Shown here one piece after another: positions 1 through 55,111 of a stretch of DNA of 55,111 nt. Within the stretch, counting starts at the first letter, position 1; each line of letters opens with the position of its first letter. The notes below the pieces were generated by a model. That model had not been told where the DNA came from. It ran no database searches and worked only from the letters and a program-made list of their open reading frames with translations. The DNA comes from Bacteroidales bacterium (GTDB taxonomy: Bacteria > Bacteroidota > Bacteroidia > Bacteroidales > UBA10428): assembly GCA_016926375.1 (NCBI GenBank), contig JAFGOR010000150.1, forward strand, positions 1 to 55,111. Reading direction: 5' to 3'. The translations under genes and the position numbers were made by a program.

Positions 1-1037
1 CCTACCAGGTTTCCGTAAAACAGGCCTTTGACCATCAGGTAAACCGACTGGTAGAGAAATATACTGCGCACTCCCCGGTTGTTCATTCCCAGCGCCTTCA
101 GAATTCCGATCATGGTTGTCCGGTCGAGGATGATGATCAGCAGGCCGGAAATCATGTTGAAGGCCGATACGATCAGCATCAGTCCCAGCAGTACCCAAAC
201 ATTTTTGTCAATCAGTCCCAGCCAGTCAAAGATCTGGGGATACCGTTCACGGATATTGATAACCCGAAGTTTGGACCCGTCGGGATTGAAACTCAATCCG
301 GCTATGTTGAATACTTCTGCCGAGACCTGGTCGAGATCGGAGTAATCGTTGATCAGGACTTCAAAACCCGATACCTGTGTAGAATCCCAGTTATTCAGGC
401 TTTGCAGGTGGCCGATATCCGCCAGGATAAACTGCTTGTCGAATTCCATCAGGCTGGTACGATAAATGCCCGATACCGTAAATGACCTGCCTCGCGGCTG
501 ATCGTTGATGAAGTACATGGCAAAACGGTCACCGGGTTTAAGCTTCAGCAAATCAGAGAAATACTTTGATATCAATACCTGGTCGGTTTTTGAACTGTCA
601 TTCACGGTAAACACTGAACCCTCCACCAGGTTGCCGGAGAAAAAGCTCCAGTCGAAGTCACTTCCGACACCTTTTACAATGGCACCCTGAATGTCGTTTT
701 TTGTTTTGATGATGCCGGGTTTTGTCGCAAATACCTGTATGTGCCTGACTCCCGACGTGGATTTTAAAAAAGGAAGAAAAGTCTGGTTCTTCAAAACCGG
801 TTCCGTTTCAAAGGAATTGTTGGCATCGTAGTTAATGATCTGAATGTGCGAACCAAAACCGATAATTTTGCGCCTTATCTCATTTTTGAATCCCGTAACC
901 GTTGCCACGGCAATGATCATCACAGCCAGGCTGAGCGCAATACCGATGACCGATATGCGGATAATGGGACCTGCAAAAGAGGACCGGTCTTCTTTATTGA
1001 AAGTTAACCGCTTAGCTATGAATAATCCGGTTTTCAA
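1..1037 (-). CDS. FtsX/LolC/LolE-family ABC transporter permease (partial, C-terminus outside window)
   Basis: Reverse-strand reading from a TTG at 1037 gives LKTGLFIAKRLTFNKEDRSSFAGPIIRISVIGIALSLAVMIIAVATVTGFKNEIRRKIIGFGSHIQIINYDA; further on RERYPQIFDWLGLIDKNVWVLLGLMLIVSAFNMISGLLIIILDRTTMIGILKALGMNNRGVRSIFLYQSVYLMVKG, typical of LolC/E. Absent from the ORF track because it runs off the edge. Confidence 0.85.
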   Translation of the reverse strand, partial: MKTGLFIAKRLTFNKEDRSSFAGPIIRISVIGIALSLAVMIIAVATVTGFKNEIRRKIIGFGSHIQIINYDANNSFETEPVLKNQTFLPFLKSTSGVRHIQVFATKPGIIKTKNDIQGAIVKGVGSDFDWSFFSGNLVEGSVFTVNDSSKTDQVLISKYFSDLLKLKPGDRFAMYFINDQPRGRSFTVSGIYRTSLMEFDKQFILADIGHLQSLNNWDSTQVSGFEVLINDYSDLDQVSAEVFNIAGLSFNPDGSKLRVINIRERYPQIFDWLGLIDKNVWVLLGLMLIVSAFNMISGLLIIILDRTTMIGILKALGMNNRGVRSIFLYQSVYLMVKGLFYGNLV

Positions 1038-1254
1038 CAGTTATAAAAGTATGGGATTCAAAGATATTAAATCCTGGAGTAATATAAAGTATTCATAACC
1101 TTAGTAGAATAATACTGCTGTGAATTAGATTGCGATGAATCATTTAAAAAATCTCACACTTCACAAATTTTTTAAAACATAAGATGAAATAAGGTAAAAG
1201 ATTTTGTAATCAGCAGAAAAACTGATGACTATATTTAGAATTAATATAAATTAC

Positions 1255-1265
1255 GGGGGGGGGGG
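1255..1265. repeat. G11 homopolymer tract
   Basis: Direct reading: ttac-ggggggggggg-taaat in an otherwise very AT-rich intergenic region. Confidence 0.9.
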
Positions 1266-1286
1266 TAAATATTTGCTTAAATATAT

Positions 1287-1294
1287 TATATTTG
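1287..1294 (+). promoter_or_regulatory. Bacteroidota -7 promoter element match (TATATTTG, consensus TAnnTTTG)
   Basis: Exact TAnnTTTG match 21 bp downstream of the G11 tract; no clear -33 element. Confidence 0.4.
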
Positions 1295-1295
1295 A

Positions 1296-1362
1296 ACATG
1301 ATCCGATAAAAGAAAATGGGTTTAGGGAAATATTGGAATAGGATCATGTAATAAGCTTTTTT
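1296..1362 (+). ncRNA. Putative short hairpin transcript or leader element
   Basis: Perfect 9-bp inverted repeat acatgatcc (1296-1304) / ggatcatgt (1341-1349) followed by a T6 run (1357-1362), just downstream of a TATATTTG box. Confidence 0.25.
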
Positions 1363-1567
1363 GAATACAAGATTGTGGGTAATCAGAGATAGATAGACCT
1401 ATTATTTGAGGGTATGTTAGTGTACAGGTTTGTATATTAATACGTAAGCATCACTATCTTTAAATGATATGGTGGCAATATTGAATACAACCCAAAATGC
1501 TGCAAGTGGAGTTTCGAAACCATAAATATTTGATATCAAATTAATTGTTTAATTTAATCTGAAAAAA

Positions 1568-1819
1568 ATGAAACGAAAAACAGTTTTTTTTGGTTTAGCT
1601 GTGTTCATCATCAGCTTGACTATTACAATTAATGCAGGATTTCAAAAAGGTAGTGATACGTTATTTGAAATTGGGGCTATAGTGGAAGCGGACGCCACTG
1701 CTCCGGAATATGAAAATGGTAGACCCATGTGTACTTATCAGCAAGGTGGCCAAACTAAATTTTGCTGTTATGATCCTGATGGAACAGATTGCGGAGCTGC
1801 TCCGTGTCCCGGAAGTTGA
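1568..1819 (+). CDS. Small secreted Cys-rich peptide, NVEALA-family-like
   Basis: 83 aa; N-terminal signal-like hydrophobic segment, GAIVEADATAPE segment resembling the NVEALA motif, then a short tail with 5 Cys (MCTYQQGGQTKFCCYDPDGTDCGAAPCPGS). Confidence 0.6.
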   Translation: MKRKTVFFGLAVFIISLTITINAGFQKGSDTLFEIGAIVEADATAPEYENGRPMCTYQQGGQTKFCCYDPDGTDCGAAPCPGS

Positions 1820-1846
1820 TATGAGTATTTAATTTATGGCTTTTAT

Positions 1847-1886
1847 GCAAGAGCTTTTAATAATATTTTAATTTAAAAGCTCTTGC
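1847..1886 (+). terminator. Stem-loop between the peptide ORF and the downstream operon (terminator/attenuator candidate)
   Basis: Perfect 14-bp inverted repeat gcaagagcttttaa (1847-1860) / ttaaaagctcttgc (1873-1886), 12-nt loop, followed by tttaatttat. Confidence 0.55.
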
Positions 1887-1913
1887 TTTAATTTATATTT
1901 ATACTTACTACGA

Positions 1914-3110
1914 ATGAAATTTACACCTTACATTTCAATTATTGTTCTATTGTTTTGCTCCTGCAGAAATAAAGAACAAGATTTTCAAAACTCAAACAGA
2001 CCGGAAATAATCAATGTAAGTATTCCTGATCATGGTATATTAACTTTATCAGAATTATACCAAAACTTCAACTTGATAAAACTTCAATCAAGAGATAAAA
2101 CAGGACTAATTAACTATATTTCAAAGATGCAGGTCGTGAAAGATCGCATCTTTATTCTGTCAAATAATACCATTTTATGTTTTAAACTTGATGGTTCTTA
2201 TTTGAGTTCACTTGATAAAAAAGGTAAAGGTCCGGGTGAGTATTCCAGAATCAGTGATTTCTTTATTGACACATTGGTTAATTGTATTGAAATTAACGAT
2301 GATTTAACCAAGAAGATTATAAGGTATTCTTATGATGGTAATTTCCTTGATGAATGGAAACACAATTTCTTTGTAAACCGATTCATAAAAATCAACAATT
2401 ATACATATGTATTCTATTGTTCGTCATTTATTAATAGTAATATTAAGAAGAGAATCATATTTGTAAATAGGGAAAAGGGCGAAGTTCAAGAAAGTCATAT
2501 AGACATAACTGATGAAGAAGCATGGTATTTGTACATTATGGACAATACTAATTTTATAACTTCTTACAATGGTACCAATCAGTTTTTATATTCACAATGC
2601 GATACAATTTATTCAATAACTTCGAAAGGAATAATCCCCAATAAAGTAATTCATTATGCAGGACAAGGAATACCACAACAATTATTTAAAGAAAGGCACG
2701 AAGACATTTTTCAATTTATGCAAGCTTTAAATAAAACCAACTATACCGGATTAATAGATAATTATTATGATACAGATTCCTGGATCTATTTTACTGTTAA
2801 GCAAAAGGGTAACTTGTATCATGTAATTTTTAATAAGGATGAAAGGAATTCAAAAGTGGCAGATAAGATAATGGACGATATGATGTTTAGAGAGCATAAT
2901 TATTCCTCCAATTCCAGTTTTTGGCCTAAGTATAGTAGTAAGAACATGATTTATTATTCTCTTGACCCAGGTGAGTATAAAGCGATATTGGACTCTCTTC
3001 AGCATCAGGGTAAGGCTTTAGATAAAAAGCTTGTTGCATTTGGAGACAGTTTATCATTCCTGGATAATCCGGTTCTGATCAGATTTGAAATAAAAGCTAA
3101 CCACAAATAA
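1914..3110 (+). CDS. 6-bladed beta-propeller lipoprotein (DUF5128/BF3164-like)
   Basis: 398 aa; lipobox-like LLFCSC near the N-terminus; typical pattern DRIFILSNNTILCFKLDGSYLSSLDKKGKGPGEYSRISDFFIDTL. Confidence 0.7.
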   Translation: MKFTPYISIIVLLFCSCRNKEQDFQNSNRPEIINVSIPDHGILTLSELYQNFNLIKLQSRDKTGLINYISKMQVVKDRIFILSNNTILCFKLDGSYLSSLDKKGKGPGEYSRISDFFIDTLVNCIEINDDLTKKIIRYSYDGNFLDEWKHNFFVNRFIKINNYTYVFYCSSFINSNIKKRIIFVNREKGEVQESHIDITDEEAWYLYIMDNTNFITSYNGTNQFLYSQCDTIYSITSKGIIPNKVIHYAGQGIPQQLFKERHEDIFQFMQALNKTNYTGLIDNYYDTDSWIYFTVKQKGNLYHVIFNKDERNSKVADKIMDDMMFREHNYSSNSSFWPKYSSKNMIYYSLDPGEYKAILDSLQHQGKALDKKLVAFGDSLSFLDNPVLIRFEIKANHK

Positions 3111-3117
3111 TTGTAAC

Positions 3118-3741
3118 GTGAAAAGCTGTAATTGTTTTTTAGCGTTAGGGGCTTTTTCAGTTCTGCTCATAGGTTCTTTAATATTTTATAATGTTTTGAA
3201 TGAAAAGACCAAAAACAATTACCAGGCATTTGAGATGCTTCTAAATGGTTCAAGATTAAAATATAACATTTTAGAAAAGCAGTTTTATTTTTTCATGAAA
3301 TACAATGACTTCTATTTAAACAACAGTATATGCTTAACTGATTCGATAAGAAATAAATACAAGATTAAAGAGATCATTAAAAATAAAAGTTTTGTAATGG
3401 TAATTCCTGAAAACACATGTAATCTTTGTAATGATACTCTTTTATACAAAGTTGTGGAAAATGCATACAAATTTGAGAAGAACCAATTTTTTATTATTGT
3501 TCCATCAAGTCGTTTAAGAGAGTATTACTACTTTTTTAATCAAAGGAATATACCTAATATTTATGGTATAGATTCCGGATTATTTCTAATTAATGAACTT
3601 GATAACAGTTTAATTCCTTACTGTTTTCTTATAGATGAAAAGTTGAAGCTTACAAATCTTTTCTTGGCTGATGCAAGAAACCAGGAAATATTCATCCAAT
3701 ACTTCAAATCAATCTCATATGCTCTAAATGTAGGAATTTGA
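3118..3741 (+). CDS. Membrane-anchored thioredoxin-like protein with CxxC motif
   Basis: 207 aa; start is GTG; N-terminal TM segment; KSFVMVIPENTCNLCNDTLLYKVVENA resembles beta-strand followed by CxxC. Confidence 0.5.
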   Translation: MKSCNCFLALGAFSVLLIGSLIFYNVLNEKTKNNYQAFEMLLNGSRLKYNILEKQFYFFMKYNDFYLNNSICLTDSIRNKYKIKEIIKNKSFVMVIPENTCNLCNDTLLYKVVENAYKFEKNQFFIIVPSSRLREYYYFFNQRNIPNIYGIDSGLFLINELDNSLIPYCFLIDEKLKLTNLFLADARNQEIFIQYFKSISYALNVGI

Positions 3742-4604
3742 AAGGTTTAAAAGGTCATATAAGTTGGTCTCAAACAATTATAATTTTATTATGCATTATC
3801 CTGATCACATTTTTACTTCGGATTTTTGTTTTCGATCTATACAGAATCCCTTCTTCTTCTATGTCGCCGTCACTTTATCCAGGTGATTTTATCATTGTTG
3901 ATAAAATAAGCTATGGACCAAGGACTATTGACTTTCAAAAGCTAATAAAAGAGAAGATCTTAGATTACCGCTTATGCAAAGGAATTGATAATCCCCAAAA
4001 AGGTGATGTAGTAGTGTTTAATTACCCGGATTACTCAAATTTTAAACATTTAAACAATGTGAGTTTTTATGGAACCATCATGATTAAAAGATGTTTTGGA
4101 GAACCCGGGGACACTGTATTGATTAAAGTTGATTGTAATATATCTGACACAAACGGATTTGATGCCTATAATAAATACACTTCAGGTGAAATTGTTTTTG
4201 ATGAATTAAAAAGAACAAGACTTTTCCCATATGACAGTGCATTAAATTGGACAGTTTCCTGTTATGGCCCGTTATGGGTACCATGCAAATTTGCAATAAT
4301 TAATACTACATTAAGTTTTATGGAATACTATAGGGATCAGATAATTTATGAAGGTTTCAAAATGGAGGTTAAAAATGATTCTGTCATTCTGAATAATATT
4401 TACCACTTATCCCTAACATTCAATAATGACTATTACTTCATGGTTGGTGACAATTGGTATAATTCATATGACTCACGATACTGGGGTTTTGTACCGGAGA
4501 AAAATATCATTGGGAAAGCTGTGCTGGTTTTGTTTGCTTTAGATCCATTTAAACCATGGTATAAGAAATTCAAATGGAATAGATTTATGAGAAGGATAAT
4601 GTAA
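3738..4604 (+). CDS. lepB: Signal peptidase I (S26 family)
   Basis: TM segment then YRIPSSSMSPSLYPGDFIIVDKISYG (Ser box), MIKRCFGEPGDTVLIK (Lys box), MVGDNWYNSYDSRYWGFVPEKNIIGKA (GDN...S.DSR..G.V box); overlaps the upstream ORF by 4 bp. Start is TTG. Confidence 0.88.
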   Translation: MKGLKGHISWSQTIIILLCIILITFLLRIFVFDLYRIPSSSMSPSLYPGDFIIVDKISYGPRTIDFQKLIKEKILDYRLCKGIDNPQKGDVVVFNYPDYSNFKHLNNVSFYGTIMIKRCFGEPGDTVLIKVDCNISDTNGFDAYNKYTSGEIVFDELKRTRLFPYDSALNWTVSCYGPLWVPCKFAIINTTLSFMEYYRDQIIYEGFKMEVKNDSVILNNIYHLSLTFNNDYYFMVGDNWYNSYDSRYWGFVPEKNIIGKAVLVLFALDPFKPWYKKFKWNRFMRRIM

Positions 4605-4738
4605 AATGAATAAAAATGTAGAAATAAAAGAATTGCTTTTTAGTTAAGAAAAATTCATTTTTATATCCTTGACTAATTTAAACATATACTATTATTACAA
4701 TAATTATAGAAGTCATCTGGTCCTGCAAATTTTTACTC

Positions 4739-5938
4739 ATGAATTGGTATACAACAGTTTCATGCATTGCCGTATTTCTTGGGCTTCAACTTTTTCAAGC
4801 CTGTGTGGCAAAATCCGATCCACCCGGGCAGTCCGTCCATGCCGGCGCGGACCAGACTTCCCTGTACTTCCCCCTTTTGGAAGGGAAATCTGTGGGACTT
4901 GTGGCCAACCATACTTCGGTCACCGGACAGGTTCACCTTGCAGATACTTTGATTCGTTCGGGAATTAACCTGGTGAAAATATTCGCGCCCGAACATGGTT
5001 TCAGAGGCACTGCGGATGCCGGGGAGAATATCACCAACGGTTTGGACAGCCAGACCGGCGTTCCCATCATCAGCCTGTACGGTTCAAAATCGAAACCTTC
5101 CGCCCATGATCTGAAAGGCATTGATGTGATGGTATATGACATCCAGGATGTCGGGGTAAGATTCTATACCTACATTTCAACGCTTCATTATGTGATGGAA
5201 GCCTGCGCGGAAAATGATGTGCCCCTGGTGATACTGGACAGGCCCGATCCGCTTGGACATTACGTAGATGGTCCGGTGCTTGACAAGGCCTTCAGATCCT
5301 TTGTGGGCATGCATCCCATTCCGGTTGTTTATGGAATGACGGCCGGAGAACTGGCCCGGATGATCAACGGGGAAGGCTGGCTGGCCGGTGGTCTTGCATG
5401 TGATTTGAAGGTTATTCCGTGCGATAGTTATGATCACAATACTTTTTACAGTTTACCAGTTGATCCTTCTCCCAACCTGAATTCCATGGAAGCCGTCTAT
5501 TTATACCCATCGCTGTGTATTTTCGAGGGCACCATCATGAGCCTGGGCAGGGGAACTCCAACACCGTTCAGGGTGGTGGGGCACCCTGAATACCCGGACA
5601 AAACCTTTTCGTTCACTCCGAAAGCGACAGCGGCCAATAAAAATCCGGTTCACAGGGATAAGATCTGCTATGGCACCGATTTCCGGTCAATGCCTGTCGC
5701 TGATTTGCAGCAAATGCGGGGATTGAATCTCCAATGGCTCCTCGACGCCTACACGACGATGGGGAAAAAGGAGAGCTTTTTCACCGATTATATCGATAAA
5801 CTGGCGGGAACAGGCAGTCTGAGGAAACAGATCATGGATGGAATGACCGAGGAGCAGATCAGACAGACTTGGCAGGAGGAATTGGTGAAATTCAAAGTTT
5901 TAAGAAAGAAATATATTTTATACAAAGATTTTGAATGA
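4739..5938 (+). CDS. namZ: DUF1343 family protein, exo-beta-N-acetylmuramidase NamZ-like
   Basis: GKSVGLVANHTSVTGQVHLADTLIRSGINLVKIFAPEHGFRGTADAGE...GIDVMVYDIQDVGVRFYTYISTLHYVMEAC...LDRPDPLG, characteristic of DUF1343. Confidence 0.85.
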   Translation: MNWYTTVSCIAVFLGLQLFQACVAKSDPPGQSVHAGADQTSLYFPLLEGKSVGLVANHTSVTGQVHLADTLIRSGINLVKIFAPEHGFRGTADAGENITNGLDSQTGVPIISLYGSKSKPSAHDLKGIDVMVYDIQDVGVRFYTYISTLHYVMEACAENDVPLVILDRPDPLGHYVDGPVLDKAFRSFVGMHPIPVVYGMTAGELARMINGEGWLAGGLACDLKVIPCDSYDHNTFYSLPVDPSPNLNSMEAVYLYPSLCIFEGTIMSLGRGTPTPFRVVGHPEYPDKTFSFTPKATAANKNPVHRDKICYGTDFRSMPVADLQQMRGLNLQWLLDAYTTMGKKESFFTDYIDKLAGTGSLRKQIMDGMTEEQIRQTWQEELVKFKVLRKKYILYKDFE

Positions 5939-5950
5939 AATCCAATATTT

Positions 5951-6290
5951 CAACCTACAAGGTTGAAGGATTTCATTTTATATATTTCCACTACAATAAT
6001 TCATCCTCTACGAGGATGTTACGGAGATGTCGTTAATGCTTATTGAAGGATTGATCCCCGAACCTTGTAGGTTCAATTATTGTAGAAATCGGGATGGCTC
6101 GCATTATTCCACATCCCTGTAGGGGATGAATAATTCGAATAATATAATCAACAACCGTTATTAGAAATTTTCATCTAAAAGAGGATATTATGGTGTTTGA
6201 TGATCATGATCTACAATAATTCATCCCCTACAGGGATGATGTATGTCGCAATAGTGATGTTTCTACAACAATTCATCCTCTACGAGGATG
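5951..6290. repeat. Cluster of short palindromic repeats (REP-like), consensus CTACAATAATTCATCCYCTACRRGGATG
   Basis: Palindromes at 5951-5965 (caacctacaaggttg), 6002-6018 (catcctctacgaggatg), 6060-6074 (gaaccttgtaggttc), 6112-6128 (catccctgtaggggatg), 6222-6238 (catcccctacagggatg), 6274-6290 (catcctctacgaggatg); several preceded by ctacaa[t/c]aattcat or its reverse complement. Confidence 0.8.
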
Positions 6291-6412
6291 TGTTCATGCT
6301 GGTTTTAGCAATTTCACAGAAGTTGAATTATATCAGGAAAAGTAGTTATTTTAACATCACATTAATATCTGACTACTAATGTATCATTTCATCTCAGGAC
6401 AAAATTAATAAG

Positions 6413-7267
6413 ATGAATTTTGTTGCAGAAAATCACCTCATCACCAACGGAAATACGAAGCTTGCGGTGAAAATTTATCCCTGCGCTGCATCGGAAACCA
6501 TTATTCTCCTTCACGGAGGTCCCGGTGTGCCGGACGAAATGACGGAAGTCCGGGAATTCCTGTCCGGGCATCTTCAGGTGATCACCTTTGACCAGCGCGG
6601 AATTGGAATGACGGACCCTCAAAACTGCAGCTTTACCATGGCTGATTACATCAGTGATGTAAACCATATCGCAGCTTATTTCGCCCTGGATGGATTTCAC
6701 CTCTTCGGGCATTCCTGGGGAGGTTTGTACGCGCAGCTATATGCCCGTGAGTTTCCGGAACGGGTGCTTAGTCTTTTCTTATGCAGTCCTGCATCGGGGA
6801 CAGGCAGGCAGTGGTCGCTGACCGAAAGAGAAGTGTTCCGGTACAACCGCGAACGCTCAACCCTTGGTGAATGGATCTGGATGGGCGTTAATACAGCATT
6901 GGGATTATTTGGAAGCAGCAGCGCATACCGCCGTTTATTCAGACAAATCATCATCAACTACCATAAAGGGTATAACGTGGAACCTCCCGATCCTGAAAAG
7001 CTTGCCCGCATAAATGCCAAAGCAGGCACCAGAACGCGTAATGCGATTAAGAAACATCCACCACTCGGGGTATTCGGAAAAACACCTTACCCGGTGATGA
7101 TTACATACGGTGAATTTGATGCCTATGGCAAAAGCAGGGAATTTGTACTGGAGCGGTTCCCTTTTGCCAGAACCGCAATAATACCGGGTTCCGGCCATAC
7201 TCCCTGGAAGCATAACCTGAAGGAGTTCGGGAAGATCCTGAATGATTTTTATGTACAGGGTCACTGA
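6413..7267 (+). CDS. Alpha/beta fold hydrolase (proline iminopeptidase-like)
   Basis: LLHGGPGVPDEM, ITFDQRGIGMTDP, LFGHSWGGLYAQLYAREFPERV, GSGHTPW. Confidence 0.85.
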   Translation: MNFVAENHLITNGNTKLAVKIYPCAASETIILLHGGPGVPDEMTEVREFLSGHLQVITFDQRGIGMTDPQNCSFTMADYISDVNHIAAYFALDGFHLFGHSWGGLYAQLYAREFPERVLSLFLCSPASGTGRQWSLTEREVFRYNRERSTLGEWIWMGVNTALGLFGSSSAYRRLFRQIIINYHKGYNVEPPDPEKLARINAKAGTRTRNAIKKHPPLGVFGKTPYPVMITYGEFDAYGKSREFVLERFPFARTAIIPGSGHTPWKHNLKEFGKILNDFYVQGH

Positions 7268-7292
7268 CAGGATACCTCCACTCCGTCCGGAT

Positions 7293-8174
7293 CTATGCCT
7301 TTTTGGATTGCCTGAATTCCCTAACCATTTGTTCAAACAATTCCTTGTCGTCCATATCCACCAGTTCTTCAGGGGCATCTTCCTGATCAGGTTCTTCCTT
7401 TCTCCTGGATTTATCACGGGGGTACCTGTAGATTTCCCAAATACCCTGGTTGTATTCCAGGGAGGTCAGGTTCTCCACCCAGTCTCCTGAGTTAAGATAT
7501 TGGATATGACCCACTTTAGGTACAACGATTTCTTTCATTTCAGGATGATGGATATGGCCGATTACGATGGCCTGGAATCCTTTTTGAATCGCATGTTTTG
7601 CAGCAGTATTCTCAAAATCACCAATGAATTTTACCGCAGATTTAACATTGTCTTTGATCTTTTTGGAAAAGGAAACCTTCCTCCTTCCGAACAATTGATT
7701 CACGAAATTGAGGAAGGAATTAATCAAGATCAAAGCATCATAACCCATGGCGCCCAGTTTGGCCAGCCATTTGTTATTGTGCATGATTATATCGAACACA
7801 TCACCATGGAAGAACCAGGTTTTCACGCCGTTCAGTTCCAGTTCCAGTTTATTGATGATCTCAAAGTTCCCGATCCGGAGACCTGCGAATTTGCGTAACG
7901 TTTCGTCATGATTGCCGGTGATATAATAGACCTCGCATCCTTTGGCTGCCAGGTTCAGTATTGATTTCACCACCTTCATGTGCGTGTTGGGCCAGTACCG
8001 TTTGGAGAACTGCCAGAAATCGATGATGTCACCATTCAGTATGAGCTTATCGGGTTTAATGCCCAGGAGATACTGGTTTAAGTCGTAAGCCTGAGAACCA
8101 TAGGTCCCCAGGTGAACATCGGAAATTACGACAAGCTCAACCTTGCGCCTTTTCGGTTTGACTGAAGCAATCAT
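7293..8174 (-). CDS. Metallophosphoesterase, UDP-2,3-diacylglucosamine diphosphatase-like
   Basis: ISDVHLGTYG, LILNGDIIDFWQ, YYITGNHDETLRKF, FFHGDVFD, VIGHIHHPEM. Confidence 0.85.
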   Translation of the reverse strand: MIASVKPKRRKVELVVISDVHLGTYGSQAYDLNQYLLGIKPDKLILNGDIIDFWQFSKRYWPNTHMKVVKSILNLAAKGCEVYYITGNHDETLRKFAGLRIGNFEIINKLELELNGVKTWFFHGDVFDIIMHNNKWLAKLGAMGYDALILINSFLNFVNQLFGRRKVSFSKKIKDNVKSAVKFIGDFENTAAKHAIQKGFQAIVIGHIHHPEMKEIVVPKVGHIQYLNSGDWVENLTSLEYNQGIWEIYRYPRDKSRRKEEPDQEDAPEELVDMDDKELFEQMVREFRQSKKA

Positions 8175-8234
8175 ATCATGGTTAAGTTATAAATATTTTA
8201 TCAAATTTCAACTGCCGGATGTTGAAATCACATC

Positions 8235-9203
8235 TTACCAGCCGGGTAATTCATCCCTTGTCAGCACCTGGGGGGCTTCGTATAAGTTCCGGATCTCCTC
8301 CTCCGAGTTGGATTCGACAACCAGTTCGGCCCAGGGCATGAAGAAAACCCAGCGCGGTTGTTGCACCAACATTTCAGCCGTAGGCAGTTTGGCGCACTCG
8401 CCGATGGCAATGGGTTTGTCGCCGGCAACGGATAAAACTTCGTTGTACCACGAAGGGTCATAGCCTTTATCATATACATCAAAGGCAAAGACATCCCAAT
8501 ACCTGTCGCCGGGATTATAATCCGCAAAATCATGGCTCAGGTCCTGCATATCCCAAACCCAGATCAGGTTGCTCAGACCTTTTTCAACGGTGAAGTAATC
8601 GTGGGTAATGCGGTACAATTCAGCGGTGCCTTTCTGACCTTTTCTGCCGCCCCACCAGAAAGCGCCCTGGTTCATTTCGTGCAAAGGCCTGAAAAGAACC
8701 TCAACGCCGCTATCCTCGAGATCCTGTAGGTAAACGGCTATTTTGTCCATTCGATTTTTCCAGCTTGTGTTCAGGGGAGTTCCGTCAGTGATGAGTTCAG
8801 CCCACTGTTCATCCGACAGGTGGCTCATTACTCCCACCGAATCCCAGGCGCAGGGTTCGTCAAAGGCCGGATTACAGGCATGCCACATGAGGTTGATGAC
8901 AGCTCCGTTCTCCCATTGTTTTTTGGCTTCACGGATCATCAGCGGACGGTTACTGATATTCTCTTCCTGGAACAGGAAGTCCCCGCTCCACAATCCCGGA
9001 TATTTGCCGGTTATTCGGTTGATCTCATGGGTCCATTTATCGGGTATGGCATTGGGCTCCTTATTATGCTGGCCCGCAATTGTTTTTTTACCTGATATTT
9101 CATACAGGTAATCCAGGGTTTTAAAGGGTGTTTTTTTTGAGGTGGCACATCCTGAAATGAAGAGGATGCCGCAGAAATAAATCAGGAGGAAGGGCCTTTT
9201 CAT
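8235..9203 (-). CDS. GH26-family beta-mannanase lipoprotein
   Basis: Lipobox FISGCATS; KTIAGQHNK, WSGDFLFQ, LFRPLHEMNQGAFWWGG, WVWDMQ, IAIGECAKLPT. The track ORF extends to 9266, but ATG 9203 (MKRPFLLIYF) fits a signal peptide and lies downstream of the TATATTTG box at 9237-9244. Confidence 0.85.
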   Translation of the reverse strand: MKRPFLLIYFCGILFISGCATSKKTPFKTLDYLYEISGKKTIAGQHNKEPNAIPDKWTHEINRITGKYPGLWSGDFLFQEENISNRPLMIREAKKQWENGAVINLMWHACNPAFDEPCAWDSVGVMSHLSDEQWAELITDGTPLNTSWKNRMDKIAVYLQDLEDSGVEVLFRPLHEMNQGAFWWGGRKGQKGTAELYRITHDYFTVEKGLSNLIWVWDMQDLSHDFADYNPGDRYWDVFAFDVYDKGYDPSWYNEVLSVAGDKPIAIGECAKLPTAEMLVQQPRWVFFMPWAELVVESNSEEEIRNLYEAPQVLTRDELPGW

Positions 9204-9236
9204 AAAAGGAAAGTTATCTTTGTTTGAAACATTGAA

Positions 9237-9244
9237 CAAATATA
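9237..9244 (-). promoter_or_regulatory. Bacteroidota -7 promoter element (TATATTTG)
   Basis: + strand caaatata = TATATTTG on the minus strand, about 34 bp upstream of the 9203 ATG. Confidence 0.5.
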
Positions 9245-9314
9245 ACAAGTATAAGATCATAACCATTACAGGAATTAGAGTTAATGGGTATTCAACCTGA
9301 CATTAACAAATAGC

Positions 9315-11165
9315 ATGATTTTTCGTCTTCGGAACATATGTCTTCTCTTTTGTTTTCTATCTGTTACAGCCAATGTTTATCCTGCAGTTTTCAATTGTGA
9401 AGTAATACGTTATATAACTTTTGTCGAGATCAGCCATGAAAAGCTGATCACCACAGACACCATTATCATGCGGATCAACAACCGGTCCGGTGACATTTTT
9501 TCGGCTATTGAGCTGAACTACAGCAAGGATAGTCCCATTACTGATTTATCTGCATGGATTGAAGATCAAAATGGGAAAATAATCCGTTATCTAAAAAAAC
9601 AGGAAATTACCGAATCCAGCGCAATTTCGGATGCCTCCTTCTATGAGGACAGCTATGTCAAGCGTTTTGTATTAAAACACAATGATTATCCTTACAGAAT
9701 AGGGTATACATACAAAACTACCAAAAGGCAGTTCCTGCACATTGCAAATTGGTATCCTATCCTTGGATTTGATGTGCCGACAAGACTGGCACAACTGATT
9801 TTTATATCACCTGAAAACTACCCGGTTAATATCAGGGAACATCAAATCAAACCCGCTGTCATAACCCATGCTTCAGGGATAACCCGGAAAGTATGGACTG
9901 CCGCTTATGATGGTACATTCAGTTCCGAAGTCTATTGTCCGGATATATCCGGCATTCTTCCTTCAGTAAAAATTGTACCGACGGACTTTTTTTACGGAAC
10001 CACGGGCAGTACCAAAGATTGGGAATCATTTGGCAATTGGCAGTACAGTTTGATCAATGGACTGGATGATTTGCCCCAAAATGAAAAGCTGTTTATTTCA
10101 AAGATGATTGAGGGAATTCAGGATGAAAAGGAAATTGTCAGGATTCTTTATCATTATATGCAGGATCATACACGGTACATCAACGTGTCCATGGACATAG
10201 GCGGACTTAAACCATACCCTGCCTCCTATGTTTCACAAAACAAGTATGGCGACTGTAAAGCGCTTACCAATTATATGAAGGCCTTACTGAATTATGCCGG
10301 TATCAAGTCATACTATACTCTGGTTTACGCCGGTACCCAGTCCCGCCGATTTTTAGAGGATTTTCCTTCACAACAATTCAATCATGTTATCCTGACAGTC
10401 CCGCTTGAGCATGATACGATATGGCTTGAAAATACCAATAATACCAGTCCCGTTGGATATGTGGGAACATTTATTCAAAACAGGAGCGCATTGCTTATTG
10501 ATGAAGGGAAAAGCAAAATAATCAGATTGCCTTCTTTGCAGGATTATGAAGCATTGGAAGGTAAGCATATTGACTTTTTACTTCAGAAAGGCATGAATTC
10601 CGAAATTACCATGCGGATTTCATACCGGGGCCTGGAGTTTGATCGCTTAAATGCACTTCATAACCAATATAATCTGGAAGATCAGGACCATTTCTTGAGA
10701 AAAATCCTGCCTTTCCCGAATTATGATTTGAAAACCTGGAAACTCATTCAAAAGGACCGTGATAGCAGCGTAATTACTTTTGTATCCGATCTTATATTGA
10801 AAAACATCCTGCAAAAGGCCGGTGATGAATACTATTTCGCCATTTTCCCGACCGAAATCCCTGATTTCACATCACCCAAGTTGCGAAAATTGCCGATAAA
10901 TATTCCTTATCCTATTTGTTCATCCGACACGCTGGTGTATCATTTGCCCCTTGGAACGAATAAGGTTTCAATCCCCGAGCCTGCAGACCTTTCCACCAGG
11001 TATGGGCGGTACAAAATGTCCAGTGTGAGGGAACATAACACGTTGACTGTGTACCGTGAATTCTGTTTGAATAGGGGATTTTATAGTCTGGAAGAATATC
11101 CGCAGTTGTTTGATTTTGTGTCAGCTGCTAAAACTTATGACAAACGAAAATTTATTATCCAATAA
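9315..11165 (+). CDS. DUF3857/transglutaminase-like protein, catalytic Cys and His retained
   Basis: Transglutaminase core QNKYGDCKALTNYMKALLNYAGIKSYYTLVYAG...FPSQQFNHVILTVPLEHDTIWLENT; signal peptide. Confidence 0.8.
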   Translation: MIFRLRNICLLFCFLSVTANVYPAVFNCEVIRYITFVEISHEKLITTDTIIMRINNRSGDIFSAIELNYSKDSPITDLSAWIEDQNGKIIRYLKKQEITESSAISDASFYEDSYVKRFVLKHNDYPYRIGYTYKTTKRQFLHIANWYPILGFDVPTRLAQLIFISPENYPVNIREHQIKPAVITHASGITRKVWTAAYDGTFSSEVYCPDISGILPSVKIVPTDFFYGTTGSTKDWESFGNWQYSLINGLDDLPQNEKLFISKMIEGIQDEKEIVRILYHYMQDHTRYINVSMDIGGLKPYPASYVSQNKYGDCKALTNYMKALLNYAGIKSYYTLVYAGTQSRRFLEDFPSQQFNHVILTVPLEHDTIWLENTNNTSPVGYVGTFIQNRSALLIDEGKSKIIRLPSLQDYEALEGKHIDFLLQKGMNSEITMRISYRGLEFDRLNALHNQYNLEDQDHFLRKILPFPNYDLKTWKLIQKDRDSSVITFVSDLILKNILQKAGDEYYFAIFPTEIPDFTSPKLRKLPINIPYPICSSDTLVYHLPLGTNKVSIPEPADLSTRYGRYKMSSVREHNTLTVYREFCLNRGFYSLEEYPQLFDFVSAAKTYDKRKFIIQ

Positions 11166-11167
11166 TC

Positions 11168-13129
11168 ATGAAAAGATCACTTGTATTTTCTGTTTTGGCA
11201 TTTTCCTTTATCCTGTCAATGCAATCTCAAAATTATTTTGAGGATTTCGGGAAATTAAACATGAATGAACTCCAAATGACGACCTATAATCGGGATAACC
11301 TTGCAGAAGCAGTGGTTTTGTACGACATAGGAAAGACCCTTTTCACTACAGGTGATTTTGGAGTCCATTTTATATTTGATAGAATAGTCAGGATTAAAAT
11401 TCTGAGTAAAGCTGGTTTAAAGTACGCTGAGATTGAAATACCTTATTACATTGACAAGGATGGAATTGAGAAAATATCAGATATACAAGGGATTACATAT
11501 AATCTGGAAGGCAATACAGCAAAAATCTCGAGATTGGATCTCAAACAGGTTTATGATGAAAAGATTAATGAGAACTGGAGTCAAAAGAAATTTGCCCTGC
11601 CTGATGTGAAAGATGGTTCCGTGATCGAGTACAGGTATAGTATTGAGTCTCCATTTCTTTTTAACCTGCGTGACTGGAAATTTCAAAGCACAATCCCGGT
11701 TATATACAGTGAGTACACTGCCAGGATGATCCCCTTTTATGAGTACACCTATATACTTCAGGGTGCATCCAAATTTGATGTTTACAAAAATGTACCCGGT
11801 AATTTTAAAAATCATTATGCAACAGTGGATTATTATGACAATATCTACACATTTGGCATGAAGAATTTGCCTGCATTCAGGGATGAGGAGTTCATAACCT
11901 CAATTAATGATTACATCACGAAAATGGACTTTCAGTTATCACTGATCCGCTATCCAGGCGGATCAACACGTGAAATCATGACCACATGGCCTTTGCTGAT
12001 TCAGAGCCTACTAAAATTAAACGAGTTTGGTCTTTACATGAAGTCAATTGCAAAATCTTCTGATGAGTTACTCGGTACTTTGGCACTTGAATCAAAATCA
12101 AATGAAGATAAAACTAAGGCAATATTAAACTACATTAAATCTAACTATAATTGGGACGGTTATTCCAGCAAGTATGCCAACAAATCAACCAAGGAGTTTT
12201 TAAAAACAAGAACCGGAAATAGCGCCAATATTAACCTCTTTCTGGCTTCCATGTTAAGTGCGGCCGGCATCGAGGCCTACCCGGTATTGTTAAGTACCAG
12301 GGATCATGGAAAAATTCCGGTAGATTATCCGTTTGAACAATTCCTCAATTACGTGATAGTCCTTGCTAAAATTGACAATAAGGAAATCCTGCTGGATGCT
12401 ACTGAACCACTCAGTCCCTTTGGAATGCTTCCTGCCAGGTGCATCAATGAGAAAGGACTCATTGTTAACAAGGAAAAAACCGAATGGATTCAACTTGTTG
12501 ACAAAGGCGTTTCTGAAGAGGCAGATTCAGTTTTTATCACTTTTAATGAAACCCTCGATAGCGCTTTTGCAGATATTCATGTTCAATCACTTGGGCATAA
12601 GGCTTTGGAACTCAGAAGGTCTTATCACAATGATGCGGACAATTTAAAGGAATATTGTATGAAAGATGGAATTGAATTACAGGGTGGTATTGCAGTAAAG
12701 AATGAACAGTCCATTGAAAACCCTTTTTTATTTGATTATAAGGTGAAAACGGGTGTAGAGATTCTCGGAGATAAATTGTTGGTTACAGTTTTCCCCGGAC
12801 TGACTCCTTCGCAAAATCCGTTAAAAGTGGGATTCAGATCATACCCGGTTGATATGGTTTATCCCAATTCAAATAGTTTTAAGGCTATCATTGATATTCC
12901 CAAAGGGTATCGGTTTAATGAAGGTAAAAAGAATGTGTCTGTTGACAACGCATTGGTAAATATTCAATACCAGGTTGAAAGTACGGCTGCGCAGTTGAAT
13001 ATAACCGGATCATACACTTTTAAAAAGCCGGTTTATCTGCCGCATGAATACTATGATCTGAAAAGTTATTTCACCACCATTATAGAAACCTTTAATAATA
13101 AATTGATGCTTGTAAAAGCTTCCACATAA
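11168..13129 (+). CDS. DUF3857/transglutaminase-like protein, degenerate active site
   Basis: Same architecture as the upstream ORF, but the core reads TRTGNSANINLFLASMLSAAGIEAYPVLLSTRDHG...FEQFLNYVIVLAKIDNKEILLDAT. Confidence 0.8.
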   Translation: MKRSLVFSVLAFSFILSMQSQNYFEDFGKLNMNELQMTTYNRDNLAEAVVLYDIGKTLFTTGDFGVHFIFDRIVRIKILSKAGLKYAEIEIPYYIDKDGIEKISDIQGITYNLEGNTAKISRLDLKQVYDEKINENWSQKKFALPDVKDGSVIEYRYSIESPFLFNLRDWKFQSTIPVIYSEYTARMIPFYEYTYILQGASKFDVYKNVPGNFKNHYATVDYYDNIYTFGMKNLPAFRDEEFITSINDYITKMDFQLSLIRYPGGSTREIMTTWPLLIQSLLKLNEFGLYMKSIAKSSDELLGTLALESKSNEDKTKAILNYIKSNYNWDGYSSKYANKSTKEFLKTRTGNSANINLFLASMLSAAGIEAYPVLLSTRDHGKIPVDYPFEQFLNYVIVLAKIDNKEILLDATEPLSPFGMLPARCINEKGLIVNKEKTEWIQLVDKGVSEEADSVFITFNETLDSAFADIHVQSLGHKALELRRSYHNDADNLKEYCMKDGIELQGGIAVKNEQSIENPFLFDYKVKTGVEILGDKLLVTVFPGLTPSQNPLKVGFRSYPVDMVYPNSNSFKAIIDIPKGYRFNEGKKNVSVDNALVNIQYQVESTAAQLNITGSYTFKKPVYLPHEYYDLKSYFTTIIETFNNKLMLVKAST

Positions 13130-13222
13130 GTGTTCTCATCAATGCCATTTTAAATAGCAAGGAAACCATGTTTTTTTGAATTAATATCGCAATTTTGCCT
13201 TTCAGCGATAGAGTATGATAGC

Positions 13223-13984
13223 ATGATCACTATATGTGCGATAGCTTCGGGGAGCAACGGGAATTGCTATTACATTGGCAATGAAAGGGATGCTGTTCTT
13301 GTGGATGCGGGTATCTCTGCGCGCCAGGTCATCGCCAGGATGCGTCAGCGGAATTTAATGCCGGAAAAAATCAAAGCCATATTGATTTCTCATGAACATG
13401 CTGATCATACCAGGGGAGCGCGTGTTATGAGTAAAAAGCTGATGGTGCCGGTATACATGACCTCAAGGACTTACATGGCCTTGTATCCCCATCACCGGCC
13501 TATGGCGCCCCGATTTTTTGAGCCCGGCCCTGAAATCAGCATCGGGTCCTTTCGCATATTTCCTTTTTTGAAAAGCCATGATGCCGCCGAACCCTGTTCT
13601 TTCAGAATAGAGCACAACGGATTGAATATTGGTGTTTTCACCGATATTGGCGCACCCTGCGAGAATGTAAGAAATCACCTGGGCCTGTGCCACGCGCTTT
13701 TCCTTGAAACCAATTACGACGAAAAAATGTTATGGGAAGGAAGCTATCCCTGGCCGCTGAAGAGAAGAATCGGTTCCGATCACGGTCACCTGTCCAATGA
13801 CCAGGCATTTGAACTTTTGAAAAACCATTCGGGTCAGCAGTTGCAGACGGTATTTCTCAGTCACCTGTCTGCAGAAAACAATACATTGGAAATTGCTTCA
13901 AACCGGTTTGAGGAGTTAAGAGGTAAATTTGAAATTCGCCTGACCTCGAGGTATGACGCGGGGGAAGTGGTGTTTTTAAAGTAA
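13223..13984 (+). CDS. MBL-fold metallohydrolase (WalJ/YycJ-like)
   Basis: CAIASGSNGNCYYIGN, LVDAGISARQ, ILISHEHADHTRGARV, GVFTDIG, ETNYD, LSHLSAENN. Confidence 0.88.
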   Translation: MITICAIASGSNGNCYYIGNERDAVLVDAGISARQVIARMRQRNLMPEKIKAILISHEHADHTRGARVMSKKLMVPVYMTSRTYMALYPHHRPMAPRFFEPGPEISIGSFRIFPFLKSHDAAEPCSFRIEHNGLNIGVFTDIGAPCENVRNHLGLCHALFLETNYDEKMLWEGSYPWPLKRRIGSDHGHLSNDQAFELLKNHSGQQLQTVFLSHLSAENNTLEIASNRFEELRGKFEIRLTSRYDAGEVVFLK

Positions 13985-13986
13985 AT

Positions 13987-14056
13987 AGGTGATTAGGTGA
14001 ATAAGTAATGAGGTTTCCTCACCTAATCACCTAATCACCTAATCACCTAATCACTT
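13987..14056. repeat. Inverted degenerate tandem repeat in a convergent intergenic gap
   Basis: aggtgattaggtga (13987-14000) opposed to four perfect copies of acctaatc (14021-14052). Confidence 0.85.
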
Positions 14057-14058
14057 CA

Positions 14059-15261
14059 TTACTTACTACTTCTCCCAGGGTAATCCTCCAATCCCCTCTT
14101 CAAACATTCCATGGCATTTTGGAGATCATCGATTTTGAGCACGTAGGCAATCCGCACTTCCTGTTTTCCCAGTCCGGGTGTTTTATAAAATCCCGAACCC
14201 GGCGCCAGCATAACGGTTTGCCTGTTGTATTCAAATTCCTGCAACAACCACATCGCAAATTTCTCAGCATCGTCTACGGGCAGTTTTACCATGGTATAAA
14301 AGGCTCCTTTGGGCGTAGGGCAAACAACACCCGGTATATCATTCAGGGCTTTTACAAGGTAATTTCTTCGTTCGAGAAATTCATTGAAAATATAATCATT
14401 GTATTCAGGAGGCGAATCCAGGGCAGCCTCAGCGGCAAGCTGTCCGATATTAGGAGGACAAAGGCGTGCCTGGCCGAACTTAAGCGCAGTCGCTATCAGT
14501 TCGCGGTTACGGGAGGCTATAACGCCAACACGCAGGCCTGTTGCACTGTATCTTTTAGATACTGAATCCAGCAGCACCAGGTGTTCATCAACTCCTTCCA
14601 GCAGCATGGATGACTTTACGGATTTACTGTCGTAGGAAAGTTCCCGGTAGACTTCATCACACAGGAAGAACAGGTTATGCTTTATGGCCAGGTCCCTGAT
14701 CTGTTCCAGTTCGCTCCAGGAATAGAGGTAACCTGTAGGATTATTCGGGTTGCATATGAGCACGGCACGTGTTCGGGGAGTGATCTTCTTTTCGAACTCA
14801 GCAACTGGTGGCAGGGCAAAACCATTTTCTATGAAAGAAGTAACCGGTATAACAGTCACATCAGCTGCAATGGCAAAACTTAAATAATTGGCATAGAAGG
14901 GTTCGGGCACAATAATTTCATCCCCGGAATTCAGGCAGGCAAGCAGGGCGAAAGTAATGGCTTCCGAACCACCGGTAGTGACCAGAATATCCTGGTAATC
15001 AAGATTTACGCCAATTTTTTTATAAAAGTCGGCAAATTTGCGCCGCAATGATTCATTACCCGCGCTGTGTCCGTATTCAATAATGTTGGTGCCGATATTC
15101 CGGATGGCTTCAAGCGCATTGGGTGAGGTAAGAAGATCAGGTTGACCTATATTCAGGCGAAAAACATGGCATCCTCGTCTGGCAGCACTCTCGGCCAGTG
15201 GCACCAGCCTTCGGATGGGCGAGCTTGGCATCAGCTGGCCACGTTTGGATATCTCGGGCAT
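14059..15261 (-). CDS. Pyridoxal phosphate-dependent class I/II aminotransferase (aspartate aminotransferase-like)
   Basis: FRLNIGQPDLLTSPNALEAIR, VTTGGSEAITFALLACLNSGDEIIVPEPFYANY, ICNPNNPTGYLYS, CDEVYRELSYD, DSVSKRYSATGLRVG. Confidence 0.9.
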   Translation of the reverse strand: MPEISKRGQLMPSSPIRRLVPLAESAARRGCHVFRLNIGQPDLLTSPNALEAIRNIGTNIIEYGHSAGNESLRRKFADFYKKIGVNLDYQDILVTTGGSEAITFALLACLNSGDEIIVPEPFYANYLSFAIAADVTVIPVTSFIENGFALPPVAEFEKKITPRTRAVLICNPNNPTGYLYSWSELEQIRDLAIKHNLFFLCDEVYRELSYDSKSVKSSMLLEGVDEHLVLLDSVSKRYSATGLRVGVIASRNRELIATALKFGQARLCPPNIGQLAAEAALDSPPEYNDYIFNEFLERRNYLVKALNDIPGVVCPTPKGAFYTMVKLPVDDAEKFAMWLLQEFEYNRQTVMLAPGSGFYKTPGLGKQEVRIAYVLKIDDLQNAMECLKRGLEDYPGRSSK

Positions 15262-15304
15262 GGAAATTATGTATTTATTTAAAAATGTTGTGATAATGCA
15301 GTAC

Positions 15305-15718
15305 TTATTTTTTTTCTGGCTCTTCTACTTTCCCCTTGATGACGAGGACATAAGGCTTATCGCTGGCATTGCAATAAACGGAGATTGATTTTGAGAAACT
15401 GCCTGTGATTCGTGTGTTGTAGCTTACTTTTATTCTGCCTTCCTCACCTTTATCAATGGGTTTTTTGGGCCATTCGGGTACTGTGCAGCCACAAGACGAC
15501 CGGACATTGTTCAATACAAGCGGAATCTTCCCCGTATTTCTGAACACAAATTCGTATGTGCCATCTCCGCCCCGTGGTATGGTTCCGTAATCATGTTCCG
15601 TGGTCACAAACTCAATGGCTGCGCCTTTGGATTGACTTTCAGCAGGCTGTGCCGATTGTGAACAACTCATGGTGAAAAAGAAGGCTGCCAGAACGTTAAT
15701 CAAAAGAAATTTTCTCAT
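15305..15718 (-). CDS. DUF1573 domain lipoprotein
   Basis: EFVTTEHDYGTIPRGGDGTYEFVFRNTGKIPLVLNNVRSSCGCTVPEWPKKPIDKGEEGRIKVSYNT. Confidence 0.9.
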   Translation of the reverse strand: MRKFLLINVLAAFFFTMSCSQSAQPAESQSKGAAIEFVTTEHDYGTIPRGGDGTYEFVFRNTGKIPLVLNNVRSSCGCTVPEWPKKPIDKGEEGRIKVSYNTRITGSFSKSISVYCNASDKPYVLVIKGKVEEPEKK

Positions 15719-15861
15719 GTTCCAATAGTATAAATGCGAGTTCCTGCAAAATTAATGGATTTCAACAAATTCCATTCAGGAACTATTAAAATATTAAGTC
15801 TGGCATCTGGTTGCTTTTACCTGAAATCCATATTATCTGCAGGTTAATCAGCGAAAAATCC

Positions 15862-15869
15862 TATTTTTG
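15862..15869 (+). promoter_or_regulatory. Bacteroidota -7 promoter element (TATTTTTG)
   Basis: TAnnTTTG match 11 bp upstream of the valS ATG at 15881. Confidence 0.4.
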
Positions 15870-15880
15870 TCAGGTTTTTA

Positions 15881-18538
15881 ATGAGCAGTTTAACAGAAAA
15901 ACAGGCAGAGATGGAAATTCCCAGCAGGTACAACCCCAGGCATGTAGAGGATAAATGGTATAATTATTGGATGGAGCGGAAATTTTTTAAATCGGTTCCT
16001 GATAGCAGGGAGCCCTATACCATAGTAATACCTCCGCCTAATGTTACCGGTGTGCTGCATATGGGCCATATGCTGAACAATACCATCCAGGATATCCTGG
16101 TGCGGAGGGCCCGCATGCAGGGTAAGAATGCCTGCTGGGTTCCGGGCACTGATCATGCTTCCATAGCTACCGAAGCCAGGGTTGTTGCAAAACTGAAAAG
16201 TGAGGGGATCGATAAGAAGAGCCTTACCAGGGAGGAGTTCCTCGGGCATGCCTGGGAATGGAGACGCAAACACGGTGATATTATTCTGGAACAGCTCAAG
16301 AAGCTTGGCGCATCGTGTGACTGGGACCGTACCAGGTTTACCATGGAGGATGCCATGTCGGAAAGCGTCATTCGGGTATTTGTCGATTTATTCAACAAAG
16401 GGCTTATATACAGGGGAGTGCGAATGGTGAACTGGGATCCCCAGGCCTTGACGGCGGTATCGGATGAAGAGGTGATTTACCGCGAGGTCAAATCGAAATT
16501 ATACTACATCCGGTACAGGATAAGCGGAGAAGAGGATTACGTTACCATAGCAACCACCCGTCCGGAAACCATACTGGGTGATACGGCAGTTTGTGTGAAT
16601 CCTGCGGATACCCGATACAGGAAACTGGTAGGCAAAAAGATCTATGTGCCCCTGGTTAACCGGTTGGTGCCCATTATAGAAGATGAATACGTAGATATGG
16701 AATTCGGTACGGGTTGTCTTAAAATAACGCCTGCGCACGATATCAATGATTATGAAATAGGCATCAAGCACAATCTTCCGAGCATCGATATTTTTAATGA
16801 GAATGGCACACTGAGCGAGAAGGCTGTTCTTTTCACGGGGATTGACCGTTTTAAAGCCAGGGATCTTGTTGTGAAGCAGCTTGAGAAAGAGGGTCTGCTG
16901 GCAAAGACGGAGGAATACGTGAATAAGATCGGATACTCTGAGCGCACGGATGAGGTCATAGAACCCCGGCTTTCACTGCAATGGTTTCTTCGGATGAAAC
17001 AATTGGCAGGTCCCGCGCTGGAAAATGTCATGAATGACACCATCACGCTGTATCCGGCCAAATTCAAAAATTCATACCGGAACTGGATGGAGAATGTCAG
17101 GGACTGGTGTATATCGAGGCAGTTATGGTGGGGACAAAGAATTCCTGCTTATTATTATGGGGAAGGACAGGATTATGTTGTGGCTGAAAGTCCGGATAAG
17201 GCCCTGGAACTGGTTAGAAAAAAGCTGGGAATGGAAAATACACAGTTATCTGACCTCAGGCAGGACGAAGACGTGCTTGATACCTGGTTTTCCTCCTGGT
17301 TATGGCCCATCTCGGTATTCGATGGAATTCGTAATCCCGACAATCCCGATATCAAATACTATTATCCGACAAATGATCTGATTACCGCGCCGGAAATTAT
17401 TTTCTTCTGGGTTGCCCGTATGATCATGGCCGGTTACGAGTACCGGAACGAAAAGCCTTTCAGAAATGTATACTTCACGGGGATCGTAAGGGATACAAAG
17501 CGGCGCAAGATGTCAAAGTCCCTGGGCAATTCGCCCGATCCGCTGCAACTGATCGAAAAGTACAGCGCTGATGGTGTTCGCATCGGTATGTTGTTGTGTT
17601 CTCCGGCCGGCAATGATCTTTTGTTTGATGAGAGCTTGCCTGAACAGGGGCGCAACTTTGCCAATAAAATTTGGAATGCTTTCAGACTGGTTAAATCGTG
17701 GCAGGTGGATCCGGAAGCAAAAGCACCCCAGGCTTCCGAGATGGCCATTATCTGGTGCTACGAAAGGTTGAAGCAAGGCGTTCGCGAAATTGAGGAAGCC
17801 TTCAACCAGTATCGCATATCGGAAGCACTTATGATTGCGTATAAACTATTCTGGGACGAATTCTCTTCGTGGTACCTTGAAATCATAAAACCCGAATACC
17901 AGAAACCTTTGGACAAACGCACATACCAGGCGACCATTGAGATATTCGAAGCCATGCTGAGGATCCTCCATCCTTTCATCCCTTTCATCACCGAAGAAAT
18001 ATGGCATCTACTCAAGGAAAGGCCTCAGGGATTCAGTCTTATGTATGAAAAGACTCCGTCAATAAAACCGGTTGATAAGGAGAAAATAAAATGGTTCGAA
18101 CAGGTTAAAGAGGTGGTCACCTTTATCAGGAATACCCGGGTTGAAAAGCAGATCAGTACGAAGGAAAAACTAATACTCTGCGTTAAATCAATCGATTATA
18201 ATGACGATTTTGACCCGGTCATTGTAAAACTGGGAAACCTGGATGAAATCAGGATGATCTCGGAAAAAGTGGAAGGAGCTGTAAGCTATATTACAGCCTA
18301 TGCGGAGTTTTATATTCCGGTTGGCGATTTGCATGATCAGGAAGGCGAACTTAAAAAACTCAGGGATGAACTCGACTATACCCGTGGTTTTCTGGAATCA
18401 GTAATGCAAAAACTCAGCAATGATAAGTTTGTCAGCCATGCCCCGGCCAAAGTGATTGAACTGGAAAACAAGAAAAAGGCCGATGCGGAAACGAAGATCA
18501 GGGCGATTGAGGAGAGGATTTTATCGATGAAGAAGTAA
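15881..18538 (+). CDS. valS: Valine--tRNA ligase
   Basis: 885 aa; [31 protein letters not shown] (HIGH), [12 protein letters not shown] (KMSKS), C-terminal coiled coil. Confidence 0.97.
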
Positions 18539-18640
18539 CGAGTAATGAGTAACGAGTAATGAGCGTGCATGGGTTTCGGGTGTGAAAACACCACCCTGGC
18601 CCCTGACTCATTACCCACTCATCACTCATCACTCATCACT
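18538..18640. repeat. Inverted degenerate tandem repeat in a convergent intergenic gap, with inner hairpin
   Basis: Left arm cgagtaatgagtaacgagtaatgag, right arm ctcattacccactcatcactcatcactcatcac; inner ggtgt-gaaa-acacc at 18579-18592. Confidence 0.8.
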
Positions 18641-18643
18641 GTT

Positions 18644-19282
18644 TCACGGTGCCAGCCGGTAAACCTCCCACATATTATCATTTCTTGAGTACTCGAACCT
18701 GTCGTGCAGGCGGTTCTCACGGCCTTGCCAGAATTCAACCAATTGCGGTACAAGTTTATAACCTCCCCAGTGCTCTGGCCTTCCAGGAGTTCTGGTCCTG
18801 AACATTTCCAGGTAATCTTTTTGCAGGTTTTCCAGATATTCACGGCTTGGAATTCTCCGGCTCTGAGGGGAAGACCAGGCGCCGATTTTGCTGCCTTCGG
18901 GTCTGGCTTCAAAGTATGCATCCGATTCCTGCCGGAGCGTTTTGAAGATCTTCCCTTCAATTCTTACTTGTCTTTCAATCCGCGGCCAGAAAAAAAGAAG
19001 GGAACCAAAGGCATTGGAAGCGAGCTGCACTCCCTTTTTACTTTCGTAATTGGTGAAAAAGGTAAATCCGTCATCATCCAGACTTTTTAACAGGACCACG
19101 CGGGAGGAGGGCTTGCCATCGGGTGTGGAGGTGGAAAGCACCATAGCGCTGGGTTCGTCTGCACCGGCGTGAATCGCTTCATTCAGCCAGAACCTGAATT
19201 GCACAATCGGATTGGCATCCAGGCTGTCGATTTCAAGCCTGGCATGTTTGTACTCCTTGCGCATGTCTTGTAATTCGCTCAT
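18644..19282 (-). CDS. pdxH: Pyridoxamine 5'-phosphate oxidase
   Basis: MSELQDMRKEYKHARLEIDSLDANPIVQFRFWLNEAI...PSAMVLSTSTPDGKPSSRVVLLKSLDDDGFTFFTNYESKKGVQLASN. Internal start at 19282 preferred over 19312. Confidence 0.95.
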   Translation of the reverse strand: MSELQDMRKEYKHARLEIDSLDANPIVQFRFWLNEAIHAGADEPSAMVLSTSTPDGKPSSRVVLLKSLDDDGFTFFTNYESKKGVQLASNAFGSLLFFWPRIERQVRIEGKIFKTLRQESDAYFEARPEGSKIGAWSSPQSRRIPSREYLENLQKDYLEMFRTRTPGRPEHWGGYKLVPQLVEFWQGRENRLHDRFEYSRNDNMWEVYRLAP

Positions 19283-19325
19283 GTAAGTATATCTGATTAC
19301 TGCAATCTGCAATCATGATAACACC

Positions 19326-20270
19326 TCAAATCACCATTGGTTCAAGTTTTTTATTTCTTGCGTTCCGGATGCTGGCGTTCAGTTCGAAACCTGCGAGCAG
19401 GGCCATGGCATTGAAATTCATCCACAACATGATGGCAATGAGGGTTCCGATGGATCCGTAAAATCGGTTAAAGGGAGCGAAATGGTTCACGAAATAGGAG
19501 AAAGCCAGGGAAGTAATTATCGAAAGAAAGGTGGCCAGCGTGGATCCGGGTGTAAACAGGCGCCATTTCGTCTTCCTGGCCGGGGCCCAATAATACAGGA
19601 AAGAAATGGCCAGAAAAGTCAGTGCAAGAATGATGATCCATTTGCCGGCCATTAATAGGACATAGGTGGTGTAAGCCCTGATGATTCCCTCGGAATAGAG
19701 GTATCTGACACCCATGTTGGAAAATGATAGCAGCATTATAGCAATGGTCAGGATTATAAAGAGAATGATAAATAATACCACCGAAATCAGTCGGCTTTCA
19801 TACCAGCGTGGTGATATGATGGTGTGATAGGTTGCATTGAAAGCCTCAATGATTCCGTTAAGCCCTTTCAGAATAAAAAACAGGGTGAGCAGAAATCCAA
19901 AAATCTGCAATCCGTGATGCTTTTCAAAAATTTCTCCAAGTACTGATTCTAAAACGAGATAGGAATTTTCGGGAATGATGTCAACCAAAATATCGAGCAG
20001 GTCAGATTGAAAATTACGAATCGGCATATAGGGAATAAGACCCAGGAGAAAGATGACAGCCGGACCTAAAGCGAGCAGAAAATTGAATGCAATGGAGGTA
20101 GCTCTTATGTTCAGTGATCCTTTCATGAGCCCCTGGAAATACAAAGTCACAACCTCATGAAAGCTTAATCCCCTTGATCCCGGAAATCTGATTCTTTTAC
20201 AACGATCACCGAGTTTATGGATCTCCTTGTTTAATATTTTATAGGTGTATGTGTGCTGGTCCGAACTCAT
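19326..20270 (-). CDS. YihY/BrkB family inner membrane protein
   Basis: Multi-TM; GLMKGSLNIRATSIAFNFLLALGPAVIFLLGLIPYMP; FNRFYGSIGTLIAIMLWMNFNAMALLAGFELNA. Confidence 0.88.
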   Translation of the reverse strand: MSSDQHTYTYKILNKEIHKLGDRCKRIRFPGSRGLSFHEVVTLYFQGLMKGSLNIRATSIAFNFLLALGPAVIFLLGLIPYMPIRNFQSDLLDILVDIIPENSYLVLESVLGEIFEKHHGLQIFGFLLTLFFILKGLNGIIEAFNATYHTIISPRWYESRLISVVLFIILFIILTIAIMLLSFSNMGVRYLYSEGIIRAYTTYVLLMAGKWIIILALTFLAISFLYYWAPARKTKWRLFTPGSTLATFLSIITSLAFSYFVNHFAPFNRFYGSIGTLIAIMLWMNFNAMALLAGFELNASIRNARNKKLEPMVI

Positions 20271-21135
20271 CAGGCTTATAATTTAAGGCCTTGAGACTTA
20301 GGTCAAGGCTTTTTATATGATGGGTGAGTGCCCCTACGGATACAAAATCAACACCACATACTGCATAATCCCTGATATTTTCCAGGGTGATTCCGCCTGA
20401 TGACTCGGTTTCATAACGTCCGGCAATGATTTCCACGGCCTTTTGGGTATTTTCAACGGTGAAATTGTCCAGCATAATCCGGTCGATCCCGCCCATGTCA
20501 AGAATAATCCGTATATCATCGAGATTGCGGGCCTCAATCTCAATGGCAAGGTGCCTGCCGGTTTTTTTCAGGTATTCCCTGGTACGCTGAATGGCTTGAG
20601 GTATGCCACCCGCAAAATCAATGTGATTATCCTTGATCAGGATCATATCAAATAATCCAAACCTGTGATTTAGACCTCCTCCGATCTTTACAGCATCTTT
20701 CTCAAGCATGCGCATGCCTGGGGTTGTTTTTCGTGTATCCAGTACCCTGGTTTTCAGACCGCTGAGCCGGTCAACATATTGCCTGGTAGTGGTGGCAATG
20801 CCACTCATTCGCTGCATGATATTGAGCACAAGTCTTTCAGCCTTCAGGAGAACGTGTACTTTGCTTTCTGCGATGAAGGCAACATCAGGTGGAGCTATAT
20901 GGTCCCCGTCGTGTTTGAAGATTTCCAGTCTGACGTCCGGATCAAGCCGGGTAAAAATTCTGACGGCCATATTTACCCCGGCCAGGATACCTTCCTCCTT
21001 GACCAACAATTGCGCATTACCGACAGCCTGATGAGGGATACAGGCCAGTGAAGTATGATCACCGTCACCTAAATCTTCATGTAAGGCATTTTCAATGAAT
21101 TGGTCGATATAGTTAATCGGCATTTTCCTCCTCAA
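20239..21135 (-). CDS. nadC: Nicotinate-nucleotide pyrophosphorylase (carboxylating)
   Basis: HEDLGDGDHTSLACIP, LNIMQRMSGIATTTRQYVDRLSGLKTRVLDTRKTTPGMRMLEKDAVKIGGGLNHRFGLFDMILIKDNHI. Confidence 0.96.
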   Translation of the reverse strand: MRRKMPINYIDQFIENALHEDLGDGDHTSLACIPHQAVGNAQLLVKEEGILAGVNMAVRIFTRLDPDVRLEIFKHDGDHIAPPDVAFIAESKVHVLLKAERLVLNIMQRMSGIATTTRQYVDRLSGLKTRVLDTRKTTPGMRMLEKDAVKIGGGLNHRFGLFDMILIKDNHIDFAGGIPQAIQRTREYLKKTGRHLAIEIEARNLDDIRIILDMGGIDRIMLDNFTVENTQKAVEIIAGRYETESSGGITLENIRDYAVCGVDFVSVGALTHHIKSLDLSLKALNYKPDEFGPAHIHL

Positions 21136-21589
21136 AACGAAGTTGATGAATATAGGGCTTATTTTCCCTTTGCTTGATCAGCAGAGTCACCCTGAAATTC
21201 CCGGTGGAAGTAGTGAGATTGCCAATGGCATATTGTGAACCCTCTTTTCCGCCCTTATGCAGGATAACGAAATTGGATGGCACATGTTTTGCAAAGAAAT
21301 TTTTAACAATCAGTTCTGCCTGCTGACTGCTGTAAATATCTGTCTGACCTGGAATGGCAAGTTCTATGCTGCTATTGAAAAAATTGGAAAGCTCAACTGA
21401 ATTGCCTGACTTCAAGGCATCAACCATGCCCTGCGGAATATCTCCCGGGGCTGAGGCGCTGACTCTCATGGCAATGGATACGATCAAGGATATCAAGGCC
21501 AGCACTCTTTTGAAACGGTTGATTTTCAACATGGTGTTTATCGCGATCATGTCAAAATAAAAAGTATTTTTGAATAATGATAAAACCAT
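21113..21589 (-). CDS. DUF4783-like secreted protein
   Basis: APGDIPQGMVDALKSGNSVELSNFFNSSIELAIPGQTDIYSSQQAELIVKNFFAKHVPSNFVILHKGGKEGSQYAIGNLTTSTGNFRVTLLIKQ; NTF2-like fold pattern. Confidence 0.75.
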   Translation of the reverse strand: MVLSLFKNTFYFDMIAINTMLKINRFKRVLALISLIVSIAMRVSASAPGDIPQGMVDALKSGNSVELSNFFNSSIELAIPGQTDIYSSQQAELIVKNFFAKHVPSNFVILHKGGKEGSQYAIGNLTTSTGNFRVTLLIKQRENKPYIHQLRFEEENAD

Positions 21590-21671
21590 TAGTTCACAAA
21601 TTTAATTATTTAATTCAATTATGATGATGGATCAAATTTCGGGCCAACTATTCTCCTAAAAACTTTTTTTC

Positions 21672-22145
21672 ATGAAGATCAGCATCATTACCCTGGGAGC
21701 TACACAGGAACCTTATTTGAAAGAAGGGATTGCTTTGTATGAGAAAAGGATCAGGCATTATGTACCCTTTGAATTGATTTACCTGAACGAGCCACGTAAC
21801 ATGAAAAGCCAGCCTGAAAGTGTGCTCAAGGAACATGAAGGGAAAATACTACTTTCGGCTCTTGAAAAGACGGATCAGTCTGTATTGCTCGATGTGGAAG
21901 GCAAACAGCTGGATTCTTTTGCTTTTTCGGCTTACCTGCAAAAAGCCATGAACATGGGAACAAGAAACCTGGGATTTATCATTGGCGGGGCTTTTGGTTT
22001 TTCAAAGGAAGTTTATCAGGAAATACCCGAGAGATTGTCTTTATCGTGCATGACTTTCTCCCATCAGCTTATCAGGCTTGTATTTCTTGAGCAGCTTTAC
22101 CGGGCTTTTACCATAATCCGGGGAGAACCTTATCATCATACCTGA
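21672..22145 (+). CDS. rlmH: 23S rRNA (pseudouridine(1915)-N(3))-methyltransferase RlmH
   Basis: 157 aa; LDVEGKQLDSFAFSAYL, LGFIIGGAFGFSKEV, LSLSCMTFSHQLIRLVFLEQLYRAFTIIRGEPYHH. Confidence 0.96.
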   Translation: MKISIITLGATQEPYLKEGIALYEKRIRHYVPFELIYLNEPRNMKSQPESVLKEHEGKILLSALEKTDQSVLLDVEGKQLDSFAFSAYLQKAMNMGTRNLGFIIGGAFGFSKEVYQEIPERLSLSCMTFSHQLIRLVFLEQLYRAFTIIRGEPYHHT

Positions 22146-22179
22146 TTGTGTTTGATAACTAAATTCGAAGGATGTCTCC

Positions 22180-25100
22180 ATGAATACCAGTAAATACATT
22201 GCGATATTTCTGACCTTACTGATGATCACAGTGGGGAGTAATGTCATATTGGACAACTGGCATTTCAAAGAAAGCGACCACAGAAGGCTGCAAAAAGAAA
22301 TCGATAAAAAATTCCTTCAAACGGATCGCATATTTAAGAAATTGCAGGATAGCAACTGGCAGTTAAATGCACAGCTAACCGGCGACAAAGGCATTACCAT
22401 GGTGGTTTACCACAATGACAGCCTGATTTACTGGTCCGATAATACCATGAGCTTTAAATCATTTGAGCAGTTTGAACTCATCGGAAAGCGTTTTGATTCC
22501 ATTTCAAATGGGTGGTATGTAATCAAGACCTATCAAATAGATTCCATTAAGGCTTACGGGTTGATACTGGTAAAATCGCAATATCCCTATGAGAATGAAT
22601 TCATGATCAGTGGCTTTCACCCCGACCTGAAGCTGCCGACTTCAACAAAACTTCTTACCGTTGCCCAACCGGGGTCCTTTGCAATTCACGACTGGGAGGG
22701 CATTTATTTGTTCTCGATCAAGTTCAGCGTCAGTGAACTCAGGTATTCCCGGCTGGAGAAATTCCTGATCCCTGTTTTGATATTTTTATTGATCATTGCG
22801 TTCCTGTTGCTTATTCACAACATCCTGGGCAGGATCCAAAAACCGGGACTGAAAAACGCTCTTTTAGGATTGATGATCGCATTCTTTGCCTTACTGAGGT
22901 GGATTCAATACAGGTACCATGTTCCTTCCGATCTCTATAACCTTGAGTTATTCGGTCCCGTACCCTTCGCAAAATCAACCATTTTACCTTCTCTGGGAGA
23001 TGTCTTCACAAATACCATACTGGTACTTTATATTGTGTTGGAATTTTTCCTGGGATTCAGGTTTCCGAAGTTTCTGAATAAGGAAAAAAAGTCGGGTCCC
23101 AATGCAACTATTGTGCTGATGATGATCGTTCTGACAGGTTTCTTCCTCTATACCCATTTTATTCTGTCGAACCTGATCCTGCACTCAACGATCAATTTTG
23201 AATTTTACAAAGCTGCAAGCGTCAGTGTTTATACCTTTGTAGGACTGCTTATAACGGCAATGCATTTCGGCGCATTGCTTTTGCTCAACCTTTATTTGCT
23301 TTCATTGTGCAAGGATAGCTGTGATTTGGGCAAACTGATCCTGACCTTTATTCTCGTAAGTTCCCTGGTGCTTGTCCCGGCATACCTGCTGAATTTCGGA
23401 TTTGACTGCGTTTCACACCTGGCCTTTCTGGTGATGTTTGCAGCCCTGGCTATCCTTCATTACCGCAGGATACCGGTGGGTAATTTCACCACCATGGCTT
23501 TTATTGTTATCTTTTTCTCATCCTACTCAGTTTACCTGTTTAATCATTATGCGAAACAGAAACTGATGAATAACATGAAGGTCATGGCTGAAAATCTGGG
23601 AGCACAACATGATCCTGTTGCAGAATACTTGCTTGAGGGTATCAGTGACAGGCTTAGCCAGGATAAGACGCTTAATAATTTTATGTTTAACTGGTCAATC
23701 AGCGATGAGCAGATCCATGACTACCTTCAAAGCAACTACTTTAATGGCTTTTGGGGAAAGTACAAGCTACTTTTCGAAGACTGTTATCCCAGTAAGGAAC
23801 TTTACGATGGCGATACGCTGAAGAACTGTTATGATTTTTACAACAGACGGCTGGAGGAGGGTAAAAGCATGCTGCTGCCCCGGTCCAGGTTTTATTTTCT
23901 CGACCTCCAGAACGGAAGAATCAATTACCTGGGCTGGATTACTTATAAACACCCCACCAGGAATATCGAGGTTTCCTTGTTTCTCGAACTGGAAACGAGG
24001 TTGGTTGCCGAGGAATTGGGTTTCCCGGAGTTGCTGCTCGATAAGAAATACAAGGAGAACCGTTTGTTGACAGAGTATTCCTATGCCAAATATTTCAAAA
24101 ATCAATTGTTGGCTCAATCCGGAACCTTCCAGTACAGCCTTGATCTGAACACCTATAAGGGAAAGCCTGTCAAATTCGAAGGCTATGACCACATCATATA
24201 TTATCTTACCAAAGACAATGTGGTAATGGTGAGCAAACCGGCCACCACATTCTTTAATCGGCTGATATCCTTTTCCTACATTTTCTTATTCAATTATATA
24301 ATTGTATTACTCATCATTGGCATCCGGAATTATTCGAAACTGGGCGGTGACATAGAATTCAACTTTAAGAATAAGATCCAGCTTTCCATCATTGCCATAT
24401 TATTCCTGTCACTCATCCTGGTTGGCGGGGGCACAATTTATTTCAGCATTCAGCAATACCAGAAAAAGCAACTCGACCTGCTCAGTGAAAAAATCCAGTC
24501 GGTTTATATCGAACTGGACCGCATGCTTGCCTACCTTCCCAACAAGATCAGCCCTTACCAGAAAGGTGATGGTTTTGATAACCTGGAACAATTGCTGATC
24601 AAGTTTTCAGATATTTTTTATTCCGATATCAATTTGTATGATCCCGATGGAAATTTGCTGGCTACCTCCCGGTCTGAGATATTCAGCAAGGGAATCCTGG
24701 GCGAGAAGATGGATCCTCTGGCGTACAGTAAAATGGTGAAAGAAAGACAGGCTGAATTCATCCACCGTGAAACCATAGGAAAACTGAGCTTTTTATCGGT
24801 ATATGTTCCTTTCGTGAATGTCGAGAATAAACTGCTTGCCTACCTTAATCTGCCATATTTTACCAAGCAGAATATTTTGAGAAATGATGTTACAACGCTC
24901 GTGGTGGCCATTGTAAATATTTATGTGTTGCTGATTTTGCTCACCATTGCCATGGCCGTCCTCATATCCGATCAGATAACCCGGCCTTTACGGATGATCC
25001 AGCAAAAGTTCAGCCAGATAAAGATCGGCAGGAAGAATGAAGAGATCATTTACAAGGGGCACGATGAAATTGCAGGATTAGTATACGAATACAACCGGAT

Positions 25101-25818
25101 GGTTAAGGAACTTGTGAAAAGCGTGGAGATGTTGTCACGGTCAGAGCGTGAAAGCGCATGGCGCGAAATGGCCAAACAAATCGCCCACGAGATCAAGAAT
25201 CCGCTCACGCCCATGAAACTGAGCGTGCAGCATTTACTCCGTTCGTGGAAAGACAACAAGGAGAATTTCGATGAGAATCTTGAAAAGGTTACGCGTACGC
25301 TGATCGAACAGATCGATAACCTTTCCTTTATCGCTTCGGAGTTCAGCAATTTTGCGAAAATGCCCAAGGCTTTCAATGAAGAAATCAATATCGTGGAAAA
25401 GATCAGGAACTCCCTGAATCTTTTTGTCAACACCGAAAATGTTGACTTTGTTTTTGAGCATGAGAGTGAAGAAATAGTAGTATTTGCTGATAAGGAGCAG
25501 TTGTCAAGGGTGTTTATCAATTTACTGAAGAATGCCATCCAATCTATCCCCGAAAACCGGCATGGCAAGGTGGGAATCAGCTTGGTTCTGAACGGTAAAA
25601 TGGTGCGTATAAGCATTACCGACAATGGAAAGGGTATACCTGAAGATCTTCAGGGTAAGCTGTTTACACCAAGTTTTACGACCAAGTCCAGCGGAATGGG
25701 ATTGGGTTTGTCGATCGTAAAGAATATTATTGAATCTTTTGGAGGGAATATTACGTTTAACACAAAAGTCAACCACGGCACGACATTCGTTTTTGAACTG
25801 CCGGTTCATCAATTGTAA
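22180..25818 (+). CDS. Large multi-TM HAMP sensor histidine kinase (NtrY-like catalytic region)
   Basis: 1212 aa; two membrane regions, HAMP (ISDQITRPLRMIQQKFSQIKIGRKNEEIIYKGHDEIAGLVYEYNRMV), H-box WREMAKQIAHEIKNPLTPMKLSVQHLLRSW, N/G boxes LLKNAIQSIPENRHG, ITDNGKGIPEDLQGKLFTPSFTTKSSGMGLGLSIVKNIIESFGG. Confidence 0.95.
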   Translation: MNTSKYIAIFLTLLMITVGSNVILDNWHFKESDHRRLQKEIDKKFLQTDRIFKKLQDSNWQLNAQLTGDKGITMVVYHNDSLIYWSDNTMSFKSFEQFELIGKRFDSISNGWYVIKTYQIDSIKAYGLILVKSQYPYENEFMISGFHPDLKLPTSTKLLTVAQPGSFAIHDWEGIYLFSIKFSVSELRYSRLEKFLIPVLIFLLIIAFLLLIHNILGRIQKPGLKNALLGLMIAFFALLRWIQYRYHVPSDLYNLELFGPVPFAKSTILPSLGDVFTNTILVLYIVLEFFLGFRFPKFLNKEKKSGPNATIVLMMIVLTGFFLYTHFILSNLILHSTINFEFYKAASVSVYTFVGLLITAMHFGALLLLNLYLLSLCKDSCDLGKLILTFILVSSLVLVPAYLLNFGFDCVSHLAFLVMFAALAILHYRRIPVGNFTTMAFIVIFFSSYSVYLFNHYAKQKLMNNMKVMAENLGAQHDPVAEYLLEGISDRLSQDKTLNNFMFNWSISDEQIHDYLQSNYFNGFWGKYKLLFEDCYPSKELYDGDTLKNCYDFYNRRLEEGKSMLLPRSRFYFLDLQNGRINYLGWITYKHPTRNIEVSLFLELETRLVAEELGFPELLLDKKYKENRLLTEYSYAKYFKNQLLAQSGTFQYSLDLNTYKGKPVKFEGYDHIIYYLTKDNVVMVSKPATTFFNRLISFSYIFLFNYIIVLLIIGIRNYSKLGGDIEFNFKNKIQLSIIAILFLSLILVGGGTIYFSIQQYQKKQLDLLSEKIQSVYIELDRMLAYLPNKISPYQKGDGFDNLEQLLIKFSDIFYSDINLYDPDGNLLATSRSEIFSKGILGEKMDPLAYSKMVKERQAEFIHRETIGKLSFLSVYVPFVNVENKLLAYLNLPYFTKQNILRNDVTTLVVAIVNIYVLLILLTIAMAVLISDQITRPLRMIQQKFSQIKIGRKNEEIIYKGHDEIAGLVYEYNRMVKELVKSVEMLSRSERESAWREMAKQIAHEIKNPLTPMKLSVQHLLRSWKDNKENFDENLEKVTRTLIEQIDNLSFIASEFSNFAKMPKAFNEEINIVEKIRNSLNLFVNTENVDFVFEHESEEIVVFADKEQLSRVFINLLKNAIQSIPENRHGKVGISLVLNGKMVRISITDNGKGIPEDLQGKLFTPSFTTKSSGMGLGLSIVKNIIESFGGNITFNTKVNHGTTFVFELPVHQL

Positions 25819-25871
25819 AGCGCTGTGAATGGTTGTTGATATCTGATGAAATATATTGCAGGATAATTTTA

Positions 25872-25879
25872 TATATTTG
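25872..25879 (+). promoter_or_regulatory. Bacteroidota -7 promoter element (TATATTTG)
   Basis: Exact TAnnTTTG match about 32 bp upstream of the 25911 start. Confidence 0.5.
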
Positions 25880-25910
25880 AAACACAACAATCAAACCAAC
25901 TAACCCAACT

Positions 25911-28900
25911 TTGGCTTTGAAGAGGATTATAGGCATAATATCGGGCTTATGGATTTATTCCTTCTTAAGCTTTTCGCAAAACATCCAGATTTCCGGAGTC
26001 CCCAATTATTACCTGCGTGTTGATGAAGTGCAGACTAACCGTGTCAGGGTAACCGATGTTTTGGGAGGACAGATCAGCCACTTTCAATCGGAAAGTAAAG
26101 TTTTGCTGATCCAGATGACCGGGGCCGTCCCCTATTCAGGTGCGGATTTCAAAACAAGGGAAGCACGTACAAAAGAAGATATGGGTGATGTGGGAAGCTA
26201 CGAGATATTTCAGGTTGATGAAGTAGTTGCCATAAATGCCACGGAAGCCTGGGTTATTTTTACCGATGATGTCTCCCGGACCTACGATGCAGGTGAAAAA
26301 ATACAACTTGTAAAATTTGTGGAAGGTGAAACGGTCTCTACCACGGGTGCAGTAAATGCCCTGGATTGGAACGGAACCATAGGCGGCATTGTTGCCATCA
26401 TCGGTACCGATTCGGTAAAACTCAACCACAACATTGATGTCAGTGCCCAGGGTTTTCGCGGAGGTGCCATTCCTGCCGAAAACTACACAGGAGGTTGCCG
26501 GTATGGCTTGAGTTCAGTCATCAAAGACACTTTATTTTTCCTCCCGGCACAAATGAACCGGTCGGGAAACAAGGGCGAGGGAATTGTTACCACTGCATTT
26601 CCCTATACCAAGGGTACGGGATTCGCTATTAACGGCGGCGGGGCCGGAAACGGGCTATACTCGGGCGGCGGTGGCGGCAGCAATTACGCCGTTGGCGGTG
26701 ACGGAGGCCGGCAATCTCCCGTATGTTCGGGTTTATATCCGGCATTGGGCGGCTGGGGTGGTTATGGATGTTTTGAGCTTTACACGGCCGGAAACCGGAA
26801 GATTATCATGGGCGGAGGCGGCGGAAGCGGTACCAAACTTTCAACCTCAACTCCTTCCAAGGGAGGTGACGGTGGGGGTATCGCCATCATCATCACCGGG
26901 GTGCTTGCGGGCAATGGCAAATCAATTTTGGCGAACGGGGAGAATGCCACAGCTACGACCGGAAGCGGGGGTGGCGGCGGTGCGGGCGGAACGGTGATCA
27001 TTGATGCAACCAGTCTTTATGGAGCATTGACGGTTAATGCCAAAGGAGGAAGAGGCGGAAATACGACAGATGACGGCAATTGCACGGGATCAGGCGGCGG
27101 TGGCGGCGGTGGGGTCATCTGGCACAACGGCGCTTCCCTGGCTGCAATCGTTGACTTCTCATATGGCATTGCCGGCGCTGTTGGCAGTTCCTGCTCGCTC
27201 GTACTGGGTATTCCCGGCACGCCGGGTTCAACGGGTGCAAAAATCACAAACCTGATATCACCGCTTACCGGATTCCTGTTCAATTCGGTACATGGAAAGG
27301 ATACCATTTGCGCCGGGCAGACTCCCAATCTTCTTACCGCCAGCCAACCCAAGGGCGGTGATGGCACTTATATCTTTTTATGGGAAAAAAGCACAGATAA
27401 CGCCAACTGGACGGATGCATCCGGAACACAGCTGAGAACCTTCCAGCCACCGGCATTGAATCAGACAACCTGGTACAGGCGAATTGTCACCTCAAACGGT
27501 GTCTTTGACACTAGCCGGGTAATTCAGGTTTTTGTATATCCTGTCATCAGCAACAATACGATTTATGGCATTGATACCATTTGTTACAACAATCATGCGA
27601 AATTGATTACAGCAGCCCAACCCACCGGCGGAAACAATGCATCCTACATTTACCAGTGGCAGTCACGCGACAGTGAAAGCATATGGAGCAACATGGGCGC
27701 CACCCGGACCTCAAATACACCGCTCGATCCGGGAGTACTCACGAAAACGATGTATTACCGTCGCCTGGTGAGCTCAACCGCATATTGCGCGGATACCAGC
27801 AATACCGATAAGATTACGGTATTGCCTTCAATCTTAAACAACGGCTTTGCCACCAGTGATACATCCATATGTTTGAATCAGAGCCCGGGACAGCTCAATG
27901 CTTTAACTCCCGGCGGTGGCGATGGCACCTATTCTTTTTCCTGGCAATATAAGCCGGCATCCGGTAACTGGACCAGCCTGGCTTCAAGCAATGTGCTCCG
28001 TTACACCGCAGGTGTGCTGACCAATGAAACTCTGTTCCGCAGGATTGTATATTCAGGGAATGACAAGGCTTGCATTGACACCGGAACCGTCAAAACGGTG
28101 CATACCATGCCCCTGATAACCAACAACAGCATACTGGGCAGCACCGTTCAGTATACATGCTACAATACACCTATTTCATTGCCGGGTTCTTCGCCTCTGA
28201 ACGGATTCAACACCTACGCATACCAGTGGGAACAAAGCAATGACAACAGCACATGGAATTCGGTCACGGGTGCGGACCGCGATTATGTGTCAGCAAACCT
28301 CACCAGCAGGAAGTATTTCAGAAGGATTGTATATTCCTCACCCGCTTACCACGAATGCACCGACATCAGTGACGCGGTTGAAGTGAGGATCAATCCGCTG
28401 CCTACGGGGGATGTAAGTGTGGATCGGGATACAATATGCGCAGGTGAAACCTTGTATGTAAAATTCAACCTGGCAGGCAGCGGACCTTTCAATGTTGCTG
28501 TCGCCGGTGAAAGTATTCCCGGTTCATCCAAAACAGGCATTACCGCACTTACTGATTCTGTAGCCTTTACTCCCGCTACCTCACAGCAGTTCACGATGTA
28601 TTCGGTGGAGGACGACAGCGGTTGCTTTGCCGATATTACAGGTTTTGCCAACGTTTCGCACGGCATAGTATATGCAGTTCCTGTCGCCAATGCAGGGACC
28701 AGCCAGGAGACATGCGGCCTGAACTATACGTTGCAGGCTGTTAAAAATATAAGCGGTTCTTCGGGTTTGTGGACAGGAACCGGTGTGACATTCAGCGATC
28801 CATCCAATGCCACCACCCAGGTTACTTCCGGAAGTTATGACACCAAAATGTTGAAATGGACTGAAACCAACTGGCATTGTTCTGATGAGGATGAAATTGA

Positions 28901-29444
28901 AATTACATTCCAGGAACAACCACCAGCGCCCGATGCAGGTCCCGACCAGAGTCTTGATTTCAGTTACATGGCCCAGCTTCAAGCGGTTGAACCGATCGTG
29001 GGTACTGGAAAATGGACCATTGAAACCGGTTCAGGAGAATTTGACAATGACATACTGCCCAACGCCGTCATCAGCGAGCTGGCCAGTTCCACAACTCTCA
29101 GATGGACCGTTACCAACGGAAGCTGTCCTGAGGTTTCCGACATCATGGAAATTCTGGTCAATCCGCTGGTCATTCAGAAAGGATTTACACCCAACGGTGA
29201 CAGCAAAAACGATGTATTTGACATTGGTGCCACCAATGCTGAGCTTATCAGGATTAAAGTATTTAATAGCGCAGGCGTACTGGTTTTTGAATCGGATAAT
29301 TACCAGGAAGGGGATCTCTGGGATGGATACAATATGGATGGAGTTGAATTGCCCGAAGGCACGTACTTTTATCTGGTCGACATGAAAATTGCGGGCAGGC
29401 AGGAGGAAGTGCAATTCAGGTCATTTGTTGAAATACTAAGATAA
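25911..29444 (+). CDS. Type IX secretion substrate with glycine-rich region, Ig-like repeats and gliding-motility-associated C-terminal domain
   Basis: 1177 aa; C-terminal IQKGFTPNGDSKNDVFDIGATNAELIRIKVFNSAGVLVFESDNYQEGDLWDGYNMDGVELPEGTYFYLVDM (CHU_C/T9SS type B); poly-Gly segments; four ~85 aa repeats. Start is TTG. Confidence 0.9.
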   Translation: MALKRIIGIISGLWIYSFLSFSQNIQISGVPNYYLRVDEVQTNRVRVTDVLGGQISHFQSESKVLLIQMTGAVPYSGADFKTREARTKEDMGDVGSYEIFQVDEVVAINATEAWVIFTDDVSRTYDAGEKIQLVKFVEGETVSTTGAVNALDWNGTIGGIVAIIGTDSVKLNHNIDVSAQGFRGGAIPAENYTGGCRYGLSSVIKDTLFFLPAQMNRSGNKGEGIVTTAFPYTKGTGFAINGGGAGNGLYSGGGGGSNYAVGGDGGRQSPVCSGLYPALGGWGGYGCFELYTAGNRKIIMGGGGGSGTKLSTSTPSKGGDGGGIAIIITGVLAGNGKSILANGENATATTGSGGGGGAGGTVIIDATSLYGALTVNAKGGRGGNTTDDGNCTGSGGGGGGGVIWHNGASLAAIVDFSYGIAGAVGSSCSLVLGIPGTPGSTGAKITNLISPLTGFLFNSVHGKDTICAGQTPNLLTASQPKGGDGTYIFLWEKSTDNANWTDASGTQLRTFQPPALNQTTWYRRIVTSNGVFDTSRVIQVFVYPVISNNTIYGIDTICYNNHAKLITAAQPTGGNNASYIYQWQSRDSESIWSNMGATRTSNTPLDPGVLTKTMYYRRLVSSTAYCADTSNTDKITVLPSILNNGFATSDTSICLNQSPGQLNALTPGGGDGTYSFSWQYKPASGNWTSLASSNVLRYTAGVLTNETLFRRIVYSGNDKACIDTGTVKTVHTMPLITNNSILGSTVQYTCYNTPISLPGSSPLNGFNTYAYQWEQSNDNSTWNSVTGADRDYVSANLTSRKYFRRIVYSSPAYHECTDISDAVEVRINPLPTGDVSVDRDTICAGETLYVKFNLAGSGPFNVAVAGESIPGSSKTGITALTDSVAFTPATSQQFTMYSVEDDSGCFADITGFANVSHGIVYAVPVANAGTSQETCGLNYTLQAVKNISGSSGLWTGTGVTFSDPSNATTQVTSGSYDTKMLKWTETNWHCSDEDEIEITFQEQPPAPDAGPDQSLDFSYMAQLQAVEPIVGTGKWTIETGSGEFDNDILPNAVISELASSTTLRWTVTNGSCPEVSDIMEILVNPLVIQKGFTPNGDSKNDVFDIGATNAELIRIKVFNSAGVLVFESDNYQEGDLWDGYNMDGVELPEGTYFYLVDMKIAGRQEEVQFRSFVEILR

Positions 29445-30353
29445 ATGCGAAGATCAATTATCATATTGTTTTGCCTTTTGCTGTCAGTCATCCTTGAAGC
29501 CCAGGAGAAAGCGCTCCTTTACAGCCATTACAGCTTTAACGGACTGGCTATTAACCCGGCCTATGCCGGTAGCAGGGAAATGCTCAGCATCAGCGTTTCA
29601 CACCGAAGCCAGTGGATGGGCTTTGAAGGTGCGCCTTCGTATAATATCGCCGGCCTTCACACTCCCTTTAAAAACACAAAGATGGGACTGGGATTGCTAG
29701 TAATGAATGAAAGCATCGGGCTGCGCAAGTATACGGGCATTTATGTAAATTATGCACACCGGTTGACACTGGGGAACGGAAAGCTCGCCCTGGGCCTGAA
29801 AGGCGGCATTTCCACCGGTAAATTCGAGCTGATCGATCTGGGTGGAGATGATGTCGTTTTCAGTGAGAAGTCGAGCAGTTACCTGCTGCCGAATTTTGGC
29901 ATGGGGATGTATTATTACACCCGAAAGTTCTACGCAGGCCTGTCAGTGCCGCTTATTCTGGGTTATGAAACCAATGAGACAGGCGAAGTTACAGCCTATC
30001 ACGATTTCAATAAATATGCTTATTACCTTTCGGCAGGAATTACTTTTGACATTGCTGATAACTGGCAGTTGCAGCCTTCAGGCCTGGTGGAATATGATAA
30101 GGCAGGCGGAGTCATTGCCGACGGCGGTTTAAGCTTGTTATACAAGGACGCCCTTCGTGTTGGCGCATCCTACCGCAGCAAACAGGCAATAGTAATGTTG
30201 CTTGACTACAAAATAAACTATCAGCTGCGGGTGGGCATTGCCTATGATTACGGATTGAACGACTTGAATGCTTACAACAGGAACTCCTTTGAGATTGCCC
30301 TGGAGTATAATTTCGGATATCAGATCAGAGCAGCAAACCCGACGATATTTTAA
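29445..30353 (+). CDS. PorP/SprF family type IX secretion outer membrane protein
   Basis: QEKALLYSHYSFNGLAINPAYAGSREMLSISVSHRSQWMGFEGAPSYNIAGLHTPFKNTKMGLGLLVMNESIG. Confidence 0.93.
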   Translation: MRRSIIILFCLLLSVILEAQEKALLYSHYSFNGLAINPAYAGSREMLSISVSHRSQWMGFEGAPSYNIAGLHTPFKNTKMGLGLLVMNESIGLRKYTGIYVNYAHRLTLGNGKLALGLKGGISTGKFELIDLGGDDVVFSEKSSSYLLPNFGMGMYYYTRKFYAGLSVPLILGYETNETGEVTAYHDFNKYAYYLSAGITFDIADNWQLQPSGLVEYDKAGGVIADGGLSLLYKDALRVGASYRSKQAIVMLLDYKINYQLRVGIAYDYGLNDLNAYNRNSFEIALEYNFGYQIRAANPTIF

Positions 30354-30359
30354 TCAACA

Positions 30360-31793
30360 ATGTTTTCCTATAAAAAAATATTTTTTTCCGTATTCCTGAT
30401 TCTTTGTGCCTGCCCCGGGCTTTTTTCCCAGGATCACTTTGAGGTAAAACGCCTTCTATTAAACACATCGGCCAGGGAGATGGCCCCGGCGTTCTATCAG
30501 AACGGAATCGTGTTTTGCTCCGACCGCAAAAATGAAGTGCTTACCAGTTATGTCGACCTGAACTATAATATGTTCACCAACCTATATGTGGCGGAACAGA
30601 AGAAACCCGGCAAATTTGAGCATCCCAGGCTGATGTCCAGGGAGCTCACCACTTTTTTATATGAAGGTCCGTGTACATTCAGCAAAGACGGAAAAACCAT
30701 TTATTTCACCCGTTCAATCAATGTATCGACGAGTTCCAGGAACAAGAACCGGGCAGATACAACCTTCGGGATCTTTAGTGCCACCTGGTCGGGTGGGGAA
30801 TGGGCAAATCTTACCCAGTTCAGGTTCAACCGACCCGAATACAATACGGGTTACCCCTGCCTTTCTGATGACGGCACCCAGCTGTTCTTTTGTTCTGATG
30901 CTCCGGGCGGGTTTGGAGGGATGGACATTTATGTTTCGAGGCTGGAAAACGGGCGGTGGGCAGCACCCGAAAACCTGGGACCGGCTATCAATACCTCTAA
31001 AAACGAGGTCTTCCCTTTTTTGCATTCCAGCGGAAGACTGTATTTCTCATCCCGGGGTTTGACTCAGAAGGGTGACCTGGACATATTCTATACCGTTAAA
31101 ATTGACGATGTATGGCAAAAACCCGTGCCTATGTCGGAACCTTTCAATTCAAACCATGATGATTACGGGCTGATTCTTAATGCAGCCGCAGATACCGGCT
31201 ATTTTGTTTCGGACCGCTCAGGTTCAGCGGATATTCTTTCTGCCTATTCAACAATTCCCACTTTCACACATTGCCCCGATCAGCAGGAGAATGATTATTG
31301 TTTCGTATTTTATGAACCCAACAACAACGAGGTTGATACAACAACTTTTGCCTATGAATGGGACCTCGGCGACGGAACCATAATCAGAGCGCTTGAAGCA
31401 GAACACTGTTTCGCCAGGCCCGACACCTATCAGGTTCAGCTAAATATCATTGATAAGCTTACCAGGGAATTAATGGCCAACCAGGCAGATTATACCTTTG
31501 TAGTATCAAAAATCGAGCAGGCTTATATTCATGGTCCTGAGACGGTAGCGCAGGGACAGGAGATAACCGTGAACGGACACGAAACCTATCTGAAAGATTT
31601 TACCGTTGATCAATACTACTGGGATTTTGGTGACGGATTCCGGGCCTCCGGATCCGATGTGAAACACCTTTTTGTTTTCCCCGGTACTTATAGTCTCACG
31701 CTGGGAGTAACCGATAAAACGGATGACAAAAATGAATCTGATCGCACAAGCTGCGTAACCCGCAAAATTATTGTGATAAGCCCGCAAAAGTAA
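30360..31793 (+). CDS. PD40 (WD40-like) propeller and PKD domain protein, T9SS-associated
   Basis: GKTIYFTRS, DGTQLFFCSDAPGGFGGMDIYVSRLENGRWAAPENLGPAINTSKNEVFPFLHSSGRLYFSSRG; PKD-like YEWDLGDGTIIRALEAEHCF and YYWDFGDGFRASGSDVKHLFVFPGTYSL. Confidence 0.85.
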   Translation: MFSYKKIFFSVFLILCACPGLFSQDHFEVKRLLLNTSAREMAPAFYQNGIVFCSDRKNEVLTSYVDLNYNMFTNLYVAEQKKPGKFEHPRLMSRELTTFLYEGPCTFSKDGKTIYFTRSINVSTSSRNKNRADTTFGIFSATWSGGEWANLTQFRFNRPEYNTGYPCLSDDGTQLFFCSDAPGGFGGMDIYVSRLENGRWAAPENLGPAINTSKNEVFPFLHSSGRLYFSSRGLTQKGDLDIFYTVKIDDVWQKPVPMSEPFNSNHDDYGLILNAAADTGYFVSDRSGSADILSAYSTIPTFTHCPDQQENDYCFVFYEPNNNEVDTTTFAYEWDLGDGTIIRALEAEHCFARPDTYQVQLNIIDKLTRELMANQADYTFVVSKIEQAYIHGPETVAQGQEITVNGHETYLKDFTVDQYYWDFGDGFRASGSDVKHLFVFPGTYSLTLGVTDKTDDKNESDRTSCVTRKIIVISPQK

Positions 31794-31885
31794 TTGCCCT
31801 TTGAGGATTCATGTATAAAATGAATCTATTCCCGTTTTTTATCGTATAGCAAGTAAACAACAACCGAACATCTGAATTATATCCT

Positions 31886-32857
31886 ATGAAGTACTTTTCA
31901 TTTCTAATATCGGCCCTGTTAATTACTGCCGGTTTACAGGCTCAGCCTGTGCCTGCAGGAGATGAAAATATTCCTTATCTCATGACTTTTGGCCCGAAAG
32001 CCGGAACATCGTGGGGCGATGATGATTTCTCGCAGACATTCTTTTTTCTTGTTCCCAAAGGTTTTTCACAATCGGTTTATATCAGGGTTTATGATCCTGA
32101 TATCAGCGGCTCAACGGATGAGGTGAATGGGGTCTTTGATACCAGGATGACGTATTCGGTATATGGGGGAAAGGAAAGTTATTCGCACAAAGACGCTATG
32201 GAAACTTCACCCAGGGGCAATTACAAGAGCGGGAACCTGCTGGCCTCGAAAACATTCGGTAACCAGGTCGATTATGATAACAAGTGGTATACTTTCGGAC
32301 CTTTCAATCCATCAGAAGGTGAATTTGTGCAAAGATTTGACGGCTATGTTTTTAAAGTCATCTGCGACGGCATGGCCGGTGATGATGGCAATCTTTACCG
32401 GTATTTCCTTTCGACCAGGATGGATGAGAACAAAGCCATCGAGGGAGCCAATGCCTTTGCATATGAATATTCGTTTCGTATGCATGACAATGCCACAGAA
32501 GTATCCCATATTTACCCGCTGGTTGACGACAGGACAATCTCGGTGAAACTCTCCAATTTTGACTGGGACTCGGACGGATTGATTCGCTGTGTATCCGTTG
32601 CCCGTAAAGGCCAGCTCTGCCCGGTATCCGGGGAAGATGTATGGGCCGAGAAAGAATTCACCATTTTTGATGAAGAAAAAAACACTTCACTCGATATTCA
32701 GTTTATCAAACGAAAAACACCACCTGTCAAAAATAACAACGTGGTTGTTAATGTCCGCAACCAGTATGGAGAGTTGCTGCCCTTCTACGTTATTCCAATC
32801 GGAGGTGTGCCCAAGTATAAGGCTGGCATTGATGTCAGACCCATGACGAAGAAATAA
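31886..32857 (+). CDS. Secreted protein of unknown function in the T9SS-type locus
   Basis: 323 aa, signal peptide MKYFSFLISALLITAGLQAQP; co-directional with neighbours; no family recognised. Confidence 0.7.
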   Translation: MKYFSFLISALLITAGLQAQPVPAGDENIPYLMTFGPKAGTSWGDDDFSQTFFFLVPKGFSQSVYIRVYDPDISGSTDEVNGVFDTRMTYSVYGGKESYSHKDAMETSPRGNYKSGNLLASKTFGNQVDYDNKWYTFGPFNPSEGEFVQRFDGYVFKVICDGMAGDDGNLYRYFLSTRMDENKAIEGANAFAYEYSFRMHDNATEVSHIYPLVDDRTISVKLSNFDWDSDGLIRCVSVARKGQLCPVSGEDVWAEKEFTIFDEEKNTSLDIQFIKRKTPPVKNNNVVVNVRNQYGELLPFYVIPIGGVPKYKAGIDVRPMTKK

Positions 32858-32866
32858 ATTTTACCT

Positions 32867-35800
32867 ATGCGCAAGGTTTTTTATTCAGTTCTAGCGGCTT
32901 TAGCCCTATTTTTTTCCCTGCCAGGCACATCCCAGGATTACAGGATAAGCCATTTCGGGTTAACCGAAGGTATCTCGCATCAATACGTGTATACAGTCAG
33001 CCAGGATAATCACGGGTATATCTGGATAGGAACCGGGCAGGGACTATGCCGTTTCAACGGAATCGCTTTTGACACGGATATCTTACAGGACTCGCTGGGT
33101 ACCGAGGTGGCCCAGTCAAGCATCAGAGACAGCCGTGGAGTCCTCTGGTTTGGCTACCAGAACGGAGATATCGCTAAATATGACGGAACTTCTTTCTCCA
33201 CCATAAAGCCTGGAGTTGAAATTTCCAGCGCTGTCACCGGTTTTGCAACATTGGAGGATGGAAACCTGATTGTATCCACGCAGAACAACGGCCTATTCAG
33301 TATGAATGCGCAAACAGGCGCAGCGAACCCTGTTTCCGGCATTGACAAGGGTTTGTTTACAGCTTTGTCCGTGAAAGGCAAAATTCTTTTGCTGGGTTCC
33401 ATGGAAGGATTAACCATATACTCGATTGATGGGACAGGCAACAACGCTGAGGTTCTTATGAAGATCTCAGAGTTTGATTTTATCAAAATACAGGATATAC
33501 AGCCTTCTTATGCTGAGAATATATTCTGGATAGCTACCGAGGAAGACGGGGTCTTCCGGTTAACATTGCAAGGAGGTACCTACGATCTCACCAAAATAGC
33601 CACCGAATCCAGGTTAGCTTCGGCAAAAGTGCAGTCAGTGCTTGAGGATTCTGATAAGCATTTATGGGTAAGTACATTATTGGGTGGATTATACCGGTTA
33701 AGCTTGCCTGACAAGAACGGGAATTTTGCTTCGGCTACTTTATACAATAAGCAGAACGGACTTTCTGAAGATGCAGTAAAAAAGGTGTTTGAAGATATCG
33801 AAGGCAATATATGGATTGCAACCTATGGAGGCGGTTTGAATTTATTTACCGGACAGGCATTTTCGTTTTTGCAGCAGGATGTGAATGGGTTGGACAATGA
33901 CATCCAGTCCGTTGTTATCACCGATGAAGACATTATGTACCTGGGGGGACCCGGTGGGTTATTCCGCGGTAAAAAGGGCGCCGACAGGTCCGCAACCAGA
34001 ATTGCCGGTGTTCCGGCAGACCGGATAATGGTTTTGCATACCGAAGGGAACAAGCTCTACATAGGCACTGAAAAAAACGGTCTGTTTCTGTTGGATATCA
34101 GGAGTGGTGCTGTGCGAAAAATTGCCTATGAAGCCGGATCTCTCGGCAGTCAGGTAAGCGCCATAGCCACCAGCGACCAATATGTATACCTGGGCACCCG
34201 GGATGGGATCTATAAATTTAGTAAGGATCTGCGTGAAGCTGTACATTTTACAACTACCAGCGGATTGCCGCATAACAGCATCGAACAGATCTATTTCGAC
34301 AGTAAAGGCAGACTTTTAATAGCAACACGCGCCAATGGCATTTTCCAGCTAACCGAGGATGACAGCATCAAAAATCTTTTCCCGGCGGGAAATACCGAAA
34401 TTGAGTTTAAATCTGTAATTGAGGATGATCAGGGAGGAATATGGGCCGCAACCTATGGTGACGGAATTGTCTATTTCAAAGATGATTCTGTTTACCAGTT
34501 CACCGTTTCTTCGGGTTTGAAATCAAATTATTGTTACAGCCTGGCAAAAGGACCTGATCAGAGCATCTGGATCGGACACAGGCTCGGATTGAGCAGGATC
34601 AAAACATCGACCATGAAAATCAGTGTTTTTGACAAGAACATGGATATTACCGGGGACTGCAATCCGAATGCTTCTTTTGTCGATAAAACAGGGGTGCTGT
34701 ATTTTGGTACCACCGAGGGTCTTGTTACCTATGATCCTTCCCTGGAAAATGAGAAAAAGCAGCCACCATTCACCAACATTGTGAGTCTTCTGATTTCTGA
34801 CAAGCCTTATGATTTTGGGAAGGAAATAGTACTTCCTTACCGTCCCTATAAACTGAGAATTGACTTCATCGGTCTGAATTACAGTGATCCGCAATCGGTT
34901 CGCTACCAGTACAAGCTCGAAGGGAACGATCTGGAATGGTCCGATGTCACATCCCAAACTTATGTTACCTATCCGAGGATCGAGGATGGGGAATATATTT
35001 TCTACCTGAGGTCGTTTAATAATGAAGGTCTCAGTCAGGAAACACCGGTAACCGTTAAAATCAGGATAAAGCCTCCATTCTGGAAAACCTGGTGGTTCAT
35101 GGCTTTATCATTGCTCACCCTTGTTTCAGCCGTATACCTGATCATCAAAATACGGGAGCGCAAGCAAAAACAATTGCAGGAATACCTGGAACGGGAACTC
35201 ACCCTGCGCACCAAAGAGGTCGTGGAGCAGAAGGAAGTAATTGAAATAAAGAACCGGGATATTACCGACAGTATCAATTATGCAAAACGCATACAAACCA
35301 GTATGCTGCCACCCATCAGGAGGCTCCAGCAGCACTTTTCAGGATGTTTTGTTTTCTACAGCCCCAGGGACATTGTAAGTGGTGACTTTTACTGGTTCGA
35401 CCAGGTAAACAACAACAAGTTCACCATAGTTTGCGCGGATTCAACCGGACACGGGGTACCGGGAGCCTTTATGTCAATGATCGGTTCAACACTGATCAAG
35501 GATATTTGCACACGTGAAGCCGGTAATTCTCCTTCACAGGTTTTGCAGGTTCTGGATAATGAACTGAGAAATACACTCAATCAGAATCTCGAAGATGGCA
35601 CAAAGCCGGGTGACGGAATGGATATCATTGTATGTGAGATTGATCTCAAAACGCATTATGTCAGATATGCCTCAGCCATGCGACCCATGATTATTTACCG
35701 CAACGGCGAGGAATACTTTGTGAAGGGAAGCCGGAATTCAGTGGGCGGACATTATGACCGGGAAGATAACCTGTTTGAAGATGAAGGTCTTCAATTGAGC

Positions 35801-36019
35801 AAAGGCGACATCATCTACATGTTCTCCGACGGTTATTCTGATCAGTTCGGAGGTCCCATGGGTAAAAAATTTAAAATGGTGAGACTGAAGAACCTCCTCC
35901 AGGATATTCACCAGAAACCCATGGAAGAGCAGTATACGCACGTGAAAAATACTTTCAACCTCTGGAAGGAGAACTATGACCAGGTGGATGACGTGCTGTT
36001 CATGGGAATTAAGATCTGA
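32867..36019 (+). CDS. Two-component-regulator-propeller / Y_Y_Y / SpoIIE (PP2C) phosphatase
   Basis: 1050 aa; repeats such as SVLEDSDKHLWVSTLLGGLYRL; YKLEGNDLEWSDVTSQTYVTYPRIEDGEYIFYLRSFNNEG; one TM; SpoIIE core ISGDFYWFDQ-type (VSGDFYWFDQVNNNKFTIVCADSTGHGVPGAFMSMIGSTLI). Confidence 0.92.
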   Translation: MRKVFYSVLAALALFFSLPGTSQDYRISHFGLTEGISHQYVYTVSQDNHGYIWIGTGQGLCRFNGIAFDTDILQDSLGTEVAQSSIRDSRGVLWFGYQNGDIAKYDGTSFSTIKPGVEISSAVTGFATLEDGNLIVSTQNNGLFSMNAQTGAANPVSGIDKGLFTALSVKGKILLLGSMEGLTIYSIDGTGNNAEVLMKISEFDFIKIQDIQPSYAENIFWIATEEDGVFRLTLQGGTYDLTKIATESRLASAKVQSVLEDSDKHLWVSTLLGGLYRLSLPDKNGNFASATLYNKQNGLSEDAVKKVFEDIEGNIWIATYGGGLNLFTGQAFSFLQQDVNGLDNDIQSVVITDEDIMYLGGPGGLFRGKKGADRSATRIAGVPADRIMVLHTEGNKLYIGTEKNGLFLLDIRSGAVRKIAYEAGSLGSQVSAIATSDQYVYLGTRDGIYKFSKDLREAVHFTTTSGLPHNSIEQIYFDSKGRLLIATRANGIFQLTEDDSIKNLFPAGNTEIEFKSVIEDDQGGIWAATYGDGIVYFKDDSVYQFTVSSGLKSNYCYSLAKGPDQSIWIGHRLGLSRIKTSTMKISVFDKNMDITGDCNPNASFVDKTGVLYFGTTEGLVTYDPSLENEKKQPPFTNIVSLLISDKPYDFGKEIVLPYRPYKLRIDFIGLNYSDPQSVRYQYKLEGNDLEWSDVTSQTYVTYPRIEDGEYIFYLRSFNNEGLSQETPVTVKIRIKPPFWKTWWFMALSLLTLVSAVYLIIKIRERKQKQLQEYLERELTLRTKEVVEQKEVIEIKNRDITDSINYAKRIQTSMLPPIRRLQQHFSGCFVFYSPRDIVSGDFYWFDQVNNNKFTIVCADSTGHGVPGAFMSMIGSTLIKDICTREAGNSPSQVLQVLDNELRNTLNQNLEDGTKPGDGMDIIVCEIDLKTHYVRYASAMRPMIIYRNGEEYFVKGSRNSVGGHYDREDNLFEDEGLQLSKGDIIYMFSDGYSDQFGGPMGKKFKMVRLKNLLQDIHQKPMEEQYTHVKNTFNLWKENYDQVDDVLFMGIKI

Positions 36020-36886
36020 TTATTTAAAGGCATTCATTTTCAGCATGGCAATTTCTTTCTCCGAGAGAAACCGCCATTCTCCCCGGCGAAGGTTTTTCTT
36101 GGTTAATCCTGCAAAATAAACCCTGTCGAGTTTGGCTATTTCATACCCCAGGCTTTCAAAGATCCTGCGTACAATATGGTTCCGTCCTGAATGGATCTCA
36201 ATGCCAACCTGTTTTTTATCTACCGGGTCAGCATAGCTGATGGAATCAGCTTTGATAAAACCATCCTCCAGGGTAATGCCGGATGCTACCTTATCCATGT
36301 CTGCCTGTTTCAGATTTCTATTCAGGTATACATGATAGATTTTTAACTTTTCAAATCTCGGATGCGTCAGTCTTTTGGTAATTTCACCGTCATTTGTAAG
36401 CAGCAAAACACCCGTGGTATTGCGGTCAAGTCGTCCCACCGGATAGACCCTTTCTTTGCAGGAGCCTCTCACAAGCTCAAGAACGGTTTTTTTTGCATGC
36501 GGATCTTCAACGGTAGTAACATAATCTTTGGGCTTGTTCATCAGAATGTAAACCTTTTTTTCTTCGCGCAATGTTTCCCCGTTGTATTTCACAATGTCTG
36601 TTGAACTGACCTTAACACCCAGCTCAGTGACCAGTTTTCCGTTCACGGTGATAAGCCCGGCCTGGATAAATTCATCGGCTTCACGCCTGGAGCAGATACC
36701 TGTACTGGCAATGTATTTGTTCAAACGAATGAACTCGCTTTCATGACCCGTTTTGGGCATTTCTTTGAACTGTCTTTTCGTTCGGGGCACTTTCCGTTCT
36801 GTTTTTACCGGTGCTTTTCCTTTCGAAGGAGCGCTTCTTTTTTGGGATGCAGCTCCCGCTTTTCTGGAACCTCTGGCTATGACCAT
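36020..36886 (-). CDS. rRNA pseudouridine synthase, RsuA/RluB family
   Basis: S4 domain RLNKYIASTGICSRREADEFIQAGLITVNGKLV; YPVGRLDRNTTGVLLLTNDGEITKRLTHPRF; RNHIVRRIFESLGYEI. Confidence 0.93.
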   Translation of the reverse strand: MVIARGSRKAGAASQKRSAPSKGKAPVKTERKVPRTKRQFKEMPKTGHESEFIRLNKYIASTGICSRREADEFIQAGLITVNGKLVTELGVKVSSTDIVKYNGETLREEKKVYILMNKPKDYVTTVEDPHAKKTVLELVRGSCKERVYPVGRLDRNTTGVLLLTNDGEITKRLTHPRFEKLKIYHVYLNRNLKQADMDKVASGITLEDGFIKADSISYADPVDKKQVGIEIHSGRNHIVRRIFESLGYEIAKLDRVYFAGLTKKNLRRGEWRFLSEKEIAMLKMNAFK

Positions 36887-36978
36887 AGTTGAAGTACAAT
36901 TTAAATACGTAATTTTGCAGTTCTAAAAGTACTAAAATCGAACAGCTTTATATAGTTAAAATTCCTAAAAAACCACCT

Positions 36979-38367
36979 ATGACATTAATAAAATCGATAT
37001 CCGGGATTCGCGGAACCATTGGAGGCCTGCCCGGAGAATCACTTACTCCGCTTGACATTGTGCGGTTTACTTCTGCCTACGGCACCCAGATCAAACAGAA
37101 GCAGGAAAAGACAGCTTACAGCGTTGTTATTGGCCGGGACGCAAGGATATCAGGAGAGATGGTTTCCATGCTTGTTGCCGGAACTTTAATGGGAATGGGT
37201 ATCCACGTAATTGACCTGGGATTCGCCACAACGCCTACCGTTGAAATAGGTGTTACCTACCACAAGGCAGATGGAGGTATAATTCTTACAGCAAGTCATA
37301 ATCCGGGCCAATGGAACGCGCTGAAACTACTGGGTGAAAGTGGTGAATTTATTTCTGCGGCAGAAGGAGCCGAGTTGCTGGCCATTGCTGCCAGGGACAA
37401 TACAGAATACGCCCAGGCGACTGAACTCGGAAAACTGAGCCGTTTTGAAAGGATGGATGCCCTGCACGTTGAACAGGTTGCTGAAATGAAATATGTGGAT
37501 GTCTCAGCTATCGAAAAGGCCGGATTTAAAGTGGCCATTGATTGCGTCAACTCCGTTGGGGGAATTATTCTGCCGACCTTGCTCAAAAAGCTCGGCGTGC
37601 ATGAGATTGTCGAGTTGTATTGTACTCCTTCCGGAATTTTTCCCCATAATCCCGAGCCTCTTCCCCAACATCTCGGCGATATTTCGGGTGAAATTGTTAA
37701 ACATAAGGCAGATATCGGCTTTGTTGTCGATCCCGACGTGGATCGGCTGGTGATTGTGAATGAGGACGGTTCCATGTTTGGTGAGGAATACACCTTGGTG
37801 GCTGTAGCGGATTATATTCTCAGTCAGCATGCCGGTAATACGGTATCCAATCTGTCATCCACCATGGCGCTCCGTGACATTACCCAAAAATACGGCGGTT
37901 CATATACGGCAGCGCCCGTAGGTGAAGTAAATGTCGTTGCTGAAATGAAAAAAACCAATGCTGTTATTGGCGGAGAAGGTAACGGAGGCATTATTTATCC
38001 GGGTTTGCATTATGGACGGGACGCCCTGGTAGGCATTGCTCTTTTCCTGACCCACCTGGCCAAATCGGGGAAGAAATGTTCCGAATTGAGGAAGACTTAT
38101 CCGGATTATTACAACTCCAAAAATAAGATCGAGCTCCGGCCAGACGTTGATGTTGATCGGCTGATTCTCACTGTGCGTGAGAATTACAGGAATTACCCGG
38201 TGAACGATCGCGACGGTATCAGGATTGATTTTGACAGGGAATGGGTGCATTTGCGCAAATCCAATACCGAACCTATCATCCGAATAATCAGTGAAAGCAC
38301 ATCACCTGAAAAGGCAGAAGCTCTCGCATCCAAAATGATCCGCGAGATTCATGAAATTATTGGATAA
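36979..38367 (+). CDS. glmM: Phosphoglucosamine mutase / phosphohexomutase
   Basis: SISGIRGTIGGLPGESLTPLDIVRF, GGIILTASHNPGQWNALKLL, FVVDPDVDRLVIVNEDG, GGEGNGGIIYPGLHYGRDA, RKSNTEPIIRIISES. Confidence 0.9.
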   Translation: MTLIKSISGIRGTIGGLPGESLTPLDIVRFTSAYGTQIKQKQEKTAYSVVIGRDARISGEMVSMLVAGTLMGMGIHVIDLGFATTPTVEIGVTYHKADGGIILTASHNPGQWNALKLLGESGEFISAAEGAELLAIAARDNTEYAQATELGKLSRFERMDALHVEQVAEMKYVDVSAIEKAGFKVAIDCVNSVGGIILPTLLKKLGVHEIVELYCTPSGIFPHNPEPLPQHLGDISGEIVKHKADIGFVVDPDVDRLVIVNEDGSMFGEEYTLVAVADYILSQHAGNTVSNLSSTMALRDITQKYGGSYTAAPVGEVNVVAEMKKTNAVIGGEGNGGIIYPGLHYGRDALVGIALFLTHLAKSGKKCSELRKTYPDYYNSKNKIELRPDVDVDRLILTVRENYRNYPVNDRDGIRIDFDREWVHLRKSNTEPIIRIISESTSPEKAEALASKMIREIHEIIG

Positions 38368-40861
38368 ATTTATGATCCGGCGACTACTTCTGCTGATTGT
38401 GATTCTTATGCCATGCGGGTGGCTCTGGTCGCAGGATGACTATGTTACAGGCAGGGTGACCGATAGTATAAGTAACGAACCGCTGGCTTTCGTCAGCATT
38501 GTATATAATGCATCGGGACAGGGAGTGGTGACCAATTTAGAAGGGATATTCCGTATTCCGCGGTCAAAAAATGTTCAGTTTCTGAAACTGAGATACCTGG
38601 GTTACCGGCAGATCACCATCTCAAACCTGGCGGTCAGATCCCGAAATAACCTGGTTATTCGTATGGTTCCTGAGCCTTACGATATTGCCGAGGTCGTTGT
38701 ATATCCTGGTGAGAACCCTGCACATCGGATTATTAAACTGGCATCCGAAAACCGGAATAAAAATAATCCTGAGAAAGCCGGTCCCTTTTCCTACATAGCT
38801 TATGAAAAAATGGTATTTGACATTGATCCCGATACTTCCCGGTTATCGGCGCCAAATGATTCAGCAGTCCGGGAAAAGTTCACCCTGCCTGACAGCATTC
38901 CTTTTGGCATGGACCAGAAGGGCAGGATCGACCTGCAAAGGTTCCTGGACAAACAGCATCTCTTAATCATTGAATCGGTAAGCAGCCGTAAGTATTTTTC
39001 ACCGGAAAGGAACAAGGAAGAAGTCATCGCGTCCAGGGTATCCGGAATCTCACAGCCTTCCTTCATGGTGTTGGCCAGGCAGTTTCAGTCATTTTCGTTT
39101 TATAATGATTTCGTGAACATTGCCAACAGGAAGTTCATTAATCCTATCAGTCCGGGCAGCACCGACAAGTATTTCTTTATTATTCAGGATACTGCATATA
39201 CAGAGCGCCAGGATACGGTTTTCATTATTTCTTTCAGACCCTGGAAAGGACGGAATTTCGAGGGTTTGAAAGGAGTGCTATACATCAATTCAAACGGATA
39301 TGCCGTGCAAAATGTGCTGGCCGAAGCCAGTGAGGAGGATGCCATGTTCAGGGCTTCCATTCAGCAGCAATATGATTTTATGGAATCCTCCCGGTGGTTT
39401 CCGACTATGCTGAACACCAGCGTAACTTTTAATACGGCACAGTTCGGCGGAGGTAAAATGCCAGTGAATATAGTTGGCAGCGGAAAGTCCTATATTGTGA
39501 ATGTCAAATTCAACCCGGCTTATGATAAGGATGAGTTCGACAAAGTTGAACTTGAGGTCAACCCTGCAGCACACAAACAGCCCGAGGAGGTCTGGAACGC
39601 TTACCGTGTTGATTCACTCAGCATAAGGGAACTTGAAACTTACCGGGTAATTGACAGCCTTGGTAAAGCTGAACATCTCGACCGGACCATCAACTCTTTT
39701 GAAACCCTGTTCACAGGTTATTTGCCGGGACGATACTGGAGTTTTAATCTGCGGAGGTTTGTGGACTATAATCCTTATGAGGGTTTCAGATTCGGGGCCG
39801 GAGGAAAAACAACCAGCCAGCTCTCCAGGAAATTCACACTGGGGGGATATCTTGCCTACGGCCTGCATGACAAGGCTTTTAAATACAGCGGCAGCTTAAC
39901 CTTTCATCTCTGGCCGGCTCATGAACTAGGATTTACTTTACTTTACCGCAATGATGTGAATGAATCGGGAGGTGTCAGGTTCAACGAATCCTGGAATATA
40001 TCGGGTTCCGCATTCATCAGGGATTATATGATTGAGGTAATGGACCAGGCCAGGGAGGTTGAAACGTCTGTTGCATTCCGGGCCCTAAAATATCTGACAG
40101 CGCAGACATATCTGATCCACAGTACGATTATCCCAACAAACGGATATGGTTACAGCCTCAACGAAGGCAATCCCCAGGTTCTTCTGACACGCTTTTACCT
40201 TACTGAAACGGGTATCCGGTTGAAGTATGCCTTCAAGGAAACCTTCATGAAAACACCCAGGGGGAATGAATTCTCTATGGGAACAGTTTATCCGGTGATT
40301 TATTTTAACCTGGCGCTCGGGGTGACCGGACTAAAAGGGGATTTTAATTACCGGCGCAGTGAATTGAAAATCACGAAAGTTTTTACAACAAGAACTTTCG
40401 GAGATACCCGTCTTGCTTTGGTTGCAGGTATGGTTACCGGGGATGTGCCTTACAGTAAACTTTACGTGGGAATGGGCAGTTACAAGTCTTTTACCTTGGA
40501 AGCAGAACATTCCTTCGGCACCATGCGTTTCAATGAATTCCTGTCCGACAGGTTCCTGGCTCTTTTTATGAAGCAGGATTTCGGAAAACTTCTGTTCAAA
40601 CCACGCGGAAAATTTCAGCCGGAAATCGCCCTTGTTCAGAACATGGGCATCGGTGAGCTCAGAAATGCCGGGCACCACGAGAACATATCTTTTAAAACCA
40701 TGGGCAAAGGATACTTTGAAAGCGGTTTGCTGATTAATAATATCTTCCGGATTCAGATATTGCGCTATGGTTTTGGTGTCATGTACCGCTATGGTTCCTA
40801 TGCATTTCCTGAAACCAGGGATAACTTTGCATTTAAATTGACCTTGCAGCTGAATATGTGA
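38351..40861 (+). CDS. DUF5686 / carboxypeptidase-regulatory-like domain outer membrane protein
   Basis: YVTGRVTDSISNEPLAFVSIVYNASGQGVVTNLEGIFRIPRSKNVQFLKLRYLGYR; beta-barrel C-terminus; overlaps glmM by 17 bp (alternative ATG at 38372). Confidence 0.82.
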   Translation: MKLLDKFMIRRLLLLIVILMPCGWLWSQDDYVTGRVTDSISNEPLAFVSIVYNASGQGVVTNLEGIFRIPRSKNVQFLKLRYLGYRQITISNLAVRSRNNLVIRMVPEPYDIAEVVVYPGENPAHRIIKLASENRNKNNPEKAGPFSYIAYEKMVFDIDPDTSRLSAPNDSAVREKFTLPDSIPFGMDQKGRIDLQRFLDKQHLLIIESVSSRKYFSPERNKEEVIASRVSGISQPSFMVLARQFQSFSFYNDFVNIANRKFINPISPGSTDKYFFIIQDTAYTERQDTVFIISFRPWKGRNFEGLKGVLYINSNGYAVQNVLAEASEEDAMFRASIQQQYDFMESSRWFPTMLNTSVTFNTAQFGGGKMPVNIVGSGKSYIVNVKFNPAYDKDEFDKVELEVNPAAHKQPEEVWNAYRVDSLSIRELETYRVIDSLGKAEHLDRTINSFETLFTGYLPGRYWSFNLRRFVDYNPYEGFRFGAGGKTTSQLSRKFTLGGYLAYGLHDKAFKYSGSLTFHLWPAHELGFTLLYRNDVNESGGVRFNESWNISGSAFIRDYMIEVMDQAREVETSVAFRALKYLTAQTYLIHSTIIPTNGYGYSLNEGNPQVLLTRFYLTETGIRLKYAFKETFMKTPRGNEFSMGTVYPVIYFNLALGVTGLKGDFNYRRSELKITKVFTTRTFGDTRLALVAGMVTGDVPYSKLYVGMGSYKSFTLEAEHSFGTMRFNEFLSDRFLALFMKQDFGKLLFKPRGKFQPEIALVQNMGIGELRNAGHHENISFKTMGKGYFESGLLINNIFRIQILRYGFGVMYRYGSYAFPETRDNFAFKLTLQLNM

Positions 40862-40888
40862 TGACAGACTGAGGTAATGTAACAGGAG

Positions 40889-40959
40889 AATGCCATCAAT
40901 AGCCCCAGGCTTCAGCCTGGGGGGCATTGTAGATGTGCAACAAGCAGGGCTTTAGCCCT
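40889..40959. repeat. Two REP-like hairpins upstream of era
   Basis: Nested hairpin aatgcc...ccccaggc-ttc-agcctgggg-ggcatt (40889-40928) and agggc-ttta-gccct (40946-40959). Confidence 0.75.
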
Positions 40960-40973
40960 TTATTTATAAAAAT

Positions 40974-41846
40974 ATGTTTAAATCAGGCTTTGTAAATATT
41001 ATCGGCAACCCCAACGTTGGGAAATCCACCCTCATGAATGAGATGGTTGGCGAGCGTCTTTCAATAATAACAGCAAAGGCGCAGACTACCCGTCACAGGA
41101 TCCTGGGTATTGTTAACGGGGAAAATTTCCAGATTGTTTTCTCAGATACGCCCGGAATCGTAAAACCTGTTTATAAACTGCACGAAAACATGTTGCGGTT
41201 TGTAAGGACAGCCCTTTCAGATGCCGATGTTATACTCTATGTCACAGATGTGGTGGAGACACCCGACAAAAATTTAAATTTTGTAGAAAAAATCAGAAAA
41301 TCTTCCGCACCGGTGATTGTGGCTATTAACAAAACAGATCTGGCAACTCCTGAGTCACTCGGGATTCTGTCTTCGCAATGGAAGGAAATGCTTCCCGACG
41401 CTACGGTTATTCAGATATCAGCGCTGCGTAAACACAATCTGAACGATTTGTTTGCGTTGATCCTGGAAAGACTTCCCGAGGGTCCTGTTTATTATCCCGA
41501 AGAATCGCTTACCGACAGACCAGAACGCTTCTTTGTATCGGAAATCATCCGTGAAAAAATATTCCTGAATTATAAAAAGGAGATCCCTTATTCCTGTGAA
41601 GTGGTGATCGATTCATTCCGGGAATCCGAAGATATGGTTCGTATCAATGCAATCATTCACGTGATGCGTGATACACAAAAGGGCATCATTATCGGGCATA
41701 AGGGTGGCGCGCTGAAGAAAACGGGCACGGATGCCCGCCTCGATATTGAAAAATTCCTGGGGACCAAAGTCTATTTGGGATTGCAGGTCAAGGTAGCACA
41801 GGATTGGCGCAATAAGGACAAATACCTGAAAAAGTTCGGATATTGA
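40974..41846 (+). CDS. era: GTPase Era
   Basis: [63 protein letters not shown] domain DTQKGIIIGHKGGALKKTGTDARLDIEKFLGTKVYLGLQVKV. Confidence 0.97.
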   Translation: MFKSGFVNIIGNPNVGKSTLMNEMVGERLSIITAKAQTTRHRILGIVNGENFQIVFSDTPGIVKPVYKLHENMLRFVRTALSDADVILYVTDVVETPDKNLNFVEKIRKSSAPVIVAINKTDLATPESLGILSSQWKEMLPDATVIQISALRKHNLNDLFALILERLPEGPVYYPEESLTDRPERFFVSEIIREKIFLNYKKEIPYSCEVVIDSFRESEDMVRINAIIHVMRDTQKGIIIGHKGGALKKTGTDARLDIEKFLGTKVYLGLQVKVAQDWRNKDKYLKKFGY

Positions 41847-41848
41847 CT

Positions 41849-41856
41849 ACCTTTGC
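41849..41856 (+). promoter_or_regulatory. Bacteroidota -7 promoter element (TACCTTTG)
   Basis: TAnnTTTG match 14 bp upstream of ATG 41871, in the era/Dabb junction. Confidence 0.35.
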
Positions 41857-41870
41857 ACAAATTGGGTAAA

Positions 41871-42176
41871 ATGATAAAGCATATCGTAATGTGGACGATT
41901 CGGGAGGGTGAAACCCCCCGTGCCAAATTTGAAAGAATGGCAGAAGTCAAGGCCCGTATCCTTGAACTTAAAGACAGAATTGGTGTAATTGTCAACCTGG
42001 AGGTGTATTTTAATTCACCATCAGGCCCCGATGGCAATTATGATGTTGTATTGATCAGTGAATTCAATTCCTGGGCTGACCTGGCAAGCTATCAGCAGCA
42101 TCCGGATCATCTCCTGGTTTCTGATTATCTGCAAAATGTAAAGCAGAACAGGGCTGCCATTGATTATGAATTTTAA
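41871..42176 (+). CDS. Dabb (stress responsive alpha-beta barrel) family protein
   Basis: [48 protein letters not shown]...[31 protein letters not shown]. Track ORF starts at 41853 but 41871 fits the family N-terminus. Confidence 0.85.
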
Positions 42177-42193
42177 AAAATCCCCTTCACGGA

Positions 42194-43498
42194 ATGAGTA
42201 ATATTGTTGCCATAGTGGGTCGGCCAAATGTTGGGAAATCCACGTTGTTTAACCGGCTTACCGAAAGTCGCGAAGCCATTGTACATGAGACAAGCGGCGT
42301 AACCCGCGACCGGCATTATGGCAAATCGGTATGGAACGGAGTAGATTTTTCTGTAATTGATACCGGCGGATATGTGGAAGGTTCGGATGATATCTTCGAG
42401 GAAGAAATACGAAAGCAGGTCTTGCTGGCCATTGAGGAAGCCGATGTACTGTTATTCCTGGTGGATGTCCGGGAAGGTATTACGGATATGGACAAAACCA
42501 TTGCCGGGCTTTTACGCAAAGGCACCAAAAAAACCTTTGTGGTTGTGAATAAGGTTGATCATACCATGCAGCAATATGAAGGGGACATCTTCTATAAACT
42601 GGGACTGGGAGAGCTGTATAAGATTTCTTCCATAAGCGGAAGCGGCACTGGTGATCTGCTGGATGACGTGGTGAAAGCATTTGCCGGAGCTGTTGAGGAG
42701 GAACTTCCTGAATTGCCTCGCATTGCAGTGGTCGGACGACCCAATGTGGGTAAATCTACGCTGATCAATGCGCTTCTCGGTGAAGACCGGCATATCGTCA
42801 CACCGATTGCCGGGACCACGCGCGATTCGATTTTTACCAGGTACAACAAATACAATCACGACTTTTTTCTGGTTGACACAGCTGGAATCAGAAAGAAGGG
42901 TAAGGTTACGGAAAACATAGAATTCTATTCCGTTATGCGTTCAATCCGCACCATTGAGTATTCGGATGTTTGCCTGCTCATGATTGATGCCGCCCAGGGA
43001 CTTGAATCCCAGGATTTATCCATACTTAGCATCATCCATAAGAACAACAAGGGATTGGTGATCCTGGTAAATAAATGGGACCTGCTTGAAAAATCAACCA
43101 ATACGGCCAGGGATTATGAAAAGGAAATTCTCGAAAAAGTTGCGCCTTTCCGGGATGTTCCGGTACTGTTTATCTCTGCCCTGAACAAGGTACGTATACA
43201 CAAGGTGATCGAAAAGGCCATGGAGGTATGCAACAACAGGAAGCGCAAGATACCGACTTCGGTGCTGAACGAGATTATGCTCAAGGCCATAGAGCAATAC
43301 CAGCCTCCGGCCCTCAAAGGCAAGTACGTGAAGATTAAATTTGTTACCCAGTTGCCCACCTATGCTCCTGCTTTTGCTTTTTTCTGCAATTTCCCGCAAT
43401 ATGTGAAGGATTCTTACAAGCGTTACCTGGAGAATCAGATCCGACAAAATTTTGATTTTAAAGGGGTCCCTATACAAATATTCATGCGAAAGAAATAA
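42194..43498 (+). CDS. der: Ribosome biogenesis GTPase Der
   Basis: Two G domains: [33 protein letters not shown] and [35 protein letters not shown]-like C-terminus. Confidence 0.97.
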
Positions 43499-43547
43499 TT
43501 TTGGCTTATAATTTGAGGCATTTTGTTCAAAACCAGGCAATATAGTT

Positions 43548-44042
43548 ATGAAAACAATGCGCATTATTATCCCGGCACTGCTGTTTCCGGTAATCCTATT
43601 TGTATCCTGTGAACCTTTTGAAAAAGTCAGCGATGTGCCGGAGATCCACTTTAAAAGTTATTCACGGTATCTGGTGGATACCCTCGATTTAACCATTGAA
43701 TCAGGCGAGCTTGTTTTTTCATTCCAGGATGGCGATGCTGATTTTGGTGTGGATACGATTGAATATCCCGAGGATACTATTAACCTGTACATAATCCCTT
43801 TTCAAAAGGTCGATCAGACCTACGATTCTATTGATATGGATATTTACGGGCGTAAATATGCCATATATTCCAATGAACGGCTTGACCGCACAGGACAGAA
43901 CAAAACCATCCAGGGTGAAATCAAAGTTCGGATCTATTATTTCCTGATCCCGCCTTACGACACCATCCGGTATGATTTTTATATCATGGATAGGGCAGGG
44001 AATAAGAGTAATGTAGAGTCTACTTCTGATATAGGATTTTAG
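43548..44042 (+). CDS. Hypothetical lipoprotein
   Basis: 164 aa, lipobox ILFVSCEPFEK; follows der. Confidence 0.7.
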   Translation: MKTMRIIIPALLFPVILFVSCEPFEKVSDVPEIHFKSYSRYLVDTLDLTIESGELVFSFQDGDADFGVDTIEYPEDTINLYIIPFQKVDQTYDSIDMDIYGRKYAIYSNERLDRTGQNKTIQGEIKVRIYYFLIPPYDTIRYDFYIMDRAGNKSNVESTSDIGF

Positions 44043-44045
44043 CAA

Positions 44046-44190
44046 ATGGTAAACGGTGAACAGCCGGTAAACAGCCTGTAAACAGTGAACGGTAAATAGT
44101 CATCACAATAACCAAATACTGAATACCCTTTACTTTTTACCCTTTACTTTTTACTTTTTACCGTTTACTTTTTACTTTTTACTGTTTACT
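44046..44190. repeat. Inverted degenerate tandem repeat in a convergent intergenic gap
   Basis: Left arm atggtaaacggtgaacagccggtaaacagcctgtaaacagtgaacggtaaatag; right arm accctttactttttaccctttactttttactttttaccgtttactttttactttttactgtttac. Confidence 0.85.
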
Positions 44191-46183
44191 TGCCGCTATA
44201 GTCTGTACGTAACACTTTAAACTCCGTCCGCCTGTTGAGGAAATGTGCCATTTCCTGCCGGTCTTCATCACTCAGGCCATTGATGAAATTCTCGGAAAGA
44301 ACCGTACCCAATGGGAGGAAAGAATAGGCCGCGTTGTCCTGTTTGTCTACCGTTTTGGGCTGTGATTCACCATATCCCTTGGGAACCAGACGATCCCGCG
44401 ATATGCCTTTTTCAATCAGGTAATTTACAACCGACTGGGCTCTGCGGCGTGACAGGTCCACATTGTAAGCATCAGATGCCCGGGAATCGGTATGTGAGCC
44501 CAGCTCAATGACAATATTCGGGTTATCGTTCAGGGTTTCTACGAGTTTATCCAGGGAAACCATTGATTCAGGCCTCAGGTCGGCCTTATCGAGATCGAAA
44601 AAGATGTTCTCCACCTCGATGGGGGTTTCGATGGAAGCCAGGAAAATCTCTGTTTTGAATTCTGTGCTTTGTGAAATCCCTTTGGTGGATTCCCGTTCCT
44701 TACCCTTTAAAAAGCCGGGTTTTTCGGCAATAAATACATAATCCGTACCGGGTTTCAGGGTAAACCTAAAAATACCGTCCCGTCCCGTTTTAGTGTCAAG
44801 GGTTATACCGTCGCTGCCAATGGATTTGATGATGGCTTCGGGGATGATCTCTTCGGTCTTTTCATTTTTCACAACGCCAACAATGCTGAATTTGAGAGGG
44901 GGCAACAGGAAGGAGTAAATATCATCGCCGGTCTTGCCCTTCCGGGAGGATGAAAAATAGCCGCTTTCACGCTCTTTTTCAAAAATGATCCCGAAGTCAT
45001 CAGCCGCGGAATTGATCGGATATTTCATGTTGTCAACCTGCCATTGTCCGCTTTCACTTTTCACTGCTTTATAGATGTCAAGTCCGCCCATGCCGATATG
45101 TCCGTTGGATGAAAAATACAAGGTTCCGTCGGCATGCACATAGGGGAATAATTCATCTCCCGGCGAATTGACGGGACTCCCCAGGTTGACCGGGCTGCCC
45201 CATTTAGCATTTGCACTGGCGCGGGTTGCCATCCAGATGTCTTTGCTGTTTATACCTTCGGAAGATTTTATACTCCCCGGCATGTCAGAAACAAAATAGA
45301 GGGTCAGTTCGTCGGGTGAAAGAGCCGGGTGGGCGATTACCGTACTGTCATCGGCCAGACCCAGTGACTGAACATCTACCCATTTATCACCGTCACGGGT
45401 GGCGCTGAAAATCTCACACCCCAGGGCTTTACGCTTGCTTACGTTGCACCGTGTAAAGTACATGGTATTATAATCCGGGGAAAATACAGGTGTGCCTTCC
45501 TCCGCTTCGGTGTTAACCGTTTCAGGCAGGGGCAGGGGGGTACTCCATTTTCCTTTTTTGTCCATGGAAGAAAAGAAAACATCTGCGAACTGCTGACCGG
45601 TGCCGCCATGTTCGGCGTTTCCTGTTGTTTCATCCCTTGAAGAGGTGAAATACAATTCCTGGTAGTCAGATCGGGAATAAAAGGGACTGTAATCGTTGTT
45701 CTTTGAATTGATGAACTTCATTTCTTCTACCTGGTAACCTGTGGGCTGGTCAATCCATTGCAGGGCGAAATCACAGGAAAGAATGCCATCGGAACCGCGG
45801 GGATCATCAGGAACCAGTTCTTTATACCGTTGGTACTGGGCTTTGGCTTCTTCATAATTCTGGTTCTTTCGGAGCGCATCGGCATAATACAATACAGAAA
45901 GCGGATTTTCATAATCTTTGGCAATCACCTTGCCATACCAAAGAGCGGCCTGGGGAGCGTTATCCATTTTGCGGTAACATTCGGCGATGTAAAAAGCCAT
46001 GTGCAACTTTTCCTTTTTGTCAGTAGTCCTCTGATAGGCTTCCTTAAACTGATCAACAGCGATATAATACTCTCCTGCATCGAAAGTAGTATAAGCTTTT
46101 GATGCTCTTTTATTTTGGGCGTCCACCGGCAGGAGCAGAAAGACGGGCAGGAAAGCGAACAGGAGATATTTCACTTGTTTCAT
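44186..46183 (-). CDS. TPR / PD40 / carboxypeptidase-regulatory / OmpA-family protein (T9SS PorE-like architecture)
   Basis: 665 aa; PD40 repeats (SPDYNTMYFTRC, HADGTLYFSSNGHIGMGGLDIYKA); OmpA C-terminus IFFDLDKADLRPESMVSLDKLVETLNDNPNIVIELGSHTDSRASDAYNVDLSRRRAQSVVNYLIEKGI. Confidence 0.9.
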   Translation of the reverse strand: MKQVKYLLFAFLPVFLLLPVDAQNKRASKAYTTFDAGEYYIAVDQFKEAYQRTTDKKEKLHMAFYIAECYRKMDNAPQAALWYGKVIAKDYENPLSVLYYADALRKNQNYEEAKAQYQRYKELVPDDPRGSDGILSCDFALQWIDQPTGYQVEEMKFINSKNNDYSPFYSRSDYQELYFTSSRDETTGNAEHGGTGQQFADVFFSSMDKKGKWSTPLPLPETVNTEAEEGTPVFSPDYNTMYFTRCNVSKRKALGCEIFSATRDGDKWVDVQSLGLADDSTVIAHPALSPDELTLYFVSDMPGSIKSSEGINSKDIWMATRASANAKWGSPVNLGSPVNSPGDELFPYVHADGTLYFSSNGHIGMGGLDIYKAVKSESGQWQVDNMKYPINSAADDFGIIFEKERESGYFSSSRKGKTGDDIYSFLLPPLKFSIVGVVKNEKTEEIIPEAIIKSIGSDGITLDTKTGRDGIFRFTLKPGTDYVFIAEKPGFLKGKERESTKGISQSTEFKTEIFLASIETPIEVENIFFDLDKADLRPESMVSLDKLVETLNDNPNIVIELGSHTDSRASDAYNVDLSRRRAQSVVNYLIEKGISRDRLVPKGYGESQPKTVDKQDNAAYSFLPLGTVLSENFINGLSDEDRQEMAHFLNRRTEFKVLRTDYSGK

Positions 46184-46308
46184 ATTCTTTCAGTGTTTTT
46201 ACAGTGATAAACGGATGATCATCAGACTTCGTATACAAAAATAGTATAATGAACAAATATAGTAAAAAGAAGATATACACAGGATGGAAAGCTTTTGTCG
46301 GCGGGGAA

Positions 46309-46371
46309 CAAAAAAGCCCCCGCCCCGCCGGGGCGGGAAGAGGGCTACCCCGCCCCGGCGAAGCGGGGCGG
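46309..46371 (-). terminator. GC-rich Rho-independent terminator downstream of glnN
   Basis: On the minus strand: ccgccccgcttcgccggggcggggtagccctcttcccgccccggcggggcgggggcttttttg; GC-rich stems then T6. Confidence 0.75.
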
Positions 46372-46392
46372 AATTAACCTAACAGGAGTATC

Positions 46393-48582
46393 TTAGCGGA
46401 TGAACAGCAGTTCCCGGTATTTGGGCAATGGCCAGTATTCGTCATCCACGATCAGCTCCAGCTTGTCAACATGATACCGGATATCGTCGAGGTAACAGAA
46501 TATTTTTGTCGCATAAGCCATCGCTTTTTCCCTTTCATCTTCAATCTTATTGGCTACTTTCCGGGCTTCGATCATATCATTGGTTTTGGCCTTGATATAA
46601 CTGATATGCTGTGAAATTGTGCGGATCAGTTCAAGCCGGGCGCTGGCCAGTTCCTTGTACTCCTTATCATTGAACAGTTCCTTCAGGCCTTTCACATTCT
46701 CAACGAGTTCCGACTGATACCGGATGGCCACAGGAACAATATGATTCATAACCAGGTCGCCCATCACACGGGCTTCGATCTGGACCCGTTTGGTATAGTT
46801 GTCCCAGCGTATGTGAGCCCGGGCTTCGTTTTCACGTTCACTCATCACATCCAGTGAAGCAAAGAGTTTCTTGGAATTCGGTGTAAGGTAAGCATCCAGC
46901 GCTTCAACGGGATTGGTAATGTTGGTCAATCCCCTTTTTTGCGCTTCTTTTTTCCAGGCATCCCCATAATTGTTGCCTTCAAACCGGATAGGCTTTGAAT
47001 CAGTGATATACTGTCGCAAAACCTGGAATATGGCTTCATCTTTTTTTACATCCCTCTCAATCAGCTTGTCGACATCTTTCTTGAATTCACTAAGCTGCTC
47101 GGCGACGGCTGCATTTAGGGCAATCATGGGAACTGCCGGATTTGCCGAGGAACCAACAGCGCGAAATTCAAATTTATTGCCGGTAAAGGCGAATGGCGAT
47201 GTACGATTACGGTCGGTGTTGTCAAGCAGGATCGAAGGAACCTTGATTACGCTCAGCTTTAACTCGATTTTTTCATCCGGCGTCATCTTTTCATTGGATA
47301 CTTTTTTCTCAATTTTATTGAGCATATCGGTAAGCTGCTTACCAATAAATGCGGAAATAATGGCTGGAGGAGCTTCGTTTGCGCCCAGACGGTGAGCATT
47401 ACCGGGTGAAGCAACACTGGCTCTCAGCAGGTCCGCATGCTTGTGAACCGCTTTCAGGGTATTCACCAGGAAAGTAAGGAACTGCAGGTTGGTCTTTGGA
47501 TTCTTGCCGGGAGAGAATAGGTTGACACCGGTATTGGTGGCCAATGCCCAGTTGCAATGCTTTCCCGATCCGTTGACATGGTTAAAGGGCTTTTCGTGAG
47601 TCAGGACCGAAAACTTGTGGTGACGGGCAATACGCCGCATCATGTCCATCAGCAGAACATTGTGGTCAACCGCCAGATTGCACTCCTCGAAAATGGGGGC
47701 GCATTCAAACTGGTTGGGCGCGACCTCATCATGCCTTGTTTTTATGGGTATGCCCAGTTTATAGGCTTCCGTTTCAAATTCTTCAATAAAGGCAGTAACC
47801 CGTTCGGGAATGGATCCGAAATAATGATCTTCAAGCTGCTGATCCTTGGCAGAGGCATGTCCCATCAGGGAGCGTCCCGTAAGCACAATGTCGGGGCGGG
47901 CATTGTACAACGCCTCATCAATGAGAAAATATTCCTGCTCAACGCCTAAGGTGGCAATTACTTTAGTGACATCCTTGTCGAAATACTGGCAGACATCCAC
48001 TGCAGCTTTATCAACAGCATGCAGGGCTTTTAAAAGCGGGGTTTTGTTGTCAAGTGCCTCCCCCGTATAGGAAACAAATATTGTAGGTATGCTCAGAGTT
48101 CTTCCGATAATAAAAGCGGGAGAAGAAGGATCCCAGGCTGTGTAACCGCGGGCTTCGAAGGTGTTCCGTATGCCGCCGCTTGGAAAGCTTGAAGCATCGG
48201 GTTCCTGTTGTGCCAGGAGTTTACCCGAGAAGGCTTCAATCATATCCCCGTTATCTCCATAATCAAGAAAAGCATCATGTTTTTCTGCAGTGCCTTCTGT
48301 CAGGGGCTGAAACCAATGCGTATAATGCGTGGCTCCCATTTCAACCGCCCAGGCTTTCATGCCTGATGCGATCTGATCAGCAATTTTACGGTCGATTCTG
48401 GTTCCCTTCTCAATGGCTTCCTGTATGTGTTCGTATGCTTCACGTGACAGGTACTTCTTCATCTTCTTTTTATCAAAAACATTGCTTCCAAAATACTCAG
48501 AAACAGGTGATTTGGGAGAAGAATAGGGATTAGCTTCCCTGTTGTAGGCGCTTGAGAGCGCTGTAAAACGAATTGCTGCCAT
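46393..48582 (-). CDS. glnN: Type III glutamine synthetase
   Basis: Start MAAIRFTALSSAYNREANPYSSPKSPVSEYFGSNVF; GVEQEYFLIDEALY; VAPNQFECAPIFEECNLAVDHNVLLMDMMRRIARHHKFSVLTHEKPFNHVNGSGKHCNW. Promoter-like CAAATGTA (TAnnTTTG on minus) at 48607-48614 argues against the longer 48648 start. Confidence 0.95.
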   Translation of the reverse strand: MAAIRFTALSSAYNREANPYSSPKSPVSEYFGSNVFDKKKMKKYLSREAYEHIQEAIEKGTRIDRKIADQIASGMKAWAVEMGATHYTHWFQPLTEGTAEKHDAFLDYGDNGDMIEAFSGKLLAQQEPDASSFPSGGIRNTFEARGYTAWDPSSPAFIIGRTLSIPTIFVSYTGEALDNKTPLLKALHAVDKAAVDVCQYFDKDVTKVIATLGVEQEYFLIDEALYNARPDIVLTGRSLMGHASAKDQQLEDHYFGSIPERVTAFIEEFETEAYKLGIPIKTRHDEVAPNQFECAPIFEECNLAVDHNVLLMDMMRRIARHHKFSVLTHEKPFNHVNGSGKHCNWALATNTGVNLFSPGKNPKTNLQFLTFLVNTLKAVHKHADLLRASVASPGNAHRLGANEAPPAIISAFIGKQLTDMLNKIEKKVSNEKMTPDEKIELKLSVIKVPSILLDNTDRNRTSPFAFTGNKFEFRAVGSSANPAVPMIALNAAVAEQLSEFKKDVDKLIERDVKKDEAIFQVLRQYITDSKPIRFEGNNYGDAWKKEAQKRGLTNITNPVEALDAYLTPNSKKLFASLDVMSERENEARAHIRWDNYTKRVQIEARVMGDLVMNHIVPVAIRYQSELVENVKGLKELFNDKEYKELASARLELIRTISQHISYIKAKTNDMIEARKVANKIEDEREKAMAYATKIFCYLDDIRYHVDKLELIVDDEYWPLPKYRELLFIR

Positions 48583-48606
48583 ATTGTTTTTATTAATTAT
48601 TTGCGA

Positions 48607-48614
48607 CAAATGTA
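48607..48614 (-). promoter_or_regulatory. Bacteroidota -7 promoter element (TACATTTG)
   Basis: Minus-strand TAnnTTTG match 25 bp upstream of ATG 48582. Confidence 0.5.
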
Positions 48615-48790
48615 GTAAAAAATAAAATATACCCCAAAAAAAATGCATATAAAATTAAAAATAAATGAAAAAATAATGAAAATTAAATAAAATATAGGGG
48701 TATGTTAAGAAAAATAGATAAAAACAGAAATTAATATGTTTTGCATTTTACAGGTTCTTCAGGGCAGGTTTTAAAATTTCACAGTAATCC

Positions 48791-49579
48791 TTGAAGAATC
48801 TGATTAATTGTCTAATTTCATATCCGGAAAACCTAAAATTCACCGGTATGAAAGCAATAAGTCTTATTATCGTATGGGTAACCTTGTCATTGCAGTTGTC
48901 ATTGCAGGGTTGCACTCCCGTTTCTTCTCCTGAGATCCTGGTTTTTGCCAAAACACAGGGATTTTATCACACAAGTATTCCCAAAGGCATGGCAACCATC
49001 ATGCAAATTTGCGGGGAGAATGGCATCGCGGTCGATACCTCCCGCAATGCAGAAGTCTTCACTTTTGAAAAACTGAAACGGTATAAAGTCGTCGTCTTTT
49101 TGAACACGAGCGGCGATATCCTCAATGAAGCACAACAGGCTGCCTTTGAAAAGTACATTCAATCAGGCGGAGGATTTGTAGGCATTCATGCCGCTACGGA
49201 CACTGAATATGACTGGCCCTGGTACAACAGGCTTGTAGGGGCCTATTTCCTTTCCCATCCCGCCCAGCAGCAAGCCACGATCAGGGTTACCGACAGGTTG
49301 CATCCTTCCGTCGGTTTCCTGCCGGAACAATGGACACGGACTGACGAGTGGTACAATTTTAAAAACATAAGCCCCGACATTCAGGTCTTGGCCTACCTCG
49401 ATGAAACAACTTACCAGGGTGGAGAAAACGGTGAAAGGCATCCCTTCATCTGGTGCCACGAGTTTGACGGAGGACGGGCCTTGTACACAGGTGTGGGTCA
49501 TCGGGATGACAATTATGATGAGCCGTTGCTGCAAAAGCACCTGCTGGAAGCCATCCGGTGGACCGGGAAACTTAAGTAG
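48791..49579 (+). CDS. ThuA domain-containing protein (trehalose-utilisation-like)
   Basis: ILVFAKTQGFYHTSIPKGMATI, VVFLNTSGDILNEAQQAAFEKYIQSGGGFVGIHAATDTEYDWPWYNRLVGAYFLSHP, GRALYTGVGHRDDNY. Start likely at ATG 48848 (MKAISLIIVW). Confidence 0.9.
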   Translation: MKNLINCLISYPENLKFTGMKAISLIIVWVTLSLQLSLQGCTPVSSPEILVFAKTQGFYHTSIPKGMATIMQICGENGIAVDTSRNAEVFTFEKLKRYKVVVFLNTSGDILNEAQQAAFEKYIQSGGGFVGIHAATDTEYDWPWYNRLVGAYFLSHPAQQQATIRVTDRLHPSVGFLPEQWTRTDEWYNFKNISPDIQVLAYLDETTYQGGENGERHPFIWCHEFDGGRALYTGVGHRDDNYDEPLLQKHLLEAIRWTGKLK

Positions 49580-49593
49580 ATGGATTTCTTCAG

Positions 49594-50181
49594 TTAAAGG
49601 GCGTCAGAGTCCCTGGTGATCTCAAGGTTTTTGGCTGCCGTTTCCAGCAGACTGAACCAAGCAGAGCCGTAATATTGGGACAGTGCGTTTTTGCAAAAAA
49701 GGTAAACCGGCATTTGTTGTTCTTCTCCCAACCGGATTGCAGGCTGGCAGATTTCCCAACGGTCATAGTTTACAGCATCATACTGCCTGTATTTCTTGAT
49801 CCTTATGGGGTAAAGGTAACAGGAAACCGGTTTCCGGAAATCAATCACACCTGCCATAAAGGCTTTTTCAATGGCGCAACGTGCAATTCCGTTTTCAAAC
49901 AGGGTATATGCGCATTCTTTTCCTTCAATTAGAGGGGTTACGGTGTCACTTTCAATATCAATGACCGATGTTCCCTGCTCCTCGATGCTTCTAACAGCTT
50001 CCTCACGGAGAAATGGTTTCAGGGCAGGATAGATTTCTTCCAGTTTCCTTACTTCATCCGCTTCCAGCGGGGCGCCTGAATCCCCTGTGACACAACAGGC
50101 GCCTTTGCAGGCACTCAGGTCACAGGTGAAACAGGATGTGATCACGTCAAGACTGACCAGGGTTTTGTCGATTTCCAGCAT
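49594..50181 (-). CDS. DUF3109 family (Cys-rich, YkgJ-like) protein
   Basis: MLEIDKTLVSLDVITSCFTCDLSACKGACCVTGDSGAPLEADEVRKLEEIYP...CYLYPIRI. Internal ATG 50181 preferred over 50280. Confidence 0.88.
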   Translation of the reverse strand: MLEIDKTLVSLDVITSCFTCDLSACKGACCVTGDSGAPLEADEVRKLEEIYPALKPFLREEAVRSIEEQGTSVIDIESDTVTPLIEGKECAYTLFENGIARCAIEKAFMAGVIDFRKPVSCYLYPIRIKKYRQYDAVNYDRWEICQPAIRLGEEQQMPVYLFCKNALSQYYGSAWFSLLETAAKNLEITRDSDAL

Positions 50182-50266
50182 GAATGAATATTTGGGGCGA
50201 AAATAAGGAATAAGTTGTAAAAGTTGTAAAGGTTGTAAAATCCGTTTCGTCATGCCGAAAATTTTA

Positions 50267-50274
50267 TATATTTG
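50267..50274 (+). promoter_or_regulatory. Bacteroidota -7 promoter element (TATATTTG)
   Basis: Exact match about 46 bp upstream of the secDF ATG. Confidence 0.5.
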
Positions 50275-50319
50275 CGCCACTGTAAAAAATCAGATTTATA
50301 AACTAATATCAATATAGCA

Positions 50320-53300
50320 ATGCGTAACAAAGGAGCCATCTGGACATTGGCTATCGCGCTCGTGCTGGTCTGCCTCTATCAGCTTTCATTCACCGTGGTT
50401 ACAAATAAGGTAAGGAAAGACTCAAAGAAATATGCACGGGATGCACAGAACGTGGTTGACCTGAAAAAGGCAGATTACTACCTTGATTCCATAGCCGGTG
50501 AGCCGGTATATAATTTCCTGTGGCTGAAAAAATATACCTACCGGGAATGCCAGGAAAGGGAAATCAACCTCGGTCTGGACCTGCAGGGTGGTATGAACGT
50601 AATCCTCGAGGTTTCCGTGGTGGATGTCATCCGGTCCATGGCCAATTATTCAAAGGATTCGACCTTTAACCGGGCCCTTGCGCTTGCCAAAAGGAACCAG
50701 GTGGGTTCCAATGAGAATTTTGTAACCCTGTTCGGACGCGCGTTTGAAGCAACCGACCCAAGTGCAAGGCTGTCCGCCATTTTTACTGCACCGGAACTTC
50801 GGGACCTCATCTCTTACAACACCTCCAACGCAGACGTGCTGAAAGTGATCCAGGATGAAGCAGATAAAGCCATTTCCAATTCCTTCAACATCATCACCAC
50901 CCGTATTGACCACTTCGGTGTTACTTCACCCACTGTGCAGCGACTGCAAAATGGTGACCGCATCCTGGTTGAATTGCCCGGTGTGGAAGAAAAGGACAGG
51001 GTAAGGAAACTTTTGCAGGGAGCAGCCCGTCTTGAATTCTGGGAAACCTACAGCAATACCGATGCTGAGATCCGCAACGGCTTACTGGCATTAAATAGCC
51101 TGGTTAAAGAAATCAATAAGGCACAAAAGCCTTCAACACCTGCTGTTCAACAATCCGCAGCTCAGAATGTCATTGACAACCAGGCTCAAAATGCACAGCA
51201 GACTGCCGATGAGGAAACTCCTGCTTTGTTGCAGCAGTTATCTCAGGATAGCACAAGGGTTTCCCAGGATACCGCGGCATCCTCCACAGATGCTTTGTTG
51301 CAGGAGAATCCGTTGTTCAGCGTGCTGGTTCCTTATGTTAATCAGAATGGCGAACTGCTCCCCGGATCGGTTTTCGGCCAGGTTCATTATAAAGATACGG
51401 CCCGCGTAAACCAGTATCTCAGACTGGCCATACAACGCAACCTTTTCCCGCGCAATTTCAAATATTTCTGGTCAGCCGAGCCTATCATGAATCAGACTAC
51501 CCAAAAACCGACTGATTATTATGAAGTGCATGCCATTAAGGTTACCAGCCGTGATGGTCTGCCTCCGCTTACAGGGGACGCGATTACCCGGGCTACAAAC
51601 CAGTATAATGAAAACAGCGGGGAGGCCTATGTATCCATGGACATGAATGCACAGGGCACTCAGATCTGGGCGCGACTTACCCGTGAAAATGTCGGGAATA
51701 TAATTGCCGTGGTAATGGACAATTATGTGTATTCCTATCCCCGCGTCAATGAGGAAATACCCACCGGCAGTTCCCAAATCACTGGCTCATTCGATGCCAA
51801 AGAAGCTGAAGACCTTGCCAATCTCCTGAAGTCCGGTACTATGCCTGCCCCCTGTAAAATCATTCAGGAAGAAGTAATCGGCCCCTCCCTGGGTAAGGAA
51901 TCCATCCGGACAGGTATGAATTCTCTTCTGATCTCCTTCGTGTTGATATTTTCTTTCATGGTCTTCTATTATACCCGAAGGGCTGGTCTGGTCGCTGACG
52001 TTGTCCTCTTCTTGAACATGTTCTTCCTGATCGGGGTACTGGCTTCACTGGGCCTTGCCCTTACGCTGCCGGGTATTGCCGGTATCGTGCTTAACATCGG
52101 TATGTCAGTTGATGCGAACGTCCTTATCAATGAACGTATCCGGGAGGAACTGATGGCCGGCAAAGGCGTTAAGATGGCCGTTGCCGACGGATACAAGAAT
52201 GCCTTATCCGCCATCATCGACGGAAACATCACAACGCTGATCACCGGGATCATTTTATACATCCAGGGTGTCGGTCCGGTGAAAGGTTTTGCCACAACCC
52301 TGGTTATCGGGATCATCACCACCTTGTTCTCCACGCTGTTTATCAGCAGGCTGATCTTTGAAATCTGGCTCGAAAAGAATCCGAATGCGCTCACATTCAG
52401 TACAAGATTATCTGCCGGTGCCTTTAAAAACATTAATCTCGATTACATCGGGAACCGGAAAAAGTTCTATGTACTGTCCGGCGTAATTATGCTTGTTGGA
52501 ATTGGCTCACTCCTAATTCGGGGCCTTGACCAAGGTGTTGACTTTACCGGAGGACGCAATTATATTGTGCAGTTTGAGAAGCCGGTCAGCACTGTCGAAA
52601 TTGCCGGGTTGCTCGAGACCGAACTTGGCATGCGCCCGACCGTAATTACCTATGGTACTGAAGACAAAGTGCGTATCACGACCAAATTCGGCGTTGATTC
52701 TGAAGATCCCGAAGTGGATAATCAGATAGAAGCGTTAATCTACAAGGGTGTCAAGCCAATTGTCGGTGAAAATGTAACCTATGACCAGTTTAAAGACGAT
52801 TATGTTCAGGGATTGCAGCGGGTAGGCCCAACCATTGCAGCTGACATCAAACGAAAATCTTTCATTGCCATTGTCCTGTCCCTGATTTTCATGTTTCTTT
52901 ATGTTGGGTTCAGGTTCCGAAACTGGAGCTTCGGACTGGGTGCCATTGCCTCGCTGGCCCACGACGCCTTTCTTGTAATAGCCGGGTTCTCATTGCTATA
53001 CGGATTAATGCCTTTCTCCCTGGAGGTGGACCAGACTTTCATTGCGGCTGTCCTCACCATTGTAGGGTATTCGGTGAATGATACCGTGGTAATCTTCGAC
53101 AGGGTGAGGGAGTACCGGGCCCTGCATCCCAAAATGGATTTTAAGACATTAATCAATAAGGCGGTCAATGATACATTCAGCCGTACGATCATCACCTCGC
53201 TGACTGTGCTGATCACCGTAGCCATTATCTTTTTCGTCACCGGTCAGAGTGTCAGGGGCTTTGCTTTTGCCCTGCTGATTGGCTTGGTGTCCGGTATTTA

Positions 53301-53388
53301 TTCCACCGTGTTTATTGCATCCGCCCTGGTTTATGATACCAGCATCAGGAGAGACAAGAAGAAACTTGCGCAACAAAGCGCTCGTTGA
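50320..53388 (+). CDS. secDF: Fused protein translocase subunit SecDF
   Basis: 1022 aa; LGLDLQGGMNVILEV, GIAGIVLNIGMSVDANVLINERIREEL (SecD), DQGVDFTGGRNYIVQF and FIAAVLTIVGYSVNDTVVIFDRVRE (SecF). Confidence 0.97.
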   Translation: MRNKGAIWTLAIALVLVCLYQLSFTVVTNKVRKDSKKYARDAQNVVDLKKADYYLDSIAGEPVYNFLWLKKYTYRECQEREINLGLDLQGGMNVILEVSVVDVIRSMANYSKDSTFNRALALAKRNQVGSNENFVTLFGRAFEATDPSARLSAIFTAPELRDLISYNTSNADVLKVIQDEADKAISNSFNIITTRIDHFGVTSPTVQRLQNGDRILVELPGVEEKDRVRKLLQGAARLEFWETYSNTDAEIRNGLLALNSLVKEINKAQKPSTPAVQQSAAQNVIDNQAQNAQQTADEETPALLQQLSQDSTRVSQDTAASSTDALLQENPLFSVLVPYVNQNGELLPGSVFGQVHYKDTARVNQYLRLAIQRNLFPRNFKYFWSAEPIMNQTTQKPTDYYEVHAIKVTSRDGLPPLTGDAITRATNQYNENSGEAYVSMDMNAQGTQIWARLTRENVGNIIAVVMDNYVYSYPRVNEEIPTGSSQITGSFDAKEAEDLANLLKSGTMPAPCKIIQEEVIGPSLGKESIRTGMNSLLISFVLIFSFMVFYYTRRAGLVADVVLFLNMFFLIGVLASLGLALTLPGIAGIVLNIGMSVDANVLINERIREELMAGKGVKMAVADGYKNALSAIIDGNITTLITGIILYIQGVGPVKGFATTLVIGIITTLFSTLFISRLIFEIWLEKNPNALTFSTRLSAGAFKNINLDYIGNRKKFYVLSGVIMLVGIGSLLIRGLDQGVDFTGGRNYIVQFEKPVSTVEIAGLLETELGMRPTVITYGTEDKVRITTKFGVDSEDPEVDNQIEALIYKGVKPIVGENVTYDQFKDDYVQGLQRVGPTIAADIKRKSFIAIVLSLIFMFLYVGFRFRNWSFGLGAIASLAHDAFLVIAGFSLLYGLMPFSLEVDQTFIAAVLTIVGYSVNDTVVIFDRVREYRALHPKMDFKTLINKAVNDTFSRTIITSLTVLITVAIIFFVTGQSVRGFAFALLIGLVSGIYSTVFIASALVYDTSIRRDKKKLAQQSAR

Positions 53389-53397
53389 TTCTTAAAA

Positions 53398-53425
53398 CCC
53401 GGATCCCTGATCCGGGTTTTTTTTA
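53398..53425 (+). terminator. Rho-independent terminator downstream of secDF
   Basis: acccggat-ccctg-atccgggt followed by a T-run. Confidence 0.85.
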
Positions 53426-53436
53426 GCATCTTTTAC

Positions 53437-53444
53437 TATATTTG
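53437..53444 (+). promoter_or_regulatory. Bacteroidota -7 promoter element (TATATTTG)
   Basis: Exact match 18 bp upstream of the tatA ATG, immediately after the secDF terminator. Confidence 0.55.
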
Positions 53445-53462
53445 TAGGCTCAAATTAAATCT

Positions 53463-53885
53463 ATGCAGCATATTTTTGTTTTTCTCAGCGGGGGAGAGTT
53501 GGTGGTTGTTTTTCTGGTTTTCCTGCTGCTTTTCGGATCGAGTAAAATTCCCGAGCTGGCAAAGGGCCTTGGAAAGGGTTTGCGTGAATTCAAAAAGGCG
53601 ACTGACGATATTAAAAAGGAAATCAACAACAGTACCGGAGATATTACACGGGATATTAATGACAGTATCGGGGGGCTCCAGAAAAATATCACGGATATTA
53701 CCTCAGATATATCCAAAGACTTGAACGAGAATGCCGGTTATGTGAGCCAAAGCTTAAACGAAACTTCAACAACCGTAAACCAGAATATTGCGGAAACTGC
53801 TTCAGAAGCGACAAAGGATCTGAACAAGGGTGCAGAAGACATCCAGGACCAGATCAACGAGATCACGGATAATATCAGCTCCTGA
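53463..53885 (+). CDS. tatA: Sec-independent translocase TatA/E-like protein with extended C-terminal amphipathic tail
   Basis: [45 protein letters not shown], then a repetitive Asp/Asn/Ile-rich tail. Confidence 0.9.
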
Positions 53886-53891
53886 ATTGCC

Positions 53892-54551
53892 ATGGCAATA
53901 ATCGAGGCAACAAACATCAGCAAGTCTTTTGGTTCATTGCAGGTTTTAAAAGGAATCAGCGTAAATATACAGCCGGGCGAAATAGTCACCATTGTTGGTG
54001 CAAGCGGTGCAGGTAAAACAACCTTTCTTCAGATCGCAGGCACGCTCCTCAAACCATCGAAAGGCCAAATCAGGATCAACGGAACAGAGGTCAGCCAGCT
54101 AAAGGACAAAGAACTGGCCAGGTTCAGGAATAAGCACATCGGGTTTGTTTTTCAGTTCCATCACCTGCTGCCCGAATTCACAGCCCTGGAAAATGTATGC
54201 ATACCCGCCTTTATTGCCGGAGTGAGCCGAAATGAAGCCATGCGCCGTGCCGACGACATCCTTGAATTTCTCATGCTCAGTCACCGGCTGAACCATAAAC
54301 CGGGTGAATTGTCCGGTGGCGAGCAACAGCGCGTAGCTGTTGCCAGGGCGCTGATCAATAATCCAGATGTTGTGCTGGCCGATGAACCTTCCGGCAACCT
54401 CGATTCACATAATAAAAAGGAACTTCACGAGCTGTTTTTTTCCCTGCGGAACAAGTATAACCAGACCTTTGTAATCGTCACCCATGATACGGAACTGGCC
54501 GGCATGAGCGACAGGACGATCACGATGCATGACGGGTTACTGGTGAGTTAA
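53892..54551 (+). CDS. lolD: Lipoprotein-releasing ABC transporter ATP-binding protein LolD-like
   Basis: [79 protein letters not shown]. Confidence 0.92.
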
Positions 54552-54562
54552 TTAAGTAATAT

Positions 54563-54611
54563 GCCAATGTGCTTCGCCCACAGAAGCCTTGGCGAAGGAG
54601 GGCAAATGTGC
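54563..54611. repeat. Hairpin flanked by near-identical 10-bp direct repeats
   Basis: gccaatgtgc (54563-54572) and gcaaatgtgc (54602-54611) flank cttcgcc...ggcgaag (54572-54578 / 54591-54597). Confidence 0.45.
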
Positions 54612-54632
54612 AAACTGCAAGCATGTACCTGA

Positions 54633-54845
54633 CATCAACAAAGGTTCCGCGGCCAAGCGCATCAATATGTACTGATATCTTCACCAGAACGTGCACTACT
54701 TGAGTGTTTGTATCTTACTCCAAATCATTTTGACATGGTCGAATGCTATCAGGTCCTCGAAGGTCTTTCAAATCTTCGGCCAAAAGTACTGCATCGATTG
54801 ATTACAATCATATATTCAGGAGTTGGGTTGACTGAAATGTGTTAA
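54633..54845 (+). pseudogene. Fragment of an AbiEi-type (type IV TA) antitoxin/transcriptional regulator
   Basis: Open frame without a start codon: HQQRFRGQAHQYVLISSPERALLECLYLTPNHFDMVECYQVLEGLSNLRPKVLHRLITIIYSGVGLTEMC*. The ISSPERALLE.LYL.P...VLEGL.NLRP segment matches the remembered AbiEi pattern. Confidence 0.6.
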
Positions 54846-55027
54846 TTATGTAAATCTTATAAATAATTGTGTAACAACTTTCTTCTCAAATTGACATAAC
54901 TTTTCCAAATATGGTGGTAAGCGATGAACGCAGAATTGAAATAAGAATATTTACAAAATAAAGCCTTTAAATTTATTTGGCGGAATCCGAAAAGCCATAT
55001 GAGTAGGAAAATAATAAAAATAATATT

Positions 55028-55111
55028 ATGAGAACAATTAAGAGTCTAGTAATCATTGGAGTTGTTGCACTTTTAGCATCATGTGCATCAACAGCCAAAT
55101 TTCCTGTTTCA
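55028..55111 (+). CDS. Lipoprotein (partial, runs off window)
   Basis: MRTIKSLVIIGVVALLASCASTAKFPVS...; lipobox LLASC. Confidence 0.75.
   Translation, partial: MRTIKSLVIIGVVALLASCASTAKFPVS

Follow-up and report, generated by a model that had tools for sequence, protein, structure and literature searches.

The window, a stretch of 55,111 nucleotides from one MAG of a Bacteroidales bacterium (86% complete, 3.43 Mb), carries near its start four genes on the same strand (positions 1568 to 4604 in the ORF listing). They encode a small peptide, a propeller lipoprotein, a CxxC protein and a signal peptidase I, and occupy an AT-rich island (1038 to 4738) between two divergent genes, a lolC-like gene (its 5′ side reaching to 1037) and namZ (from 4739). 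The GC content of the block is approximately 0.29 to 0.31 compared with about 0.45 elsewhere, and the GC3 values of the four genes fall between 0.26 and 0.30, whereas 30 further genes in the window have 0.51 ± 0.045. An initial annotation had described four co-directional ORFs in an AT-rich block, with a 4-bp overlap between the final pair. The ORFs are exactly as described, the compositional contrast is confirmed by both measures and the ORF coordinates bear out the overlap, which is shared by the CxxC and signal peptidase genes.

The lolC-like gene and namZ are divergent neighbours, some 65 bp apart, in a genome of the same genus (G247, locus L176) and in another of the same family (G042, L177). 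A second copy of the pair on a different contig of the same genome (C53, L179) likewise has the two genes adjoining. Since the genes are neighbours in two relatives and separated by 3.7 kb in the window, the AT-rich block represents an insertion, and it is probably a compact, horizontally acquired cassette. A search of the insertion for target-site duplication or flank repeats, tRNA and Rfam features found none. On inspection of the sequence, the lolC-like ORF in the window appears to begin slightly late, by a few codons. The initial annotation had overlooked this insertion and, at related loci, the accompanying genes for an RND exporter, an O-antigen ligase and transglutaminase-like proteins.

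The first gene (1568 to 1819, + strand) encodes a propeptide of 83 residues with a basic start, a hydrophobic segment extending to about residue 21, a linker, the sequence IVEADA (residues 38 to 43) and a mature part of 40 residues with five cysteines (positions 55, 66, 67, 75 and 80). Cleavage is predicted after Ala43 (base 1696). EAxA is an A-x-A site of the signal peptidase I type, but unusually distant from the hydrophobic segment. EADA is placed 22 residues past that segment, with a median of 23 for 46 peptides of the family, and the window peptide accordingly shows the family trait of EAxA at 20 to 25 residues past the segment with cysteine after it. There is a second site ending in alanine, 2 residues beyond the hydrophobic segment.

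This peptide had been called NVEALA-like. Comparison with Pfam and NCBIfam gave no match. The Pfam NVEALA model (PF14055, cut-off 27 bits) returns nothing for the window peptide even at an E-value of 10, and a search of the peptide's own genome with that model gave no match over the cut-off. A profile was then built from 21 peptides that do pass the Pfam model. The window peptide is the top match to this profile in the whole window (E = 6e-4) and is found with E = 0.023 among 9631 ORFs from all loci; its score is 14.0 bits, and one of 3000 signal-keeping shuffles scored as high. Profile–profile alignment with hhalign, using the window peptide and three variant relatives against NVEALA, gives a probability of 95%. 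Variant peptides include VSEALA, IVEADA and QAFADG types. On the basis of the profile, shuffle and profile–profile tests the peptide is probably divergent kin of the NVEALA family despite the Pfam miss. The earlier assignment therefore stands with regard to profile alignment and its shuffle control and falls with regard to a Pfam HMM match. Failure to align with NVEALA members had been named beforehand as evidence against the assignment; the peptide does align with them by profile, and the shuffle control is specific.

Upstream of the peptide gene is an element of the form TTTAGAAT-N5-TAAATT-(n)-G11-TA (1234 to 1267, + strand). The string G9TA occurs once in the 3.43 Mb genome. With both half-sites the element has eight copies in 295 genomes, and a copy at the nearest sister locus (L063) is likewise upstream of the peptide. 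The idea that the element is specific to peptide loci was rejected because it precedes other genes too. It is possibly promoter-associated and its G tract (1255 to 1265) is perhaps variable in length.

The second gene (1914 to 3110, + strand) specifies a six-bladed propeller lipoprotein of 398 residues with a lipobox. It matches DUF5128 (PF17170, E = 2.3e-32, 112.9 bits against a cut-off of 22.9) and, in Pfam, also DUF4934 (E = 5.6e-7), so the propeller lipoprotein of the initial annotation is upheld. The third gene (3118 to 3741, + strand) encodes a membrane-anchored protein of 207 residues with the motif CNLC at residues 101 to 104 (bases 3418 to 3429). The Pfam Redoxin model matches it with E = 5e-4 and 20.3 bits, under the cut-off of 26.6. 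An AlphaFold2 model (pLDDT 83.8) shows a single helix at the N-terminus and then a thioredoxin fold, and has 497 PDB matches at E ≤ 1e-3, headed by Redoxin folds and TlpA and including peroxiredoxins. The predicted structure thus supports the thioredoxin-like assignment made earlier and a redox fold. The two cysteines are the sole invariant columns besides Met1 in ten relatives.

The fourth gene (3738 to 4604, + strand) encodes a signal peptidase I of family S26 with 288 residues, and here the earlier identification is secure: the protein matches Peptidase_S26 (E = 1.8e-35) and TIGR02227 (116 bits against a cut-off of 47) with an intact Ser/Lys dyad. Ser41 (bases 3858 to 3860) and Lys117 (4086 to 4088) are in columns that are invariant in alignments of 11 and 17 relatives. 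The closest peptidase is that of L063 (49% over 223 columns). A tree groups the window, L063 and L046 peptidases (support 100/99) and splits this group together with a gut clade from LepB and L124 (100/94), the tree being unrooted and with long branches.

A direct search of 295 genomes of the order with the window peptide, which is too short and diverged, returned only marginal, scattered matches and was replaced by a comparison of neighbourhoods anchored on the peptidase. Families and gene calls outside the window come from our own profiles and ORF picker. A profile for the small signal peptidase (E ≤ 1e-65) found it in 12 of the 295 genomes; Pfam NVEALA peptides over the cut-off occur in eight of these 12 and in five of the 283 others, as raw counts that ignore kinship. 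Alignment A3, run separately against 85,462 species, gave 80 loci. Small Bacteroidota peptidases (up to 340 residues, n = 16) were compared with longer, mostly housekeeping ones (n = 59), the two sets not being matched for species. Within 10 kb of the peptidase a propeller is present for 11/16 small against 2/59 long enzymes, an NVEALA-type peptide for 8/16 against 1/59 and a CxxC/DUF1573 protein for 9/16 against 1/59. The same holds for O-antigen ligase (13/16 and 0/59), transglutaminase-like proteins (8/16 and 0/59) and RND pumps (6/16 and 1/59). Co-occurrence of the four families, set as a test beforehand, is therefore found in other genomes.

All four functions are jointly present at L063, L157, L172, L051 and L124. 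At L063 (G167) there are a peptidase, a peptide with the sequence NNVVSEALALP, a propeller and a CxxC protein with CNSC. At L157 (G055) the order is transglutaminase-like protein, O-antigen ligase, peptide, propeller, CxxC protein, peptidase and an RND trio, the core order being that of the window. A search with the CxxC family alone gives many additional triplets. The sole peptide-positive case among the long peptidases, L124 from Prolixibacteraceae, is a cluster with four peptide–propeller–CxxC triplets, and G074 has further dedicated peptidases of 407 to 454 residues beside NVEALA peptides, propellers and DUF1573 genes. Size as the sole mark of a dedicated peptidase was rejected, as L124 and G074 have longer ones. 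Peptide partners are absent from the small peptidases of Ignavibacteriota and Chlorobiota, and at L046 (G064, which carries the sister peptidase), L109 and L138 the peptidase has no visible partners.

Is the local peptidase the enzyme that matures the peptide? Gln occupies P1′ of EAxA in 10 of 46 peptides, as opposed to a mean of 71% of Bacteroidetes signal peptidase I substrates (PMC5837995). The triplets of G022 and G216 have ordinary short signal peptides and are without a dedicated peptidase. A distant EAxA that departs from the Gln rule, together with the ordinary leaders where the dedicated peptidase is missing, fits a dedicated cutter, and we infer from these sequence patterns that the local peptidase would cleave its neighbouring peptide at the predicted EAxA site. 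Such an enzyme is not obligatory, since several nearly complete genomes (G121, G280 and G290) have NVEALA peptides with extended leaders and housekeeping LepB only. The dedicated secreted-peptide system proposed in the initial annotation is supported in part: the four families co-occur, but the peptidase is absent from these three genomes as well as from G022 and G216.

The propeller may be partnered with the peptide. Among all loci a small Cys-rich secreted ORF is directly upstream of 60 of 114 propellers and of 9 of 194 control genes. Compared between genomes, propellers resemble one another in step with their mature peptides (r = 0.59, 0/5000 permutations) more than with the leaders (r = 0.13), a correlation that is carried by three types only (13 units), with the window outside them and no covariation detectable beyond them. 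That the propeller tracks the mature part over the leader suggests cognate pairs and hence a carrier, receptor or immunity protein.

Starting from the observed gene content, co-occurrence, insertion, leader architecture and catalytic residues, we think it reasonably probable that the block is a cassette of a widespread, undescribed Bacteroidota secreted-peptide system around NVEALA-type peptides that works as follows. The precursor, in which a membrane segment at the N-terminus is followed by some 20 residues of spacer, EAxA (here EADA) and a short Cys-rich mature part, would be exported via Sec. The cassette's own signal peptidase would cut after EADA, far from the hydrophobic segment and off the Gln rule of the phylum. 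The membrane-anchored CxxC protein may form, reduce or isomerise the disulfides of the peptide. The mature peptide may be bound by its cognate propeller lipoprotein, which would be a carrier, a receptor or an immunity protein. Export would probably be through a tripartite RND pump whose genes are elsewhere in the genome. Contig C29 carries an RND adaptor and pump along with two propellers, and RND trios are present at many clusters, which makes this export plausible. The peptide may serve in signalling or killing.

Several other explanations should be considered. The many different mature peptides, which share a leader and have a propeller each, might be bacteriocins that kill related bacteria, with the propeller lipoprotein as immunity or docking partner, which would involve the same processing steps with a different role. 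The mature parts are indeed small, Cys-rich and variable on conserved leaders, peptide–propeller pairs occur in tandem, the propeller follows the mature part in three types and Bacteroidales do produce secreted peptide toxins, the bacteroidetocins (PMC6671954). However, no toxin or bacteriocin family in Pfam or NCBIfam is matched, one relative giving a sub-threshold match to the NCBIfam lactococcin-972 model and nothing more, and we regard this as somewhat unlikely. The peptide could instead act as a pheromone or as an envelope signal that is perceived by way of the propeller together with a neighbouring histidine kinase and response regulator. Genes for such a pair abut NVEALA–propeller genes at L047, L060, L072, L073 and L074, but in the independent set a histidine kinase within 10 kb is not enriched (1/16 small against 3/59 long peptidases) and the window cassette is without one. 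Signalling of this type we judge unlikely.

It is improbable, in our view, that the peptide is membrane-anchored or structural, the peptidase serving other proteins and the cluster being a co-regulated envelope island. That the dedicated peptidase is not obligatory would agree with such an arrangement, as would the O-antigen ligase, transglutaminase-like and RND genes of the clusters. Against it, the peptidase gene overlaps the CxxC gene with no other obvious substrate in the window cassette, and the near constant position of EAxA is not needed by an anchor that stays uncut. Both the propeller and the S26 peptidase belong to common families, and the four genes might be unrelated, chance neighbours in an AT-rich patch. 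The contrast in co-occurrence with LepB loci, the same four genes at the sister locus L063 and the empty site, where the flanking genes adjoin in relatives, make this extremely improbable.

The secreted-peptide system that we prefer may have a wider significance. We suggest tentatively, leaning if anything slightly towards doubt, that it represents a phylum-wide, undescribed class of secreted peptides spread by cassette insertion, with the window as a minimal form from the environment, and which has its own maturation line of a dedicated signal peptidase that reads a distant EAxA off the Gln rule, a CxxC oxidoreductase, a cognate propeller as receptor or immunity protein and RND export. NVEALA peptides and DUF5128 propellers are recurrent in Bacteroidales genomes, and if correct this would give a dominant gut phylum a further route of peptide secretion. 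The minimal four-gene form hints at the core of the system. Similar genes in Phocaeicola vulgatus ATCC 8482 (L147) and, by annotation, B. thetaiotaomicron (BT0662 to BT0669) open the way to direct tests of cleavage, disulfides and binding. The literature searched, with most subscription journals and preprints outside coverage, gave no mention of NVEALA or of DUF5128/DUF4934 and no description of such cassettes, and neither propellers nor signal peptidases are mentioned in a survey of Bacteroidales RiPPs (PMC10352776).

Comparisons with known families and systems place the cassette. In common with the NVEALA family (PF14055) the window peptide has its size, basic start, hydrophobic segment, spacer and EAxA distance, a short Cys-bearing mature part and a propeller gene immediately downstream; it differs in having IVEADA for NVEALA, the similarity being at profile level only. 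The peptidase shares the S26 family, Ser/Lys dyad and conserved boxes with housekeeping LepB (TIGR02227), but is about 290 residues long compared with 350 to 530 and is separated in the tree at the 100/94 split. The CxxC protein resembles TlpA/ResA-type thiol oxidoreductases in its single N-terminal membrane helix, thioredoxin fold and CxxC, although it is only some 10 to 16% identical to solved structures and constitutes a separate family within peptide loci. Bacteroidetocins are described as relatives of the Gram-positive class IIa bacteriocins (PMC6671954). The window peptide is like them in being small, of secreted type and from Bacteroidales. They are not known to us to have an NVEALA motif, a propeller or a signal peptidase of their own. 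Near neighbours in B. thetaiotaomicron are BT0662 (O-antigen ligase), BT0664 (propeller), BT0667 (signal peptidase I) and BT0669 (RND adaptor), with transcriptome changes at listed p-values above 0.1; their annotation places them with the NVEALA–propeller–LepB gut clusters (PMC10434189). There is also a likeness in gene content to the gut clusters of P. vulgatus ATCC 8482, Bacteroides timonensis (L106) and B. rodentium (L133), which combine peptide, propeller, redox/DUF1573 protein and small peptidase. Those clusters also hold transglutaminase-like, O-antigen ligase and RND genes and several peptide–propeller pairs, whereas the window has the minimal four genes, with an RND pump elsewhere in the genome.

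The export module that is missing from the window cassette is probably located elsewhere in the same genome. On contig C29 of G000, locus L193 carries genes for an RND adaptor and an RND pump, a tandem pair of DUF5128 propellers and a further RND gene. The lolC-namZ-hydrolase block occurs twice in this MAG, once across positions 1-1037 and 4739-7267 of the window and once at L179 on contig C53. The namZ genes of the two blocks are 65% identical, and the blocks represent either an old duplication or a chimeric bin.

A rare element with the pattern TTTAGAAT-N5-TAAAT(T)-n-G7..11-TA is found at window positions 1234-1267. Eight copies in 295 genomes carry both half-sites, the others being at 3054-3083 of the nearest sister locus, L063, and in L184, L187, L188, L190, L191 and L192. 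Often a promoter-like box, TAnnTTTG, lies immediately downstream. The G tract differs in length from copy to copy, and phase variation is possible.

In the public genome G011 the translated contig ends at the starts of L052 and L054 read PCSTPGRTLFPYTTLFRS and YELLRSDWSSDVCSSDL; both resemble leftover sequencing adapters.

Signal peptidases of 224 residues, in L197 (G060) and in L172 (G278), one of several loci where all four functions occur together, constitute another small peptidase lineage; their neighbours are an RND trio or peptide-propeller-CxxC genes. The Prolixibacteraceae locus L124 combines four peptide-propeller-CxxC triplets and RND genes with a signal peptidase of 393 residues, the gene for which overlaps that of a DUF1573 protein. 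Peptide-propeller-CxxC triplets with no dedicated peptidase are present at L158 and L170 (G216) and at L160-L163 and L174 (G022). Their peptides contain many cysteines and begin with short signal peptides of the ordinary type, and these triplets are a second form of the peptide system.
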